Of a stretch of 64,000 nt of DNA, positions 1-64,000 are shown one piece after another. The notes beneath the pieces were generated by a model, which was not told the origin of the DNA, did not search any database, and worked only from the letters and a program-made list of their open reading frames with translations. This DNA is from Chaetoceros tenuissimus (taxonomy: Eukaryota > Bacillariophyta > Thalassiosirophyceae > Chaetocerotales > Chaetocerotaceae), in assembly GCA_021927905.1 (NCBI GenBank), contig BLLK01000022.1, positions 1,116,001-1,180,000 on the forward strand. The letters are read 5' to 3'. Within the stretch, counting starts at the first letter, position 1, and every line of letters starts with the position of its first letter. The translations under genes and the position numbers were made by a program.

Positions 1-1577
1 TTCTTATGGAACAAACGGATGAAGAAGAGACAAGTAAGCAAATTGCAAAAAATAAGAAGGTTGGACAAGCTTCTACATTGAGTAATGTAGAAGGAGCAGA
101 GTTAGGGAAAGAGCTAAGACAAATTTTACTCAAGAAAGAAGCCTTTGAAAGAAACACAAAAGAAAGTGGTAGTAGTTTACATGGTGATTCGGCACCTTCT
201 TCCAAACGTGGATCTATAGTTGATTCCACTACTCAAGCTGTTTCGAGTACAGTACTTCGTAATTCAGGAAAAGAATCACCTACCCCACCTGCTATGGTTC
301 CATTCAAAGGAATTGAAGACGCAGCAAAAACGTCTAGAGCACGAGAGAAAGCAGCTGCCAAAGTTGCAGCACAGACAACTGGAGAAGACGAGGAAGATTA
401 CGAGGAAAACTCTAATGACAATATTCTTGAAGAAGAAAGCAATGGCAAGATGAGTGATACGAGTTCTACTCAAAGTAGTGCCAGTAATTCTTTACGTCAT
501 GAAGATGATATCGAACATCACAAAGTTGTTTCTGCTGTATCTTCGGCTACTGTGAAGGATGCAACAGCTAAGGTTGCACATTTAGCAATCAAGAAAGGAA
601 CAGTGCCTACAACTGCGCTTCGAAAAATCAGGTGGCATGCCCTTGTAGATTCTGGGATGGGAAGATTAGGATTCAAGAGTGTGGAAGATGAAGACGAAGA
701 AGGCGAGGAGGATCATGCAATTCCACTTGATAAGCTACCTGGCCCATTACAGGCTCATTCACAGAAAAAGGATCCAAAGTGGAAAGTCGGACCACACAAA
801 GATACTGTTTCCATTATCAAAGCAATGGTTGATGCTGAAATCTTCGGCGGTGCTCCAATAGAGTTCTACGGAATGTGTACCCATATGGCAGAGGCATCAT
901 CAGACTCGAGCTATACTAACGAACAAATGAATAGATTCAAGTCACTTCTCAAGCGAGTTCGTCAAGCTGGTATCTCTGTACCGACTATATCAACTGATAA
1001 TTCTTCAGCTTTGTTGACAACAAACTTGAATCATTTCAATCCGAATGAATTACTAGTTCAAAAGAACATCACAAACTCGCTTGGTTTTGTGAGGACAGGA
1101 GGTGGTATCTTTGGCCAGAGACCAGCATTTCCACAATTGAAAGCGGTATCAACCCTCTCAGCATCGGTCAGACATGTTGCAATATTACAAAAGGGTCAAA
1201 CTGTGGGATATGATAGAGCATATGTAGCAGACAAGAATGTACGCATCGCAACACTAACTATAGGTTTTGCAGATGGATATCCAAGAGATTTAGGTAACGG
1301 CAGAGGAATGGTATCCATCCGTGGTAAACTTTTTCCTGTAGCTGGAAACGTCTGTATGGATATGATGATGGTCGATTTAGGACCAGCAGAAGACGTAGAT
1401 GGTATAGGGGCAAAGGTGACTGTAGGTGATAGAGCAGTACTTTGGGGACCTGAAAGTAAAGAAGACAATGAAGGAAATATTCGTCTTCAAGATATTGCCT
1501 CAAGTTTAAAAACTACTCAGAGTGCGCTTACTTGCGGCTTGAATAAAGTGAGAGTTCAACGCATATATGTTGACTAG
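1..1577 (+). CDS. Alanine racemase, C-terminal part (gene starts left of window)
   Basis: PLP-dependent racemase interconverting L- and D-alanine. The frame is open to the left edge, so the first visible Met (position 6) need not be the start. The recognisable part begins about residue 210 with HALVDSGMGRLGF, the barrel strand equivalent to KLDTGMxRLG of bacterial Alr. It continues through the CTHMAEA segment and VGYDRAYVAD, which carries the catalytic Tyr, then the C-terminal beta domain with GFADGYPRD, GNVCMDMMMVDLG and VILWG-like VLWGPE. The PLP-lysine segment is not visible and must lie upstream. About 200 residues of acidic, Ser/Thr-rich low-complexity sequence precede the strand, and a short acidic run (EDEDEEGEED) follows it; both look like insertions into the N-terminal barrel. 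No plastid or mitochondrial leader can be judged because the N-terminus is missing. The family assignment is firm. Confidence 0.9.
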   Translation, partial: LMEQTDEEETSKQIAKNKKVGQASTLSNVEGAELGKELRQILLKKEAFERNTKESGSSLHGDSAPSSKRGSIVDSTTQAVSSTVLRNSGKESPTPPAMVPFKGIEDAAKTSRAREKAAAKVAAQTTGEDEEDYEENSNDNILEEESNGKMSDTSSTQSSASNSLRHEDDIEHHKVVSAVSSATVKDATAKVAHLAIKKGTVPTTALRKIRWHALVDSGMGRLGFKSVEDEDEEGEEDHAIPLDKLPGPLQAHSQKKDPKWKVGPHKDTVSIIKAMVDAEIFGGAPIEFYGMCTHMAEASSDSSYTNEQMNRFKSLLKRVRQAGISVPTISTDNSSALLTTNLNHFNPNELLVQKNITNSLGFVRTGGGIFGQRPAFPQLKAVSTLSASVRHVAILQKGQTVGYDRAYVADKNVRIATLTIGFADGYPRDLGNGRGMVSIRGKLFPVAGNVCMDMMMVDLGPAEDVDGIGAKVTVGDRAVLWGPESKEDNEGNIRLQDIASSLKTTQSALTCGLNKVRVQRIYVD

Positions 1578-2090
1578 GCATTCACCTTTTTCTCATTTTT
1601 AGATCTAAATATAAATAATTTCATGAATCGATATAATTGCGGATAAATTCCTGATACTTCTCCCTATTGCGATACTTTGAACCAGGTATCACTGTGAAAT
1701 CGAAATTGAAAATGAAAAGACAAAAGGGAAGGGCAAGACACTGAGTCCCTTCACGGAAAGGATAATTTTGTGCTTGACTATGCGGATAGCTATATAACCA
1801 CTGGCCAAGAAGCTGTTTTTGTTCATACCTACACCATCGGGAGCAAAAAGGTGTGGTAAAAAGCTAATGAATGGGAAACTGTAGCATGCATGCCTCTCGT
1901 GTTTCATTGCAATATTACAGAACAGCATCTACTTTGCTATTTCATAGTTTTATTAGAGGGTACACCAGTATTTAGCCAAGTACAGATTCTGCAATATTAA
2001 GTTTGTACGCTCTCATTTACAACAATTAAAAAGCAACATAAAACACCCAACTTCCTGTAGCTAAACAAGAAGTCACAAATACGAGTTATC
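1578..2090. other. Intergenic, alanine racemase 3' end to CK2 beta 5' end
   Basis: AT-rich spacer between two genes on the same strand. I see no convincing ORF, RNA gene or repeat. It must contain the racemase 3' UTR and the CK2 beta promoter. Confidence 0.6.
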
Positions 2091-3185
2091 ATGGCGGAAA
2101 CAGAGAATAATCCAGCTACGAATAATAAAGAGGAGTTACCTGAATTATCTAAATTATCATTGGAACCTAATTTGCCTGCTGCAAAAACTGGGGCAAAGGG
2201 AAATGCTGACGCAAATAGTGCATCTGTAGCTCTTCAGAGTTATCAAAATGCTGCAGCCACCAACGCTCCTACCAACAACCAATCCTTGACCAGTGGAAGT
2301 CAGAGACCCAAAGACAATGTCGAAGAGGATTCTTCTGAAATATCAGCCTCCGATGATGGATCTTGGATCGCATGGTTTTGTTCTCTCCGCGGAAACGAGT
2401 TTTTCTGTGAAGTAGATGAAGACTATATACAAGATGACTTTAACCTTACAGGACTTCATCTCCTCGTCCCATACTATGACTACGCACTTGATATGGTGCT
2501 TGATGTCGAAATGCCAATGGAAGAAAAACTAACAGAAGCACAACAGGAGATTGTTGAGAGTGCTGCGGTAAGTGTCTAACTTTGTCTCGGCGACAAAAGC
2601 TCTTACACTTATTCGGCGAATTTATCTAATTTTTTCTTTTTACAAATCTTTAGGAAATGCTTTACGGGCTCATTCACGCTCGCTACATTCTGACAAATCG
2701 CGGTATGCATGCTATGTATGAAAAATACCGATCAGCGGCATTTGGAAGATGTCCTCATGTATTTTGTCAAGGACAACCGGTTCTTCCAGTGGGATTATCT
2801 GACTTGCCTAGAAACTTCACGGTGAATGTCTTTTGTCCACGGTGCCATGGGCTTTTCTTCCCAAAGAGTACTAGACAAGCCAACATAGATGGGGCATACT
2901 TTGGCACAACATTTCCACATTTGTATTTGATGACACATCCAGTAAGTTGTTTATTGTTTTATAGCGCAGACCAGCACTATGACAAAAAATCTAACTCTTT
3001 GCCAATACTATCTTCAGGATATGGTTCCAGTGCGACCGACACAAGAATACACACCAAGAGTATATGGATTCAAAATCAATGAGCAAAGCCTTTACTATAG
3101 GAACAATCAAGATGTCACTAGACGTGTAGAAAATAGTAGTACGCGCCCTGGGTCTGCCAGAAGAAGAAACCGTGGTGGAAGATGA
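2091..3185 (+). CDS. Casein kinase II regulatory beta subunit
   Basis: Regulatory subunit of the CK2 tetramer. Three exons: 2091-2567, 2654-2941 and 3018-3185, joined by 86- and 76-nt GT-AG introns, both phase 0, giving 310 residues. After a 90-residue Ser/Asn-rich N-terminus the protein follows the family closely: [32 protein letters not shown], then across the first junction [17 protein letters not shown], then the zinc-ribbon dimerisation module with CPHVFC and CPRC, then [11 protein letters not shown]. Across the second junction it reads [17 protein letters not shown] with RVYGFKI near the end. The C-terminus is Arg/Gly-rich (RRRNRGGR). The first intron is needed because the first exon frame stops soon after the donor. 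Identification is very secure. Confidence 0.95.
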
Positions 3186-3793
3186 TCTAGAGACTAGAAT
3201 TAATCTAGCTTTGGTGCATTTATTTTTGCTAATAGTATGAAGCTCTTTAGAAGGATGTAGATGGAATGTGCGCTTCAATTCAAAACCTACCTTTGAACTG
3301 GGCAAGAGTTTAAACAAATAAAAATGTCAATGCGGAAATTGAAATACAAGGTAGCTTTCTACTTTACTTTTGTAAAATTCTAGCTTTAACATTGATTTGA
3401 AATTGACTTTAACAAGAGAAAGAGATATCTTGCAGTTGCATATATTCTGTTTTGAAATCAGTTTTTACAACTGTACATCATGCATTTTCATTTGTGATAT
3501 TTTTAGAATTTTCTTCTTTGGAGAAGAAGGATCCAATCACACATTGTCCCCCCTTTTGGAGAAAAAGGGAGGGCTACGCTGTCTAACCGTGGGACTCGGG
3601 AGTCGGGAGGACCATCCATTTCAATTTGCACTTTTGCAAAAAGTACAAGTACAACTTATAACATATATTTTGCGACTTTATTACAGTAGCAACTCAAAGT
3701 TGTTGAGTTCCAACAAGTGCCTAGCGTATGAGTCCATTGACGAAAGACTCATATTTGATTGAATATATATGAATATTTAGGAAACTGTCAAAG
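3186..3793. other. Intergenic with a C/G-run hairpin
   Basis: Spacer between CK2 beta and POP4. A stem-loop is formed at about 3546-3574, where a run of six C plus four T faces AAAAAGGGAGGG. Similar C-run/G-run stems occur at 24707-24739 and, more weakly, at 39062-39095. A 121-codon open frame at 3397-3762 shows no protein-like composition or recognisable domain and I do not annotate it. Confidence 0.5.
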
Positions 3794-4606
3794 ATGTCGT
3801 CAGAATTAAAAAGTTTTTCCAGAAACTCTCTCTACTCAACTCTAGATACTTTAACCAATCAGAAAAATGAAACAAAGTCGTCGAGCAAATCTCTCTACAA
3901 TTTTATGGAATCCCTAAGTCATGAATTTCATAGCTCAAAGTCATCCCTGGGAGTACAAAATGGATCAAATAATGGTGGTGTGGGTTTACAAGCTCGCCAT
4001 TTTGAGAGTAAACTTGGACAGAGAGCTTTGACGTTAATTAAAGGTGGAATAGATACGAGCATATCTACAAATGACTTGGTTGAACGAAAAAATGTAATGA
4101 GCAAAAAAGAGGCAAATAGAAACAAAATAATACGACTTCATGGATGCAAGTCAAAAACAAAGAGAAAGAAGCTTCAGGAGAAAACTAAATCTCTTTGCAG
4201 AGATGACTTGAAACAAGTGAGAGGGACTGTAATGCTCTCCTTACATCATCTTTGGAAAAGTTACATTCAGAATCTTTTCTCATCTGATTCTTCAAAGACA
4301 GACCAGAAGACACTGTCCTCTTTACTAGGGACTGTAGAAATGATAGGTGCATTGATAAAGATTCAACGCTCTTCAAATCATTCTCTCAAAGGCAAATTTG
4401 GATTTATTGTAGGATCGACTGCGAATACATGGAGGATTGCAATGGTGAAGAAGGAAGTGTCTTCTTTTGATGATGATGAAATACCCAAGTACTGCAATCA
4501 ATCATCACTCAAGGTTGTACTTATTCCAAAGCAAAGCACAACTTTAAATCTATCAATACCCCTGAAGAATAAGGGCACGCCAATTGAGATGGTATTAAAT
4601 GCTTGA
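3794..4606 (+). CDS. RNase P/MRP protein subunit POP4 (Rpp29)
   Basis: 270-residue single-exon protein. The C-terminal half matches the Rpp29/POP4 fold: LHHLWKSYIQNL helix (family: MHxLWxxYI), then LLGTVEMIGALIKIQRSSN, GKFGFIVGSTANTWRIAM and LKVVLIPKQST with final beta strands. The middle has the basic KSKTKRKKLQEKTKSL stretch typical of the family just upstream. The N-terminal 100 residues are Ser/Asn-rich and not conserved to my eye. Rpp29 belongs to RNase MRP (pre-rRNA processing) and to the RNA-based nuclear RNase P. The same window also encodes protein-only RNase P (39337-42141), so the main role here may be in MRP. Start ATG at 3794 is preceded by AAAG. Confidence 0.85.
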   Translation: MSSELKSFSRNSLYSTLDTLTNQKNETKSSSKSLYNFMESLSHEFHSSKSSLGVQNGSNNGGVGLQARHFESKLGQRALTLIKGGIDTSISTNDLVERKNVMSKKEANRNKIIRLHGCKSKTKRKKLQEKTKSLCRDDLKQVRGTVMLSLHHLWKSYIQNLFSSDSSKTDQKTLSSLLGTVEMIGALIKIQRSSNHSLKGKFGFIVGSTANTWRIAMVKKEVSSFDDDEIPKYCNQSSLKVVLIPKQSTTLNLSIPLKNKGTPIEMVLNA

Positions 4607-4714
4607 CTTGCATTAAAAAATAAACAGGGGTGAAGAGAATACCATATCATCTATAATTTCATTTGTAAAGTACATTTTATAGTATATTCTTTCTAAAGAA
4701 TTTTGGAAAAGTTT

Positions 4715-5611
4715 TCAGGGTAGAATCCAACCCTTATCATTTGCACACCAAGTTTTCTGATGATCTCTCATCTGCTTCAGATTCAATAGACTTGGGTCTA
4801 AAACTTTCACACCCTTTTCTTCCAGTTTGGCTCTCAAATTTTCACCACAGCCAAAACTAAAGACGATTGCTCCTTGTCCATAATGCTTTACATACTTTTC
4901 TACAGTTGCCATGACACATCCAACTGCGTTGGGAGTTCCCTGAGGTACGTTGCTTGCACCATAAAACATTTTTGCCTCTATCCAGTGAATGGTTGTTTCT
5001 CCATTCAAAAGCAGTGGTTCCTTCAATAGGAAATCTGGAGTAGGTGGAGTCGGTCCGTCTGTATGAGAATTCTTTTGTTCCTCTTCTGAAATATAAGAAA
5101 TATGTTGACGTCCCAAGAATTGTGCAACAGCTTCTTCAAAAAGCTCCGCACTTTCTCTAATCGCCCCGCGTGGGCCAAGACGTAAAAGCCCAAATTTTTC
5201 ATTGGGATTATTTAGCATCATGATGTGTGTTCTTCTCATGCTATACGCCTGTTCTGGTGTCATGTGTATTTCTCTACATTTATCACGGATAGCCTTGATT
5301 CTAAAGTAGGGCTGAGTCTTCATCATTCCTCTCTCTTTTTCTCCATACTTGAGTAATAAAGGCAACAATGATTCTTCGGCTGCATTTGTCGGACAGTGAA
5401 AATTAGTTCTCCATCTGAGCCCACGGTTTTCTGCCTGAGAATCATTATGGCTTCTTTTCTTCTGATTCGAGGAATTATTTCTTCTCCTCGGTCTATTTTT
5501 AGATCCATTCACCTGCGAGGATGCATCATTTACTTTCTTTTGACTGTTAGTATTCGAAAGCGATCTTTTACGACCATGATATCTCTGCTTCTGTGTGTCA
5601 TTTTTCTCCAT
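4715..5611 (-). CDS. CDIN1-like TPD-motif nuclease (PD-(D/E)XK type)
   Basis: 298-residue single-exon protein on the minus strand; the first true ATG is at 5611. The N-terminal 75 residues are basic and Asn/Ser-rich (a possible nuclear signal), followed by a helical region (MTPEQAYSMRRTHIMMLNNP). The C-terminal domain has ESAELFEEAVAQFLG, then the family-defining TPDFLL, then IHWIEAKMFYG, which together make a PD-x(n)-EAK nuclease core. It ends with YGQGAIVFSFG and VLDPSLL. This is the architecture of CDIN1 (C15orf41), the partner of codanin-1 in animals. The family link rests on these motifs; the role in a diatom is unknown. It converges with POP4, separated by about 108 bp. Confidence 0.75.
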   Translation of the reverse strand: MEKNDTQKQRYHGRKRSLSNTNSQKKVNDASSQVNGSKNRPRRRNNSSNQKKRSHNDSQAENRGLRWRTNFHCPTNAAEESLLPLLLKYGEKERGMMKTQPYFRIKAIRDKCREIHMTPEQAYSMRRTHIMMLNNPNEKFGLLRLGPRGAIRESAELFEEAVAQFLGRQHISYISEEEQKNSHTDGPTPPTPDFLLKEPLLLNGETTIHWIEAKMFYGASNVPQGTPNAVGCVMATVEKYVKHYGQGAIVFSFGCGENLRAKLEEKGVKVLDPSLLNLKQMRDHQKTWCANDKGWILP

Positions 5612-5730
5612 TGTTTTCAATTGCAGTTTTTATATATCACTGTGCCTCACTTCTCAAGCTTCTATCGCAAAAGTAAGACCTGTAAGATAATTATATATAC
5701 AACTGAGAAATAGTTTCAGCTTTGCTTCTA

Positions 5731-6906
5731 TCCCTTAATGGTAGAAGGGGAGTATAGTACCCTTCACACCCAATTTCTGAACACCCATTTCTCGTCAAAA
5801 TAAGCTAGTATAGACTAAACCAAGACCACCATCGTTTTCCCCATACCTGTTTATGTAGGTAGGCATACTCAAACCTTACCATTTACTTGGATACTCATTC
5901 AGAAACGGGCACTTTTCAAAAAGTTTCGGACAAATTCTGAGGTCAGTACCCTTCACCTCCAAAACTAGATGACCAACGATAGCACTCAATAAATTCCTAC
6001 AAAACAAATCAATGCACCAAGTGACACACAAAATCTAAACATCACCACTACTACCGCAAATGTGCCTGAAATCACTGCGATTGGAGGAGGTTCAGATAGT
6101 ATTTTTAACCCGACAAGTGCGGCATATCCCTCAAAATAGGCCAATTCTTCCGTAATGGTGACAAAAACCTAAATACCTCAACAATGTAATCAGATATGCA
6201 TAAAGTACCAATCATAATCCTTTCCAAACATGCAAAATGATAGATTTGTATCAAAGTTTGGAGTTCTGAGGTCCTCTGGAAGATGTAATACATGATGACA
6301 CAACAATCAACTTTTGCCTTCCGTACAGCCCCGTACAAAAATGAAAAGTGCAATACTTATTCAAAACATCACCGATTTTCAAACCTATTGTTACCAACGA
6401 TAAGGATACACATGAGATACATGTTAATGCTTTAGTTCTGGCAATATTGGTCGTTTTCATGGTTTTATGGCAGAAAAGGGGTTGGGGAATCTGTTTTGGA
6501 TCATTCACCATCTTCACGAATGTAGAAATGAACAAAAAATGGTTGAAAATGAGCAATGGACACAACTAACATCTACTTTAATATGTAAATGAAGATATTC
6601 TCGAATATTTCTTTGTAGATATTCTTTTTCATCAAGAAATACAATGTACAAGGAATTCAATTGAAATGTGTCCAATGACGGTGGAAATGTCTGAAAAGGC
6701 CATTTTTCGCAGATAGCATTGTATATTTCTCCCTCAATACAATATTGACAAGCTTGAAATTGTACACAATTAGCAAATAATATATGGAGAATGCAACGGT
6801 AGTGTTGAATTATTGAAAAAGAGTGAAATTTAGTAAGAATTCATAGTGTTCATGTTTTACGGTGTGAAGGGTACTATTGTACCCTTATTTCCCTACCATT
6901 AAGGGA
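5731..6906. mobile_element. TA-flanked element with long imperfect terminal inverted repeats
   Basis: A 1176-bp segment bounded by inverted repeats: left 5731-5770, right 6861-6906. Both ends begin TCCCTTAATGGTAG reading inward and share AGTACCCTTCACACC at their inner edge, separated by a few mismatches and gaps. Each end abuts a TA dinucleotide (5729-5730 and 6907-6908), as expected for the TA target duplication of Tc1/mariner-like elements, though TA is self-complementary and so is weak evidence alone. A subterminal copy of AGTACCCTTCAC recurs near 5945. Internal open frames (6105-6353, 6251-6565 on minus; 6348-6569 on plus) are short and I recognise no transposase. It is best read as a non-autonomous (MITE-like) copy. 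Confidence 0.65.
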
Positions 6907-6908
6907 TA

Positions 6909-7358
6909 ACACCACAGTATTCAGTTCGAACAGTGATGATCGATGGATAATGAGATGGACAAGTGGTTACTTTTTGGATGATATTAGCAGGTTCAACTCA
7001 TGGGGGAAAGGGGAGGATTAAGCAACGCCACACAACGATGATACTGCGTTAAGTGCATCTCTCACTTCGGCACTTTCCACCGAGGATCGTCAGTGAGCTA
7101 TTTCGAGTGACGTTGTGCAAAACCATGCGACTTTTCACATCTTTTAGCTCAACATTGAAGTCAATAGAGAAACATTCCCTAAATAAAATGTCATCGATAT
7201 TATGTGGTTGCACTGCTTGCCATAGATTTCAGTTGGGCTGCTCATCATCGCAAACATAGATTGAATATTGAATCTACTCATACTGCTGCCCAAATAATCT
7301 AACTTATTATCATTGTTCTCTAGTACATACTATAACTTATGCAACCACAGGAGATACA
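6909..7358. other. Intergenic upstream of GKWT-motif gene
   Basis: Spacer between the inverted-repeat element and the next gene. A 68-codon open frame at 7053-7259 has no recognisable features. Nothing else is evident. Confidence 0.5.
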
Positions 7359-9247
7359 ATGTCTGCTACAAACGAAGATGTTCCAGTGAAATCAGAAGAG
7401 GTTGTGAAAGAAGATGCGGCCTCCACACAGGAAGATCACAAAAAACAGAGTTCTTCTACCTCTAACTTACCAGATCCAAATGTGGCTGGACAAGTGAACA
7501 CAGAAGAGGTTCCTGTGAAGGAAGAGGAGGGGGAATCAACAAATGACTCTAAAGAGGAACCTTCAAAAGAGGAACCTTCAAAAGAGGAACCAATGAAGTC
7601 GGCGGAGTTGAATGAAGGAAACGAAGATAGCAAACAAGCATCCTCCGATCCTACAATCAAAACTACCGAGTCTGCTGTCAACACAGATACACCGTCGGCC
7701 AATAGCGACAATAGCAATATTGATCAGCAATCAAAGCCAGAAGAATCCGTACCTGCTTTGAACAAACAAACAGAAACTATTAAAGCTGGAATTGTAATCC
7801 CAAAAGGAATAAAATCTAAAAAGCCACAAAAACCTAAGAAGGCTGGATTAAGGAAAGGAAAATGGACAGTGAGTGAATCTATCTTCATCTCTTTGATCAA
7901 ATTATTTTTTCCTAACAATATACTTTGCATGATAGGCTGAAGAAGAGGAATATACCATGAGAATAATCCAGCATTTCCGAACAGGTCTACTTTCCCTCCC
8001 TGATGGTCATACTCTTCGGTCATATCTCGCAGAAAAGTTGAATTGTGATCCTATGAGAATCACAAAGAAATTTTCGGGTGCCTCTTGTCTGGGTAAACGC
8101 GTATACAACTTGTGCGATAGGTAAGATGAGAGAAAAGATATGACATTTTGTATTCATGTGCTTTAAAAACAGATACTAACATTGATATAAAAACAAAGAT
8201 CTCAAGTATCCCCTCATGATCTCGCAATGGCGAGTGCAGAACTCAGTGCTCTAGAAGCTAACTTTAAGCTACGAATTGAAATGGGAACATCATTAGCACC
8301 GACTGGTTTGGATCACTCCGTTACAGATAGACTAAGAAACTCAAGAAGTGATTTTGATCGCGCAAACTTTCACAGAGCTAGTTATCTTTTTATCAACAAC
8401 AACAAAAATTATGCAAACCATCCGATGAATGCACAGAATATGAATAATTACTCACGTTCAGATGGAAATCAGCCTGATATGTATGGAAATATGAACCAAA
8501 ACATGAATAATATGGGAATGATGAGAGGTCCTGCATATCAAGGTGATGCTATGCAGCCTCATTTCATGAATAATCAATATCGCATGCAACAGAATGGAAT
8601 GCATATGCAAGGATATCCTTATTATCCTCAACCGCCAGGAGTACATCCTGACTTTTTAAATGCAATAATGCGTAATCAGGGACCTCATGCGAATGGATAT
8701 CAAATGGGGTAAGTGATTATGAAGGGAACATTGTATGTATTTTTCTTGCACACCGAAGATCTGACATATCACAAACCTTTTCAACAGTATGCAAGGCCCC
8801 AATGGAATGCATGGTAGTGGGAATGGCATGTACGGTTCTGGTCCAAATGCAAGAGGATTCCCTGGCAGTGCAATGGAAGCTTTGGCTGCTCGCTATAATA
8901 GTGCTGCTTCTATGCAAAAGCGTGGAGAGCAAGGGAAGAGCAACCAGTCAGAACAGAACAATGACAATAAGAATGAAGGTAACCAATCAGCTGATAGTCC
9001 TGCGAAGAAAGTGAGAAGTAAAGAAGAGCAAGCAGAAGGCCAAATGCTGCTAGGATTTCTCCAAGAGTTACAGAGTAATCATAATAACGCGTCGTCGACC
9101 AAGAATCCACCAGGCGGTCAAAGTACTGATGCAACTGAGTCCTCGAATGCAAACAGTGATGACAACCAGGAAGGACCAGACGCAGGGCCACTGCAGAAGA
9201 AAATTCGTCGGGAAGACCCGGGAGAACCGGGAAACATGGGGGAATGA
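7359..9247 (+). CDS. GKWT-motif (SANT-like) nuclear protein with Asn/Met-rich tail
   Basis: Four exons: 7359-7868, 7936-8120, 8199-8708 and 8788-9247, giving 554 residues. All junctions are GT-AG with 67-80 nt introns and keep frame. The N-terminus (about 150 residues) is acidic, with EEPSKEEPSK repeats. It is followed by KPKKAGLRKGKW and, across the first junction, TAEEEEYTMRIIQHFRTG, then a stretch with LPDGHTLRSYLAEKL, NCDPMRITKKF and GASCLGKRVY. From memory this GKWT...TLR.YLaekLnC.PMRI.KKF block recurs in many diatom proteins and resembles a SANT/Myb helix set; I know no assigned function. The middle is rich in Asn, Met and Gln, and a KKVRSKEEQ helix with LLGFLQELQ follows. I infer a nuclear, possibly DNA- or chromatin-binding role. 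It converges with RABL2. Confidence 0.8.
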
Positions 9248-9316
9248 GAAAGAATTATTATAATTTTTGACCACTATCTTTTTTACATTTTTAATAAATG
9301 CAACTTATTCCACAGT

Positions 9317-10019
9317 TTAGTTCTTTGTATCTTTGTTCCCCTTTTCATCAATGCTGTCTTTTTCTTTGATAAATAGTTGGTCTTCAAGAATTTCCAATGC
9401 TTCATCAACAATTGATTTGCTACCAAACCGTTTGTGCCCTACTGCCAAACAAACAGCCTCGCGAAACACACTTACTACGTTTGTCCCATCTGCGCAGCTA
9501 GTAAAGTATAGTGGAATGTTGTTGTTTTCTGCAAATTTGAAATTCTTTCTAGTAATTGAGCTATTGATATTTATGGAATTGTAAGTTTGGAATAGAGAAA
9601 GTTTAACAAAAAGTTCTCAAATAGACTTACGCATTCATATCAACCTTATTCGCAACTAACACAATGGGAATATTTTCACAATATTTCTTGACTTCACCAT
9701 GCCATTTCTTCAGGTTAGTATAAGTAGCTTTCCTCGTGACATCAAACAACATAATACATGCGTGAGCTTGGAAATAGTAGGAGGCATGAAGAGACTCGTA
9801 CTTTTCTTGACCTGCCGTATCGTAAATATCAACGGTGACTTTTTCTCCGTCTACATCCATTTCCTTTTGATAGAGGTCAAGAGCTTTTGTTGAAGAACGA
9901 AAGGAATTATATTCATCTTCCAAGAATCTCGCAATGAATTTGGATTTCCCGACAGCTGCATCTCCAATTATGATCAGCTTGATATCCGCGCTTTTCTCTT
10001 CCTCGACTTTGGTATTCAT
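9317..10019 (-). CDS. RABL2-type small GTPase
   Basis: Two exons on the minus strand, 10019-9631 and 9560-9317, with a 70-nt GT-AG intron; 210 residues. Guanine-nucleotide motifs: GDAAVGKS (P-loop), DTAGQE (switch II), ANKVD (G4) and SCADG (G5). The closest family is RABL2 rather than a vesicle Rab: it has DIKLIIIGDAAVGKSKFIARFLED, SLHASYYFQAHACIMLFDVTRK and, after the junction, ITRKNFKFAENNNIPLYF. There is no C-terminal prenylation cysteine (it ends KDTKN), as in RABL2. In animals RABL2 works with intraflagellar transport complex B at the ciliary base. Its presence suggests a flagellate life stage. The gene is divergent from TAF6. Confidence 0.88.
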
Positions 10020-10375
10020 TTTGATTGAACGGCGAACTTCTATGGATAGAGGTAACCGAGTTAGATTAATTTTCGAAGTGGAATGAAATCAAATTCGAAA
10101 TTCAAACTATTGACTCCCCTCTAAATTGTAAGGTACAATACAGGGGGTAGATGATAAGCGAAACCGTAAACTTAGTACCTATCGTGCGAGTAGGTACGCT
10201 GTACCTTACGCTGCCTCACTGCTCTATTTATTCTGGTGTTGATCGTTGTTGATCTATTCGACTTACCTTTATTCCACAATCATTAGACTACAAAAATACA
10301 CATCAAGTTCTGCATACAGTTATAAAAAGATACGCAATCGAAACGCATATATTGAATTGCCATTTTTGAAGTATC
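10020..10375. promoter_or_regulatory. Shared divergent promoter region with two inverted repeats
   Basis: 356 bp between the RABL2 and TAF6 starts. It contains a nested stem (CCCCT at 10116-10120 with AGGGG at 10142-10146, enclosing ATTGTA-AGG-TACAAT at 10125-10139) and a second stem, GTACCTA at 10175-10181 with TAGGTAC at 10191-10197. These could be dyad protein-binding sites; no function is shown by the sequence alone. Confidence 0.45.
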
Positions 10376-11625
10376 ATGAAGACTGGAGTAAAAAAGACCA
10401 TCAGGTCAATTGTAGAAGAACACATGACAACGGTTGTTCGAAATGCAATCACCATGCAACGCCATTCTAAAAGACCTCGACGTACTCTGCACTCATCATC
10501 CGTGAAACTAGCTCTTGCAGCTCTTCAGAACGATGGAAAGGCAACATCAAATACACCACTAGTGACAGTACAAACAAATAAGGTCGACCTCAACGCCCTC
10601 TTATCAAGTGAGATACCTGTACAGCCTCCATCGGAATTAGGCATGACCTTACACTGGCTAGCAGTTGAAGGACATCAGACTACTTCCATGTATAACCCTT
10701 CGGAAGATCAAGAATCTAGAAAGCGAAAAACTCTTGATTCTATAGAAGCACAAGATTCAGCAGTAGCACTTCGACAGTTATTACCTCGTCTCGTTTCCGA
10801 TGAACTTCAACTATACTTTACTAGAATTATTCATACTCTGAATACCGACCCTGATGCAGCTATCAAAAGGCTTTCTAGTGATTCTGGTATTCAAGAATTG
10901 ATCCCTTTCTTCACTAGATACATTACCACCACTATCCATCAAAACATGAATAATACAGAACAGTGTCGTCTCATGATTCAATGTGTAGATTCTTTGATTC
11001 GTAATAGGAATATTCACTTGGAGTTACATTTGGACCAACTTTTGCCGAGAATATTGACTTGCGTTGTAGCGAAAAAGATTGGAGGGGAGAATGACAATCA
11101 CTGGTTCTTGAGAGATGAAGCTGCAGATGTTCTTGTAAGGACATGTACTTTATTTGGAGACAAGTATGGAAATCTAAGGGGGAAAGTTATTCAAGCTTTG
11201 TGTAGAGCTTTAGACTTATCCAAGAATGGTCCAGATGCTTGGTATGGTGCAGTTGTAGGGATTACAAAATTTGGTGCCAAGGCAGTGGATGCTTTTATTC
11301 TTCCATTGGTTTCGCAGTGGAATGTATTTGAAGCAATCATCTCGGGAGATGCAGACGAAGATACCAAATATTCTGTGTGTAGATGTCAAGATGCTCTATT
11401 GGTAAGTACAAATTATTTTATATTCTGATGATTTAGTGTTCAAATTCCATGGATCTTTTATTCATTTTATTTTCAAAGTATGCATTAGGTGTTTATTTCA
11501 AGTCAGTCAATAATGCGGAGCTATCAAAGCGTCTGGACTTTGATAAACTATCAGAAATATTTGGGGACAGACTTGCACCTTTGCAGACGAATGTTAGAAA
11601 TGATTATTCCATGTGTTTTGTATAA
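10376..11625 (+). CDS. TFIID/SAGA subunit TAF6
   Basis: Exons 10376-11401 and 11479-11625 with a 77-nt intron; 390 residues. The N-terminus has a histone-fold helix set (IRSIVEEHMTTVVRNAITMQRHSKR) followed by the TAF6 linker with LTLHWLAVEG-type sequence (MTLHWLAVEGHQ). The C-terminal half is the TAF6 HEAT-repeat domain: LIPFFTRYITTTI, LHLDQLLPRILTCVVAKKIG, NHWFLRDEAADVLVRTC, YGNLRGKVIQAL and WYGAVVGITKFG. An in-frame TGA nine bases upstream fixes the start unless there is an undetected upstream exon. With this start the first histone-fold helix of canonical TAF6 appears to be missing. TAF6 pairs with TAF9 in the core promoter machinery. Family call firm, N-terminus uncertain. Confidence 0.88.
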
Positions 11626-11913
11626 AGTGTGAAAAGATTCTCTTGTGCGTCCAAAGCATGTTTGTCAAAGTCTCAATAGTATTAAATTAGCTAGACCTTA
11701 AAAATACGACATTGCATCATCATTGGATTTGAAGATTCTTCCTCGTACATAATTTTATATTCAACATCACTAAACATCAAACATCATCCGTCCAATATCA
11801 AATACCCCGTACTCGTATAAATCCCTAATTCTGAAATCATCTCAACAACAAAAGCAGTAATCAGGTCATCAGGTCCATAGCAAATCTAGTTGATATACCC
11901 ATTCGTCCAATTC

Positions 11914-13503
11914 ATGGGAAATACACCAAGTTCAAGTCCAGAGCAGACAGCAGAGATTCCATCAAAAATGGGTAATTGCCAGAGCAGTGCTCCTGAAGAA
12001 GCAAAAAAGCCATCGAGTGCAAAATCGAAGAGGCCCTCATCTCAGCAATCTACGAGAAAAAATTCAAGAGGTTCCATCGTGAAAGGAACATTTAGGGCAA
12101 ACATTGTTTTAGATTCAAGATGCAGAGCAATCACAGACAAATTTGAAATCATCAAAGATTTAGGAGGAGGAGGCATGGGAATTGTCAGAAGCGCCAGGAA
12201 AATAAAAGCAACTTATGACAAGAACAAGGAAGCACCACCCGGTTTAGAAGTAGCAATTAAAAGTGCGCTGATTGAAAAGAATGCCAAGCACAATGTAAAA
12301 ATGCTACGAGCAGAAATCGATATAATGAAAGCAATGGACAATCCACATTGTGTCAAGGCTTATGAATGTTATAAGACGAGTGACAAGAACTTACATATGG
12401 CTTTTGAGTTTCTATCTGGGGGGAACTTATATAAAAGATTTCCTCAAAACGAACAAGGGGAACGTGTTTGCTTTACAGAAAGAGAAGCTGCACCAGTGAT
12501 TCATCAACTACTTTCTGCTCTTACGCATATGCACGCAAAAGGTCTTGTGCATCGGGATGTCAAGTTTGAAAATATCATGTATGAATCACCTACCAGTCAA
12601 TCTATAAAATTGATTGATTTTGGAGCCGCCAGTTTTGTGAAGGAAGGAGATTATTTGGATTTATACATTGGCACTACGTATACGATGGCCCCAGAAGTTC
12701 TAGGTCGAAAATATAATGAAAAAGCAGATATTTGGTCTGTGGGAGTAATTCTATACATGATGATTTCATTGACGAAACCATTTTATGGAGAATCAAAAGC
12801 AGTGATTCAGAAAAAGATTATCAAAGGTGATTTTAAATTCTATAGTCCGAGATGGGAAGGCATTTCTAATTCTACAAAGCAATTTATCGAATCTTTGCTC
12901 ACTAAAGATCCACAGAAACGTCCTTCTGCAGTAAGTGCTTTATCACATCTATGGTTTAATGATTTCTATCCACAGTCAAAAAGAAATGCTAGCGATGAAA
13001 CTGTCAAGGGTGTGCATGATAGTATAATTCAATACAGCAAGTTCGATACTATGAAGAAAATAGGTCTTCTTTTTTGCGCTCATCAAGCAACCACAGATGA
13101 AATTTTAGATCTGAAATCAGTTTTTGATACCTTCGATAAGAGCAAGAGTGGAAACATTACATTCTCAGAATTTGTAACGTTCATGAAGTCAGCTAATAGC
13201 AGCTATAACGAAGAAGAAATCCAAAATATCTTTGAGAATGTGACATTAGACATCACCTCCAATATTTTACATTATACAGGCTTCCTGGCTGCATCATTTA
13301 TGCACAAAAAAGAGTTAATTACTAGTGATCGTCTTTGGAGAGCATTTGATAGATTAGATTGTGATAAAAGAGGCGTCTTTAGCGAAAATAACTTGCGAGA
13401 ACTATTGGGAACTGATTTCAACGAAGCTGAGTGGGAAGGCTTTAAGGGTATCACATTCGATTCATTCTTGAAAATGTTTGAAGAATGTTTATGTGATGCT
13501 TGA
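11914..13503 (+). CDS. Calcium-dependent protein kinase with acylation-type N-terminus
   Basis: Ser/Thr kinase with C-terminal EF-hand region, single exon. The first ATG (11914) gives MGNTPSS and 529 residues; a second in-frame ATG at 11968 gives MGNCQSS and 511 residues. Both fit the N-myristoylation consensus MGxxxS/T, and the second also has Cys3, after Met removal, for palmitoylation, as in classical CDPKs. The kinase has LGGGGMGIV, VAIKSA (ATP lysine), VHRDVKFEN (catalytic loop), LIDFGAA and MAPEVL. Downstream, DKSKSGNITFSE is a good EF-hand loop. A second loop (DCDKRGVFSENN) lacks the final Glu and a third is degenerate, so there is clearly one intact EF hand instead of the usual four. 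A membrane-associated calcium-signalling kinase is inferred. Confidence 0.88.
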   Translation: MGNTPSSSPEQTAEIPSKMGNCQSSAPEEAKKPSSAKSKRPSSQQSTRKNSRGSIVKGTFRANIVLDSRCRAITDKFEIIKDLGGGGMGIVRSARKIKATYDKNKEAPPGLEVAIKSALIEKNAKHNVKMLRAEIDIMKAMDNPHCVKAYECYKTSDKNLHMAFEFLSGGNLYKRFPQNEQGERVCFTEREAAPVIHQLLSALTHMHAKGLVHRDVKFENIMYESPTSQSIKLIDFGAASFVKEGDYLDLYIGTTYTMAPEVLGRKYNEKADIWSVGVILYMMISLTKPFYGESKAVIQKKIIKGDFKFYSPRWEGISNSTKQFIESLLTKDPQKRPSAVSALSHLWFNDFYPQSKRNASDETVKGVHDSIIQYSKFDTMKKIGLLFCAHQATTDEILDLKSVFDTFDKSKSGNITFSEFVTFMKSANSSYNEEEIQNIFENVTLDITSNILHYTGFLAASFMHKKELITSDRLWRAFDRLDCDKRGVFSENNLRELLGTDFNEAEWEGFKGITFDSFLKMFEECLCDA

Positions 13504-13932
13504 AAAGCTGAAAGTATCTGTAATTGCATTTTATGAAAAATTATTCTAAAATAAGTGAAACATGGAAATATTTCCATGATGAAAGTTTGCAACTCTCACT
13601 TCTGTAAGCAGCGATATCGTACTTAGCATTACTTAGAAATACCTCAGGTAGCTAATTTACTTCGAAATCATACAATAGATTATACATTTTGTTAAATACT
13701 GGCGCTACCGAATCAGACAATGACAATGACAAAATAGGAGATTTGGGTTTCCTCCTTATTTCCTTTCCCTTTTCATCTTTTCTACTTCGGCTCATATCCT
13801 ATCTCCATCGTCGATGGAAAATCACTCTGAGAAGAATAATGAATTCCAATTGAAGTTTAAACAAAACTAAAGCTGGTTGCTAAATAAAAGTAATCACTTT
13901 CAAACTATAAACAAGAATAGGACTTACATATA
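13504..13932. other. Intergenic with perfect 18-bp palindrome
   Basis: Spacer between the kinase and eIF3k. It contains the exact palindrome CATGGAAATATTTCCATG at 13561-13578, 58 bp after the kinase stop. It may form a hairpin in the kinase 3' UTR or be a binding dyad. Nothing else is evident. Confidence 0.5.
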
Positions 13933-14622
13933 ATGGTATCGGATATTCTTCAATCTACAGACTGCTACAACCCAGCAAATATTGCTGCTCTAGAGTCTTA
14001 TGTAGCAAGTCAAGCATCTGACATAAAAAGCAACCCTTACAATTTCGAAGCAAACCGTACTTTGGTAAAACTCTACCAATTCTTTCCAGAAAACTCCAAA
14101 GTAGAATATCAACTATTGGCTACACTTCTTTCGCTCATTTTCGGATCTGAGACTGATGTAGGAGCTATTCTTTGTCTCATTCCAGAATCTGTAAAGAGCG
14201 ACTCAGAAGATTTTACTACCGTAATGACTGCTGCTGAAAATCGTGACTCCTGTCTCTTTCCTAACTTTATCGATGCAATTGAAGCACTTGGAAGTTCTAA
14301 TCTATCATCAGTAGCAAGTTTGGCAAAATCTCAAAGCACAAAGGATGCAACCAGATCTTCTATGCTTCAGACTCTTTCACTTGCATACAAAACTATCAGT
14401 ACTGCGAATGTATTGAAGCAATTGAAACTTGGTTCAGCAGATGAAATTAAGGCTTTGGCTGCTGATGTTGTAGAATCTGCCGGTGGAAGTGTAGTTACTT
14501 TTGCAGATAATGAAGAAAATACTAGTAGAAAAAAGAGTGATACAGGTGGACAAACAGGAAGCTTAGATTATGCATCTGTTCGATCATTGATTACTTCCAA
14601 GGTTGTTGCTACTGCAGAGTAA
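13933..14622 (+). CDS. Translation initiation factor eIF3 subunit k
   Basis: 229 residues, single exon. It matches eIF3k from the start: DCYNPANIAALESYVASQ (family: xRYNPENLxxLExYV), NPYNFEANRTLVKLYQFFP, then the helical repeat region and a C-terminal winged-helix part ending in LDYASVRSLITSKVV, the equivalent of KIDFDSVxxIM. Subunit k is a non-core member of the 40S-binding eIF3 complex. It converges with the ABC-F gene, leaving only about 90 bp between stops. Confidence 0.9.
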   Translation: MVSDILQSTDCYNPANIAALESYVASQASDIKSNPYNFEANRTLVKLYQFFPENSKVEYQLLATLLSLIFGSETDVGAILCLIPESVKSDSEDFTTVMTAAENRDSCLFPNFIDAIEALGSSNLSSVASLAKSQSTKDATRSSMLQTLSLAYKTISTANVLKQLKLGSADEIKALAADVVESAGGSVVTFADNEENTSRKKSDTGGQTGSLDYASVRSLITSKVVATAE

Positions 14623-14711
14623 ATATGAAGAATGTAGTAAAAAGGAAAAATATAAGTGGGACATTATTCGCACTATCCATTATAGATGTTAGCTAATTGC
14701 AAATCATGAGA

Positions 14712-17230
14712 TTAATTGTTCATGGTGCTAAGACTCTTGACACTTTGGGCTACTCGTTTTGCAGTTCGTTCAAGAGTTTCTTTTTTGTAGTCTTCAAAAT
14801 CACCTCTGAACTTGGTACAGTGTCCTCCTCCTACGACCCATAGGTCTCTACATGTATTTGTAATAAAATATTGATCGTGACTAACCACCATAAGGCCTCC
14901 GCGGAAATCCTTCACGGCCTCTACCAATGCATCGATTGACTCCATGTCCAAATGATTTGTTGGCTCGTCCTGAAAAGTGGATGGTTAATGGTTAGATTGC
15001 GAAGATAAATTACGTATCAAATAGACCATGACAAAGCTTACCATAATGATAACGTGTGGCTTTTGATAAGCCAGGGATGCGAAAGCAATCCTACTTTTCT
15101 GTCCACCTGATAGCATCATCATTGGTTTGATTGCTTCATCACCTTGGATTTGGAACTTTCCTACAAACGTTTGTCAGATTACAAAGATCAAAAAGAGATA
15201 TAAAAGATTTTGCTTCACTTACCAATAAAAGATCGCATGGCCTGATCTGCTGCATCAGGGAACAGGTTCAACATATTCTCCACTGCACTTAGACGAAGAT
15301 CAAATTTATCTGCAGAATGCTGAGTAAACATACCAATGCGAAGTCTTCCATTGCGTGAACATGTTCCAGACACCGGATTTAGTTTGTCTGTCACGAGATT
15401 CAATAATGTACTCTTTCCTGCTCCATTTGCACCCAAAATTCCGATACGACTGTCAAGATCCACACCAAAGTTAACGTCTTGCAAAATATATTCACTCCTT
15501 TTCTTCCCTTCAGGTTTATAGTCAAATGTCACATCGTCGATAGCAATAATTGGTCTTCCTATTGGTTCAGGATTAGGAATCGAGAATCTCCACTCTGTCT
15601 CAATTTCAACAGGTTCTGGTGCTTCCAAATCCATTTTCTCAACTGCCTTAATACGCGATTGTACAATGGATGCTCTCTTGGCGTTTGCTCTGAATTTCTC
15701 GATGAATTCCATCATATGAGCTCTTTTATCTTGGTATGCTTGGTAAACTCGCATCTGATTTTTGACAGCTTCTCCTGCAGTACGAACATATATGTCATAG
15801 TTTCCTTTGTAATAAGTAAGCTTCTTGTTTTTGAATTCAATGACGTCAGTACAAACTTCATTCAAAAAGCCTCTGTCGTGTGACACAATAACAACAGTGT
15901 GTTTATATTCACATAGATAAGATTCCAACCATAAAACAGCCTCAAGATCCAAGTGATTTGTAGGCTCATCAAGTAACAAAAGGTCAGGTTCAATGAATAA
16001 CGATGCAGCTAAGGAAACTCTCATTCGCCATCCCCCCGAAAGGGCGGAAGTTGGACCAGCTTGCATTTCTGGTGTGAATTGAAGACCACTTAAAATCATA
16101 GCTGCTCTAGCTTCTGCAGAATCAGCAGATAGTTGATTTAGTCTTGCGTAAACCTTGTCCAACTCTTTCAAGTCTGCTTGAAATTCAGCATCATCACTAT
16201 CTTCACTTTGCAAGCGCTTATTCAATTCTTCTCTCTTCTTCGTTAAATTATCAGCATCCTTTGTTGGTGCTCCACTATCATCTCTACCTTCCAAGCGTGC
16301 CAACAGTTCTTTTTCTTTAGACAGTAATGCATTTCTTTCTGCATCTGATTCAACTACAGATTGTAATACACTCACATCAGTACCAGCACTTTTCACTTCT
16401 TGTCTCACATGAAGAATTCTATGATGACGAGGAAACCCTTCGATAGTCTGAGCTGCAATTGCTTTCAACAAAGTAGTCTTTCCAATTCCATTCTTTCCGA
16501 CAAGACCGTAGCGACGTTGATGTGCAAACTTCAAATCAGCTCCTTCCAATAAGATGCGTCCGTTGTCCAAACTAACTGAAACATTTTTACAATGAATATC
16601 CTTTTCATTTCTTCCTGAATCATAATCTGGTAATACCATTGCAGCAACCACTGCATTATTTCCTTCCTTAGATTCTTCGGCTTCCATAGCTTCAAGTTTT
16701 GCTTCGTATTCTTTTCTAGCCTTCTCCAATTCTTGTCTCTGCTTTCTTTTATCTTTTGCTGAAACAGTACTATCATGGGCATCTCTTTGTTCATTGATAA
16801 ACGCAGCAACACCAGAGTCAGTACCCCACATGAATCGTTTTGCATCTTCTTCCTCTTCAGTAGTACGATCCAATTCACTACTCATAGATACCATTCCTTG
16901 CTTCAACTTTCTCGTCTCGAGTCGGTTGGCAGTAGAAGAAGAATTAGCCGCATCAGCACCACTGATTTTCTTTGCCAAGTCTTGTAATGATTGACAAGCT
17001 TTCATGATGTTATTTTCATCACAACCAGATGATTCTAGAAATGGCCCAATTGCTTCATAAATAGCTCCATTTTCGTCAATTTTCGAGTTTATGATTTCAT
17101 CCATGGACAATGTATCTCCATCGGATATGAGACCAACAAGGTAAGAAATGATATCTTCGAGTTCATCTTCATCTTCTGAGATTAGTATTTCCGATAGGCA
17201 TTTGCTAAGCTCCTCTTCGTCAAAATTCAT
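14712..17230 (-). CDS. ABC-F protein of the GCN20/ABCF3 type
   Basis: Three exons on the minus strand: 17230-15223, 15160-15042 and 14969-14712, with 62- and 72-nt introns; 794 residues. The first true ATG is 17230 (MNFDEEELSK). The acidic N-terminal helical region resembles that of GCN20/ABCF3. ABC domain 1 has Walker A GKNGIGKTT (about residue 240), signature LSGGWRMR and Walker B LLLLDEPTNHLD. The long linker between the domains is charged. ABC domain 2 has GANGAGKST (about residue 597), LSGGQKSR and, across the last junction, VIIMDEPTNHLD. There are no transmembrane segments, as expected for ABC-F. Family role: translation control or ribosome association, for example with GCN1 in GCN2 activation. 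It is divergent from the sulfotransferase gene. Confidence 0.92.
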
Positions 17231-17646
17231 TGTAAGATTGATATTAATTACTTCTGTAGGCACCTCTCAAAATGTTTCATATGGTAAATACGTAAATACG
17301 ATATGAAAAGACTATGGCAATTGAAAGTGGAAAGTGGAAAGGAGCGATGAATGAGCCGTATCGGGTAGGGAATTCTGATGGTAGGCTCCTCTTTATCCTA
17401 TTTTCAGTCTTGCAGTTTGAAATTCTGCTCACTTTTTAGGCTTATGCAACAATTTGTAAGCACGATTGTGGATTGTGGTAAGTGAACTTGAAAATGCACA
17501 TGAGATATGTTTGAGATGGATTATTATTGCCTACTCTATCACAACACAAAGAATAATTTCAAGAAACTAATAATTTGTTGCTCGATGAAAAAGTAAAGAT
17601 TTATAATTGAATCAATCAGTTTCATAGCAGTAATAGAAAACGCAAG
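17231..17646. other. Divergent promoter region, ABC-F / sulfotransferase
   Basis: 416 bp between the two start codons. I see no ORF, RNA gene or clear repeat. Confidence 0.5.
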
Positions 17647-18741
17647 ATGATGAATCAAATGAATAGTCCCGGTGGTTTCTCTTCTCCCAACAAGTATTCC
17701 CCACTTCCTAACATGCAACAGAGCTCTGCGTGGCGAATACCTATCCTTATATTTTCAATATGTGTCGCCATCGTTTCCTTGGCAACAGTGGTTGACCTAT
17801 CGCATTTTGTTGATTCATTTTCATGTCAAGAAAAAGATGTAGAAGAAAAGGCCCTCGGAAGAAACGAAAATATAACTAAACCTTTCATGTCGTTCAACAG
17901 CACCAACCCGAATTCAAACTGGTGCCCATATGCTGTATGTCATAATTCACCAATTTGTGGTCCATGCAATAGACGATATCTTTTACTACTGGCAACTGCA
18001 AGGAGTGGATCAACTACTCTATTAAAAATGTTTAATTTTCTTCCAAATGTTCGCATCAGTGGTGAGAATAGCAATGAAATATATCTAGCGTCGAAACTTG
18101 TATCGAACTTTAAGGGCGAAAATGCTGTTCCTCTTTTGGATCAAAATTTTGATCGAACAGAAGGAGCATATTTTCATAATGCTATCCCTCCGCAGTCTAT
18201 GAGTTGTCCTATACAATCTATTATCAATACATTGAATCCAGCCCCACAACATGTTCAGCAGATGGTAAATGTTACTGGGAATCCATCACTTGGAGAATAT
18301 GATACTGATAGAATACTTGGTGTCAAAACGATACGATTTCAAAAAGGTGATTGGAGTGTAAAAGAGGCTAGTGAATTTCTCAGAGAATACTTTCCGTGTT
18401 CACGAGTAGTTGTGAATATTAGGAGTGACGTTGAGAGTCAATTAAAGTCCATGAGTAATACTTTCAAAAATGACCATAAGGGTGCTGATGATACGGACAA
18501 GATATTAAAAATGAATAACTTTTTGATCCATGTTGCAGAGGAATTAGGGAGTGATATGGCAAAACTGATTGACATGAATGATTGGACACAAAATGTAGAT
18601 GTGTTGAATGAAGTTGTACAATGGCTTGGATATAGAGAGTGTAAATATGCTGGTATAGTGCACGAAAATGCAGAAGGATATGGTAGAGATCACGAAACAA
18701 ATCACGATATGGGCAAAAATTGTCATTACATCGGAAATTGA
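17647..18741 (+). CDS. Type II membrane sulfotransferase
   Basis: 364 residues, single exon. A short cytosolic N-terminus is followed by one hydrophobic anchor (about residues 34-52, IPILIFSICVAIVSLATVV), the layout of Golgi sulfotransferases. The PAPS 5'-phosphosulfate loop is LLATARSGSTTLLKMF (about residue 115). The 3'-phosphate motif is probably VVNIRSDVESQLKS (about residue 260), with the usual Arg and downstream Ser. Four Cys cluster before the loop (CPYAVCHNSPICGPC), likely disulphide-bonded in the lumen. The acceptor is unknown; sulfated polysaccharide or glycoprotein is plausible. It converges with WDR3, leaving 57 bp. Confidence 0.75.
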   Translation: MMNQMNSPGGFSSPNKYSPLPNMQQSSAWRIPILIFSICVAIVSLATVVDLSHFVDSFSCQEKDVEEKALGRNENITKPFMSFNSTNPNSNWCPYAVCHNSPICGPCNRRYLLLLATARSGSTTLLKMFNFLPNVRISGENSNEIYLASKLVSNFKGENAVPLLDQNFDRTEGAYFHNAIPPQSMSCPIQSIINTLNPAPQHVQQMVNVTGNPSLGEYDTDRILGVKTIRFQKGDWSVKEASEFLREYFPCSRVVVNIRSDVESQLKSMSNTFKNDHKGADDTDKILKMNNFLIHVAEELGSDMAKLIDMNDWTQNVDVLNEVVQWLGYRECKYAGIVHENAEGYGRDHETNHDMGKNCHYIGN

Positions 18742-18798
18742 ATTATATTGCAATATGAGCTTAATTTTATTGTCTAACTATAATGTGACTTAATATTT

Positions 18799-21700
18799 TT
18801 ATTTATTTCTTTGCAACTCTTCCGATAATTGAGAACCTAGACCAAGTCCCTTAAATACATCCTTAGGAGCGTCATCTGGAACGTGATAGCGGTTCTTGTT
18901 TTCTTCAGCTACCTTGGCAATGATGCGGATTGCTGCCAAGTTGTATCCTATCGTATCACGAGCTTCAGCTAGTCTTATCTTGAGTAATCTACGCAATTCT
19001 CTCAATGGTATAGACATTCTCTCATGTCCAACAAGTTGACTCTGATGTGTCTTAACCAAGAATACAGCTGTACGACTGCATAGCTCAACTCCTTGACCAT
19101 TTCGTAAAAGAAGAATGAGATAGTAAATCAATCTCTCCATATGATTCAATGGGAGAACGAGTAGACTTTGTTCAAGTTCTGCGCTCTTCACACTACGTAA
19201 AACCCATAGAACGTATTGAGGGGGTTCCATGCCTAATAAGAGTGGATTTGGCATTCTCTTCTTTGCATTTGCCCCTTTCCCTTCTTGACTCTTGCGGAAT
19301 GAAGTAGCATCTTTCATTTCTTGATCAGCTCTCTCAAGTGCTTCCATTATACGATCACCAGCGGCAACACTCAGAACACTTCTTTTTACTGCAGCTTCAC
19401 TCTGAGGCTCGTTCTCGTCATCCTCATCTTCCTCTTGAGCTTCTTCTTGTCTTCTTCTACGCATGATTTTTGCTGTTCCATCTTCGTCTCCATTGTTGTC
19501 GACTTTATCGAACATTTCTTCAAGCTCGCGCTCTTTCTCTTCCTCCAAAAACACCATATCTCTTGTGCGTTCCCAGACACGGACTTGCCTATCCATAGAT
19601 CCAGACAAAAGATATGCTCCGGTTTTTGAAATTGCTAAACAATTAATTTCGGACATATGTCCATTCAGTAGAAGAATCTGCTCGAACCTATCTCCATCCC
19701 AGTAGCGAATGGAGCCGTCCTTGCTCGAAGTAAAAAAGTTATGAGTCTTCTTCACGAATTTCAAGTCAGTGATAGAGTCTGTGTGTCCATAGAGAGTGCG
19801 ATGAGTATCTCCAAAGTCCAAGCCCCAGATCTTGATTGATTTATCCGCTCCACCCGATGCTAGAATGGCATCATCATCACTTGCATCCAGTGCAAGGGCC
19901 GGCAAAGTATGACCATAAAGACTGAGAAAGAATTTCAAACTATCATCAAAGAAAACCTTGATTTGGCAATCCAATGTTGAAACAAAAACCATTCTCTTTT
20001 CGTGTGAATATGAGTATCGAACAGCAACAACATCATCGTTTGACTCTAGAGTTCTAGTGTGTACAAGCATAGGCTGTCCAGGATGGCTGGATTCTTCTTC
20101 ATCGTCACTATCATCTCCTTGACTTTCAACCTCCCAAAACTTGACCATTTTGTCCGCCGACCCAGTAACAATAGCAATAGACTCATCCTCATTGAAACTT
20201 GATGGCTTCTTGACATCTATACTCCAAATTTCTTTGTCATGTGCCTTCTCAGTAAAGACTACGTCACCAGAAGCAATGTCTACAATAAGTAAATATCCTT
20301 CCCTAGTACCAATCACTACATGGGTATCACCTGGAAGGAATACTGAACAAAGACCATAACTTCCTTGCTTCTTACTTGACACACTGGTCAATGGGAGTGA
20401 TCGAAGACAAGAACGACTCTTCACATTCCAAACTTTCGCAATGTTCTTGGAAACTGTACATGCAAGCACGTCGTCAGAAGATGTTGCTATAGATCTGATC
20501 CCTGTTGGATGTCCGTACATATCAATGGACGATACAACACTGGATTTAAATTGTGCATCTTTCTCTTCCCCTTCTTTTGCAATAGAATGAACCTCTAATG
20601 CATTTGTTCCCAATGCACAGACAATGCGGATTCCTCCTTTCTTCTCAAGATATGGAGTGAATTTGAAAGCCTTTATTTTGTGAGACGCGCGGACTGTTGC
20701 AATGTATTCATATTCATCCGTTGCTTGAATTTGTTCAAGATCCTTGATAGTTTCTTGGTTAATATTCTCTTCAGATTCTATCTCTTCATCCTCCTCGTCA
20801 TCAAGAATACCACGTTTCTTCCCTTTCTTCACTTCAGGTTCTTTGCTTGATTTATTTTCTTTCTCACGCTTTCTCCTTAATCTTCTCTTTTTCTTTTGGA
20901 CAGTATCGGCCTCACTTCGAACTGCGTATACATCAATGGATTTCGCATTATTTCTAATATATCCAAAGTAATTACCACTTGGATGGAATTGGAGTGCAGC
21001 AATTTTTTCATTCGAAGTTGCAACATTTTGTGGAGTTTGTAGTAAACCCATGAATGAACACATATCATCTGCTTCGCCATTGTCTGTCTCAGTAATGTCC
21101 ATATCCCCTTCCATCTTCATACGGTTTGATTTATGAATAGAATACATTCTTACTTTTCCATCGACACACCCAGTTACCAGTCTGCATCTTTTGGAATCAG
21201 TGCTATTTTCACTATCTTCAGATGATGGCAATGCGAGTACTGTGGAACATAATACTTGTCCACCATGATTAGCAATTGTCTGTACACAACATTGTGCATC
21301 AAGATCCCAAACCTTTACTAAACCATCATATGAAGAAGAAATTAATCCATTGAAACTTCCAAGTTCTTCAGTTTTGGGTACAAATGAAATATCAGAAATT
21401 GGAGCTGAATGTCCAATCAATCGAAACAATCCAGTTTCTACAGGAAGTAGAAGGTAAGTTGGAAATACACAAATCAAGTATCTTCCACAAAGTAGTGTAA
21501 CAATAACTCACCATTCAGAATATCCCATAAAATAATAGTCCCGTCACTTGACCCAGATGCAAGTGTAGTAGTTGTCCCTTCATCATTAAAAGTCATACAT
21601 GTAATTGGAGATCCAGCATGTCCTTTCAAAAGCAATGGTTCTCTAGAGACATATTCATCATGGTCTTGACTCTGTGGGAAAATCAATGAATGTGCTAATT

Positions 21701-22085
21701 CAATATTATTATCTTTGGCACCTTTTATGTCTTCCTTGGTCAAATCAAAGATGCGAATGGACCCATCTTTCCAACCTGATGCAACTTTATGTTCCGAGTT
21801 CATTTTTGTAGTTGCGATACATAATACTTCATTGGAATTGAGTGCTTTGCCAGTCCCCAGTCCTCCTGATAGAAGCTCACGATGTGCAATCTTTAGAAAA
21901 GGTTCGTTAGTTCTTAGATTAAATCCAAGGATTTGTGAACCAGATGTTGTAAGTAAAGTGGATTGAGACTTTGCAGTGGAAGAAAGGAAAGCTAGAGGCG
22001 ACGTTGTCGACGTTGAAGTAGTCGCAGCTGAAGTCGTCAGAGAAAACGCATCTGCGCATTCATAGCGAAGATAAGTATGCTGCAT
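18799..22085 (-). CDS. WD40 protein WDR3/UTP12 (small-subunit processome)
   Basis: Exons 22085-21512 and 21437-18799 on the minus strand with a 74-nt intron; 1070 residues. The true ATG at 22085 gives MQHTYLRYE, matching the QYLRY start of WDR3. The junction reads WDILN-ETGLFRLIGH, as in the family. Two WD40 propellers follow, with blades such as SSDGTIILWDI, GSADKMVKFWEV, GGADKSIKIWGL, SKDGSIRYWDG and GSMDRQVRVWE. The C-terminal Utp12 domain has PPQYVLWVLRSVKSAELEQSLLVLP and RDTIGYNLAAI. Long acidic or basic inserts (KKKRRLRRKREKE, DDEEDEEIESEE) lie between blades. The family acts in the UTP-B complex in the nucleolus for 18S rRNA maturation. Confidence 0.92.
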
Positions 22086-22272
22086 AGTATTATATATAAT
22101 TTTGTTCAACTGAAATTATACGTAGTCAATTTCGAGAACAAGTGTGGATTAAATAGATTTGTACTTGAAATGTGTTTTCAAAGTTTTCAGAGTTTCATTC
22201 CTGAGATTGGTGGTGCTGCGTAACCCTAACTTAATACGGATCTAAAGATGGGATTAAAAACTTCCTGTGGTA

Positions 22273-23391
22273 CCTGTTTAGTGACTAATGGGAATCGGTC
22301 CCATTTTCCAACTGCTCCAAAATTTCTACAAGACCCATATACAAGACTTATTATCACTGCTAAAAATAAGTCGAACACTCAATCCAACACAACTACTTCA
22401 TCCTAATACATGTTTTGTACATGTGTGTAACTTGGTTTGGTTCAAATTGATGTAGTACGCGATTACGAAGGTGAAATACATATGGGACAGGACTGTCGTC
22501 GATTCCAAGTTTTATCGGTCCCAAATGTAAAGTGTTGATTTTGAGCATTAGATGATCTCAGACGTGGGGACCATTTTGAACTTAAGCTCTACGATATCAT
22601 ATGAAACAGAGTCTATCATGGGTAGGGCATCAGATTCGTTCTTTTGAGCACAATGTGAAGGGCAAAGACAAGGGGGATGTGAAAAAGTTAGCCTCCAGTA
22701 GTGGATAGGGATATTCCGCTTACTTCTTCATTTTATCAATGAAGTTAATGTTCTTTGGTACGGTAGAGACATGATACAGAGTGTTTGAAATTATATGGTT
22801 TTGAGGAATTTTAATTGACTTGAAAAGCATGAAATAATTGTACAAAGAATGATGTTACAGTCCTCATCAAGAACGAGAAGAAACGGACAACTATGGTATC
22901 ATTGAAAATGCGCTTGAAAAGATATACAAGCCAGGACACAAAACATGCAGCACTCTGTCTAAAATACAAATAAGATCATATAAAGATTTTACTATTGTCA
23001 AAGATTTATGATCAAAGAAATGTATGAATAAACGTAGTCTTCTTCATCTGTTTTTTTGTTGAGATATGTATTTCATGTATTCTCACGTACGTACTTTCAT
23101 ACTAGGACCGTTTTCTGAGTTCAATGTATGGGACCGATTCAAGTATGGTACAATTAGAAGTGAAAAATATTCCAATTTCATTATAACCAACACATAGTGC
23201 TTTAGTATAAACTTGAATATATATGTTGCATACTTCAATTCATTTGTTGAATCCATATGTACTGATTTATATGCGATATTTGTCTAGGTGGATATATTTA
23301 CCAACGAATCGGTCCCATCCGTTGCACGAGAGTCAATGGAGTGTCAACGTACTTGACATACCAGGGCGGCTACAATTAGCCACTAAACAGG
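22273..23391. mobile_element. Second TA-flanked terminal-inverted-repeat element
   Basis: A 1119-bp segment bounded by CCTGTTTAGTGACTAAT at 22273-22289 and its inverted copy at 23375-23391 (one mismatch in 17). Both ends abut TA (22271-22272, 23392-23393), and the match extends one base beyond each TA. Inside, the string GAATCGGTCCCA occurs near both ends in direct orientation (about 22292 and 23306), with further TCGGTCCCA or GGGACCGAT copies near 22498 and 23131. No transposase frame is visible. The end sequence differs from that of the 5731-6906 element, so this is a separate family. It occupies the space between WDR3 and the next gene, ending 165 bp before its start codon. Confidence 0.6.
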
Positions 23392-23556
23392 TACTTACTC
23401 AACTTTTTGATACTGGATCTGATAAACGTGTTCATGTGTTCATGCTTCTATTCCATATTGTATTACTTCATATTCCTGCACTTCATCAAACTGAAGAAAG
23501 AACACTTCAAAGAATAGTTGACTTTCTAAATTTTGTGATATTATAGTGACTCTAAA

Positions 23557-24651
23557 ATGTTTAACATCGCACGTCGAAGGATTGGAAGCAGACTCATTGC
23601 TTCTTCATTCCCAACTCGGAGAAATGCCAAGAAGAATTCTGTGCCCTTCTTCAATCAATCTCTATATTTCAGCACATCATCCGACGATGAGAACACAGCA
23701 ACCAAAGTAGAAAATTCACCATTTAGATTTCCATGGCGAGAAAACGCAGTAGAACCTTTACCTAGAATTGTAGACCAAGATGATCTGAGTGGGGTGCAAC
23801 ATACAAGTCGCGCCAGATTCTTTAGACGTATGATTGCAGGAGTAGAATTACAGACTGGTCTTTGGGATCTATTCATTACCAAAAACTGGGAGACTGAATT
23901 AGCAAAGAATAGCGAATATGCTTTCAAGATGGCAGTTGCCGGTTTGATTTCCAAAACCTTTAATGTTCCACTTACTCAGATTGAAATTGCTGATGACTAT
24001 GTCAAGTTTGATTCAACCATGGTCAATAGCGAAGAGAATACAACAATCACTGAGTCGGAGAAAAATGAAGATGAAACAATTTTAGAAAAGAATGAAGATG
24101 GGGATAATCATGACGAGTCCATAGATGAGGAAGAAATAGATACTGATATCTTTCTCTCATCAATGGTGGAAGAAAGCTTATTGAATCTATACACGGAATC
24201 AGTGGACAATGATTCTGAGAAGGAAGTGTACTTTTATATGAAACCTACTGCTTCACGCGTTGAGAATATATTTATTGTTCCAGGGCTTACGAGGTCTGAT
24301 ACAAAGGAAGATGAGTCCCTGCGTGGAGCATATACTCGTGTTGAAAACACGTATTCCGAAACTCAAGATATGAGGAGAGTCTCCGAACTAGCAGGGGAAA
24401 TGATACAAAAGGTGTCCCACAAAGGTACTCACAGAGCGATTATCATGGATGTTTCAATTAATTGTATTGAGAAATTTCTGGTCAAGGTGGGTGATAAGGT
24501 TTTGCAAGGAGACGATGAAGAAAAGGAAACGACCCACGTGGTTAGATTAGAAATGGAAACTTCCAAAGGCGATCAACCAAAAGAACGAATTTTAGGCAGC
24601 TGGTACATTACAGATATCGATGATCAACTAGCTGGAAATGTTTGGCATTGA
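23557..24651 (+). CDS. Mitochondrial-type protein of unknown function
   Basis: 364 residues, single exon. The N-terminus (MFNIARRRIGSRLIASSFPTR) is basic, Ser/Arg-rich and free of acids for 30 residues, a typical mitochondrial presequence. The middle is acidic (ENEDGDNHDESIDEEE). Before it comes a helical block (TGLWDLFITKNWETELAKNSEYAFKMAV). The C-terminus has THVVRLEMETSK, then ILGSWYITDIDDQLAGNVWH, a pattern like the C-terminal strands of Tim44/MRPL45-type NTF2-like domains. That similarity is weak and I do not claim it as an identity. Its promoter directly abuts the inverted-repeat element. Confidence 0.6.
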   Translation: MFNIARRRIGSRLIASSFPTRRNAKKNSVPFFNQSLYFSTSSDDENTATKVENSPFRFPWRENAVEPLPRIVDQDDLSGVQHTSRARFFRRMIAGVELQTGLWDLFITKNWETELAKNSEYAFKMAVAGLISKTFNVPLTQIEIADDYVKFDSTMVNSEENTTITESEKNEDETILEKNEDGDNHDESIDEEEIDTDIFLSSMVEESLLNLYTESVDNDSEKEVYFYMKPTASRVENIFIVPGLTRSDTKEDESLRGAYTRVENTYSETQDMRRVSELAGEMIQKVSHKGTHRAIIMDVSINCIEKFLVKVGDKVLQGDDEEKETTHVVRLEMETSKGDQPKERILGSWYITDIDDQLAGNVWH

Positions 24652-24706
24652 AATAAATATTGAAATAGTAAAATGTTTCGTCTAATTACTTTTGAATACT
24701 GTTAAG

Positions 24707-24739
24707 CCACCCCTTTGAACAATTTCAAAAGGGGGACGG
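24707..24739. other. C/G-run stem-loop between genes
   Basis: CCACCCCTTTGAA pairs with TTCAAAAGGGGGACGG across a short AT loop. It lies 56 bp after the stop of the preceding gene and 118 bp before the thioredoxin start. It may be a 3'-end structure or a remnant of a small repeat; compare 3546-3574. Confidence 0.4.
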
Positions 24740-24857
24740 TGTCTGAGCCTCATTTTTGCCCACAGTTCGCTGTGATGATGATGTGATGATACACATAACA
24801 TAGTAATCATAGCTTCATACTATTGATATAGTGAAATCGCACCTTACCTAGCTCATC

Positions 24858-25329
24858 ATGTTATCAACTTTATGCCTTAATAGAAGTCGCGCTGTTCTCA
24901 GCAGAGCTGCATACCTGAAATCTCCCCCTGCGAGATTTATGTCGGTGATAAATCTTTCTGATGAAGAAGCGGTTGATAAATTCTCAAAGATTAACGACAA
25001 GAGTATCCTATATTTTACGGCCACTTGGTGAGTGATCATATTGACTTTTTATCCGATTTCCCTTGTATGAATCTCTTCCTCAAACAACTATGTCTAGGTG
25101 TCCTCCATGTAAGGCGATAAAGCCAATCTACGAGCAAATGTCAGATAAGCATACAGATGTAGCATTTGGAAAAGTTGACGTTGATGATAACCCTGAATCA
25201 GCAGCAAAGCATCAGATCTCTGGAGTTCCAACTTTTATTATTTTCAAAGGAGAAGAAGTTTACAACAGATTTACAGGAGCTGATCCAAATATGCTCGAGC
25301 AGACCATTTCAGACTTGAAAAATGCTTAA
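24858..25329 (+). CDS. Mitochondrial thioredoxin
   Basis: Exons 24858-25027 and 25098-25329 with a 70-nt intron; 133 residues. The active site is WCPPC, with the Trp codon split by the intron. Other thioredoxin features: ILYFTATW strand before the site, VDVDDNPESAAKHQISGVPTFIIFKGEE with the conserved cis-Pro, and a final helix. The first 29 residues (MLSTLCLNRSRAVLSRAAYLK...) are basic and amphipathic without the Phe-type plastid cleavage site, so mitochondria are the likely location. It reduces protein disulphides. The sequence CPPC, rather than CGPC, is found in some o/h-type thioredoxins. Confidence 0.9.
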
Positions 25330-25415
25330 GGATTGGTCATACATACAATAGATATTTAACAACAGTCGACTGGAAGATAGAAGAAAGCTGAGATTTTATG
25401 ATGCGCAGTTGAATC

Positions 25416-26897
25416 TTATATACATTTTGATTCTAGTAATAACTTTTTGAATGATACATTGAACACCTCGTCGGAAAATCGGGTAGATGACTGTCGCCCA
25501 CTGCTTCGTAATTGTTTGCACTTCTCGTTATCAAGTCCGTCAATACATGCTGTATACATTGCATTTGCATATTCTTCTTCTGTCGATGCTAACAATCCTG
25601 TTTTGTTGGGTTTGATTATATCTGATTTTGGTCCTCCCGAGTTGTGCGCAATGGTTAGTAATCCAGCGGCTTGCATTTCGACTACACCAATTCCAAAATG
25701 TTCGTTCCACATTGTATGCAAACCAACACTGGCTTTGGAAAAGTATTCTTTCAAAACTGGAAATGGTTGATTCAATACAAACTCTACATGTTCTGCAATG
25801 CCAAGTGATTGTGCCAGTTTCCTGAGTTCTCCTACTCGATTTTCATCTGACTCTCCTCTACAACTACCGACTAGGATCAGCCTGACGTCATGGAGCTTTG
25901 GGTGATTTTGAACTCTTTTCCTCAACCTAGCAAATGATTTAATTTGTAATGGGTGATCTTTCTCCGGTCTAAACTGACCAATACTCAATATCATATTGTC
26001 TCTTTTCTCTATTTGGAAGCTCTGAAGCGATTGTACATCACATGGAGGATAGACTATGTGCATTCTCTTTCTTGCAAATCTCCATAGGAAGTGAATGTGG
26101 TTATAAGTCCATGTTGAGTTGACCATAACTACATCAGAGAGACTACCAATGAGTCCATATGCAATAGCAAATATTGAATAGTAAATCAATTTGATATATG
26201 TTGCTAGTGAACTTTTGGTAAGAGTAGATGAATTGTTATAAGTTGGTCTTCGTTCCCAAACAAGTTGTAGCATATCTGTGGAAACTGTAGGGTAGTGAAC
26301 ATATGCAATCACCTTACAAAGAGCCAATTTTGCAACAAGAAAAGTAAAGGCACATCCAGTTGTATCAACGAAAATATCTGGAGTGAATTGATTCAATGAA
26401 TTCCAAGCAAGTTTGATGGTATCAACAGATTCTGCCACCAAAGTTAATCTTTTGAATGTAGACGGGTCCCTCTTTTTTGGAATGTGTACAAATTTTAAAG
26501 ACAAGGTAGACGGTATTTTGATTGCGAACCTCTCGTTGACCTTTTGCAAAACCTCTGGTAAATATAGAAACAGTGGTCATTTTTAGAACAACTGGCCCAA
26601 TGCTTTTGTTAACGACCATATCAATTACTTACCTTGGGCATATCTCTCTTTGCGATCGTCAGATGTATAAATCGCAACTTGAATTTTCAGACCTTCGTCA
26701 TTCAATTCAGCAAGCGCTTCAATTGCTTTCCATAAGACCCTTTCGCCACCACCGCCTGCTGAACAATGAGGGTGAAAGAATGCAATTGTCTTCATATTAC
26801 CTCTTTGGCGTTTCCTGCAGAAAGCGCGTACGATAGCTACCAAAAGCAACGCTGCCAAACCAATCAGCAAGAATATCAATATAATAATAAAACTCAT
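25416..26897 (-). CDS. GDP-Man:Man3GlcNAc2-PP-dolichol alpha-1,2-mannosyltransferase ALG11
   Basis: Exons 26897-26633 and 26554-25416 on the minus strand, 78-nt intron, 467 residues. The true ATG is 26897. The N-terminal anchor (IIILIFLLIGLAALLLVAIV) is followed by the ALG11 hallmark HPHCSAGGGGERVLWKAI. The second exon opens EVLQKVNERFAI and has VIAYVHYPTVSTDML, DVVMVNSTWTYNHI, ILSIGQFRPEKDHPLQI and the GT4 E-x7-E motif EHFGIGVVEMQAAG. The enzyme adds the fourth and fifth mannoses to the lipid-linked oligosaccharide on the cytosolic face of the ER. Length fits the family (about 490-550). Confidence 0.93.
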
Positions 26898-27407
26898 CCT
26901 ATTCAATGCTAACTATACGTAGCATAGAGAGATAAACAAACTACAATAATGTGTTGTCAAAATTTGGAAATGAGTTCTTTTTCTCCTCTTTCCCTTTCCC
27001 TTGCTTTCCATTTTCATCACATGTGCAAGGCGCTCAGATCAAAGGTCCAACAACACAAAATACATGTTCCACACACTCTTATTCATTTTCCGCGGTGTGG
27101 TTTGTGTTGGACTACACCTCCAAACAATAGTGTTCTTATTGCAGCATTGGCATTTTAAAAAGCTTTTCATTGTATTGCTATAATAGGAGCGGAACACTTG
27201 GATTGATTCTTTTCTTTGCATTGCTTTCCGAGTCAACTAGCAAACACTCTAGGCAAGCTTTCAAGTTTCACAAGACAGACACGACAAACGGAAAACACAA
27301 ACTCAGAGATTTTTTCTTTTTCACCTTGTGTCCATCCAACGCATAATTGTTTTCATTTTGCTCATCAAATACATCACATTCAAAGAAAAATATATAATAC
27401 ATTCAAA
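26898..27407. other. Divergent promoter region, ALG11 / SET-RRM gene
   Basis: 510 bp between start codons. The reading frame of the downstream gene is open back to 27216 but contains no ATG before 27408, so this is probably a 5' leader. Short open frames at 26949-27183 show no protein features. Confidence 0.5.
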
Positions 27408-30400
27408 ATGGTTAGTCGGCGTTCCTCGGGGAATAAAAATAGCTCATCGGAGGACCAACAACCCACGACCTATGAAAAAATCATGGGCGAAGATGTTGGC
27501 GGCGGTCACAAAGCACTTTCTGCAAGACTTGTGTCTTTTCGCAAATGGGTTCAAAATGCAGGATGTAAAGTTCATGGAGCAGTTTGTATCGTAAATGGAG
27601 AGGCGACAGATGGAACTCGAAATGCGCCTGTGTTGGTGCTTGGGCCGCCACCTTCTTCAGCTTCAATGAATCCTGCAAAACCAACCAATATTGCCGAAGG
27701 ACGTTGTGGTGTTGTGGATACTGATGAAGATAGAGTTTTGTATGACAGAACCATCGGGTGTCAAATTCGTACCTCGAGAGAAGTAAAAGAGGGACAAGTC
27801 TTGATGACTGTACCAAGAACAGTTATGGTGCATCCTGATTTAATTGCTGCAAGTGATGCTGGAAGGGCAGCTTTGGCGTGTTGTGAACCTTTGTCTGAAG
27901 GATCGAATTTTTGGGATGCATTTGCTCATACTGCAAGTAAGCAGGAAGTATTCCTGAACAAAGTGTCTTCCGCCGGTGGAACGCAATTACTAGTCAAAAT
28001 TTTACAAGAAAGGAAAAAGATAGAAACTGCAGTGAATAAAGCAAAGAAAGCTTTTGAAGAAGGCAACATTCATGAATATAAACTTGCATCGAAGGGAACT
28101 ATCACAGCAAGAGCAGTTTATTTACTTTTTCTTTTACAGCAACGATTTTCAGATGAAGAAGAACCTATGGTTGCAACAGACTATGATTTCAATCAATTTT
28201 CATCAAAAGATGATGCAACAAAATCTATTGAAAGGATACGGTTGGCTGAAGGAACACCAACATCGTTTGGACCATATGCGCGGACATTACCACCATCAAT
28301 AGCTTTACCCATGTGTTGGAAACGTAATGAACTAGCAACGTTAGCATCTTGTGTGACTGGTCATGCTCTGCTTCAAGAAATTGCAGCGCAAATATTAACA
28401 TTTTCTTCAGATCTGATTGCGCTACTTGATGCAGGACTCATGTTTCGTTTTCCAAATTTATTTTCGCCCAAAATATTGACATGGGATAGATGGCTATGGG
28501 CAGCATCATGCCACATGTCACGGGTTTTACCTTCTAAATGTTATCTTAATAGAAATGAAGACAGCGCTGAAAATCATGTTGTTAGTGAAGGGGAGTTATT
28601 CTATTCACCACCAGAAATTTGGACAGACTTGGGTGTAATGATCCCTTTAGTAGACATGCTGAATCACGAAGCTCAAGAGTCACAAATCAAGTGGGAATCA
28701 CCAGTGGGTCCAAATAATGACGTAAATGACATGGAAATTGATGACAAAGTAGATACTTCGGTTGCTTCTATTACTATTCAAAAACGTATCAAGAAAGGCT
28801 GTCAAATATACACTACATATGATATTGAAAGCAATCAGAATCTGATGTTGCAATATGGTTTCGCTCAAATGGCAAATCCTGCTGATAATGTTCCTTTCGG
28901 ATGGGCTCTACAAGACGGAGTTGGGGGGACAAGCAAACCTGAAGATTATGAGAGTTTAAGTAAATCTGATTTTGATGGAATTGGGGCAATCTATGATACT
29001 ACAGATACTGAAATTGTAAAAACATGGTGGAATGAGGATCGCTTAGCCCTATTAGAGAATGTCATGAAGGCAAATCCAAGCTTTTGGACAAGTTTGAGAC
29101 AAGGTAAAAAAATGGTGTCAACAGCTTTTAATGACGGATCTTTTGATCCTGCACTTTTGACTGCGCTAGTTGTGGCAACTATGTCAAAGGGAGCTGTACG
29201 AGAGTACAAAAATCAAACTGAATCAGAAAGCGAAGGGAGCGCAAAAATCACAATATACAAACAACATCAAAATGTTTTGCGGGAATACTTGCTCTATATG
29301 TTTACAAGGAAATTGGAACGTATGCTTCAGAATGTCAGTAGTGGGCTAAAAGCTCATTTTAATAATGTTGAATTATGGACCAAGGCAACTGAAGGCGGGC
29401 TTGACTATGGCATTGAGAACGAGACACCAATAGATCCAGAACAAGCTGGAACACAGGGTTGGTCTACTTTCTTTGATCAATTTGCATACAATGCCGCTAT
29501 GGAGGTGGAAACTAGATATTACTCGTTAGCTCCTGATAGTTGTGTTCTTACTTTGTATGATGGACATTTGCGATCACTACAAAAATCTATCGATGGAGTT
29601 GTTTCCGACGAAGCTTTCAAAGAACGCATTATTCCTATTCTCAAAGACTTAGACTTTGCTGTTTCAGATGAAGATCATGTCTTTCAAGATGGCGACGACG
29701 ATGAAGTTGTTGTGATGAATGGGAAGATGGATGTAGATCAAAATACTACTGATTCAGGAAAGAATGAAAGTGTTGGAGAAAGCAAAAGCAATTCCAGTAA
29801 CGGAGAAAAGAAGAAAAAGAAGAAAGAAAGGCAACGAGAAAGAGATCGAATGAAACAGGGGGGTCCTCCAGCTATCAAGTTACATATAGGTAATCTATCT
29901 TATCAGACTACACAGGGTCGTCTGCGGGATTATTTTGGAATGAGGTATGGTAGGGAGCATATTTTTGAGTGTCATATCCCAACTGAACGACAAAGTGGCA
30001 AATCTCGTGGATTCGGATTTGTCACTTTATCAGAAGGAGTTGCATTGAGGATTTTACACGAGAATTTTGCACATGAAATTGACGGGCGTGTTGTGAAGCT
30101 TGCAGAAAGTAATACAAGTATTCAGGCTAGAATTGGTCAATCTGGTGCTGGAAGGGATGGACCAGCTGATAGATGTTTGACATGTGGATATAGTGCGAAG
30201 TATTGCTCTTGTCGTTCTCCAAATATTCCAGGGTTTCCCCCTATGATGGGAGGACCTCCGCCAGGCGGACCAATGTATCCAACCGATGATATCTATGGAC
30301 CAGGACCGGGTGGTCCTGATATGCCGCCTCCGTATGATTATGGGAGAGGTGGTATGCCACCTCCAGATCATCGTAGGAGAAGTAGGTCATGGGGCAGAGG

Positions 30401-30956
30401 CAGATCGTACAGTCGAAGCCCTTCACCTCGGTATAGAAAACGAGGCGATTCACGTGATAGGTACCATGAAAGAAGACCTAGAAGAAGTAGGTCACGTTCG
30501 TTCGGTCGTAATTATGGGCGCTCCAGAAGTAGATCGAGAAGTCTAGAAAGGAGTCGTCGTAGAAGAAGTAGAAGCTACGAAAGGGATAGCAGAAGAAGCC
30601 GTAGATCAAGAGGATCACGACGCTCGTCGAGATACTCTCGTTCCAGAAGTAGAAGTGTTAGTCGATCTCGCGATAGAGACAGAGATAGGGAGAGAGATCG
30701 CAAGCAAAGTGGAGACGGGCCTAATGTGGAAGATTCTACTGCCAAACGTGAGGAAAATAGAAGTATGTCACCTCCGCAAGGTAGAGGAGGTGAAGGTGAA
30801 GGAAGCAAAAGAGAAAGTAAGAGCAGCCGTCGTCGATCCAGAAGTAGAGAGAGAAATTCTAAATCTCGCAAGAGAAGCAAAGGCAGCCGAAGAAGCAAAG
30901 ATAGAAAGAGACGAAGTAGAAGCTATTCCAGAAGTAGAAGCTTCTCTAGGGGTTAA
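27408..30956 (+). CDS. SET-domain (LSMT type) / RRM / RS-domain fusion protein
   Basis: 1182 residues in one uninterrupted frame. The N-terminal half is a SET methyltransferase of the Rubisco-LSMT/SETD3-like class: GCQIRTSREVKEGQVLMTVPRTVMV, then VMIPLVDMLNHEAQ (about residue 412, with the SAM-binding Asn-His), then TTYDIESNQNLMLQYGF (about residue 482). An acidic linker and a KKKKKERQRERDR basic patch lead to an RRM (about 821-900) with RNP2 LHIGNLSY and RNP1 KSRGFGFVTL. A Cys cluster CLTCGYSAKYCSC (CxxC-x6-CxC) follows, then a Gly/Pro-rich stretch, then an extended Arg/Ser domain (about 990-1182). RRM plus RS is the layout of SR splicing factors; a SET domain in front is unusual. Role inferred: an RNA-associated methyltransferase or a splicing regulator with an embedded SET fold. 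Confidence 0.85.
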   Translation: MVSRRSSGNKNSSSEDQQPTTYEKIMGEDVGGGHKALSARLVSFRKWVQNAGCKVHGAVCIVNGEATDGTRNAPVLVLGPPPSSASMNPAKPTNIAEGRCGVVDTDEDRVLYDRTIGCQIRTSREVKEGQVLMTVPRTVMVHPDLIAASDAGRAALACCEPLSEGSNFWDAFAHTASKQEVFLNKVSSAGGTQLLVKILQERKKIETAVNKAKKAFEEGNIHEYKLASKGTITARAVYLLFLLQQRFSDEEEPMVATDYDFNQFSSKDDATKSIERIRLAEGTPTSFGPYARTLPPSIALPMCWKRNELATLASCVTGHALLQEIAAQILTFSSDLIALLDAGLMFRFPNLFSPKILTWDRWLWAASCHMSRVLPSKCYLNRNEDSAENHVVSEGELFYSPPEIWTDLGVMIPLVDMLNHEAQESQIKWESPVGPNNDVNDMEIDDKVDTSVASITIQKRIKKGCQIYTTYDIESNQNLMLQYGFAQMANPADNVPFGWALQDGVGGTSKPEDYESLSKSDFDGIGAIYDTTDTEIVKTWWNEDRLALLENVMKANPSFWTSLRQGKKMVSTAFNDGSFDPALLTALVVATMSKGAVREYKNQTESESEGSAKITIYKQHQNVLREYLLYMFTRKLERMLQNVSSGLKAHFNNVELWTKATEGGLDYGIENETPIDPEQAGTQGWSTFFDQFAYNAAMEVETRYYSLAPDSCVLTLYDGHLRSLQKSIDGVVSDEAFKERIIPILKDLDFAVSDEDHVFQDGDDDEVVVMNGKMDVDQNTTDSGKNESVGESKSNSSNGEKKKKKKERQRERDRMKQGGPPAIKLHIGNLSYQTTQGRLRDYFGMRYGREHIFECHIPTERQSGKSRGFGFVTLSEGVALRILHENFAHEIDGRVVKLAESNTSIQARIGQSGAGRDGPADRCLTCGYSAKYCSCRSPNIPGFPPMMGGPPPGGPMYPTDDIYGPGPGGPDMPPPYDYGRGGMPPPDHRRRSRSWGRGRSYSRSPSPRYRKRGDSRDRYHERRPRRSRSRSFGRNYGRSRSRSRSLERSRRRRSRSYERDSRRSRRSRGSRRSSRYSRSRSRSVSRSRDRDRDRERDRKQSGDGPNVEDSTAKREENRSMSPPQGRGGEGEGSKRESKSSRRRSRSRERNSKSRKRSKGSRRSKDRKRRSRSYSRSRSFSRG

Positions 30957-31311
30957 GTCAGACCTACGTAGCATCAGAAACAGGGGAAAGTAATGAGAGC
31001 CAACTCTCAAGTCGTGTTTTAGTTATCATAAAAGATAAGGAATACTTCAAGAAAATGATGGATTACTTTTTCGAAAAATTGAAGTCGTTTTTCACGATCC
31101 AGTTATTGTAAGAACTTGATCCAATGGAAGAGACGTTTTACATATGAGCTTATACGTACGTACCTAACTAGTCGTACAAAAAGTACGAAACAGCATTGGG
31201 TGGTGACGAGGGACGAGTGGAGATGGTCACAGAAATCATAAGTAGATGATAATAGAGCTGGGTGGTTTGGTAATTACACAAATCCATTCATAGTCTACTC
31301 CACTGTTCAGC
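30957..31311. other. Intergenic with short palindromes
   Basis: Spacer between the SET-RRM-RS gene and TACO1. It contains TACGTACGTA at 31153-31162 and the stem TCGTAC-AAAAA-GTACGA at 31172-31188. No coding sequence is seen. Confidence 0.45.
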
Positions 31312-32214
31312 ATGTCGGTGTTATTTAGAGCAAGCTCAGTAGGCATAGGACTGAATATCTGCACCAGTGTGAGATCTTGTGTACAATCCCAACAATTGAG
31401 ATTTGCTGGACATAATAAATGGAGCAAAATTAAACGTTCCAAGGGAGCAAAAGATGCGAATAGAGCAAAAATATTCTCAAAAGCTACGCGGGCTATTAGG
31501 GTGGCTTCTAAAATATGTGGTGGAGATATGACAAACTTACATCTACAGAGTGCTGTTCAGGCAGCAAAGGCTCTTCAAGTACCGAAAGATAGAATCAAAG
31601 ATGCAATTAATTGTACCAGCAAAGATACTGGAGAAGACTTGGTGACAATGAGATATGATGGTCATATCAATACACCTAGTGGTAGAGTTTTGGTCATTTG
31701 CACAGCACTCACTGATAACAAAAATAGAACTGCGGCAAATGTGAGGTCATCATTTAGGAAAGCAGATGGAGAGCTGGCATCGAGTGGAGCTAACGATTGG
31801 CTTTTCGATCACGTTGGAGTTGCACTTGTTCATAAGAAGAAAGGGTATCAAGAAACAGAGGATCTATCTGACTCTTTGTCTACAGAACGCATTACAATCA
31901 ATGAAGAAGATGAAGACGAGTTGCTCGAGTGTGCCCTTGAAAATGGAGCATTAGATGTTGACTTTGGCGATGGCGACGACAATATGCATGCCTTCGTGGC
32001 ATGTGAAACGTCTGACTTATATCCTTTAGTCACTGCCCTTCGTGAAAATGATTATAGTGTTTCAGAGTTTGAAAACAGATATATATTGAAGGATGAAACT
32101 TCTTCTATTGATCTCGACGAGGAGAGCACAGAGAAATTTCAGAAATTCCTAGACAAAATGGATGAAGATGAAGATGTAAACAATGTTTTCTATAATTCCA
32201 AACTGTTTGAATAA
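31312..32214 (+). CDS. TACO1/YebC-family translational activator
   Basis: 300 residues, single exon. It begins with a basic leader (MSVLFRASSVGIGLNICTSVRS) and then the YebC hallmark AGHNKWSKIKRSKGAKDANRAKIFSKATRAI. LQVPKDRIKDAI and LTDNKNRTAANVRSSFRK are also typical, and the C-terminus has the family's alpha/beta domains with acidic segments. Mitochondrial TACO1 promotes translation of cytochrome oxidase subunit I, and bacterial relatives help ribosomes with proline stretches. The leader fits mitochondria. Confidence 0.92.
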   Translation: MSVLFRASSVGIGLNICTSVRSCVQSQQLRFAGHNKWSKIKRSKGAKDANRAKIFSKATRAIRVASKICGGDMTNLHLQSAVQAAKALQVPKDRIKDAINCTSKDTGEDLVTMRYDGHINTPSGRVLVICTALTDNKNRTAANVRSSFRKADGELASSGANDWLFDHVGVALVHKKKGYQETEDLSDSLSTERITINEEDEDELLECALENGALDVDFGDGDDNMHAFVACETSDLYPLVTALRENDYSVSEFENRYILKDETSSIDLDEESTEKFQKFLDKMDEDEDVNNVFYNSKLFE

Positions 32215-32325
32215 AAAGCAAGAGAGGTTGTGACCTAACCTAGTATTTATATAATTATTCTAATTGAACAGTATCTCAAGTAGTCATAATCCTAAACCTA
32301 TAAAAAGAGTATTGATGACAAAAGC

Positions 32326-32925
32326 TTACATCTGTCCAACAATTGGGAGCTCTCCTCCAAGCTGCTCATGAACCATAAGTCCAAGGATTCCCATCATAGC
32401 AGCACGTCCCTGGTTAAGCTCAATAGCACGCTTGGAAAGCTTGGTCTCCTCATCAAAGGAGTCCCATCCGAAGTCAAGGAATCCATTACGGAAGTCACCT
32501 GGGAACTCAGCCTCTCCAGTTACATCCTTCATTACTCCAAGCTCAAGGAATCCTACGAAAAGGATGATCTGGGTAAGTCCAGCTCCTGGGATAGCCTGGA
32601 TTGCTGCATATCCATCTGGGATAGAGTCGAAGGTGGTTCCAGCCTTGTCAATGGTTCCTGGAAGGTGAACTCCAGCACGGGTGATGATGTTTCCAAGGAA
32701 AGCAAGCTGAGCAATACGTCCGTGCTTGATCTCTACGTAACGAAGGCGATCGAATCTCTCTTGGTCAGCATCATCAAGAAGTCCAAGTGGATCGAAGAAT
32801 CCAAGTGGTGGCTGTGCTCCAAGCTCAGACTCGAAAGCGTTAAGAGCAGTGGAGGTCTGAGCAACCTTGGAAGGTGCGAATGCAGCAGCAGATGCGATAA
32901 GGGAAGCGAGGATAGCGGTCTTCAT
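32326..32925 (-). CDS. Fucoxanthin-chlorophyll a/c-binding protein, copy A
   Basis: 199-residue light-harvesting antenna protein, single exon. The signal peptide ends in AAAFAPSK, an ASAFAP-type plastid cleavage site. Helix 1 has ERFDRLRYVEIKHGRIAQLAFLG with the Glu and His/Arg chlorophyll ligands, helix 2 has FVGFLELGVM, and helix 3 has ELNQGRAAMMGILGLMVHE. It lies head-to-head with a second copy at 33651-34250. By eye the two coding sequences differ at only six bases, five of them in codons of the leader. Codon use is strongly biased (CTT, GGA, TTC, GCT), consistent with very high expression. Similarity stops right after the stop codon. Confidence 0.97.
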   Translation of the reverse strand: MKTAILASLIASAAAFAPSKVAQTSTALNAFESELGAQPPLGFFDPLGLLDDADQERFDRLRYVEIKHGRIAQLAFLGNIITRAGVHLPGTIDKAGTTFDSIPDGYAAIQAIPGAGLTQIILFVGFLELGVMKDVTGEAEFPGDFRNGFLDFGWDSFDEETKLSKRAIELNQGRAAMMGILGLMVHEQLGGELPIVGQM

Positions 32926-33650
32926 TGTTGTATATTTATTGGTATTTACTTTTTATGAGGAAGAAAGATTCTTTTTTCTCGGAGTAGACTAAAAAGATGA
33001 AGAATTCAGCAGCAGGCTTCCGATGCTGGTAGAAGTTTAAAAGATACAAAGAACCCGGATATGTAAAGAAAAATGAATTAGTCGTGAGAACATATCGGCT
33101 TTCTCTCCCCCCTCCTTGGAAAGAATTTGCGAAGGAAATCATGATTGTTTTACCTTATTTCTTAAATGAAGATTTAAGTGAAGGGAAGCTAAAGTAAAAA
33201 TGTTGTTTTTAAAAGAAAAGTAACAATCAAGATTCTTGCTTTCTAATGTTGAACTTGTACCATATTTTCTCAATGTAGAAAGAATACTTGTAAAGAGTTT
33301 TGGAAAAATTACAACTGACTTCTTCAGAAGAAATAGTTTTTATTTGAAAAGATTGTTCTGAAAATGCGTGCCTATGGTTAGATCACCAATGGAAATGGTT
33401 ATCTGAATCTACAGGCATGTGAATGTACAAATATTTTCGCCAATATTTTTTCCAAGTTATTACTACTGGTGCAAGTATGATCATAGGGGGGAGAATGGTT
33501 CCAACCAATATACAAGAAATATAACCAGACCCGGAGCCAAAGATACTAACTTGAGGTTGCACAGGTGGTGTCAAAAGAATTCCTCTCTCCAAAAAGCAGA
33601 AAAACTCAATGCTGCCAGAACACCTGCTGCTCACAAAATAAATCTCAACA
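32926..33650. promoter_or_regulatory. Bidirectional FCP promoter region
   Basis: 725 bp between two head-to-head antenna genes. Both genes have AAATAAAT followed by a few bases and CAACA immediately before ATG, so the last 15-20 bases of each leader are alike. The rest is not symmetrical. Light-responsive elements are expected here from the gene type, but I cannot name a specific motif. Confidence 0.6.
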
Positions 33651-34250
33651 ATGAAGACCGCTATCCTCGCTTCCCTTATCGCAGCTGCATCTGCTTTCGC
33701 TCCTTCCAAGGTTGCTCAGACCTCCACTGCTCTTAACGCTTTCGAGTCTGAGCTTGGAGCACAGCCACCACTTGGATTCTTCGATCCACTTGGACTTCTT
33801 GATGATGCTGACCAAGAGAGATTCGACCGCCTTCGTTACGTAGAGATCAAGCACGGACGTATTGCTCAGCTTGCTTTCCTTGGAAACATCATCACCCGTG
33901 CTGGAGTTCACCTTCCAGGAACCATTGACAAGGCTGGAACCACCTTCGACTCTATCCCAGATGGATATGCAGCAATCCAGGCTATCCCAGGAGCTGGACT
34001 TACCCAGATCATCCTTTTCGTAGGATTCCTTGAGCTTGGAGTAATGAAGGATGTAACTGGAGAGGCTGAGTTCCCAGGTGACTTCCGTAATGGATTCCTT
34101 GACTTCGGATGGGACTCCTTTGATGAGGAGACCAAGCTTTCCAAGCGTGCTATTGAGCTTAACCAGGGACGTGCTGCTATGATGGGAATCCTTGGACTTA
34201 TGGTTCATGAGCAGCTTGGAGGAGAGCTCCCAATTGTTGGACAGATGTAA
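33651..34250 (+). CDS. Fucoxanthin-chlorophyll a/c-binding protein, copy B
   Basis: 199 residues, divergent from copy A. The protein differs from copy A only in the leader (ASLIAAASAFAPSK versus ASLIASAAAFAPSK), and the mature proteins look identical. The leader here contains the exact ASAFAP motif. Three membrane helices and chlorophyll ligands are as in copy A. The single base difference I see in the mature region is a synonymous Asp codon. The near identity limited to the coding sequence points to gene conversion or a very recent inverted duplication whose flanks were not included. Confidence 0.97.
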   Translation: MKTAILASLIAAASAFAPSKVAQTSTALNAFESELGAQPPLGFFDPLGLLDDADQERFDRLRYVEIKHGRIAQLAFLGNIITRAGVHLPGTIDKAGTTFDSIPDGYAAIQAIPGAGLTQIILFVGFLELGVMKDVTGEAEFPGDFRNGFLDFGWDSFDEETKLSKRAIELNQGRAAMMGILGLMVHEQLGGELPIVGQM

Positions 34251-34735
34251 GCTGATTTTGTTTGTCCCAACTCTGAAAGCCTACACAGTGCACTGCTGAA
34301 GTCTGATTGGCCGAATCCTAGTGAATCTCTTCCAAGTATATCACTGTAGTGTCCAAGTAGCTTTGTAAAGATGTAAATTTTCATTTTCTGAAACTTAAGA
34401 CCTTCTTTTATATATCATTTTGTGAAAATATCTTCAGTTGCTTCTAGGTATGCACTACATAGGCTTCTTATCATCATTTGGCTCGCCCGAGTACTAAGAT
34501 ACGAGTATGTAGTACCCTTTTCAATAGAGAGCTGTGGGCTTCCCACTTTTTTATTTGCTGTTGCACCAAATTATACTATTTCAGTTATCCTACTGTTACT
34601 GTCGATCTTTGTGCTACTACTCTTACTCCTACGAGAGGTTGACACTATGAACGATGGATGATGGACATGATGTTGTTACCTTCTGTGCTCTCATATTGTT
34701 TTGTGTTTTTATTGTGTGTAAAAGGTTTTCGATAG
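34251..34735. other. Intergenic, FCP copy B 3' end to DUF1499 gene
   Basis: A 79-codon hydrophobic open frame (34422-34661) has no start context or homology I recognise and is probably spurious. No repeats or RNA genes are seen. Confidence 0.5.
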
Positions 34736-35494
34736 ATGGGTAGAGTGAAGATGGAGCAATTCAAAAGTGTCAGTAGAAAGTGGTTCATACTCACATCTTT
34801 GCTATTGATGGCAATGTGTCCTTCATCACTTGCATACAATGTAGGACAGAAACCAACATTTTCTTCATCCAGTTCAGCAAATAGTAGTAGACGTGATTTT
34901 ACAAAACTAGCAACTTCCATTCCCCTCTCATTTCTTCTCACTGGTGGTCCAGAATCATCACGTGCATTTGATAATCGTCTAGATGAGAAATATGCAGATG
35001 TCACGCCGAATACAGGAACTCAACCTACTGACTTGGGAGTTGCCGAGCGTGTCTCACGAACCAAAGGAAGTTACAAAGGTTTAAAGCCATGTTCTACGTC
35101 TCCAAACTGCTGGTGTTCTTCTGCTCCATTTTCTGATAACCCAGCGAGATATCTTGCACCATGGACTGGAAATTCCATCAAAGATGTGAAGAAAGTGATT
35201 GATTCCTATCTAGTTGGTCAAAATGGTATTGATGGTGGTGGATTCAGTATCATAGAATACGATGAAGCAGGACAGTATATATATGTCCAATTTCAGAGCT
35301 ACAAGGCTGGTTATATTGATGACTTTGAATGCTGGTTTAATCCAGCAAGTGGCAAATATGATGTAAGATCTAGTAGTAGAGTAGGTTTGTCTGATTTAGG
35401 TGTGAATGCTAAAAGATTGGAATACATCGGAGGTAGACTTGAAAAGGAATACGGTTGGAAATTGGAACGTAGAAAGAATGGTTCCTTGGTATAA
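34736..35494 (+). CDS. DUF1499 protein, predicted thylakoid lumen
   Basis: 252 residues from ATG 34736; a second ATG at 34751 is equally possible. A hydrophobic signal region (WFILTSLLLMAMCPSSLA) is followed by a Ser-rich stretch and SSRRDFTKLATSIPLSFLL, a twin-arginine plus hydrophobic segment as in lumenal precursors. The mature part has the DUF1499 pattern: LKPCSTSPNCWCSSA, then IYVQFQSYKAGYIDDFECWF, then DVRSSSRVGLSDLGVNAKRLE. DUF1499 proteins are widespread in algal plastids and cyanobacteria with no fixed biochemical role. The targeting route (signal peptide, plastid, Tat) is my inference from the N-terminus. Confidence 0.8.
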   Translation: MGRVKMEQFKSVSRKWFILTSLLLMAMCPSSLAYNVGQKPTFSSSSSANSSRRDFTKLATSIPLSFLLTGGPESSRAFDNRLDEKYADVTPNTGTQPTDLGVAERVSRTKGSYKGLKPCSTSPNCWCSSAPFSDNPARYLAPWTGNSIKDVKKVIDSYLVGQNGIDGGGFSIIEYDEAGQYIYVQFQSYKAGYIDDFECWFNPASGKYDVRSSSRVGLSDLGVNAKRLEYIGGRLEKEYGWKLERRKNGSLV

Positions 35495-35947
35495 GTACAA
35501 TGATGGACTATTGCAGCTAAGATTGTAATGGTATTGAATGATTTTGATGTTTAAAAATGATATTTTTTACAGTTACAACTTCGGCCCAAGTATCACTTTA
35601 GCAACTGAAACTGTTATATTATAATCATGAGTCTACGATAATATGAATACATGATATAGCGCAACTAGAAATGATAAATATGAAGAATTGTTGGAGTAAA
35701 TGCCAATTTTGACTAAAAAGGATTTTTCTGGGAAGTCATTGTAATTTTATTTTTGTAATCTGGACCTTTTTCACCCCCTTTTTTAGAAATGGTTAGCCGA
35801 TTTTTTATCTCTCTCGATAGCCATCTCCCTCATTATTATTTTCATTATTATTTTCATTTCAACAGCGACGCAATAGAAAGATCCAAAGCAAAAGCGACAT
35901 CAGTATACCGATCACGAACTTCACTGAGTTCATATTTGTTCTTCTCT
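35495..35947. other. Intergenic with ATT-rich microsatellite
   Basis: Spacer between the DUF1499 gene and UBA3. It has a short CATTATTATTTT repeat at about 35834-35863. No other structure is seen. Confidence 0.45.
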
Positions 35948-37548
35948 ATGAAACGTTCCTCTCAAGAAATGACCATGGCTGTAGACGCTTCTAGTGAAAG
36001 CAATAAGGTACGAATACTACATTAGGAAAAGAGGTAATTCGAGTCTGATGGAATGGTCTGGATCATTTCAATGATGCAAAGAAATGATTCTGTCACATGA
36101 TGCATCGAAACTATTATTTCAATGCCTTACTCACCATCATTTCTTTTACTACTCTTCTTCTTATACGCAGCATGGAAACACAATGGCAAGCTATCAATGT
36201 CGTGGCTCATTAGCTACGCTCTTATCCCGTCCATCTCCATTCACAAATGAAACGGGTGCTCTACCAATTGGAGAATTCGAACCAAGTGACCTTTCCTCTC
36301 TTTCGAAATTCAAAGTACTTGTCGTCGGAGCTGGAGGACTTGGCTGTGAAATTTTGAAAAATCTGGCCATGTCTGGCATTTCCAACGTTCACGTGATTGA
36401 CTTGGATTCCATTGACATCACCAATCTCAATCGTCAATTCTTATTTCGTCAAAAGGACGTCGGTGGATCAAAAGCGGAGGTAGCTGCTAGATTCATCAAT
36501 GAACGCTGTCCTTGGATGAAGGTTACTCCTCATCATGGTAAGATACAGGATAAAGACTCTAGTTTCTATAAAAGTTTTGACTGTGTCATTAGTGGCTTGG
36601 ATAATATTGAAGCAAGACGGTGGTTGAATGCCACCATTTGTAGTTTTGTAGAGATTGATGAAGATGGCGATCCTGATCCCTCTACAATCATTCCAATCGT
36701 TGTAAGTTTGGAGATAGTTCAAATTGGTTCTTCGAATTACAATGAAACTCACGTTACTCACTCTCATTTTTTAGGATGGTGGAACAGAAGGTTTTGCAGG
36801 TCAGGCGAGAGTCATTTTACCGAGAATTACTTCCTGCTTTGAGTGTAGTTTGGATTCCTTTCCTCCCGCAAAGTCGTTCCCACTTTGTACCGTAGCTGAA
36901 ACTCCTAGAATTCCAGAAGACTGTATAGCCTACGCCTTTATGATTCAATGGCCCAAAGAATTTCCCGATAAGAAGCTTGATACTGATAGTCCACATGATA
37001 TGCAGTGGGTATATCAGCGTGCTCTTGAAAGGTCTCAAAAGTATGACATTGAAGGTGTTACATACACGCTCACTCTAGGAGTTGTAAAGAATATCATTCC
37101 AGCAGTTGCTAGTACCAATGCCATCGTATCAGCTGCGTGTGTCAATGAAGCTGTCAAATTGTTGACGTTCGCATCGCAGACTCTCAATACTTACATGATG
37201 TACCTTGGAAGTGCAGGTGTTTATCAGCACACCTTTGTCTATGAGCAAAAGGAAGATTGTCCAGTTTGTACTGCTACCGTACGTAAAATGACTGTGGCAA
37301 AATCTACTACTTTGAATGAATTGTTGCAAAAATTGAAAGATGGCGATTTGAGATTGAATAGTCCAAGTGCAACTGCTGCAACTAGTGGAAAGACTCTTTA
37401 CATGCAAAAGCCGCCATTTCTGGAAAAAGCTACTCGACCAAACTTGGACAAGCCGCTTTCAGAATTGATTCAAAATGGCGAAGAAGTTACCATCACAGAT
37501 CCAATGTTTCCTGGAACCAGTGTGGGATTAAGTGTCTTCTTTGATTGA
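35948..37548 (+). CDS. NEDD8-activating enzyme E1 catalytic subunit UBA3
   Basis: Proposed exons are 35948-36007, 36171-36701 and 36775-37548, giving 454 residues. The second intron (73 nt) is secure, joining STIIPIV to DGGTEGF. The first (163 nt) is less certain: translation could instead start at ATG 36183 or 36084 in exon 2. Motifs: VLVVGAGGLGCEILKNLA (ATP site), DLDSIDITNLNRQFLFR, GLDNIEARRW, the catalytic Cys in FPLCTVAETPRIPEDC, LTLGVVKNIIPAVASTNAIV, and paired CPVC zinc ligands. The C-terminal ubiquitin-fold domain binds the E2 UBC12. UBA3 works with APPBP1/NAE1 to start neddylation of cullins. Confidence 0.93.
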
Positions 37549-37770
37549 ATAGTTTCTTGTGTATTTCATGGATAGCATTGCATCAATGATAACATCTAGA
37601 AATACAAACATTGAAATATGATCAGATTTACATTACGAAATCATGACAATCACTTGCTTCGGACATACTCTTTGAGTAATATTACAATTAGCTTGGGTTT
37701 CTCTCATGTATGCACACAAGTCATTGTTTTGATTTTATGTACATAGTATAGTTTTGTATGCAAAGGTTAA

Positions 37771-38895
37771 TTAAAGCTCAGGGCATTCAATTCCATTTGC
37801 CTTGTATGATTCGTATACGATTCCAATGTCGCGAGGTCCTCCCATGATAATTGGACACTTGCAGTGGATATCGTCAGGAGTAAGCTCAAGTACTCTTCCT
37901 ACCTTACCCTTGAACAAACCAGTGGAAGCAATTCCTCCGGCTTGTTCGATAATCATAGCCATAGGAATACCTTCGTACAGACAACGAAGCTTTCCCTCCT
38001 TATTCTTGTTATCTGCAGGGTAGATGTAGATTCCTCCATACAAAAGAGTACGGTGAATATCTGCAACCATCGATCCTACATAACGTGCACTATATGGTTT
38101 GTCCCCCTTCTTGAATTCCTGAACAGCGTCTTGGATTGGCTTGTCCCAGTAGTTGTAGTTTCCTTCGTTACATGAGAAAATCTTCTTTCCTCCATCAGCT
38201 GGAAATTGCATGTTCAGACGAGTGTGAACGAATTCTCCAATGGTTGGATCAAGACAGAATCCTTCAACAGATCCTCCACGGAAAGTGAAAACAAGCTCTA
38301 CAGCAGATGAATATGCGCAGTATCCTGCACATACACAGTGTGCTCCAGACTTAAGGAGATCATCTACGGTTCCCTTGGATCCAGGTGCCTTTTCGTAAAC
38401 GGAGAAAATAGTTCCTACGGAAACGTTACAGTCGATATTGGAAGATCCATCAAGAGGGTCAAATGCTACACAGAACTTTCCTGCCTTGTTTTCTGGAACA
38501 AAAATTGGCTCCTCGTTCTCTTCGGAGACGAGTACAGAACAAACACCAGAGTTTACAAGTGCATTGATCATCATGTCATTAGACATGACATCAAGTTTCT
38601 TCTGGTCATCACCAGTTGAGTTTACTTCTCCAGCTAGACCATAAAGCTTTGCAACTCCCGCACGATTTACAGCAGATGTAATGAGCTTGAATGATGTTGC
38701 AAGTGCACTCATAAGGATCACAAGATCCGTATCACGAGTTTTAGTCATTACATAACGACTGAGGGTTGGTGCATCCTAAAAGAAGAAGAAATTAGATTGA
38801 TATCGATCGAAAACGAAACCTTTTTCATACCCACAACCTAGGGCGAAATTCTATCCAAAAGGAAATTCACTTACGACATCGATAGATTCAGACAT
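37771..38895 (-). CDS. Fructose-1,6-bisphosphatase, probably cytosolic
   Basis: Exons 38895-38875 (seven codons, MSESIDV) and 38775-37771 with a 99-nt intron; 341 residues. The second exon opens DAPTLSRYVMTKTRDTDLV, matching the TLTRFV start of FBPases. Conserved parts: LVSEENEEPIFV, the metal site FDPLDGSSNIDCNVSVGTIF, SARYVGSMVADIHRTLLYGGIYIYPAD and LRCLYEGIPMAMIIEQAGG. The N-terminus is short with no signal or transit peptide, so cytosolic gluconeogenesis or sucrose-type metabolism is more likely than the Calvin cycle. The plant plastid redox-loop cysteines are not evident. The tiny first exon is supported by matching splice sites and by the family's N-terminal sequence. Confidence 0.93.
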
Positions 38896-39336
38896 GGTGT
38901 TTTTATTGTATTGGAGTGTTGGATCGCTAAAAAATATGATGAAAGATTCTATTCTTTTCAATCGAGAAAGATGTTGTGCGCACACAAAGTCGATGTGGAA
39001 GACATGAGAACGCTAATGAAGTACGTGTTTCGGTAAAAAGTATGTGTTGCAATCATGACGTCCCCCATGAGTTCTTTTGGAGAGGAGGGGGATCTGGGGC
39101 GCGCCAAAATTATATAGCTATATCCCTAGCCTAAAGTGATATGTCAGCGCCTTCACTTTTCACCAATCATTTCAAACTCCAATATTTTGAATGAATAATG
39201 AATGAATTGATTGATTTTAGACGATTAACATTGTACGAATTAGTTTTTGTGATTTGTACATCAATAGAGTTGCAGGCATAAACGCCCTTTTCAGGTCGAA
39301 AGTTCTTTTTTCATAGGTCAAGGGGTAAATTTCGAT
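38896..39336. other. Divergent promoter region, FBPase / PRORP
   Basis: 441 bp between start codons. It holds a C-run/G-run imperfect stem (about 39062-39095), the GC palindrome GGCGCGCC (39098-39105) and ATATAGCTATAT (39112-39123). Confidence 0.5.
39098..39109 (-). promoter_or_regulatory. E2F-like site
   Basis: Read on the minus strand this is TTTTGGCGCGCC, which contains the E2F consensus TTTSGCGC. It lies about 200 bp upstream of FBPase and about 230 bp upstream of PRORP. Binding is a prediction from motif match only. Confidence 0.35.
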
Positions 39337-42141
39337 ATGATACAACTTTCTTCTTTTCTTAGAAAGAATGCATGTAATAATTGGAAAGTTGGAAGAAAAA
39401 TTGGAAAGAAACATGGACTATTCAAGTATGTAGCGAGCTTTTCAAGTGACATACGGAATAAGAATGCTGAAAATCTTCGTGCTATGAGAAGTGGTCAAAA
39501 ATTGAAGACCAATAAAGATGGTATAGATTACAGATATCGCTCTGGCTCAGCTTCTTCTCTCAAAGAACAATTGAATAAACCAATATCGGAGTATTGGGGC
39601 GAAGATGTCATTTCAGGAGAGAAGAAAAGACAGGCTATGAAAAAAAAGAATAATACAGTAGAAGTGGTTCCGAGTGCTGCAAAGTTTGTGTCTTTTTTCG
39701 ATGAAGTAGATACTAGAATGGAAACATCAAGAAAGAACAGGCTAAGTGATCGTTTTGAGTCTCGGTCGAGTGCAAGTGACAGTACAAGCGCCGCTAAAAA
39801 GAATCCTTTATTTGACTTACTCAACAAAGATTCTAGAGAGGATAAAAGGAAATCAATATTTGATGCTTTTCCACTCAATATAAAAGAACCAAATCCACTC
39901 GCATATGACAAGAAGATGTTCAGACATTATCAACAGGCAATGACTGAAGTATTGGAATCTGATAAGTTCAGACGAGCGCATACAAGGAAGCCAATCAAAG
40001 ATGATATATTGAATCCAATAATTGAGTGGTTGGTGAAGGATGAACAGTCTCTTGAATATAAATATGAAGCTATGGATGATGCTATCTCAAAAGGGATCAA
40101 TATCGATGATACCACACTTACTGGGAATCCCGATAATGATGACATGGGTCGGAAAAAGAAGAAGAAAAGGAGAAGGAAGGCATTACGAGATGAAGTATTT
40201 TGTGAAGGTAGTGAATTTCATAAATTTCATTCTCAACTGATGAAGCAGAGAATTGAGTTCATGGAGTCGACTGGTTTGAGCGCAGAGCAAATGGATATTG
40301 CAGAAAGAGCTATCAATTCACTTGCATCGAATTGTGCAAAATCCTCGAATAGCCTACCGCTCTCAATCGTTTGGGAGAAAATCAAAGAATCAGGATTTAT
40401 ATTATCCAATGATACCTTAAATGTACTTCTATATGTTTCAGGAACTCTAACTCATGGACTATTCTCATCGTCCATTAATAGTGGGTTTTCTTCAAATGGA
40501 AGGAAGAAGCATATGAGTGCTGTGATGTCTATACTTGGAACTGATGAGAAACAATCAGAAGAGCAGGAAGAGGAGAAAGAAAAAGAAATTATCGATTTTC
40601 CTACTGAAGTTGCATATTTCCATGATCTTTTGTACAATCCAACTGAAAAGTCTGTTAGCCTTCGGGTGAAACGTCTTGTCTCCAAGGGAGATGCAGTGGG
40701 AGCTGAAAAACTTTTGGATGCTTTTCCATCTACTGATGAAGCCAGGTTAAGAACATATCTACCAGTACTGAGACTTTATTGTGATCAAGGCAATATAACT
40801 TGTGCTCTGAAGCTTTTTCGACGCATGAGAGACTCTCAATTGGTTTTCCTCGAACCTGAAAATTACGTGCTACTCTTATCCACTCTAGCAGAGAATGGCT
40901 GCTTCAAAACGGACGCCAACCCTATTGATGGCATTGAAGGACTAGGATACAAAAATAATCGAGGGCCTGAACTTTTTGATGAATTGGCAGGTGAAATGGC
41001 AGAGGATGTACTTGAAATTTCAGCTGCTTCTGCAAGAAGACTGTACAATGCCTTAGCAACTGGTCTCGATGGAGAGAACTTTACAAACGAAGTCAAACCT
41101 ATCAATACGCTTGCTGGTGTTTCTACCAATAATGAAGAAGCTGCTGAGAGCGATTTGATTTTAAGCAGGGTTTCTGTTGATAAAAAAACTGCACTCTGTC
41201 CACGTTCCAGTGTTAAGCTGAGATTAATTAAGCTTGAGAAAGATCAGCAACAACAACTACATAAAGGGCTCATGGACTTGTCTGAAAACCAATACGAAGA
41301 ATTTGCACGTCATCATGGAAGGACGATGACTCCTCAAGACAAAAGCTATGCAGCAAATATGTTGTGCGAATTTTCATCGTGGTTAGAGTACGTATCATGC
41401 ATGCATTTATTCTTACAAAAACTTATTTTCACTTTTGAAATACTCATCAATTCTTTTTGCAGTACACGAAAGGGTGAACTATTCACCGCAATAGTTGATG
41501 GAGCAAACGTAGCATATTTTATGCAAAATTTCGCACAGGGCAAATTCAATTATTATCAACTGCAATTCGTAGTTGATGCGTTAGAAAAGAGCAAGGAAAA
41601 TCCATTGGTAATATTGCCATATAAATATTGCAATAATTCATTTGGAATAAAAATGGGAAATAATTTTATACGCCAAGTTTTGTCTCGGGAAGAAAAGGAC
41701 ATTATAAACAATCTAAACAAGAAGGGACAGTTGTATCGAGTACCCTCAAATTGTCTGGATGATTATTATTGGATGGTAGCATCTGTATCTAATCAAACGA
41801 CATCGAGACAGGGTAGAGATCTGGATGTGCCTACAGGAAATAAAGAGGGGAGATGGCCTGGAGCAAGGCCAATGTTGATTACTAACGATCAAATGAGAGA
41901 TCACAAATTAGAGCTTCTGGAGCCTCGCCTCTTTCGACGATGGACAAGCTGTTTTATTGTAAATTATAGCTTCACTGCATTTGTCGATAAGGATAGTTTG
42001 AACAGAGAGATTAGTTTCTCCGCAGCAGATTTCTTCAGCAGAGAAATACAGAGTAACCAATCTTCAAATGGAACAGTTTGGCATTTCCCTGTCAGTGATT
42101 GGGAACTTGATGATAGATTCTGTGTGAAAATACCAAAATAA
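39337..42141 (+). CDS. Protein-only RNase P (PRORP)
   Basis: Endonuclease that removes 5' leaders from tRNA precursors. Exons 39337-41387 and 41463-42141, 909 residues; the 75-nt GT-AG intron is a multiple of three and has no stop, so an unspliced read-through frame also exists. A basic N-terminal leader (MIQLSSFLRKNACNNWK...) suggests mitochondria. About 450 residues of poorly conserved charged sequence precede PPR repeats (VLRLYCDQGNITCALKLFRRM, then ENYVLLLSTLAENG). The NYN metallonuclease domain has AIVDGANVAYFMQNF, SNCLDDYYWMVA and LITNDQMRDHKLELL, supplying the expected catalytic aspartates, and ends HFPV...FCVKIP with the zinc His and Cys. The opposing zinc pair reads CPRS rather than CxxC, so one ligand seems missing. 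Confidence 0.92.
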   Translation: MIQLSSFLRKNACNNWKVGRKIGKKHGLFKYVASFSSDIRNKNAENLRAMRSGQKLKTNKDGIDYRYRSGSASSLKEQLNKPISEYWGEDVISGEKKRQAMKKKNNTVEVVPSAAKFVSFFDEVDTRMETSRKNRLSDRFESRSSASDSTSAAKKNPLFDLLNKDSREDKRKSIFDAFPLNIKEPNPLAYDKKMFRHYQQAMTEVLESDKFRRAHTRKPIKDDILNPIIEWLVKDEQSLEYKYEAMDDAISKGINIDDTTLTGNPDNDDMGRKKKKKRRRKALRDEVFCEGSEFHKFHSQLMKQRIEFMESTGLSAEQMDIAERAINSLASNCAKSSNSLPLSIVWEKIKESGFILSNDTLNVLLYVSGTLTHGLFSSSINSGFSSNGRKKHMSAVMSILGTDEKQSEEQEEEKEKEIIDFPTEVAYFHDLLYNPTEKSVSLRVKRLVSKGDAVGAEKLLDAFPSTDEARLRTYLPVLRLYCDQGNITCALKLFRRMRDSQLVFLEPENYVLLLSTLAENGCFKTDANPIDGIEGLGYKNNRGPELFDELAGEMAEDVLEISAASARRLYNALATGLDGENFTNEVKPINTLAGVSTNNEEAAESDLILSRVSVDKKTALCPRSSVKLRLIKLEKDQQQQLHKGLMDLSENQYEEFARHHGRTMTPQDKSYAANMLCEFSSWLEYVSCMHLFLQKLIFTFEILINSFCSTRKGELFTAIVDGANVAYFMQNFAQGKFNYYQLQFVVDALEKSKENPLVILPYKYCNNSFGIKMGNNFIRQVLSREEKDIINNLNKKGQLYRVPSNCLDDYYWMVASVSNQTTSRQGRDLDVPTGNKEGRWPGARPMLITNDQMRDHKLELLEPRLFRRWTSCFIVNYSFTAFVDKDSLNREISFSAADFFSREIQSNQSSNGTVWHFPVSDWELDDRFCVKIPK

Positions 42142-42245
42142 AATTTTTCAAGACCGAAATAAAATTTTTATTATTACTGTTTCAAAGTTCTGATTGTCTG
42201 CCTTTAAATCCCATACCGATTCTGATGTACCACGCTTATTTTAGT

Positions 42246-44534
42246 TTACAGCTCTAACTTGATTCTATCAGCAGCATCTGGGTCCCTCATTTGATAGCGT
42301 TCTTTGACATTATTGGAACTGGAAGTTGATTGAAACTCGCTTGCAAGCTCCTCTTTAACTGCAGAACCAATGTTCTTCACAAGCCATCTTGTTGCACTCT
42401 TAACAATGCCATCATTTTGAGAGCTCTTCTCTGCTCCAACTGGCAAAAGTCCTCCCAATGAACTTTCAGAAGCAAATGGATCATAAGTGACCTTATATAC
42501 ATCATACCCATCATCAACATAATTACATAGAACATCGTCTACAGTTCTAAGTTCATCGCAAAGACCCTTGTCAAGAGCATCATCCCCAAACCATGTTTCT
42601 CCAGTCGCCACGTTGTCAATATCGAGAGATGGTCTATTCTCTGCAACAAATGCCTTGAACAACTTCAAAATTTGCTCCAAATCTTCCTTAGACTTTTCAA
42701 TATCTTCTTCTGTTACTTTCTTCGTTGGGGTCAGAGTTCTCTTATATTTTCCTGCTGTAATAGTCTGAAATTCACTGGAAGAAAAAGAAAAGAAGGAACA
42801 TATTAGTAATATCCCTGTGAAATACAAGTCGACACAATTGAGAGTTGGCGGTTCATACTTACATTCCTTCCTTCTTTAAACGTTCATATACGTTTGGTAA
42901 GTCACTAATAACTCCGATACTTCCAAGCACTGCGAAGGGGGAAGCGATTACTTTGTCTGCTATACAAGTCATCATGTAACCTGTTTAATACATGTTGGCT
43001 GAGTAAGGGGAATAAGATACCTGATATCTAATCCTTGTGAATAGTACGTACCTCCTGAAGCTGCCACCTGCTCAACACAAATTGTCAATTTAATTCCATT
43101 CGCCTTGAATCTCTTCAATTGAGCTGCTGCAAGACCATATCCAGTTACAGTTCCTCCCCCAGTTGTTAATTTAAGTAATGCTTCGTCTCCAGGCTTTGCT
43201 GCTCTTATGATGGCAGTCACCTCCTCTCTTAGATTCTCAACTTGAGATGCACTGACGTCTCCATTGAATTCAGTCACAAACAAATTTTTGGATGCTTCTT
43301 CTTCATCGCTATATCCAATCGTTGCTAAAACTGCAGACAAAGGTCTATCTTGGAGACTCTTGAGAAGCCCTCCCGCAACACCTGCTGCCCCTCCAGCAAT
43401 ATTTCCAAGGAGTGCAGCTCTGATAGCATTAGCTCTATCAGCTCCCATAATTTCAATTACTTTTGTATATCAAACTGTCAGTATCACTATGTTGTGTAAG
43501 ATGGGTATATCAAATGTCAATATATACTAACCTGCGCGAATGAATTCAATTTCTAATTTCAATAGCTCTGTATTCTTTTTCTCAATTTCCTTCATGAGTT
43601 TGTTGATGGACTTGTTATCAGTCTTGACATCCTTCTTCTTATCAGCACTTCCATCCTTCTTTTCATCGACGATAGTAGCATCTACAACGCTCTTCCCTTC
43701 CTTACCATAAGCATCAATTTCACCAATATCAACGTCCATAGCTTTCATTTCCTCTCCAATAATCTTTTCAGTCAATTGAAGTTGCAACTGATTAATACTA
43801 TTCAAGATTTTAGATCCCTCAATCAAAAAGGCCTTTTCTTCAGTCAACAAATCACTCTTTTGAGCCATGTTCAACTCGGCGATACTAGAATCAAAACTCT
43901 TTTTAAGTGCAGAATCAAATGCTTGTGAACGGTACTTTGCCGCAGCCTTTGCTTTAGATTGAGTAGCTGAAGTCAAGGTAAAGTCAAAAGACTGATATTT
44001 ATCATTCAATTTCACAATTTTCAAGAACTCATTTTGAGGAATACCAAGATTCTTTGGCAAAGTTTTTTGAGGTTTGCCAAAAGGAAGCATTGGTTTTTGA
44101 CCATCGGCTGAACCGTATAGATCGTCGTAGAGTTCAGTGAGTGCAGTTTTACCAAAGAGTCCTCCAGTAGGTCCCGACATGCCAGCTTCCTTTGCGGACT
44201 TGATTGATTTTGCAGCGAATGCAATCACTACGATCCAGAATATTGCTGGGACTCCATTCGTGATCAAAGTCTCGAGGAAGAACTGTGTAAGTTTCGCATT
44301 ATCAATTCCAAGATTGATGGTTGGCAATGAGATTGGAATGTTTGGGAGAGAAACTGCTCTCTGTTCTACCGATGTTCTTGGAACAAAATTTTGTACGTGC
44401 TTGAATGCTGATGAAGTACTTGTCTCGGACACTCCATTCAGTCCTCTTACATGCGAGTTATTAGGTACAAATGCATAGACTGCAGAAGAATGAAGAAAGA
44501 AAAGCACAGCTGATGTTCTGATAAAGTGCTTCAT
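42246..44534 (-). CDS. Plastid SohB/SppA-type serine protease (peptidase S49)
   Basis: Four exons on the minus strand: 44534-43532, 43459-43052, 42980-42863 and 42774-42246, with introns of 72, 71 and 88 nt; 685 residues. The signal peptide ends SAVYAFVPNN, an ASAFAP-like plastid site. A membrane helix follows near residue 95 (AIFWIVVIAFAA). The catalytic part follows SohB closely: VTEFNGDVSASQVENLREEVTAI, TTGGGTVTGYGLAAAQLKRF, VEQVAASGGYMMTCIADKVIASPFAVLGSIGV (Ser nucleophile in AASGG, residues joined across an intron) and AGKYKRTLTP (general-base Lys). A Lys-rich coiled segment is inserted before the protease core. It is probably a thylakoid or envelope membrane protease. It is divergent from the Lys/Ser protein gene. 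Confidence 0.9.
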
Positions 44535-45040
44535 TTTCCCCCTACTTTGTAAATTTCTATTTTTATGAGGATATGTAAAGGATGTGAAGTTGTCTCTGGA
44601 AAGCAGTGAATGTTCTATGCAACCAGCTCAAATAAGAGTGAGTAAGCGGAACGAATAAGAAATCCAAAAGTACTTCATCATTGAACTAAAACATGTTGTT
44701 AGGAATGAATGATGATGTGTTGTGGGAAAAGAGACTGACTCAATAATTCCCCCCTTCTCCCCTCTTCGCGAGAATAGGTTGTCCTCTTCGTTCACATACA
44801 TAAGATAGAGTGACCATATAGAGTCTTTTTCGAATATTTTGGTCATCATTCATCAGACATCACATTTGAAAGTTTAAAAAGCTCTTGATGGATCTTGGTA
44901 GGGTGGTATCTACTTCAAACAAGAGCTGTCACATCATCTCAGCTTGCCCGCCACTTGACACCTTCCTGCGTTCCCATTGTTATTATTTCCATAGGAAGAC
45001 TAGAAGCCATACAAAAACAAACGCTTTGTATTCAAACAAA
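44535..45040. other. Divergent promoter region, SohB / first Lys-Ser protein
   Basis: 506 bp between start codons. The downstream frame is open from 44885 but its first 52 codons lack signal-peptide character, so I place the start at 45041. No repeat or RNA gene is seen. Confidence 0.45.
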
Positions 45041-45439
45041 ATGAGATCTGTGAAGCAAATCATCCATGTTCTATCTCTCATCAGTATGATGATTATGTGT
45101 GAAGCTAGAGAAGTCACTTTGAGAAACAGACAAATGAAGAACTATGAAAAAAGATTGATTCGGAAGTTGAAAGGGTCCAAGTCTATGAAGGCTCCGAAAT
45201 CAAAGAGCGTAAAAAGTACGAAGGTTCCCAGCTTGAAATCCACCAAAGCTCCAAAGTCTCCTCCTAGCTTGAAATCTACCAAAGCTCCAAAAAGTAGCAG
45301 TGACAAGGGAGGACACGATGATTTGGATATGGATGCAACCTTGACAAGTCTCACAGTTGAAAGTGGAACTCAGGTAAAGATGATGTCGCCATATCTTTTC
45401 TTGGTGGTATCTACAGTTGCAACTTTTATGTTCATGTAA
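45041..45439 (+). CDS. Small secreted Lys/Ser-rich protein with RXL motif (SKS1)
   Basis: 132 residues from the ATG at 45041, chosen because it begins a clear signal peptide (MRSVKQIIHVLSLISMMIMCEA). An upstream ATG at 44885 would bury that peptide. Next come a short basic linker, RKL (fits RXL) and a tract in which Lys recurs with Ser, Thr, Pro and Ala: KSMKAPKSK, then KSTKVPSLKSTKAPKS and a second STKAPKS unit. After an acidic stretch (HDDLDMDATLTSL) the protein ends in a hydrophobic tail (YLFLVVSTVATFMFM), like a membrane or GPI-attachment signal. Signal peptide, RXL processing site and KxxK tracts are features of diatom silaffin-like biosilica proteins. This similarity is compositional; I cannot assign a function. 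Confidence 0.65.
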   Translation: MRSVKQIIHVLSLISMMIMCEAREVTLRNRQMKNYEKRLIRKLKGSKSMKAPKSKSVKSTKVPSLKSTKAPKSPPSLKSTKAPKSSSDKGGHDDLDMDATLTSLTVESGTQVKMMSPYLFLVVSTVATFMFM

Positions 45440-45923
45440 TGTGAAAGGTTTATAGCAGACGTTCTTGTGATGAAAATACAAAAAGTCATTTATTCTTATT
45501 ACATATGTTGAGAAATGTGAAAGAAAAGTTCAAGCTGGTGGTAGGAAATGTTAGAAATATCAAATGTGTTTTCGTAATTAGCAGTTATATATCTAAGAGA
45601 TATAGTAAAGTAAGCAGATGAGTATTAGCTAGAGTAATGAACGATAGTAAGTAGTACCTTACGAAAGTGTATCTATATAATAATCAAGCAATCAGCCATC
45701 CCGGAGATTCCCCGCCCTTTTTGGATTTTTAGTGCTAATTTTATGTAAAATTTATCTGTCAAAATTCAAATACACTGCTTAACAAGAGTGAATTTTTAGA
45801 ATTCAATCCAAAAGGTGCGCCAACAGCTACTCACCTTGTTTTGGTCAAGGGTCAAGAACATTCCACACCATTCGTTTGTTATAAAACGATAATACCATAT
45901 CCTCAAACCATTCTCTAGAAAAC
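45440..45923. promoter_or_regulatory. Promoter region of SKS2a
   Basis: 484 bp upstream of SKS2a, duplicated nearly unchanged at 47099-47584. A TATAAAA sequence lies at 45880-45886, 38 bp before the ATG. GGTGCGCCAAC at 45814-45824 is a one-mismatch match to an E2F half-site on the minus strand. The TATA-like box is the better supported of the two. Confidence 0.45.
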
Positions 45924-46301
45924 ATGAAGTCAATTTCATCATCCACCATTCTTTCTATTTTGCTGCTAGTATGTGCTTTGGTGCAGACCTCATTCGCTAG
46001 CAACCCAAGTGACGTAGATGCACAAAATATCATCGTCAGAAGAAGAGCAGCTGTGAAGAAAGTAAGAGCTAGAGGAAACAACCAACAACAGGCTAGAGTT
46101 CTCAGTAGTTCTAGTTCCAAGTCTTCCAAGTCTCCAAAGAGCATGAAATCTTCCAAGTCTCCAAAGAGCATGAAGTCAGGTTCTAGTAAGATGCCAAAGG
46201 CTATGATGATGAGTGCTGCAACTGCTTCATCTGATGGAGCAAAGATGGAGAATGTAATGACTGTTGCTGCCTTATCCACTGCAGCTTACTTTATGCTCTA
46301 G
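45924..46301 (+). CDS. Small secreted KxxK-repeat protein with RXL motif (SKS2a)
   Basis: 125 residues. The signal peptide is MKSISSSTILSILLLVCALV with likely cleavage after SFA. A basic spacer (IVRRRAAVKKVRARG) and a Gln/Asn run lead to ARVL (an RXL motif), immediately followed by SSSSSK and a strictly periodic tract in which Lys occurs every third residue: KSSKSPKSMKSSKSPKSMK. The 27-bp unit encoding SSKSPKSMK is present twice (46122-46175). After a short Ala/Ser segment the protein ends in a hydrophobic tail (VMTVAALSTAAYFML), like a GPI or membrane anchor signal. KxxK arrays with Ser are the sites of polyamine modification and phosphorylation in silaffins. Function here is inferred from composition only. 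Confidence 0.7.
   Translation: MKSISSSTILSILLLVCALVQTSFASNPSDVDAQNIIVRRRAAVKKVRARGNNQQQARVLSSSSSKSSKSPKSMKSSKSPKSMKSGSSKMPKAMMMSAATASSDGAKMENVMTVAALSTAAYFML
46122..46175 (+). repeat. Two tandem 27-bp units coding SSKSPKSMK
   Basis: Two copies of a 27-bp unit differing by one base at the end (AAA versus AAG). The duplicated gene SKS2b has a single unit (47783-47809), so unit number has changed since the 1.65-kb duplication. Confidence 0.9.
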
Positions 46302-46465
46302 GAACAACAGTTGAAAACAACTGTCTGAAATGAGTCGAGTAAAGATAGAGTTCAATATATGTCCATGTTGGTGAAAGTATACAGCTGTTTAAATTATATG
46401 TGTATACTCGTAATTTAGATTTCCTTCCGAGGAGATAACTTATAATTTGATATTGTGCCCACAAT

Positions 46466-46723
46466 TTACCATCCTCCGTTAGAATCCTCTCTAGGTACTT
46501 GTGAGCAACGCTTGTGCTTGTTTTCAGACCAAAAAGTGATTGTTTCATTTGCGATATCCTTACCCAAAGCTTTTGTCCCAATGCTGAAACTTTGGTTTCT
46601 TTTCCTTTTGTTGCAACCTTCCATGTGTATTTTACACTCTTTTAGAGCAGACTCTTCCTTCTCAAGCTCCTGTTGAGCTTCTTCAAGGAACTGTTTTTGC
46701 TTCAATTGTTGTCTAGGACCCAT
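46466..46723 (-). CDS. Hypothetical 85-residue charged helical protein, copy 1
   Basis: Complete minus-strand frame with ATG at 46723. The N-terminal half is rich in Gln, Glu and Lys with helical character (LKQKQFLEEAQQELEKEESALKEC); the rest is basic. I do not recognise the family. The identical frame occurs at 48100-48357, but because the duplication is recent this says nothing about selection. It lies between SKS2a and the FtsZ fragment. It may be a real small gene or a chance frame. Confidence 0.35.
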   Translation of the reverse strand: MGPRQQLKQKQFLEEAQQELEKEESALKECKIHMEGCNKRKRNQSFSIGTKALGKDIANETITFWSENKHKRCSQVPREDSNGGW

Positions 46724-46870
46724 TGTGAAAGTGAGACCAGGCAGCTAGCTCTCGGTGACCGCTGTGATAATTCTGTTACACTTTGATTGAGCCGTACGCA
46801 ATGTACTACTATTTACTTTACATTTTATGTTACATTTTATATAATTGCTAATATAGAATTTTTTCATCGA

Positions 46871-47061
46871 TTACAGTTGATCGACATAATCCCTGATATT
46901 TCTGGTTATCACTTCAGTTTTGAAGGATGTTGCAATCAAGGTTACTATAATTGCGTCATTAGCTAGTCTTTCATCGCAGTGAGCGCCGACGACAACGTTT
47001 GCGTCATTATTTACATTTTTGTTAATTAATTTGAGCACTGCATCAATTTTTCGTAAGGAGA
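46871..47061 (-). pseudogene. Truncated 3' fragment of the FtsZ-like gene
   Basis: The last 63 codons of the FtsZ-like gene (NVVVGAHCDERL...VDQL with stop) reappear here, with no start, promoter or GTPase domain. The fragment is a by-product of the tandem duplication and joins directly to the SKS1 3' fragment. It is nearly identical to 48505-48695. Confidence 0.92.
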
Positions 47062-47098
47062 GGTGGTATCTACAGTTGCAACTTTTATGTTCATGTAA
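47062..47098 (+). pseudogene. Twelve-codon 3' fragment of SKS1
   Basis: The last 12 codons and stop of SKS1 (LVVSTVATFMFM in part) lie at the start of the right duplication copy, joined to FtsZ sequence. Non-functional remnant marking the junction. Confidence 0.88.
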
Positions 47099-47584
47099 TG
47101 TGAAAGGTTTATAGCAGACGTTCTTGTGATGAAAATACAAAAAGTCATTTATTCTTATTACATATGTTGAGAAATGTGAAAGAAAAGTTCAAGCTGGTGG
47201 TAGGAAATGTTAGAAATATCAAATGTGTTTTCGTAATTAGCAGTTATATATCTAAGAGATATAGTAAAGTAAGCAGATGAGTATTAGCTAGAGTAATGAA
47301 CGATAGTAAGTAGTACCTACGATAGTGTATCTATAAATAATAATCAAGCAATCAGCCATCCCGGAGATTCCCCCGCCCTTTTTGGATTTTTAGTGCTAAT
47401 TTTATGTAAAATTTATCTGTCAAAATTCAAATACACTGCTTAACAAGAGTGAATTTTTAGAATTCAATCCAAAAGGTGCGCCAACAGCTACTCACCTTGT
47501 TTTGGTCAAGGGTCAAGAACATTCCACACCATTCGTTTGTTATAAAACGATAATACCATATCCTCAAACCATTCTCTAGAAAAC

Positions 47585-47935
47585 ATGAAGTCAATTTCAT
47601 CATCCACCATTCTTTCTATTTTGCTGCTAGTATGTGCTTTGGTGCAGACCTCATTCGCTAGCAACCCAAGTGACGTAGATGCACAAAATATCATCGTCAG
47701 AAGAAGAGCAGCTGTGAAGAAAGTAAGAGCTAGAGGAAACAACCAACAACAGGCTAGAGTTCTCAGTAGTTCTAGTTCCAAGTCTTCCAAGTCTCCAAAG
47801 AGCATGAAGTCAGGTTCTAGTAAGATGCCAAAGGCTATGATGATGAGTGCTGCAACTGCTTCATCTGATGGAGCAAAGATGGAGAATGTAATGACTGTTG
47901 CTGCCTTATCCACTGCAGCTTACTTTATGCTCTAG
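47585..47935 (+). CDS. Small secreted KxxK-repeat protein (SKS2b)
   Basis: 116 residues, identical to SKS2a except for loss of one nine-residue SSKSPKSMK unit. The signal peptide, ARVL motif, remaining KSSKSPKSMKSGSSK tract and hydrophobic tail are intact. The duplicated upstream region carries the same TATAAAA box, so it is probably expressed like SKS2a. Confidence 0.7.
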   Translation: MKSISSSTILSILLLVCALVQTSFASNPSDVDAQNIIVRRRAAVKKVRARGNNQQQARVLSSSSSKSSKSPKSMKSGSSKMPKAMMMSAATASSDGAKMENVMTVAALSTAAYFML

Positions 47936-48099
47936 GAACAACAGTTGAAAACAACTGTCTGAAATGAGTCGAGTAAAGATAGAGTTCAATATATGTCCAT
48001 GTTGGTGAAAGTATACAGCTGTTTAAATTATATGTGTATACTCGTAATTTAGATTTCCTTCCGAGGAGATAACTTATAATTTGATATTGTGCCCACAAT

Positions 48100-48357
48100 T
48101 TACCATCCTCCGTTAGAATCCTCTCTAGGTACTTGTGAGCAACGCTTGTGCTTGTTTTCAGACCAAAAAGTGATTGTTTCATTTGCGATATCCTTACCCA
48201 AAGCTTTTGTCCCAATGCTGAAACTTTGGTTTCTTTTCCTTTTGTTGCAACCTTCCATGTGTATTTTACACTCTTTTAGAGCAGACTCTTCCTTCTCAAG
48301 CTCCTGTTGAGCTTCTTCAAGGAACTGTTTTTGCTTCAATTGTTGTCTAGGACCCAT
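48100..48357 (-). CDS. Hypothetical 85-residue charged helical protein, copy 2
   Basis: Second copy of the frame at 46466-46723, with identical predicted protein. In this copy it sits about 150 bp downstream of the stop of the intact FtsZ-like gene on the same strand. Existence as a gene is uncertain. Confidence 0.35.
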   Translation of the reverse strand: MGPRQQLKQKQFLEEAQQELEKEESALKECKIHMEGCNKRKRNQSFSIGTKALGKDIANETITFWSENKHKRCSQVPREDSNGGW

Positions 48358-48504
48358 TGTGAAAGTGAGACCAGGCAGCTAGCTCTCGGTGACCGCTGTG
48401 ATAATTCTGTTACACTTTGATTGAGCCGTACGCAATGTACTACTATTTACTTTACATTTTATGTTACATTATATATAATTGCTAATATAGAATTTTTTCA
48501 TCGA

Positions 48505-50370
48505 TTACAGTTGATCGACATAATCCCTGATATTTCTGGTTATCACTTCAGTTTTGAAGGATGTTGCAATCAAGGTTACTATAATTGCGTCATTAGCTAG
48601 TCTTTCATCGCAGTGAGCGCCGACGACAACGTTTGCGTCATTATTTACATTTTTGTTAATTAATTTGAGCACTGCATCAATTTTTCGTAAGGAGAGGGTT
48701 TGCCCTCCTACAATGTTGACCAAAATACCATCTGCTTGTTCCAATGGCCCTTCAAGTAAAAGTGGAGATGTGAGCGCTGCCAATGTAGCATCTTCTACTA
48801 CGACTCCTGTACCCATTCCCATAAAGGAAATACCACCATCTCCCAATACACTCTTGACGTCAGAAAATTGCACTGTACAAATATCAGTTTTGGTGAGTAA
48901 GTCAAGTATTCCTACAATGACTTGATTTATAATTTCGTCAACCACTCGAAAAGATGCTTCTATTGACATTTCTACAGGAAGAATTTGTAGTACGTTGCTA
49001 TTTGAAATAACAATTACGGCGTCAGCAGTCTCACGGAGTATATCAACAGCATCGTCTGCTTCTTTCACAAGTTTTCTACCTTCAAATGGAAATGGTTTTG
49101 TCACGACAGCAATTGTTAGAGCTCCATTCTGTTTAGCAGCTGTACAAATTGCTGGTGCTGCACCACTTCCTAAACCTCGCCCTAGTCCAGTTGTGACGAT
49201 ACAAACCTCGGAGTCTTCCACCATCGTTGTTATATCCTCTAGAGACTCAGAAGCCGCAATCATACCCTTGTAAGTTTTTCCATTTGTTCCTTTGCCTCCA
49301 AGTGTTGAAGGTCCTAGGAGAGCTATATTGCATCCATAATCTTGGGACTGCTTTAAAGACGATGCATCACTATTCACTGTCCAGTATTCAATACCGTCAT
49401 TAATAGTTGCATATTCATCCATGAGTCTATTCAACGCGTTATTCCCACTATCTCCAACTCCCAATACTTTAATTCTGCATATTGTTCCTCCAAAACGCTT
49501 CATAGTATCTAGATCTTGTACTTGCTTTTGTGATTGGACACTTGGTACCCAACTTAAGCTCTGATCAATTTGTTTTTCCCTTGGTATTTTATTAGCATAG
49601 CGTTGAATTTCCTTTTCGTCCAAAATTGAGTCAAATTTATGCGCAACAATCCCATTGACATCAATGTTAGAAGATTCTTTATATCCTGAATCATTCTTAG
49701 GTGCAGATGCTCCATTTGCCAAAGGCGTTGTAGATGAATTCTTTGAGAATGTCTCTATATCGGTGTCTGTCATTTCTGACGTAGATTCTTCTTCTAATCC
49801 GTTCAGAGGTTCACCTAGCTCTTTTGGTTCTATAGTAACTTTAGATCCAAGTGATTTGTCCCCCAAGGATGATAATCTAAGTCCTTTCTCTCTTAATTTC
49901 TTTTCTCTTGTATCTTTCTCAGCATTGCTCGTTTTTATTTCATCATTAGAAGCCATGTCAATTTTTTCTTGGGATTGCTTCGCTGCGTGATTTTCAACTA
50001 CCAAATTTCTAGCTTTGACAGCACCAAGTGGCAAGAATTTCAGAGCCTTTGCCTTCTTCTCATCGTCAATTGGCTTCAAAGCTTTGGCTGGTTCGTCTTT
50101 CTTTATTTTTTGCTTGTGAAGAAACCGTCGCATTTTTCGTAATTCCATCTCTTTTTTGTCATTTATTTTTGGATCCGAATCTTTCGGCCGTAATGCTGAA
50201 CGTATCTTTTCATATTTGTTTCTAGGTCTTTTTTTCTTCTCATCATTTGATTCCCTATCAGAAGTCATTGATATTACTTTGCTCTTGTGTGCAAAAGATG
50301 AGGGTATTATGAAGCTGTATGAATTACATATCATCAACGCAAATAGTGTCAAGAATAAAAGGAAGCCCAT
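48505..50370 (-). CDS. Divergent plastid FtsZ-like protein (FtsZ-L1)
   Basis: 621 residues from the ATG at 50370. The signal peptide (MGFLLFLTLFALMICNSYS) is followed by FIIPSS, an ASAFAP-like plastid site. A Lys-rich, probably disordered region of about 290 residues precedes the FtsZ domain. Domain motifs: ICRIKVLGVGDSGNNALNRLM (T1 loop, canonical GGGGSNAVNRM), VNSDASSLKQS, and the tubulin signature as LGRGLGSGAAP instead of GGGTGTGAAP. Then come ALTIAVVTKPFPFEG and LLTKTDICTVQFSDVKSVL. In this T7 loop the Asn and first Asp of NxDxxD are replaced (Thr, Gln) and only the last Asp remains. A typical FtsZ C-terminal partner-binding tail is not evident. Probably a plastid filament protein with weak or partner-dependent GTPase. 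Confidence 0.9.
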   Translation of the reverse strand: MGFLLFLTLFALMICNSYSFIIPSSFAHKSKVISMTSDRESNDEKKKRPRNKYEKIRSALRPKDSDPKINDKKEMELRKMRRFLHKQKIKKDEPAKALKPIDDEKKAKALKFLPLGAVKARNLVVENHAAKQSQEKIDMASNDEIKTSNAEKDTREKKLREKGLRLSSLGDKSLGSKVTIEPKELGEPLNGLEEESTSEMTDTDIETFSKNSSTTPLANGASAPKNDSGYKESSNIDVNGIVAHKFDSILDEKEIQRYANKIPREKQIDQSLSWVPSVQSQKQVQDLDTMKRFGGTICRIKVLGVGDSGNNALNRLMDEYATINDGIEYWTVNSDASSLKQSQDYGCNIALLGPSTLGGKGTNGKTYKGMIAASESLEDITTMVEDSEVCIVTTGLGRGLGSGAAPAICTAAKQNGALTIAVVTKPFPFEGRKLVKEADDAVDILRETADAVIVISNSNVLQILPVEMSIEASFRVVDEIINQVIVGILDLLTKTDICTVQFSDVKSVLGDGGISFMGMGTGVVVEDATLAALTSPLLLEGPLEQADGILVNIVGGQTLSLRKIDAVLKLINKNVNNDANVVVGAHCDERLANDAIIVTLIATSFKTEVITRNIRDYVDQL

Positions 50371-50748
50371 GACTTTTCGCAGCTCCAATTTCCTCTAGAA
50401 TAGACTGTCTACAAGATTCCAATTCATGTGTTCTCTACCTTTTGGTGATGATATCAATAATCAAGTCCTATGTATGGTATGTTCATTGATGTGTTTTTCA
50501 AAAATGAGAGATCGTTTTGGTTTTTGGCGAAGAAGGAGAGCAGAGAGCAGAAGAGACAGTGGCGAGAGGAGGAGGTGACTGGAGCAAGGGGGGAAGGGGA
50601 AGAATTTCTTCTATAACGTTCGTGTCATTGGAGTACTTTTAGTACTTTCCTAGTCTAATCAAGCGATAGCAGTATTAAACATACCTATATACCTATATAT
50701 ATATATATTCAATAAAATTCTATTTTCGTCTATTATTAACAAAGTCAT
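50371..50748. other. Intergenic between the two FtsZ-family genes
   Basis: 378 bp, promoter of FtsZ-L1 and 3' region of the coiled-coil FtsZ gene. It contains a purine-rich stretch (about 50526-50605) and a TATATATATAT run near 50695-50708 at the 3' end of the upstream gene. Confidence 0.5.
50521..50532. promoter_or_regulatory. Weak E2F-like site upstream of FtsZ-L1
   Basis: TTTTTGGCGAAG about 151 bp upstream of the FtsZ-L1 ATG. It matches seven of eight positions of TTTSSCGS. It has the same orientation and distance as the stronger site upstream of the coiled-coil FtsZ gene. Confidence 0.3.
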
Positions 50749-53700
50749 CTATTCATCATCTTCATCATCGATACCTTGAACATTGAACGAAGTCGCTATA
50801 ATTGACACTGAAACAGTTTCATCTGGTAGGTCTTCGTTGATTTGTGATCCCATGACAACGTTACAATCCTCGCTAACATTATCATTGACCATTGCTAGAG
50901 CTTCATCTATTTGCTGCAATGATAGTCCTTTGCCACCAACAACATTGACTAGAACACCCTGTGCTCTATCTAGTGGAGCATCTAGCATTGGATTCGATAA
51001 TGCAGCCAAAGTTGCATCTCCTGCATCATCGCCAGTTCCAATTCCAACAACAGCATATCCACTATCACTCAGTAAATTTCTTACCCCCGTATAGTCAGCA
51101 AAAGTAATGCCTCTTTTTGTAAACATATCTGTGAGACCAATGACGACTTGACTAATGATTTCATCAAGAACTTCAAAGCATGCTGCGATTGGAGTATCTT
51201 CTGAAAGAATTTCAAGGATATTTTCATTTGCAATGACGATTGTTGTATCTGCAGTGTTTAGAAGGCGGTTGATTGCTTCTGATGCTTGGTCGGTTACCTT
51301 TTCTCCTTCAAAATCAAAAGGATCAGTAACTACCGCAATAGTTAATGCCCCACTTTGTTTTGCAATTTCGCATATAATTGGTGAAGCGCCGCTTCCAGTA
51401 CCACCACCTAAAGTACTTGTAACAATGCAAACATTTACTCCCTTGACGATGTTTGCAACATCTTCTGCAGATTCAATCACTGCCTTCTCTCCCAAAGTAG
51501 GATCCCCATTTGTCCCTTCCCCCTTTGTTATAATCTGACCGATTCCCAATGCCTGTATTCCTTCTTCTTTGTTGGAAAATGTCTTGATATCAGTATTAAT
51601 GAAGCAGAAATTCACTTTCTCATTTGACGTTGTCTGCACCATTCGAGCCATGGCAGATGAACCACCAGACCCAACTGCAAGCACATTAACATCAGAAGTA
51701 TCTGCGTCAAGATCAACGATGATATCTTCTTCAACAGGTAAATTCGACGCAGTGCTTTCTTCCCTTTCCAAAGACAAGGGATTGGCACTGTCAACTATAC
51801 TCTCCACAATAGCATTTTCCTGAATTGGCACAATTGTTTCTTCTATCTCATTTTCTAACACAGCAGAAGTTGGGATGATTTCTTCATTTTCAAATTGGGA
51901 GCTATTTTCTCCCAAAGATTCTGCCTGAGCAGCGGCTTCATACATACGAGCAACCTTCTCAGCAGCATCATTGGCAATACTACTCGTGGCCGATTCGTCC
52001 TCGTCGTCACTTGCGTCCGTGACAGGCTTAACACTTGTCCTCCTAACGGCTTGAGCTCTCATTCTTGCAACCTTCTCAGCAGCATCCTTGGCAATGTTAG
52101 AAACTTCATCCTCATCGTCACTTGCTTCCATGACAGGCTTGACACTTGTCCTCCTAATGGCTTCAGCTCTCATTCGAGAAGCCTTTTCAGCAGCATCCTT
52201 GGCTTCTTTCAAAGAATCTAGCTGACTTGTGAGATCAGTAACCAGTTGCTCCTTTTCAGATAACTCCTTGGTAAGCGATTTGACTGTGTCATCCGATGAA
52301 GATATCGCATTGTCCCGTTCCTTCGTCAAAGCTGCAAGTTGCTGCTCAGTCTCAAGTACCTTAGCCTCAAGTTCTTCTCTCTTTGCTCTTTCTTGTTCTG
52401 CCTTCGATCTAGCAGCCTTCTCAGATTCTTCTGCCTTGGTTCTACTTTCCTCGGCTTCTTTCAAAGAATCTAGCTGACTTGTGAGATCAGTAACCAGTTG
52501 CTCCTTTTCAGATAACTCCTTGGTAAGCGATTTGACTGTGTCATCCGATGAAGATATCACATTGTCCCGTTCCTTCGTCAAAGCTGCAAGTTGCTGCTCA
52601 GTCTCAAGTACCTTAGCCTCAAGTTCTTCTCTCTTTGCTCTTTCTTGTTCTGCCTTCGATCTAGCAGCCTTCTCAGATTCTTCCGCCTTGGTTCTACTTT
52701 CCTCGGCTTCTTTCAAAGAATCTAGCTGACTTGTGAGGTCAGTAACCAGTTGCTCCTTTTCAGACAACTCCTTTGTAAGCGCTTTGACTGTGTCATCCGA
52801 TGAAGATATAGCATTGTCCCGTTCCTTCGTCAAAGCTGCAAGTTGCTGCTCAGTCTCAAGTACCTTAGCCTCAAGTTCTTCTCTCTTGGTGCTAGCAGCC
52901 TTCTCAGATTCTTCCGCCTTGGTTCTACTTTCATTCAATGCAGTTTTTAATTCTTTTCGCTTTTTCACTTCCTCGACAATTTTTTTCTTTGCCATATTCA
53001 TTTCTTTTTCAGCCTCTAATCTCCTTCGGTCGACATCCTTTAATTTTCTTTCGGTTTCTTCCCTTCTTTTCTGTTCATCCACCAATTTGGCTCTCAATGA
53101 CGCCTCCTTTTTCTCTATCTTTAATTTTCCTTCCTTGAGGGATTTTGTTTTAGCCTCTGCCTTAATTCTCCTTCTCCTTTCATCTTCAAGTTTGGTTTTG
53201 GCCTCTTCATATGCCTTATCGGCCTTAATCCTTTCCTGGATAGCATTCTTTGCATCAACTTCAGCTTGTTCTCTTTTTCTTGTCTCCTCTAAAGCTTTTG
53301 CCTCGGCTTCTTTTACATTCTCCAGTGCCTTCAACTGAAGGTCGTTGGTAGATTCGACGTTGCTCTCAGTTACTGCTCTTTTCGCCCTTTCTTCCTCGGC
53401 GCTTTTTCTTGCTAGTTCTTCTTGTTTTTCAGCATCCAATCTTGCTTCTTCGCTAGCCTTCGCATTTGCCTCGGCAACTAGCTTTTCTTTTTCAGAAATA
53501 TCTCTTTGTGCTTCAGCTTTAATTCTGGCTACCTCTGCGGCCTGTGCAGTAGCCTCTGCCTCTTCTCTCTTTTTTATTTCCTCCTCGAGCTTGATTCTAG
53601 CAGCCTCTTGTGATGCTTCAGACGAAAGTCTTCGTTCCTCAGCATCCTGAGCATTTGCATCGGCCTCTTCTCTTTTTTGAATCTCTTCTTGGAGTTTCAT

Positions 53701-55677
53701 CAATGCTGCATTTTCTCTCTCTTCAGCCTTAAGCTTTTCCTCTATAGCAATCTTTTCGTTTGCCTCTGCAGATTTCCTTTTGATTGCCTCTTCTTCAGCT
53801 TTGACTTTTGCAGCTTCTTCTGCTTCAATCGCCTGTGCAATTTCTGCCTGAGCAGACCTTGCCTTTTCTTCGACTTTCAACTTTTCTTTTGTCAGAAGAT
53901 CCCTTTCTGATTCAAGTTGTCGTCTGGCCTCCATAGCAACATTTTCTCTATTCTCAGCATCTTCTCTCTTCTTTGATTCCTCTTCAAGTTTCATTCTAGC
54001 TAATTTTTCTTGCTCTTCAGCCTGAAGTCTGCGTTTCTCGGCAATCTGAGCATTAGCATCAGCCTCTTCTCTTTTCAATTTCTCCTCTTCAACCTTCAAT
54101 TTAGCTGCCTTTTCATTCTCTTCGGCTAGCTGTTGGGCTTCCTCGGCGGTCTTAGATATAGATTCCGCCACGGATTTTGCCTGAACCTCTATCTCTAACT
54201 TTTCTTTTGCTAATTTCTCCTTCTCGGATTGAATTTGTATTCTAGCTTCTTCAGTTTCCTTCAACTTTGCCTCGACTTCTTCTCGCTTCTTTTTTTCCTC
54301 CATAGCCTTTATCTTTGCTTTTTTTTCTACTGCTTCAGTCTTCCTCCTTGCCTCCTCCAAAAGGGCTCTCATCTTATCGACTTTCTCGGTAGCTGCCTTT
54401 GAGATGTAACTTTCTTCTTTATTTTCGATACTGGTGTGTGTATTCTTATCGTTTCGTATCTCGTTTTTCTCTTCAAGTTCCGGTGATATGTTTTGAAGCT
54501 GGTCCTTCTGAATCAAATCTTTTTGCTTCTGAAATTCTGTTTGCTTTGGATCCATTAGAGCGGAGTCTTGGACCATTGTATCATCGAAATCTGTGGAGAC
54601 TGCTGAGTTCTTGACTTCCACCTGTATCAACTCATCTTGCTTTGGATCCTCCGTTTGCTTTGGATCCTCTATTACACCAGAGTCTTGAATCACAGAATCT
54701 TCGACAAGAATAGAGTCTTTTTCGTTCTTGGCCGAAATATCATTAATGAAAGGCTTATTAATTTTCTTCTCATCCACAACTTCTTTCCGACTTTGCAGGG
54801 CAACTCTCGTTCCAACCAAAGCAACTGCGAAGCCACCCAAAACGCTGAATGGATTAGCTAGATCCATCATTGATTGCATTGATTTTCCATCATCTATGCT
54901 AGGTAATGGTGAAGAAATCATCTCCTTTGATTTTTTATACATTTCCATCATTGATTGAACAGATGCTCCATCGTCAATATTAGAAGGTGAAGAAATCTCA
55001 TCCTGTGGTGTTTCTTGTATCTTTTCCATAGGTTGCGATGTCACTTCATCAGTATATGTCGATTGATATGACGAAACGTTTTCCTCTATCTTGTGTTGAG
55101 GTGCTGAAATAGGTTCAGTTGATACCTCATCATCATTTTGACTTTGCGATGAAGACATCTTGCCTTGTTCCTTGTCGCTTGAATCCATTACAGATTGTTT
55201 TACCGTCTCATCTTCTGAATTGGTTGGTCCCTGAGATTTTTTCTCCTCCTCTTGCTTTGTTTGTGTTTCTGATGAAGATTCTGTAGGCGTATCCTCCTCA
55301 GCAATTGTTTGTGATGGAGGTATCTCCTCTTTCGGCTTTTCTTGTTGTTTGAGAAGCTTTTCTCGTTGAATTCTTTTTAATTCTATTTCTTTCCTAATTT
55401 GTGCTTTCTTCTCTTCAATTTCTCTCAGACGCAACGTTGCCTCGTCCAGGTCTTTAATACTGTAATCGACATTCCTATAAGGATTGCTACCATCACTCAT
55501 AAAAAGAGGCGGAGTTCCATATCTACTACATGGCTTTGGTTGCTGCACAAAACTTGTTGAGTCTTGCACCAATACAACAAATGTAAATGTGAAGAAGGTG
55601 ACTCTTTTTAATGAAGTCTTGAAGGATTTCGTACTCTCTATCATAGTCACTAGTGGTTCTTTACGGATCCTTTTCAT
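50749..55677 (-). CDS. Giant coiled-coil/FtsZ fusion protein, plastid leader (FtsZ-CC)
   Basis: 1642 residues in one frame, ATG at 55677 (a second Met at 55644). Layout: signal-like segment VTFFTFTFVVLV followed by DSTSFVQQP (ASAFAP-like site); a short coiled coil near 75-110; Ser/Glu/Gln-rich region; a possible membrane segment near 278-297 (FSVLGGFAVALVGTRVAL); coiled coil about 425-1155 rich in Glu, Lys and Ala, ending in three 84-residue repeats; two or three ASDDEDE-containing repeats; and an FtsZ domain about 1325-1642. FtsZ motifs: VLAVGSGGSSAMARMV (T1), INTDIKTF, STLGGGTGSGASP (intact tubulin signature), ALTIAVVTDPFDFEG and LVNVVGGKGLS. The T7 loop reads KRGITFADY, lacking the Asn and first Asp. 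I know no family with this architecture. It is tandem with FtsZ-L1. Confidence 0.9.
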   Translation of the reverse strand: MKRIRKEPLVTMIESTKSFKTSLKRVTFFTFTFVVLVQDSTSFVQQPKPCSRYGTPPLFMSDGSNPYRNVDYSIKDLDEATLRLREIEEKKAQIRKEIELKRIQREKLLKQQEKPKEEIPPSQTIAEEDTPTESSSETQTKQEEEKKSQGPTNSEDETVKQSVMDSSDKEQGKMSSSQSQNDDEVSTEPISAPQHKIEENVSSYQSTYTDEVTSQPMEKIQETPQDEISSPSNIDDGASVQSMMEMYKKSKEMISSPLPSIDDGKSMQSMMDLANPFSVLGGFAVALVGTRVALQSRKEVVDEKKINKPFINDISAKNEKDSILVEDSVIQDSGVIEDPKQTEDPKQDELIQVEVKNSAVSTDFDDTMVQDSALMDPKQTEFQKQKDLIQKDQLQNISPELEEKNEIRNDKNTHTSIENKEESYISKAATEKVDKMRALLEEARRKTEAVEKKAKIKAMEEKKKREEVEAKLKETEEARIQIQSEKEKLAKEKLEIEVQAKSVAESISKTAEEAQQLAEENEKAAKLKVEEEKLKREEADANAQIAEKRRLQAEEQEKLARMKLEEESKKREDAENRENVAMEARRQLESERDLLTKEKLKVEEKARSAQAEIAQAIEAEEAAKVKAEEEAIKRKSAEANEKIAIEEKLKAEERENAALMKLQEEIQKREEADANAQDAEERRLSSEASQEAARIKLEEEIKKREEAEATAQAAEVARIKAEAQRDISEKEKLVAEANAKASEEARLDAEKQEELARKSAEEERAKRAVTESNVESTNDLQLKALENVKEAEAKALEETRKREQAEVDAKNAIQERIKADKAYEEAKTKLEDERRRRIKAEAKTKSLKEGKLKIEKKEASLRAKLVDEQKRREETERKLKDVDRRRLEAEKEMNMAKKKIVEEVKKRKELKTALNESRTKAEESEKAASTKREELEAKVLETEQQLAALTKERDNAISSSDDTVKALTKELSEKEQLVTDLTSQLDSLKEAEESRTKAEESEKAARSKAEQERAKREELEAKVLETEQQLAALTKERDNVISSSDDTVKSLTKELSEKEQLVTDLTSQLDSLKEAEESRTKAEESEKAARSKAEQERAKREELEAKVLETEQQLAALTKERDNAISSSDDTVKSLTKELSEKEQLVTDLTSQLDSLKEAKDAAEKASRMRAEAIRRTSVKPVMEASDDEDEVSNIAKDAAEKVARMRAQAVRRTSVKPVTDASDDEDESATSSIANDAAEKVARMYEAAAQAESLGENSSQFENEEIIPTSAVLENEIEETIVPIQENAIVESIVDSANPLSLEREESTASNLPVEEDIIVDLDADTSDVNVLAVGSGGSSAMARMVQTTSNEKVNFCFINTDIKTFSNKEEGIQALGIGQIITKGEGTNGDPTLGEKAVIESAEDVANIVKGVNVCIVTSTLGGGTGSGASPIICEIAKQSGALTIAVVTDPFDFEGEKVTDQASEAINRLLNTADTTIVIANENILEILSEDTPIAACFEVLDEIISQVVIGLTDMFTKRGITFADYTGVRNLLSDSGYAVVGIGTGDDAGDATLAALSNPMLDAPLDRAQGVLVNVVGGKGLSLQQIDEALAMVNDNVSEDCNVVMGSQINEDLPDETVSVSIIATSFNVQGIDDEDDE
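51945..52200. repeat. Short in-frame repeats coding RRTSVKP-ASDDEDE units
   Basis: About two and a half copies of a roughly 120-bp unit within the fusion gene, encoding AAEKVARMRAQAVRRTSVKPV followed by ASDDEDE. They link the coiled coil to the FtsZ domain. The RRTSV core resembles a basophilic kinase site. Confidence 0.75.
52202..52932. repeat. Three tandem 252-bp repeats in the coiled coil
   Basis: Three nearly identical units (period 252 bp, 84 residues; the third, N-terminal in the protein, is about 30 bp shorter) encode TKAEESEKAARSKAEQERAK then LETEQQLAALTKERD, then SDDTVKALTKELSEKEQLV and LTSQLDSLKEA. 84 residues equal 12 heptads, so each unit keeps coiled-coil register. Base identity is high enough for copy-number change by slippage or unequal exchange. 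Confidence 0.92.
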
Positions 55678-55948
55678 CCAATATTATGGTATGTTATTGG
55701 ATTTTGTGCTTTAACCTTTCATCATCATAGCCTTCATCAAAAGCCATTCATGTTTTAGAACAGTCCAGTATGGCAAGTACGAACTACAGTATCTTTTGAA
55801 CGAAAGATGAGGCTCAACCAAATTTTGGCGGGAAAATTCGACGTCCCCGCTAGAAATAGGTGGTTCTGTTTAGACCTACAAATAAGTCTGATACCATCCG
55901 CATTGGTCCACATATTGTAAAATATTTTTAGCTATATCAAAAATTATA
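55678..55948. other. Promoter region of the coiled-coil FtsZ gene
   Basis: 271 bp between the stop of the INSIG-like gene and the start of the FtsZ fusion. It holds the E2F-like site at 55823-55836. Confidence 0.55.
55823..55836. promoter_or_regulatory. Strong E2F-like site upstream of FtsZ-CC
   Basis: TTTTGGCGGGAAAA, an exact match to the extended E2F/DP consensus (TTTSSCGS with A/T flanks), 146 bp upstream of the ATG at 55677. E2F controls S-phase genes in plants, algae and animals. Regulation here is a prediction. Confidence 0.5.
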
Positions 55949-56998
55949 TTAATCAGGAAGTCTAGACATGAATTCTCGAATGCTTTCAATATCTGCTGGG
56001 TCCTCGTCTTTGTAAAAGCTAAAGCAATCCCTACAGATGACTAGTCCTCTTCCTTTGCAACAATTGCATTTCACTTCTCTTCCATAAGTCATGTAATACC
56101 CTACTCCATCACAGTTGGGACATGGCACTGCCCTTGTATCGCCACAAGTTTTGCATCCAGCTCGTTCTTGCCTTTTTTCTTCTTGCTTCGGTCCTAATGC
56201 CTTCCATGTTCCTCGTGCCAAATTTCCATTAGCAGGCCCTCCAAGGAAATAAACTGGAACAATCCACAAGGGAAAGAAACCGGTTTCTCCAAGGTCTGTA
56301 TAGTGATAGCCGCCATTTGTACCCTGTAAAAATGTAATCAGTCCAACTTCAATCAATGGACCCCCAACTGCAGTTAATATACTGGTAACAAGTCCAGACT
56401 TGGTTCCATCCAAAGCTGCATAGCCTCCAAATCCCAAAACACTCATGATTCCAAATATAGTAGTACGATCAACACCATATGCATATAATATTCCCGACAG
56501 CCAATATTGAGAAGTAAAAAATGAGATACCCAACAAAATAATTGGTCCTGTCGCTCCAAATGGTGTACTTGATTCATCTTCCTGAAAGTAATCATCAAGT
56601 AATAAGTATAACCAACCAATTAAAAACCCGGCTAGTCCAAATAATTCTGGTACCCACCATGTTGTAGTCAATGCTGGTATTGAACTTGTACTCCATAATT
56701 GTAATGAGAAAGGTGAATCATATTGCAAAACACCGTTGGCTGAATGATAGGAATCTAAAAACGGACCCAGAATAGCGCCACTTGCTGCTGAAGATAGAGA
56801 GAAAAGTAAAGATTGCTTTGGATTTTCTGTAATTCTGTCAAAGGATAGTTTGTTTTCTTCCTTTACTAGATTGACTTTTGTGGAAGAAGTAGTGAGAGCG
56901 GCCCGAGTACTTGATTGAGTGTATTTTTGAGGGGAGACAAACGCATCGACTTGCAATGCTGTCGCATATATCCAGATCACAGCAAGGAACCGCTTCAT
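55949..56998 (-). CDS. Plastid INSIG-like membrane protein with DnaJ-type zinc finger
   Basis: 349 residues. The signal peptide (MKRFLAVIWIYATALQV) ends DAFVSPQ, an ASAFAP-like plastid site. The membrane part has about five or six hydrophobic helices: SLSSAASGAILGPFLDSYHSANGVLQY, ELFGLAGFLIGWLYLLLDDYF, IILLGISFFTSQYWLSGIL, a Gly/Ala helix and IEVGLITFLQG. The GPxLDxxHS plus W-x-P-x-LFG-x-AG pattern recalls INSIG proteins. The C-terminal 70 residues are a Cys-rich zinc finger with CKTC, CPNC, CNCC and CRDC, as in DnaJ, BSD2 and ORANGE-type proteins. A membrane-bound assembly or redox factor is plausible. The INSIG resemblance is from memory and moderate. Confidence 0.75.
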   Translation of the reverse strand: MKRFLAVIWIYATALQVDAFVSPQKYTQSSTRAALTTSSTKVNLVKEENKLSFDRITENPKQSLLFSLSSAASGAILGPFLDSYHSANGVLQYDSPFSLQLWSTSSIPALTTTWWVPELFGLAGFLIGWLYLLLDDYFQEDESSTPFGATGPIILLGISFFTSQYWLSGILYAYGVDRTTIFGIMSVLGFGGYAALDGTKSGLVTSILTAVGGPLIEVGLITFLQGTNGGYHYTDLGETGFFPLWIVPVYFLGGPANGNLARGTWKALGPKQEEKRQERAGCKTCGDTRAVPCPNCDGVGYYMTYGREVKCNCCKGRGLVICRDCFSFYKDEDPADIESIREFMSRLPD

Positions 56999-57310
56999 GG
57001 TTTCAAGTCAAGCTTCTCTGCCTAGGCTTTGTTGCTTCTATAAAACCAGCACTGTGAGGTAAATAGTATATATGATGTTTCTTCAGATGTGAAAATGAAG
57101 AAGAAAGGGCGAAAATGATGTGTTGTCTGATGTAATAATGACGTCATCCATTTCTTGACAATGACTTGCACACTCAGCCATTCATCTTTTTCTTTGGACG
57201 TCTTCTTGGTTCTCTTTCTTGTTCATTTCACATCTCATCTCATATTCAACAATACATACTGAATGAAGTCGAATTCAGTCTACTTTCATTTACGTAGAAA
57301 TATATGAAAT
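56999..57310. other. Divergent promoter region, INSIG-like / DUF4097 gene
   Basis: 312 bp between start codons, containing TGACGTCA (57139-57146), a perfect CRE-type bZIP palindrome. Otherwise featureless. Confidence 0.5.
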
Positions 57311-58972
57311 ATGAGTCAGGCACGTTTAGTACAACTGATTCGAAGGAAAAAGAGTCTTCCATTGAATCTAACTCAAAACTCTCAACTCAACATCCAATCC
57401 AAGACACCCGTAAACGTTTTGCTTTCGCCTGAATGGAGAGATGATGCACACATTACTTTAGAGCAAATCAAATATGATAAGAATCAGTACGTTGATTGGA
57501 CTGTAGATATCAAGGAAGGATCGAAAGTAGGCTTATCGCAAATTGATGTCAAATTGGATCTTGTATCTGATAATGAGAAATCTACTTCTCATCTTGAAGA
57601 AAGTATACACGAGGAATCCATTGAAACAAACTTGGATGAACTCGAACCAGTGACAATTACTGCTCAATTACCCGAAATGTGTAATGTCAATTGCTTTTTG
57701 CAGAATGGTGGGGACATAAATGTCAATAAAAAGTTGGAGGGATTGAATGGATTCGATTTCAAAACCACTGGTGGAAATATATACGTGAATAAATTGAGAG
57801 GAGATACTATCTCTCTAGATACCAAATTTGAAGGGAATAATGGAGGTTCAATTTATGTTTCAAAAGCATGTGAAGCACAAGAGTTAAACATTTCCATTGG
57901 ACAAGGTGGTAGATTGCGTGCCAAAATGCTCAATGTATCCAATGCAACAGTGCAAGTTGAAGATGCTGGTTTGGTTTTTGAGAAAATGGATGATGATGAT
58001 GGTGGTGCTCTTGTAGATATATCATCCATTTATGCATCTCAGACTGGCGAAGGCGTGCATGTAGAAGTCGGAAAGTCACAAGAGGCGCTTATGAACGAAG
58101 CTCCTGATTCCCTTAAAAAGGTGAGAGTCAAGAGTAGTCATGGTCATGTTAGTGTAAGAACTGTATCTTCTTTCAAATCTAGTGATGCCTCTTTGGAAGA
58201 TGAGCATGGGCAAAAAGCAGCATATGTAGATCTTGGAGGTATTAATGGATCATTTGATGTGTCAGTGGAGAAATTAGGAGATGGTACATCCAACGTTAAT
58301 GAATGCCCTGACGCCGCTAGAGTTCACATTGATTCTTTGTCTCCTGGACAAGCAAATATTTTGACTAGTGATTTTGGTAATATAAATTTGACTCTGGATC
58401 GAAAAATCGAAAGTGACGTAAGGCTTCTTTCTAGCCCATTTCTCAACAACACTGATCCAAATATGTTATTGGAAGAAGATGAGAATGAACTATTAGAGTC
58501 GTTGATTGAACATGATGATGATCTGGAAGATCTTTTACCGTCCAATGATGGCAATCGCTCTGAATACATTGAAATCAGTACACCTGCTTTTTCGGGACGT
58601 CGTGCGCATGATATGAAATATGTAGAATATGTTCAAGGTGTTGTAGAGAATAAAAGCCATGAACCAAACTCGCGCTTTGATGTGAAAACCAAGGGAGTAG
58701 CTCCATCAGCAGGAAAAATTAGATTTGAAGATGCTCAGAGACAGGCCCTGCAAGGATTTACAGGAGGCAAATCCGACGACGAAGATCAAGACTCGGGTGA
58801 GTTCTTGAAGGATCTACCCCTTCTTGCTATAGCAACTGATGGCCGCATAAAGGTCGAAACTCTGTCCTGGTTTGGAGCGATTGCAAGAAGGTACGGTATA
58901 GATAAAACTGATAAAGATTTGGGGAGACAAGCTACGGCTGGAGCTATTGCAAACTCAAAACGTGAACAATAG
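57311..58972 (+). CDS. FAM185A-like DUF4097 beta-solenoid protein
   Basis: 553 residues, single exon. The core consists of repeating short beta strands typical of DUF4097 putative adhesin folds: VNCFLQNGGDINVNKKLEG, FKTTGGNIYVNKLRGDTISLDT, GGSIYVSKACEAQELNI, GGRLRAKMLNVSN, VRVKSSHGHVSVRTV. This fits FAM185A, a eukaryotic member. The C-terminal third contains an acidic stretch (LLEEDENELLESLIEHDDDLEDLL). The N-terminus (LVQLIRRKKSLPLNL) is basic and could be a mitochondrial leader. No catalytic residues can be assigned; function unknown. Confidence 0.55.
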   Translation: MSQARLVQLIRRKKSLPLNLTQNSQLNIQSKTPVNVLLSPEWRDDAHITLEQIKYDKNQYVDWTVDIKEGSKVGLSQIDVKLDLVSDNEKSTSHLEESIHEESIETNLDELEPVTITAQLPEMCNVNCFLQNGGDINVNKKLEGLNGFDFKTTGGNIYVNKLRGDTISLDTKFEGNNGGSIYVSKACEAQELNISIGQGGRLRAKMLNVSNATVQVEDAGLVFEKMDDDDGGALVDISSIYASQTGEGVHVEVGKSQEALMNEAPDSLKKVRVKSSHGHVSVRTVSSFKSSDASLEDEHGQKAAYVDLGGINGSFDVSVEKLGDGTSNVNECPDAARVHIDSLSPGQANILTSDFGNINLTLDRKIESDVRLLSSPFLNNTDPNMLLEEDENELLESLIEHDDDLEDLLPSNDGNRSEYIEISTPAFSGRRAHDMKYVEYVQGVVENKSHEPNSRFDVKTKGVAPSAGKIRFEDAQRQALQGFTGGKSDDEDQDSGEFLKDLPLLAIATDGRIKVETLSWFGAIARRYGIDKTDKDLGRQATAGAIANSKREQ

Positions 58973-59134
58973 ATTCATGTCGATCACATCTTCATGTATT
59001 ATTTTATAACGTATTTAAAACAAATATCAACATCACAAGCATTCCCTTTTTCGCTATCACAATTCACATGTCTATATAGCTAAGCCTCTTTTGACTTCAA
59101 TACAGAAACGTTTCTGCCGGTGCCTTCTGTTTTC

Positions 59135-60001
59135 TTAAACAAAAGTTGCATCTTGAAAAGTTAAGAGCAAATTTTTTTGACTCTTTTCAGCTTCACGAAA
59201 ATTTTTAACCAATGGGTTTCTCTCAAAAGACTTTTGAGCTTTTGAAAGAAATTGGACTATGTCCTCTCTGTATTTACTTGTATCGTTTTCTTGTGCAATA
59301 ATCAGTGGTGTGCTTCCTTGCTTTGTAGTCATGTTGATGATACTTTCAGATACGGACAGTAAAAGTTCTGCAACTGGGATTTTTGGTAATGTTCCAGCAA
59401 CTACATGCAAAGGAGACCATCCAGAATAGTCCTGTGAGCAGACTGCCTCTGGGCATACCTTTACAATTTCAGAAATAAGGGAGAAAGATCTACCGTTTGA
59501 GATTGCATACATTAATGGGACTCTCCCCATTCCATCTATGATGCGAGCTCCCTCAGGATGAAGTTTCAAGAGATATGAAATGATTTCATTCTTAACACCA
59601 CTTTTGATAGCAATATGTAGACACCCACGTCTATTTGCAGTTTCTCTCTTTTGAATGGATTCTGGATATGCAAAAATGAGAGCTTCGATGAGCGACAGTG
59701 GAACATCAGCTTTGCTAAGAGCATAGTGAATTGGAAGAGCCTGAGAATCTTCTGGGCAATTCATAAATTGAGGCAATCTCTTCCATTTTCTTCCGTAGTG
59801 GCCTTTTTCTCGGACACGTTCAGTAGCTTCATCCCATCTGTTGTAAAACATGAGCTCGAAGAGATAGTTCGAACCTCTCACAACAGAACTTGCAGCAGAT
59901 GCAACAGATACAGAGCCATCGTCTTCAGGATATTCGTATCTGATTTTAGATTTATGAAACGTATTGATGATGTATTTCGGAGATGGAGGTGCCGTCTTCA
60001 T
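59135..60001 (-). CDS. Ankyrin-repeat protein
   Basis: 288 residues; the first true ATG is 60001. About five degenerate ankyrin units: LPIHYALSKADVPLSLIEALI, GCLHIAIKSGVKNEIISYLLKLHP, VPLMYAISNGRSFSLISEIVKVCP, SPLHVVAGTLPKIPVAELLL and TPLIIAQENDTSKYREDIVQFL. The style HPEGA/CPEAV between helices is common in the many diatom ankyrin proteins. The N-terminus is Ser/Val-rich. Protein-binding role inferred; the partner is unknown. It converges with the DUF4097 gene. Confidence 0.8.
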   Translation of the reverse strand: MKTAPPSPKYIINTFHKSKIRYEYPEDDGSVSVASAASSVVRGSNYLFELMFYNRWDEATERVREKGHYGRKWKRLPQFMNCPEDSQALPIHYALSKADVPLSLIEALIFAYPESIQKRETANRRGCLHIAIKSGVKNEIISYLLKLHPEGARIIDGMGRVPLMYAISNGRSFSLISEIVKVCPEAVCSQDYSGWSPLHVVAGTLPKIPVAELLLSVSESIINMTTKQGSTPLIIAQENDTSKYREDIVQFLSKAQKSFERNPLVKNFREAEKSQKNLLLTFQDATFV

Positions 60002-60458
60002 CGTTGTTTGCTCTATTATGAACAAGTGTGAGAATTTCTTTTTGCGTAGTGAGGTAGCAGTGAGAAAAGAACAAGTGGCATTTTTGGCAATGTAGAAGTG
60101 TCAAGCAAGAAGAAAAATGAATTAAAAAAGGTGCACAACGGACCGGATTGTGCGTTGATGATGTTTTCGCAATTTTTCGTCGTACTTTTTGCCTAAATTT
60201 GCACCAATATGTGTGAGTCCCATATAATGACGAATGCTTTTCAAAAATTTCAAACCCCTTCTTTGTTGTTCCTTGGGAACAATAATGAACTTCAGATATT
60301 GGATGGATTCGTCAACAGCTCGTGCGTTGATAAAGGATCATTGAATATATACGTATCTCATAAAATCTAGAAAAGTTCATACTTATAAGTTTGCTCTGGC
60401 ACAGCAAAAGATTAACCGTCAAGAAAAAGTCAACGCATCAACAATATAATTCGCGGGT
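60002..60458. other. Divergent promoter region with a perfect stem
   Basis: 457 bp between the ankyrin and RING genes. The stem TTGTTCC-TTG-GGAACAA lies at 60266-60282. No coding sequence is seen. Confidence 0.45.
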
Positions 60459-61289
60459 ATGAGTGACTTATGTGCTGCCAATATCACACCTCCAGTATTT
60501 TCCAGTGCCTATGACGACAATAGCACACACTCTGATGAACATGATAGTGAGTACTCCAATGATGATGAATTAGATCTATATGATGAATATGATATTCATA
60601 TAGACCGAAATCGACACCGAAAAAATACCAGAGGGAGTGCTAGAAAAGGGAAAGCAAAAACAAGCAACCATGCTCCGATAAATAAAAAGCAACAAAAAAA
60701 GCTATGTTTAAAGAGATACAATGAAGAGGATTGCAAAACACTATCCAAAAAGAAATTGGCACGTGTGAAAGAATATGAAGCCCAATTACTTGCTAGAAAA
60801 GAAAATATCAGACGGAAAGTAGAGAAGCTCATGGAGAGTTACTATTATGATTGTGAATATAGTGATTACGAATCTTATTGCTCTAGAGGTGAATTACTTC
60901 AAATGGCAGGAATTTTACCTGCTGAAGATCTTGGAATAGAGGAAGGAGAGGGGTATCAAAGGCTATTGGATATTCTAAGTGGAGATGCAAGTATTACTCC
61001 TGAAGACTATGACTTGCTTTTGCAGTTAGATAGTAATAATCACACTGACACTATGGATACGACGATCATAAACCGGATGCCTGAAATAAAGGCTAACGTT
61101 CATGACATTCATTGTGCTGTGAAAGGTAAACAATGTGAAATTTGTTTGGAGGAGTGGGACGACTCTACTATCTTGCGAAAGTTACCATGTGGGCATGCTT
61201 TTTGTAAGGAATGTATAGATTACTGGTTGAGTGAAGTCAATCAAAACTGTCCAAGTTTAGGATGCTTTTGGAGCAATGACAACGCATGA
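60459..61289 (+). CDS. RING-finger protein, putative E3 ubiquitin ligase
   Basis: 276 residues, single exon. The N-terminus is acidic (DEHDSEYSNDDELDLYDEYD), followed by a Lys-rich helix region. The C-terminal RING reads CEICLEEW, then LPCGHAFCKECIDYWL, then CPSLGC. The C3HC4 order is complete but the last pair is spaced CxxxxC instead of the usual CPxC, so the second zinc site may be atypical. The protein ends just after the RING. An E3 ligase role is inferred from the domain; substrate unknown. Confidence 0.8.
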   Translation: MSDLCAANITPPVFSSAYDDNSTHSDEHDSEYSNDDELDLYDEYDIHIDRNRHRKNTRGSARKGKAKTSNHAPINKKQQKKLCLKRYNEEDCKTLSKKKLARVKEYEAQLLARKENIRRKVEKLMESYYYDCEYSDYESYCSRGELLQMAGILPAEDLGIEEGEGYQRLLDILSGDASITPEDYDLLLQLDSNNHTDTMDTTIINRMPEIKANVHDIHCAVKGKQCEICLEEWDDSTILRKLPCGHAFCKECIDYWLSEVNQNCPSLGCFWSNDNA

Positions 61290-61838
61290 AATTTGAAAAA
61301 AGATACTATAAATGATTTCATATAATATTCCATATACGTATATAATCACTCGTCTATGATTTGCCTAACAATTGCATATTCATATGAATATGTCAATTAT
61401 AAACAATGATAACTTGTAAGATCTTGAGTACTTCTTAAATACAATGGAGATTTCATAGCAACGCCAGGAATTAGCCAAAAGATATCGACGAGGAAAAGGT
61501 AGTACTGTAGGTAGGTATCTACGAGTAGTACCACTTGACACCATTTCCCATGTGGAAGAGGTTGACTACACTTTTCCATTGCGTTGGGTTAGGAGATTAT
61601 TACGTTCGTGAACGCAGGACATGACAGGACCTTGGTGGTGACAAGTATGGTACAACATACACATCAAAAATCAAAGCACAAAAGCTATCAATATTTCATG
61701 AAAAAGCTTGGATTATTACCAGCATATATTTCTTGACTGTATTATTTATGGCTATATGCTTGCTATAAAATCTTTGTTGTTCTATTTTCATATCTTTCAG
61801 ACATCGGGTGCAGAAATCTTTTGGAATTATTTTGAAAT
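61290..61838. other. Intergenic, RING gene to NF-YC
   Basis: 549 bp between genes on the same strand. It includes GGTAGTACT with an imperfect inverted copy (about 61498-61531). No ORF or RNA gene is evident. Confidence 0.45.
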
Positions 61839-62834
61839 ATGGCCCAACGAGAGAGTGGTTTTCTAAGCCAACAAAATCCAGCTATCCCAGTGCCTCCAGA
61901 GACATCGGAAGCTGCTGTCAATAGATTGTGGTCGCAATGTGGCAAAGAATTTGAGGAAATGGAAGCTGGTAAGTAAAATATGAATTCCGTTTTAAATGTA
62001 TGCGCTTTATGACATATAATCTAAATAAATAACCAAAATACAAATGCAGAGAAAATGAATTGGAAACAACAAACTCTTCCTTTGGCGAGAATCAAAAAGA
62101 TTATGAAAAGTGAGGAAGTAATATATGTAGCTGAGAGAGAACTGAAACAAGAACTAGATTCATCTGCAGAAGATATGTCGACACAGGCGCAGCCTCCTAG
62201 ATTCATGATAGCTGGGGAAGCTCCAATTCTTTTGGGAAAAGCATGTGAAATGTTGGTAAAGGAGTTAAGTATTAGAGCATGGAAACATACAGAACGTAAT
62301 AGGCGACGAACTTTACAAAAGCAAGATATTCATGCTGCAGTTGGGGAAAGCGAAGTTTACGACTTTTTAATAGATTTTATACCTAGAGTGCATACGAGTA
62401 TACCAGCAAAACAATCGCCAGCGCCTCCAGTTGCGAATGAACCTCCAATGTCGCAACAAGGAGTACAACCACAACAGACAATGTCGTCCCCATTAGCTCA
62501 TGAAATTCCTACAATTAACCACATGCCTAAAATGCAGCATCCTGCTTCTACCATGCAGCATCCTGCTTCCACTGCTCCACCACCTCCTGCCGCACCTCAA
62601 CAAATGCAACAGGTACAACAAATGATATCCTCACCTCAAATACAAAATGGACCATATTCATCCATAATGCAGACTCAAATACCAGCTGAGCAGTCTATTC
62701 AATATTCTCAGCAGATCCATGCCCAACAAATGCAGCGTCAACAACAAACCCAACAGCAGCAGGCGCAAGCGCAGGCACAAACAAATCGACAGCATTTGCA
62801 ATATATGAAAGGAAGTAATGTGGGGGGACAATAA
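61839..62834 (+). CDS. CCAAT-binding factor subunit NF-YC (HAP5)
   Basis: Exons 61839-61968 and 62050-62834 with an 81-nt intron; 304 residues. The first exon ends in FEEMEA, joined to EKMNWKQQTLPLARIKKIMK. The histone fold continues with AGEAPILLGKACEMLVKELSIRAW and RRRTLQKQDIHAAV, then DFLIDFIPR, all diagnostic of NF-YC. Between KKIMK and the second helix there are about 27 extra residues (EEVIYVAERELKQELDSSAED...), where animal and yeast proteins have only a few. The C-terminus is Gln/Met/Pro-rich, a probable activation domain. It pairs with NF-YB and NF-YA at CCAAT boxes. Confidence 0.92.
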
Positions 62835-63037
62835 TAAAACTATTGCTTGGATTCACATCTAAGTAATGTGAGACGAAGAAAAGACTGAGAGATACTTATA
62901 CTAAAAGGGTAAAGATGATAATGAACATAGGGCTAATTCATCGTTTATAATACTATTTTTCAGTGAATAATTTATATGCATGGTTTTCAAAATTTTTACA
63001 AAAGATGAATAGCTCCAATATCATGAAGAGTGATAAG

Positions 63038-64000
63038 TTACAGTCCAAAAAATCCTTCTAATAGTTGGATAGCATTGCGTTCTTGTACTGAGAGTGCAGC
63101 ACCACTTTCGTGAAGCAGATCGTGTGGATTCCTAGAAGCACCAACACCAGTCTGACCTCGGCTGCCGATGACAGAACTTTGATGAGATATGCTTCGCTCT
63201 GCTGGATTCCGATAGTTGCGATTCCGACCTTGTATTGATCCGTCGTACTGTTTGGTGAAGAATGATCGCAAATGTTAGTTTTGAAACGTAAAAATAGTGC
63301 GATTTTCATTTCTGTAAACTTACCTTTCTTTGATAAGCACGAGTGATTTCTTTTTCCTTTGAAAAAATAATTTCCCATAATTTCTGATTTGTAGTCTCTT
63401 CATTTTGAAGTGATTTCTTGAATTCATCCCTTTCCCTAGTAAGTTGCTGACATTTTGCATCCCATAATTGCTCTTGATCTTCAATTTTGCTTTCCAAATC
63501 ATTTCTCTCGAGCATCTGATGTTCAAGCCTATGTTCCATTTCAATATTTGTATTTTTCAACTCAACTATCTCTCTATTTTGCTTCTCAATAATCTTTGTA
63601 AATTCTCTTAGATCTTGAACTTCTGCGTCCAAAAGTCGATCTACGTATAACGTACTGCTAGTCTCTGATGCATGATTATGGTTTTGATGACCAGACTGTA
63701 TATTGTTCATTGGTTTCATGGGACTTTCTCCGTGTGATGAGACTGTGCTTGACCTATGAGGATGTTGCCTAGATTGTGCAATGTTATAGCCTTGCATATT
63801 CTGTTGTCTAGAAACTTGGGTTCCAGACGGTCGCATATTCATATTATTTCGTTGCATGGCACTGGGAGCTGCGGATATGTTGTTCTCTTGAATTTCAACT
63901 TCTTCAGGAAAATAACATTGACGTTCTCGTCTCGCCTTCTCCTCTTTTTGTTGTCTAATTTCTGCCTGTTTTGCTTGTTCTGCACGTCTTTCTGCCTCTT
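63038..64000 (-). CDS. Coiled-coil protein, C-terminal part (continues past right edge)
   Basis: Two exons visible on the minus strand: 64000-63324 and 63247-63038, with a 76-nt intron; about 295 residues in the window. The frame is open to the right edge (EAERRAEQAKQAEIRQQKEEK...), so the N-terminus is missing. It has a Glu/Arg/Gln-rich helix, an Asn/Gln/Ser-rich stretch, then a clear coiled coil (VQDLREFTKIIEKQNREIVELK, EHRLEHQMLERNDLESKIED). The C-terminal exon is Arg/Ser/Gly-rich and ends QLLEGFFGL. I recognise no family. Confidence 0.7.

Follow-up and report, generated by a model that had tools for sequence, protein, structure and literature searches.

The window analyzed here (the whole stretch of 64,000 nucleotides from contig BLLK01000022.1 of the diatom Chaetoceros tenuissimus) encodes P1, a 1642-residue protein in which a divergent FtsZ domain follows a plastid-type leader, a probable membrane segment and a long helical rod. 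P1 originates within diatom plastid FtsZ, has an FtsZ fold, carries a change in the T7 loop that is found throughout its branch and has no C-terminal core peptide. It is adjoined by P2, a divergent plastid-type FtsZ gene of the sister branch that was absent from the original prediction. The reading of the P1 sequence that fits best is an N-terminal self-tether combined with a spacer; that P1 joins the plastid ring as a subunit that turns over slowly and is linked to the membrane is a tentative proposal, to which we give somewhat less than an even chance. The features are as follows:

50749..55677, minus strand: P1, long open frame of 1642 aa with leader, membrane segment, helical rod and FtsZ domain (stop-free translation, coding-like codon usage)
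55546..55677, minus strand: P1 residues 1–44, signal-peptide-like leader, Phe after ..DSTS, loose ASAFAP-type site (sequence by eye)
54796..54852, minus strand: P1 residues 276–294, probable transmembrane segment, borderline (Kyte–Doolittle, flanking charges)
52933..54402, minus strand: P1 residues 426–915, predicted helix rich in Ala/Glu/Lys/Arg, proline-free (composition)
52198..52932, minus strand: P1 residues 916–1160, heptad coiled coil with repeat units (periodicity, tandem repeat)
51928..52197, minus strand: P1 residues 1161–1250, RRTSVKP and ASDDEDE repeats, 111-bp tandem repeat (sequence)
50752..51702, minus strand: P1 residues 1326–1642, divergent FtsZ domain with acidic end (Pfam, NCBIfam, AlphaFold with Foldseek and VIA)
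51073..51114, minus strand: P1 residues 1522–1535, T7 synergy loop, GITFADYTGV (alignment)
48505..50388, minus strand: P2, second divergent FtsZ gene, 627 aa if counted from TTG, with the first ATG at 50370, six codons downstream (frame, Pfam)
48538..49482, minus strand: P2 FtsZ domain, T4 GRGLGSG, T7 TVQFSD (Pfam, NCBIfam, alignment)
46871..47063, minus strand: truncated copy of the last P2 codons inside a tandem duplication (comparison of duplicates)

The P1 frame (50749–55677) comprises 1642 codons with no internal stop, and an in-frame TAA lies upstream of its ATG with two sense codons between. Codon usage was nearer to that of five other genes in the window than random synonymous codons were in all seven segments tested, and was coding-like on both sides of the junction between rod and FtsZ domain. 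GC content within the window was mostly 0.36–0.44. The searches, which covered 68 contigs totalling 41.03 Mb, found P1 once in the genome, and its N-terminal 444 residues have no paralogue there at E 0.01. The stop-free translation, codon usage and single copy bear out the predicted single frame, to which the minus-strand orientation is added as a correction. A donor-like site at codon 1532 was rejected as an intron, because one relative (P0004) has the same residues and another (P0006) the same G at this position. Neither codon usage nor stops gave support to a misassembly or a fused pseudogene. The architecture is real as far as a single assembly shows, the fusion being known from one assembly only.

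By eye, the leader contains a hydrophobic core (stretch 26–44) and a Phe behind a small residue (...VQDSTS-FVQQP), which loosely resembles the type of site found on diatom plastid proteins, where a signal peptide is followed by a transit peptide carrying F at +1. Residues 276–294 have a borderline Kyte–Doolittle mean of 1.60 over 19 residues; the 20 residues before them include one K/R and three D/E, the 20 after them five K/R and four D/E. Given the positive-inside rule for membrane-segment topology, this charge bias would place the rod and the FtsZ domain on the stromal side. The rod itself (residues 426–1160; 735 of 1642 residues, 45% of P1) has no proline and a single glycine. Within it, residues 916–1160 showed a 3.5-residue hydrophobic periodicity above that of all shuffles (0 of 1,000 as high), although the internal repeats inflate this result. 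A 252-bp tandem repeat is found here (2.7 copies, 97% matches), with repeat starts spaced 77 and 84 residues apart, or 11 and 12 heptads; two of the units differ at 3 of 84 codons, and two of these differences change the residue. Over residues 426–915 no coherent heptad was detected (269 of 1,000 shuffles equally high), although several single 56-residue windows do show heptad periodicity. At a helix rise of about 0.15 nm (0.148 nm) per residue, 735 residues would span approximately 109 nm if helical throughout.

The N-terminal parts had been predicted as an ASAFAP-like leader, a hydrophobic segment near residue 278 and a heptad-rich coiled coil of about 730 residues, and each was retained in part. 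The leader has its hydrophobic core and TS-F site, but the motif match is loose and made by eye; the hydrophobic segment is present at 276–294, but with borderline hydropathy. The coiled coil is strong at 916–1160 and 426–1160 is proline-free, but 426–915 is not a heptad region overall; outside 916–1160 the rod, two thirds of its length, appears to be a charged helix without a coherent heptad.

P1 residues 1326–1635 scored 106.4 bits against Pfam Tubulin (PF00091; cut-off 33) and 66.4 bits against FtsZ_C (PF12327; cut-off 27). Structure prediction, which the original prediction had proposed as a check, gave a fold agreeing with solved FtsZ (AlphaFold, Foldseek and VIA), and with both Pfam scores above cut-off the domain belongs to the Tubulin/FtsZ superfamily. 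Against the NCBIfam equivalog TIGR00065 it reached 237.7 bits, below the cut-off of 295.2. The T4 GTP signature is intact (GGGTGSG, tested against GGGTG(S/T)G), and the T7 loop reads FxDxxG instead of NxDxxD, with Asn replaced by F1526, the second Asp by G1531 and D1528 kept. The second Asp was lost in all five members of the P1 branch, and NxDxxD was kept in 114 of 114 ordinary FtsZ relatives among the matches listed. As the Arg of EGRKR is replaced by V and the T1 loop is altered (GSGGSSA), GTP binding by P1 may be weak. The C-terminus (..FNVQGIDDEDDE) has no C-terminal core peptide (D/E-I/V-P-x-F/Y-L). Of the 114 ordinary rows among the matches listed, 79 contain a loose PxFL-type pattern within their final 40 residues and 35 do not, and FtsZ1, FtsZB and FtsZC are also described as lacking the peptide in the available text of PMC4641359; taken alone, its loss in P1 is not unusual. 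Of the predicted complete FtsZ GTPase domain, the fold and the Pfam assignment hold, whereas the catalytic T7 loop is incomplete and the equivalog model is not matched. P1 is set apart because it departs from defining features of ordinary FtsZ that were tested, and its sequence points to a new variant of FtsZ rather than an ordinary one.

P2 has a plastid-type leader by eye (..SYS-FIIP) and is 43% identical to P1 over the FtsZ domain. It departs from the T4 signature (GRGLGSG versus GGGTGSG), and its T7 loop retains the Asp lost in P1 and lacks the Asp that P1 retains. A 587-residue relative, P0003, is 90% identical to P2 overall and 97% in the FtsZ part, and P0005, also of P2 type, keeps both T7 Asps and the T4 Thr.

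Across the genome, the tubulin/FtsZ GTPase domain was found at a minimum of 13 places and the FtsZ C-terminal domain at a minimum of seven. The seven C-terminal-domain places are four ordinary genes, P1, P2 and the truncated P2 copy; places matched only by the GTPase domain, one sequence of which was read, are taken to be tubulins. At least three ordinary genes (C29, C34 and C14:894) have plastid-type leaders by eye, and the fourth (C14:1855) is a mitochondrial-type FtsZ that groups with bacteria in the tree. For comparison, four FtsZ genes are named for Phaeodactylum in the accessible part of PMC7596299. Searches for tethering and positioning domains, which work exon by exon and can be escaped by divergent genes, detected no ARC6-like IMS domain in this genome (1 of 14 control genomes positive, Synechococcus elongatus) or in P1, and no MinE (3 of 14 controls positive), SepF (7 of 14) or FtsA SHS2 domain (8 of 14) in the genome. 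The ARC6 result agrees with a published table that gives no ARC6 for two other diatoms (PMC4641359, as far as its available text goes). As a separate observation, the mitochondrial-type FtsZ locus L010 (G000:C14, ~1853701–1857012) adjoins a frame with a dynamin-like GTPase, of EHD type by eye.

The search for relatives scored 7,998 candidates, 5,811 of which passed E 1e-10; among the best 120 of these 5,811, 114 were ordinary and six stood apart, P0003 and P0005 being of P2 type and P0004, P0006, P0007 and P0008 of P1 type. P0004, from a separate JGI record, matches P1 at 98% identity across 288 residues; it lies on a 963-base contig, and its sequence starts within the domain. P0006 and P0008 may lack a first exon, because both start at the Met that opens the main exon in the ordinary genes C29 and C34. 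P0007 has approximately 70 residues ahead of the FtsZ domain that are not rod-like by eye, in a protein that may be cut. The rod was absent from all six relatives, all of which are fragments or shorter proteins, and no relative of fusion length (903–2873 aa) was found at E 1e-3 among 7,984 scored. In viral contigs, 93 stretches matched a search pattern and none was a relative.

In a tree of 54 rows (six genes of this genome, the six relatives, 29 of the 114 ordinary sequences, 12 of 80 bacterial loci and Bacillus subtilis), support was 99/97 for the P1 type, 99/96 for the P2 type and 100/100 for both joined. By these sequence comparisons, the placement of P1 and P2 in a two-branch clade derived within diatom plastid FtsZ is well supported. 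A single clade of all 32 ordinary plastid rows was rejected (p = 0.0024), but one of 30 rows, with the C29 and C34 genes set aside, was not (p = 0.227); with this result and the long branches, the exact sister of the divergent clade is uncertain. Removal of the mitochondrial row, two bacterial rows and the four fastest of the divergent rows left four divergent rows, which still formed a clade (100/100). The ordinary plastid FtsZ genes L009 and L011 are apparently interrupted just ahead of the Met of M-(L/I)-x-T-R; together with the start of P0006 and P0008 at the same Met, this suggests an old shared intron position, which is absent from P1 and P2.

The membrane link of ordinary FtsZ leaves from the C-terminus; in P1, every part able to reach a membrane is N-terminal. 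In the self-tether reading, P1 would be nuclear-encoded and plastid-targeted and would enter the stromal Z ring built by the ordinary plastid-type FtsZs. The N-terminal segment would hold it at the inner envelope, and a rigid rod of about 100 nm would space its FtsZ domain from that membrane. The domain may still bind GTP and stack into the protofilament; poor hydrolysis by its T7 loop would make P1 a slow-turnover, stabilizing subunit that connects the filament to the membrane from the N-terminal side. This reading is somewhat strengthened by the T7 change in all five branch members, by the missing C-terminal peptide and by the genome searches in which no ARC6, SepF or FtsA domain was detected. 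Counting against it are the borderline membrane segment, the lack of a coherent heptad in two thirds of the rod, the altered T1 loop and EGRKR motif, the lack of a full-length relative among those searched and the N-terminus of P0007. The spacing also counts against it, as about 100 nm would be far outside the 16 nm by which FtsZ filaments lie from the inner membrane of Escherichia coli (available text of PMC4383033).

P1, with its probable membrane segment and very long rod, would be a direct candidate for what attaches the Z ring to the diatom plastid membrane. P1 shares the FtsZ fold and, by eye, a plastid-type leader with ordinary diatom plastid FtsZ (C14:894 and its relatives), among which the new clade falls in the tree, but has about 1,320 extra residues in front and lacks both the C-terminal core peptide and NxDxxD. 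The protein of C14:894, in contrast, has 418 residues, keeps NVDFAD and ends in FPDFLGGR. Plant FtsZ1 and red algal FtsZB are likewise second plastid FtsZs without the peptide and are thought to co-assemble with peptide-bearing FtsZ (PMC8142252 and PMC4641359, in the text available), although sedimentation tests gave no direct demonstration of co-assembly in the accessible part of PMC8142252. FtsZ1 hydrolyzes GTP and raises turnover, whereas P1, with a rod and a probable membrane segment of its own, is predicted to have little GTPase activity. In Arabidopsis the Z ring is tethered by ARC6, a protein of the inner envelope (PMC4641359, available text), but ARC6 is distinct from FtsZ and attaches to the C-terminal peptide of FtsZ2, and its IMS domain went undetected in this genome. 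In laboratory mts-FtsZ chimeras, an artificial short membrane-targeting sequence anchors FtsZ at its N-terminal end, with an ordinary FtsZ domain and no long rod; the available text of PMC5979038 reports rings of opposite chirality and cites N-terminally anchored FtsZ as bending membranes outward, not inward. If the tether reading is true, P1 would be a natural case of the anchoring that reverses chirality and bending in these chimeras, and its branch a natural group of FtsZs lacking the second catalytic Asp. The original claim that no protein of this architecture has been described stands within the limited open-access literature, in whose available text (including PMC4641359, PMC4164004, PMC8027222, PMC7596299 and PMC6787086) no FtsZ with a long N-terminal rod was found; the main text of a 2025 C. 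tenuissimus transcriptome paper does not mention FtsZ. Even with another function, a two-branch clade inside diatom plastid FtsZ is new material for the study of plastid-division evolution.

Other functions were weighed against the self-tether. ARC3 carries an FtsZ-like domain fused to another part. The degenerate P1 domain could, like this plastid division protein, bind ordinary FtsZ and cap or shorten its filaments, with the segment and rod positioning the inhibitor away from the division site. According to the available text of PMC5471200, plant ARC3 is located in the stroma, interacts with the two FtsZs and acts as an inhibitor of FtsZ assembly. The altered T7 and T1 loops of P1 are in line with such a negative regulator, and because the genome search detected no MinE domain, some other factor may be required for positioning. 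ARC3, however, has a MORN repeat in its C-terminal part, and a Pfam scan of P1 found none up to E 1. P1 also retains an unaltered GTP-side signature (GGGTGSG), and in the source text available a loss of this kind at the second T7 Asp still permits assembly of E. coli FtsZ. We consider an ARC3-like role unlikely, though worth keeping in view.

Also improbable is that P1, perhaps with P2, builds a non-division structure such as a stromal or thylakoid skeleton, in which the rod would be chiefly functional. The share of the protein taken up by the rod, its near-identical heptad repeats kept in register and the three ordinary plastid-type FtsZs already present for division speak for this, but nothing points to any specific other structure, and the P1 FtsZ domain is unlikely to be a mere leftover given its near-identity to P0004. 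A stricter arrangement, which we regard as quite doubtful, would have P1 and P2 form an obligate tubulin-like pair in a mixed plastid filament, each completing the active site of the other. This second, slow-turnover filament system would be kept by the rod and membrane segment of P1 at a distance of about 100 nm from the inner envelope, as a substitute for tethering of the ARC6 type. The pair is suggested by the retention of the GTP pocket signature and first T7 Asp in P1 and of only the second T7 Asp in P2, and is opposed by P0005, which has both Asps and the T4 Thr. Just as doubtful is that P1 is a decaying tandem copy of FtsZ, or an artificial frame created by misassembly or by an intron that went unrecognized: the stem of the divergent clade is long (1.3 changes per column), tandem duplications adjoin the P1 region and an independent full-length copy was not found at 903–2873 aa, but the frame is free of stops and coding-like in all seven segments, junction included, other records recover both branches and P2 and P0003 remain nearly identical in the FtsZ part.

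The end of P2 carries two further observations. The C-terminal motif ITRxIRDYV is common to all three P2-type proteins found (P2, at 48505–48560, P0005 and P0003) and, judged by sequence, is a possible partner-binding peptide replacing the ordinary FtsZ one. This end was also copied by a direct 1.66-kb tandem duplication (45403–47063 versus 47062–48697, 98% identical), and an FtsZ match at 46922–47065 was therefore rejected as a third FtsZ gene, being the truncated copy. The duplication also copied a small plus-strand frame (45924–46301 and 47585–47935; 125 and 116 aa) whose product has a signal-peptide-like start, a stretch of SKSSKSPKSMKS rich in Ser and Lys and a hydrophobic tail; it may be secreted or related to the wall. 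Also on the plus strand, at 39337–42141, a 934-aa frame contains PPR and protein-only RNase P (PRORP) domains.
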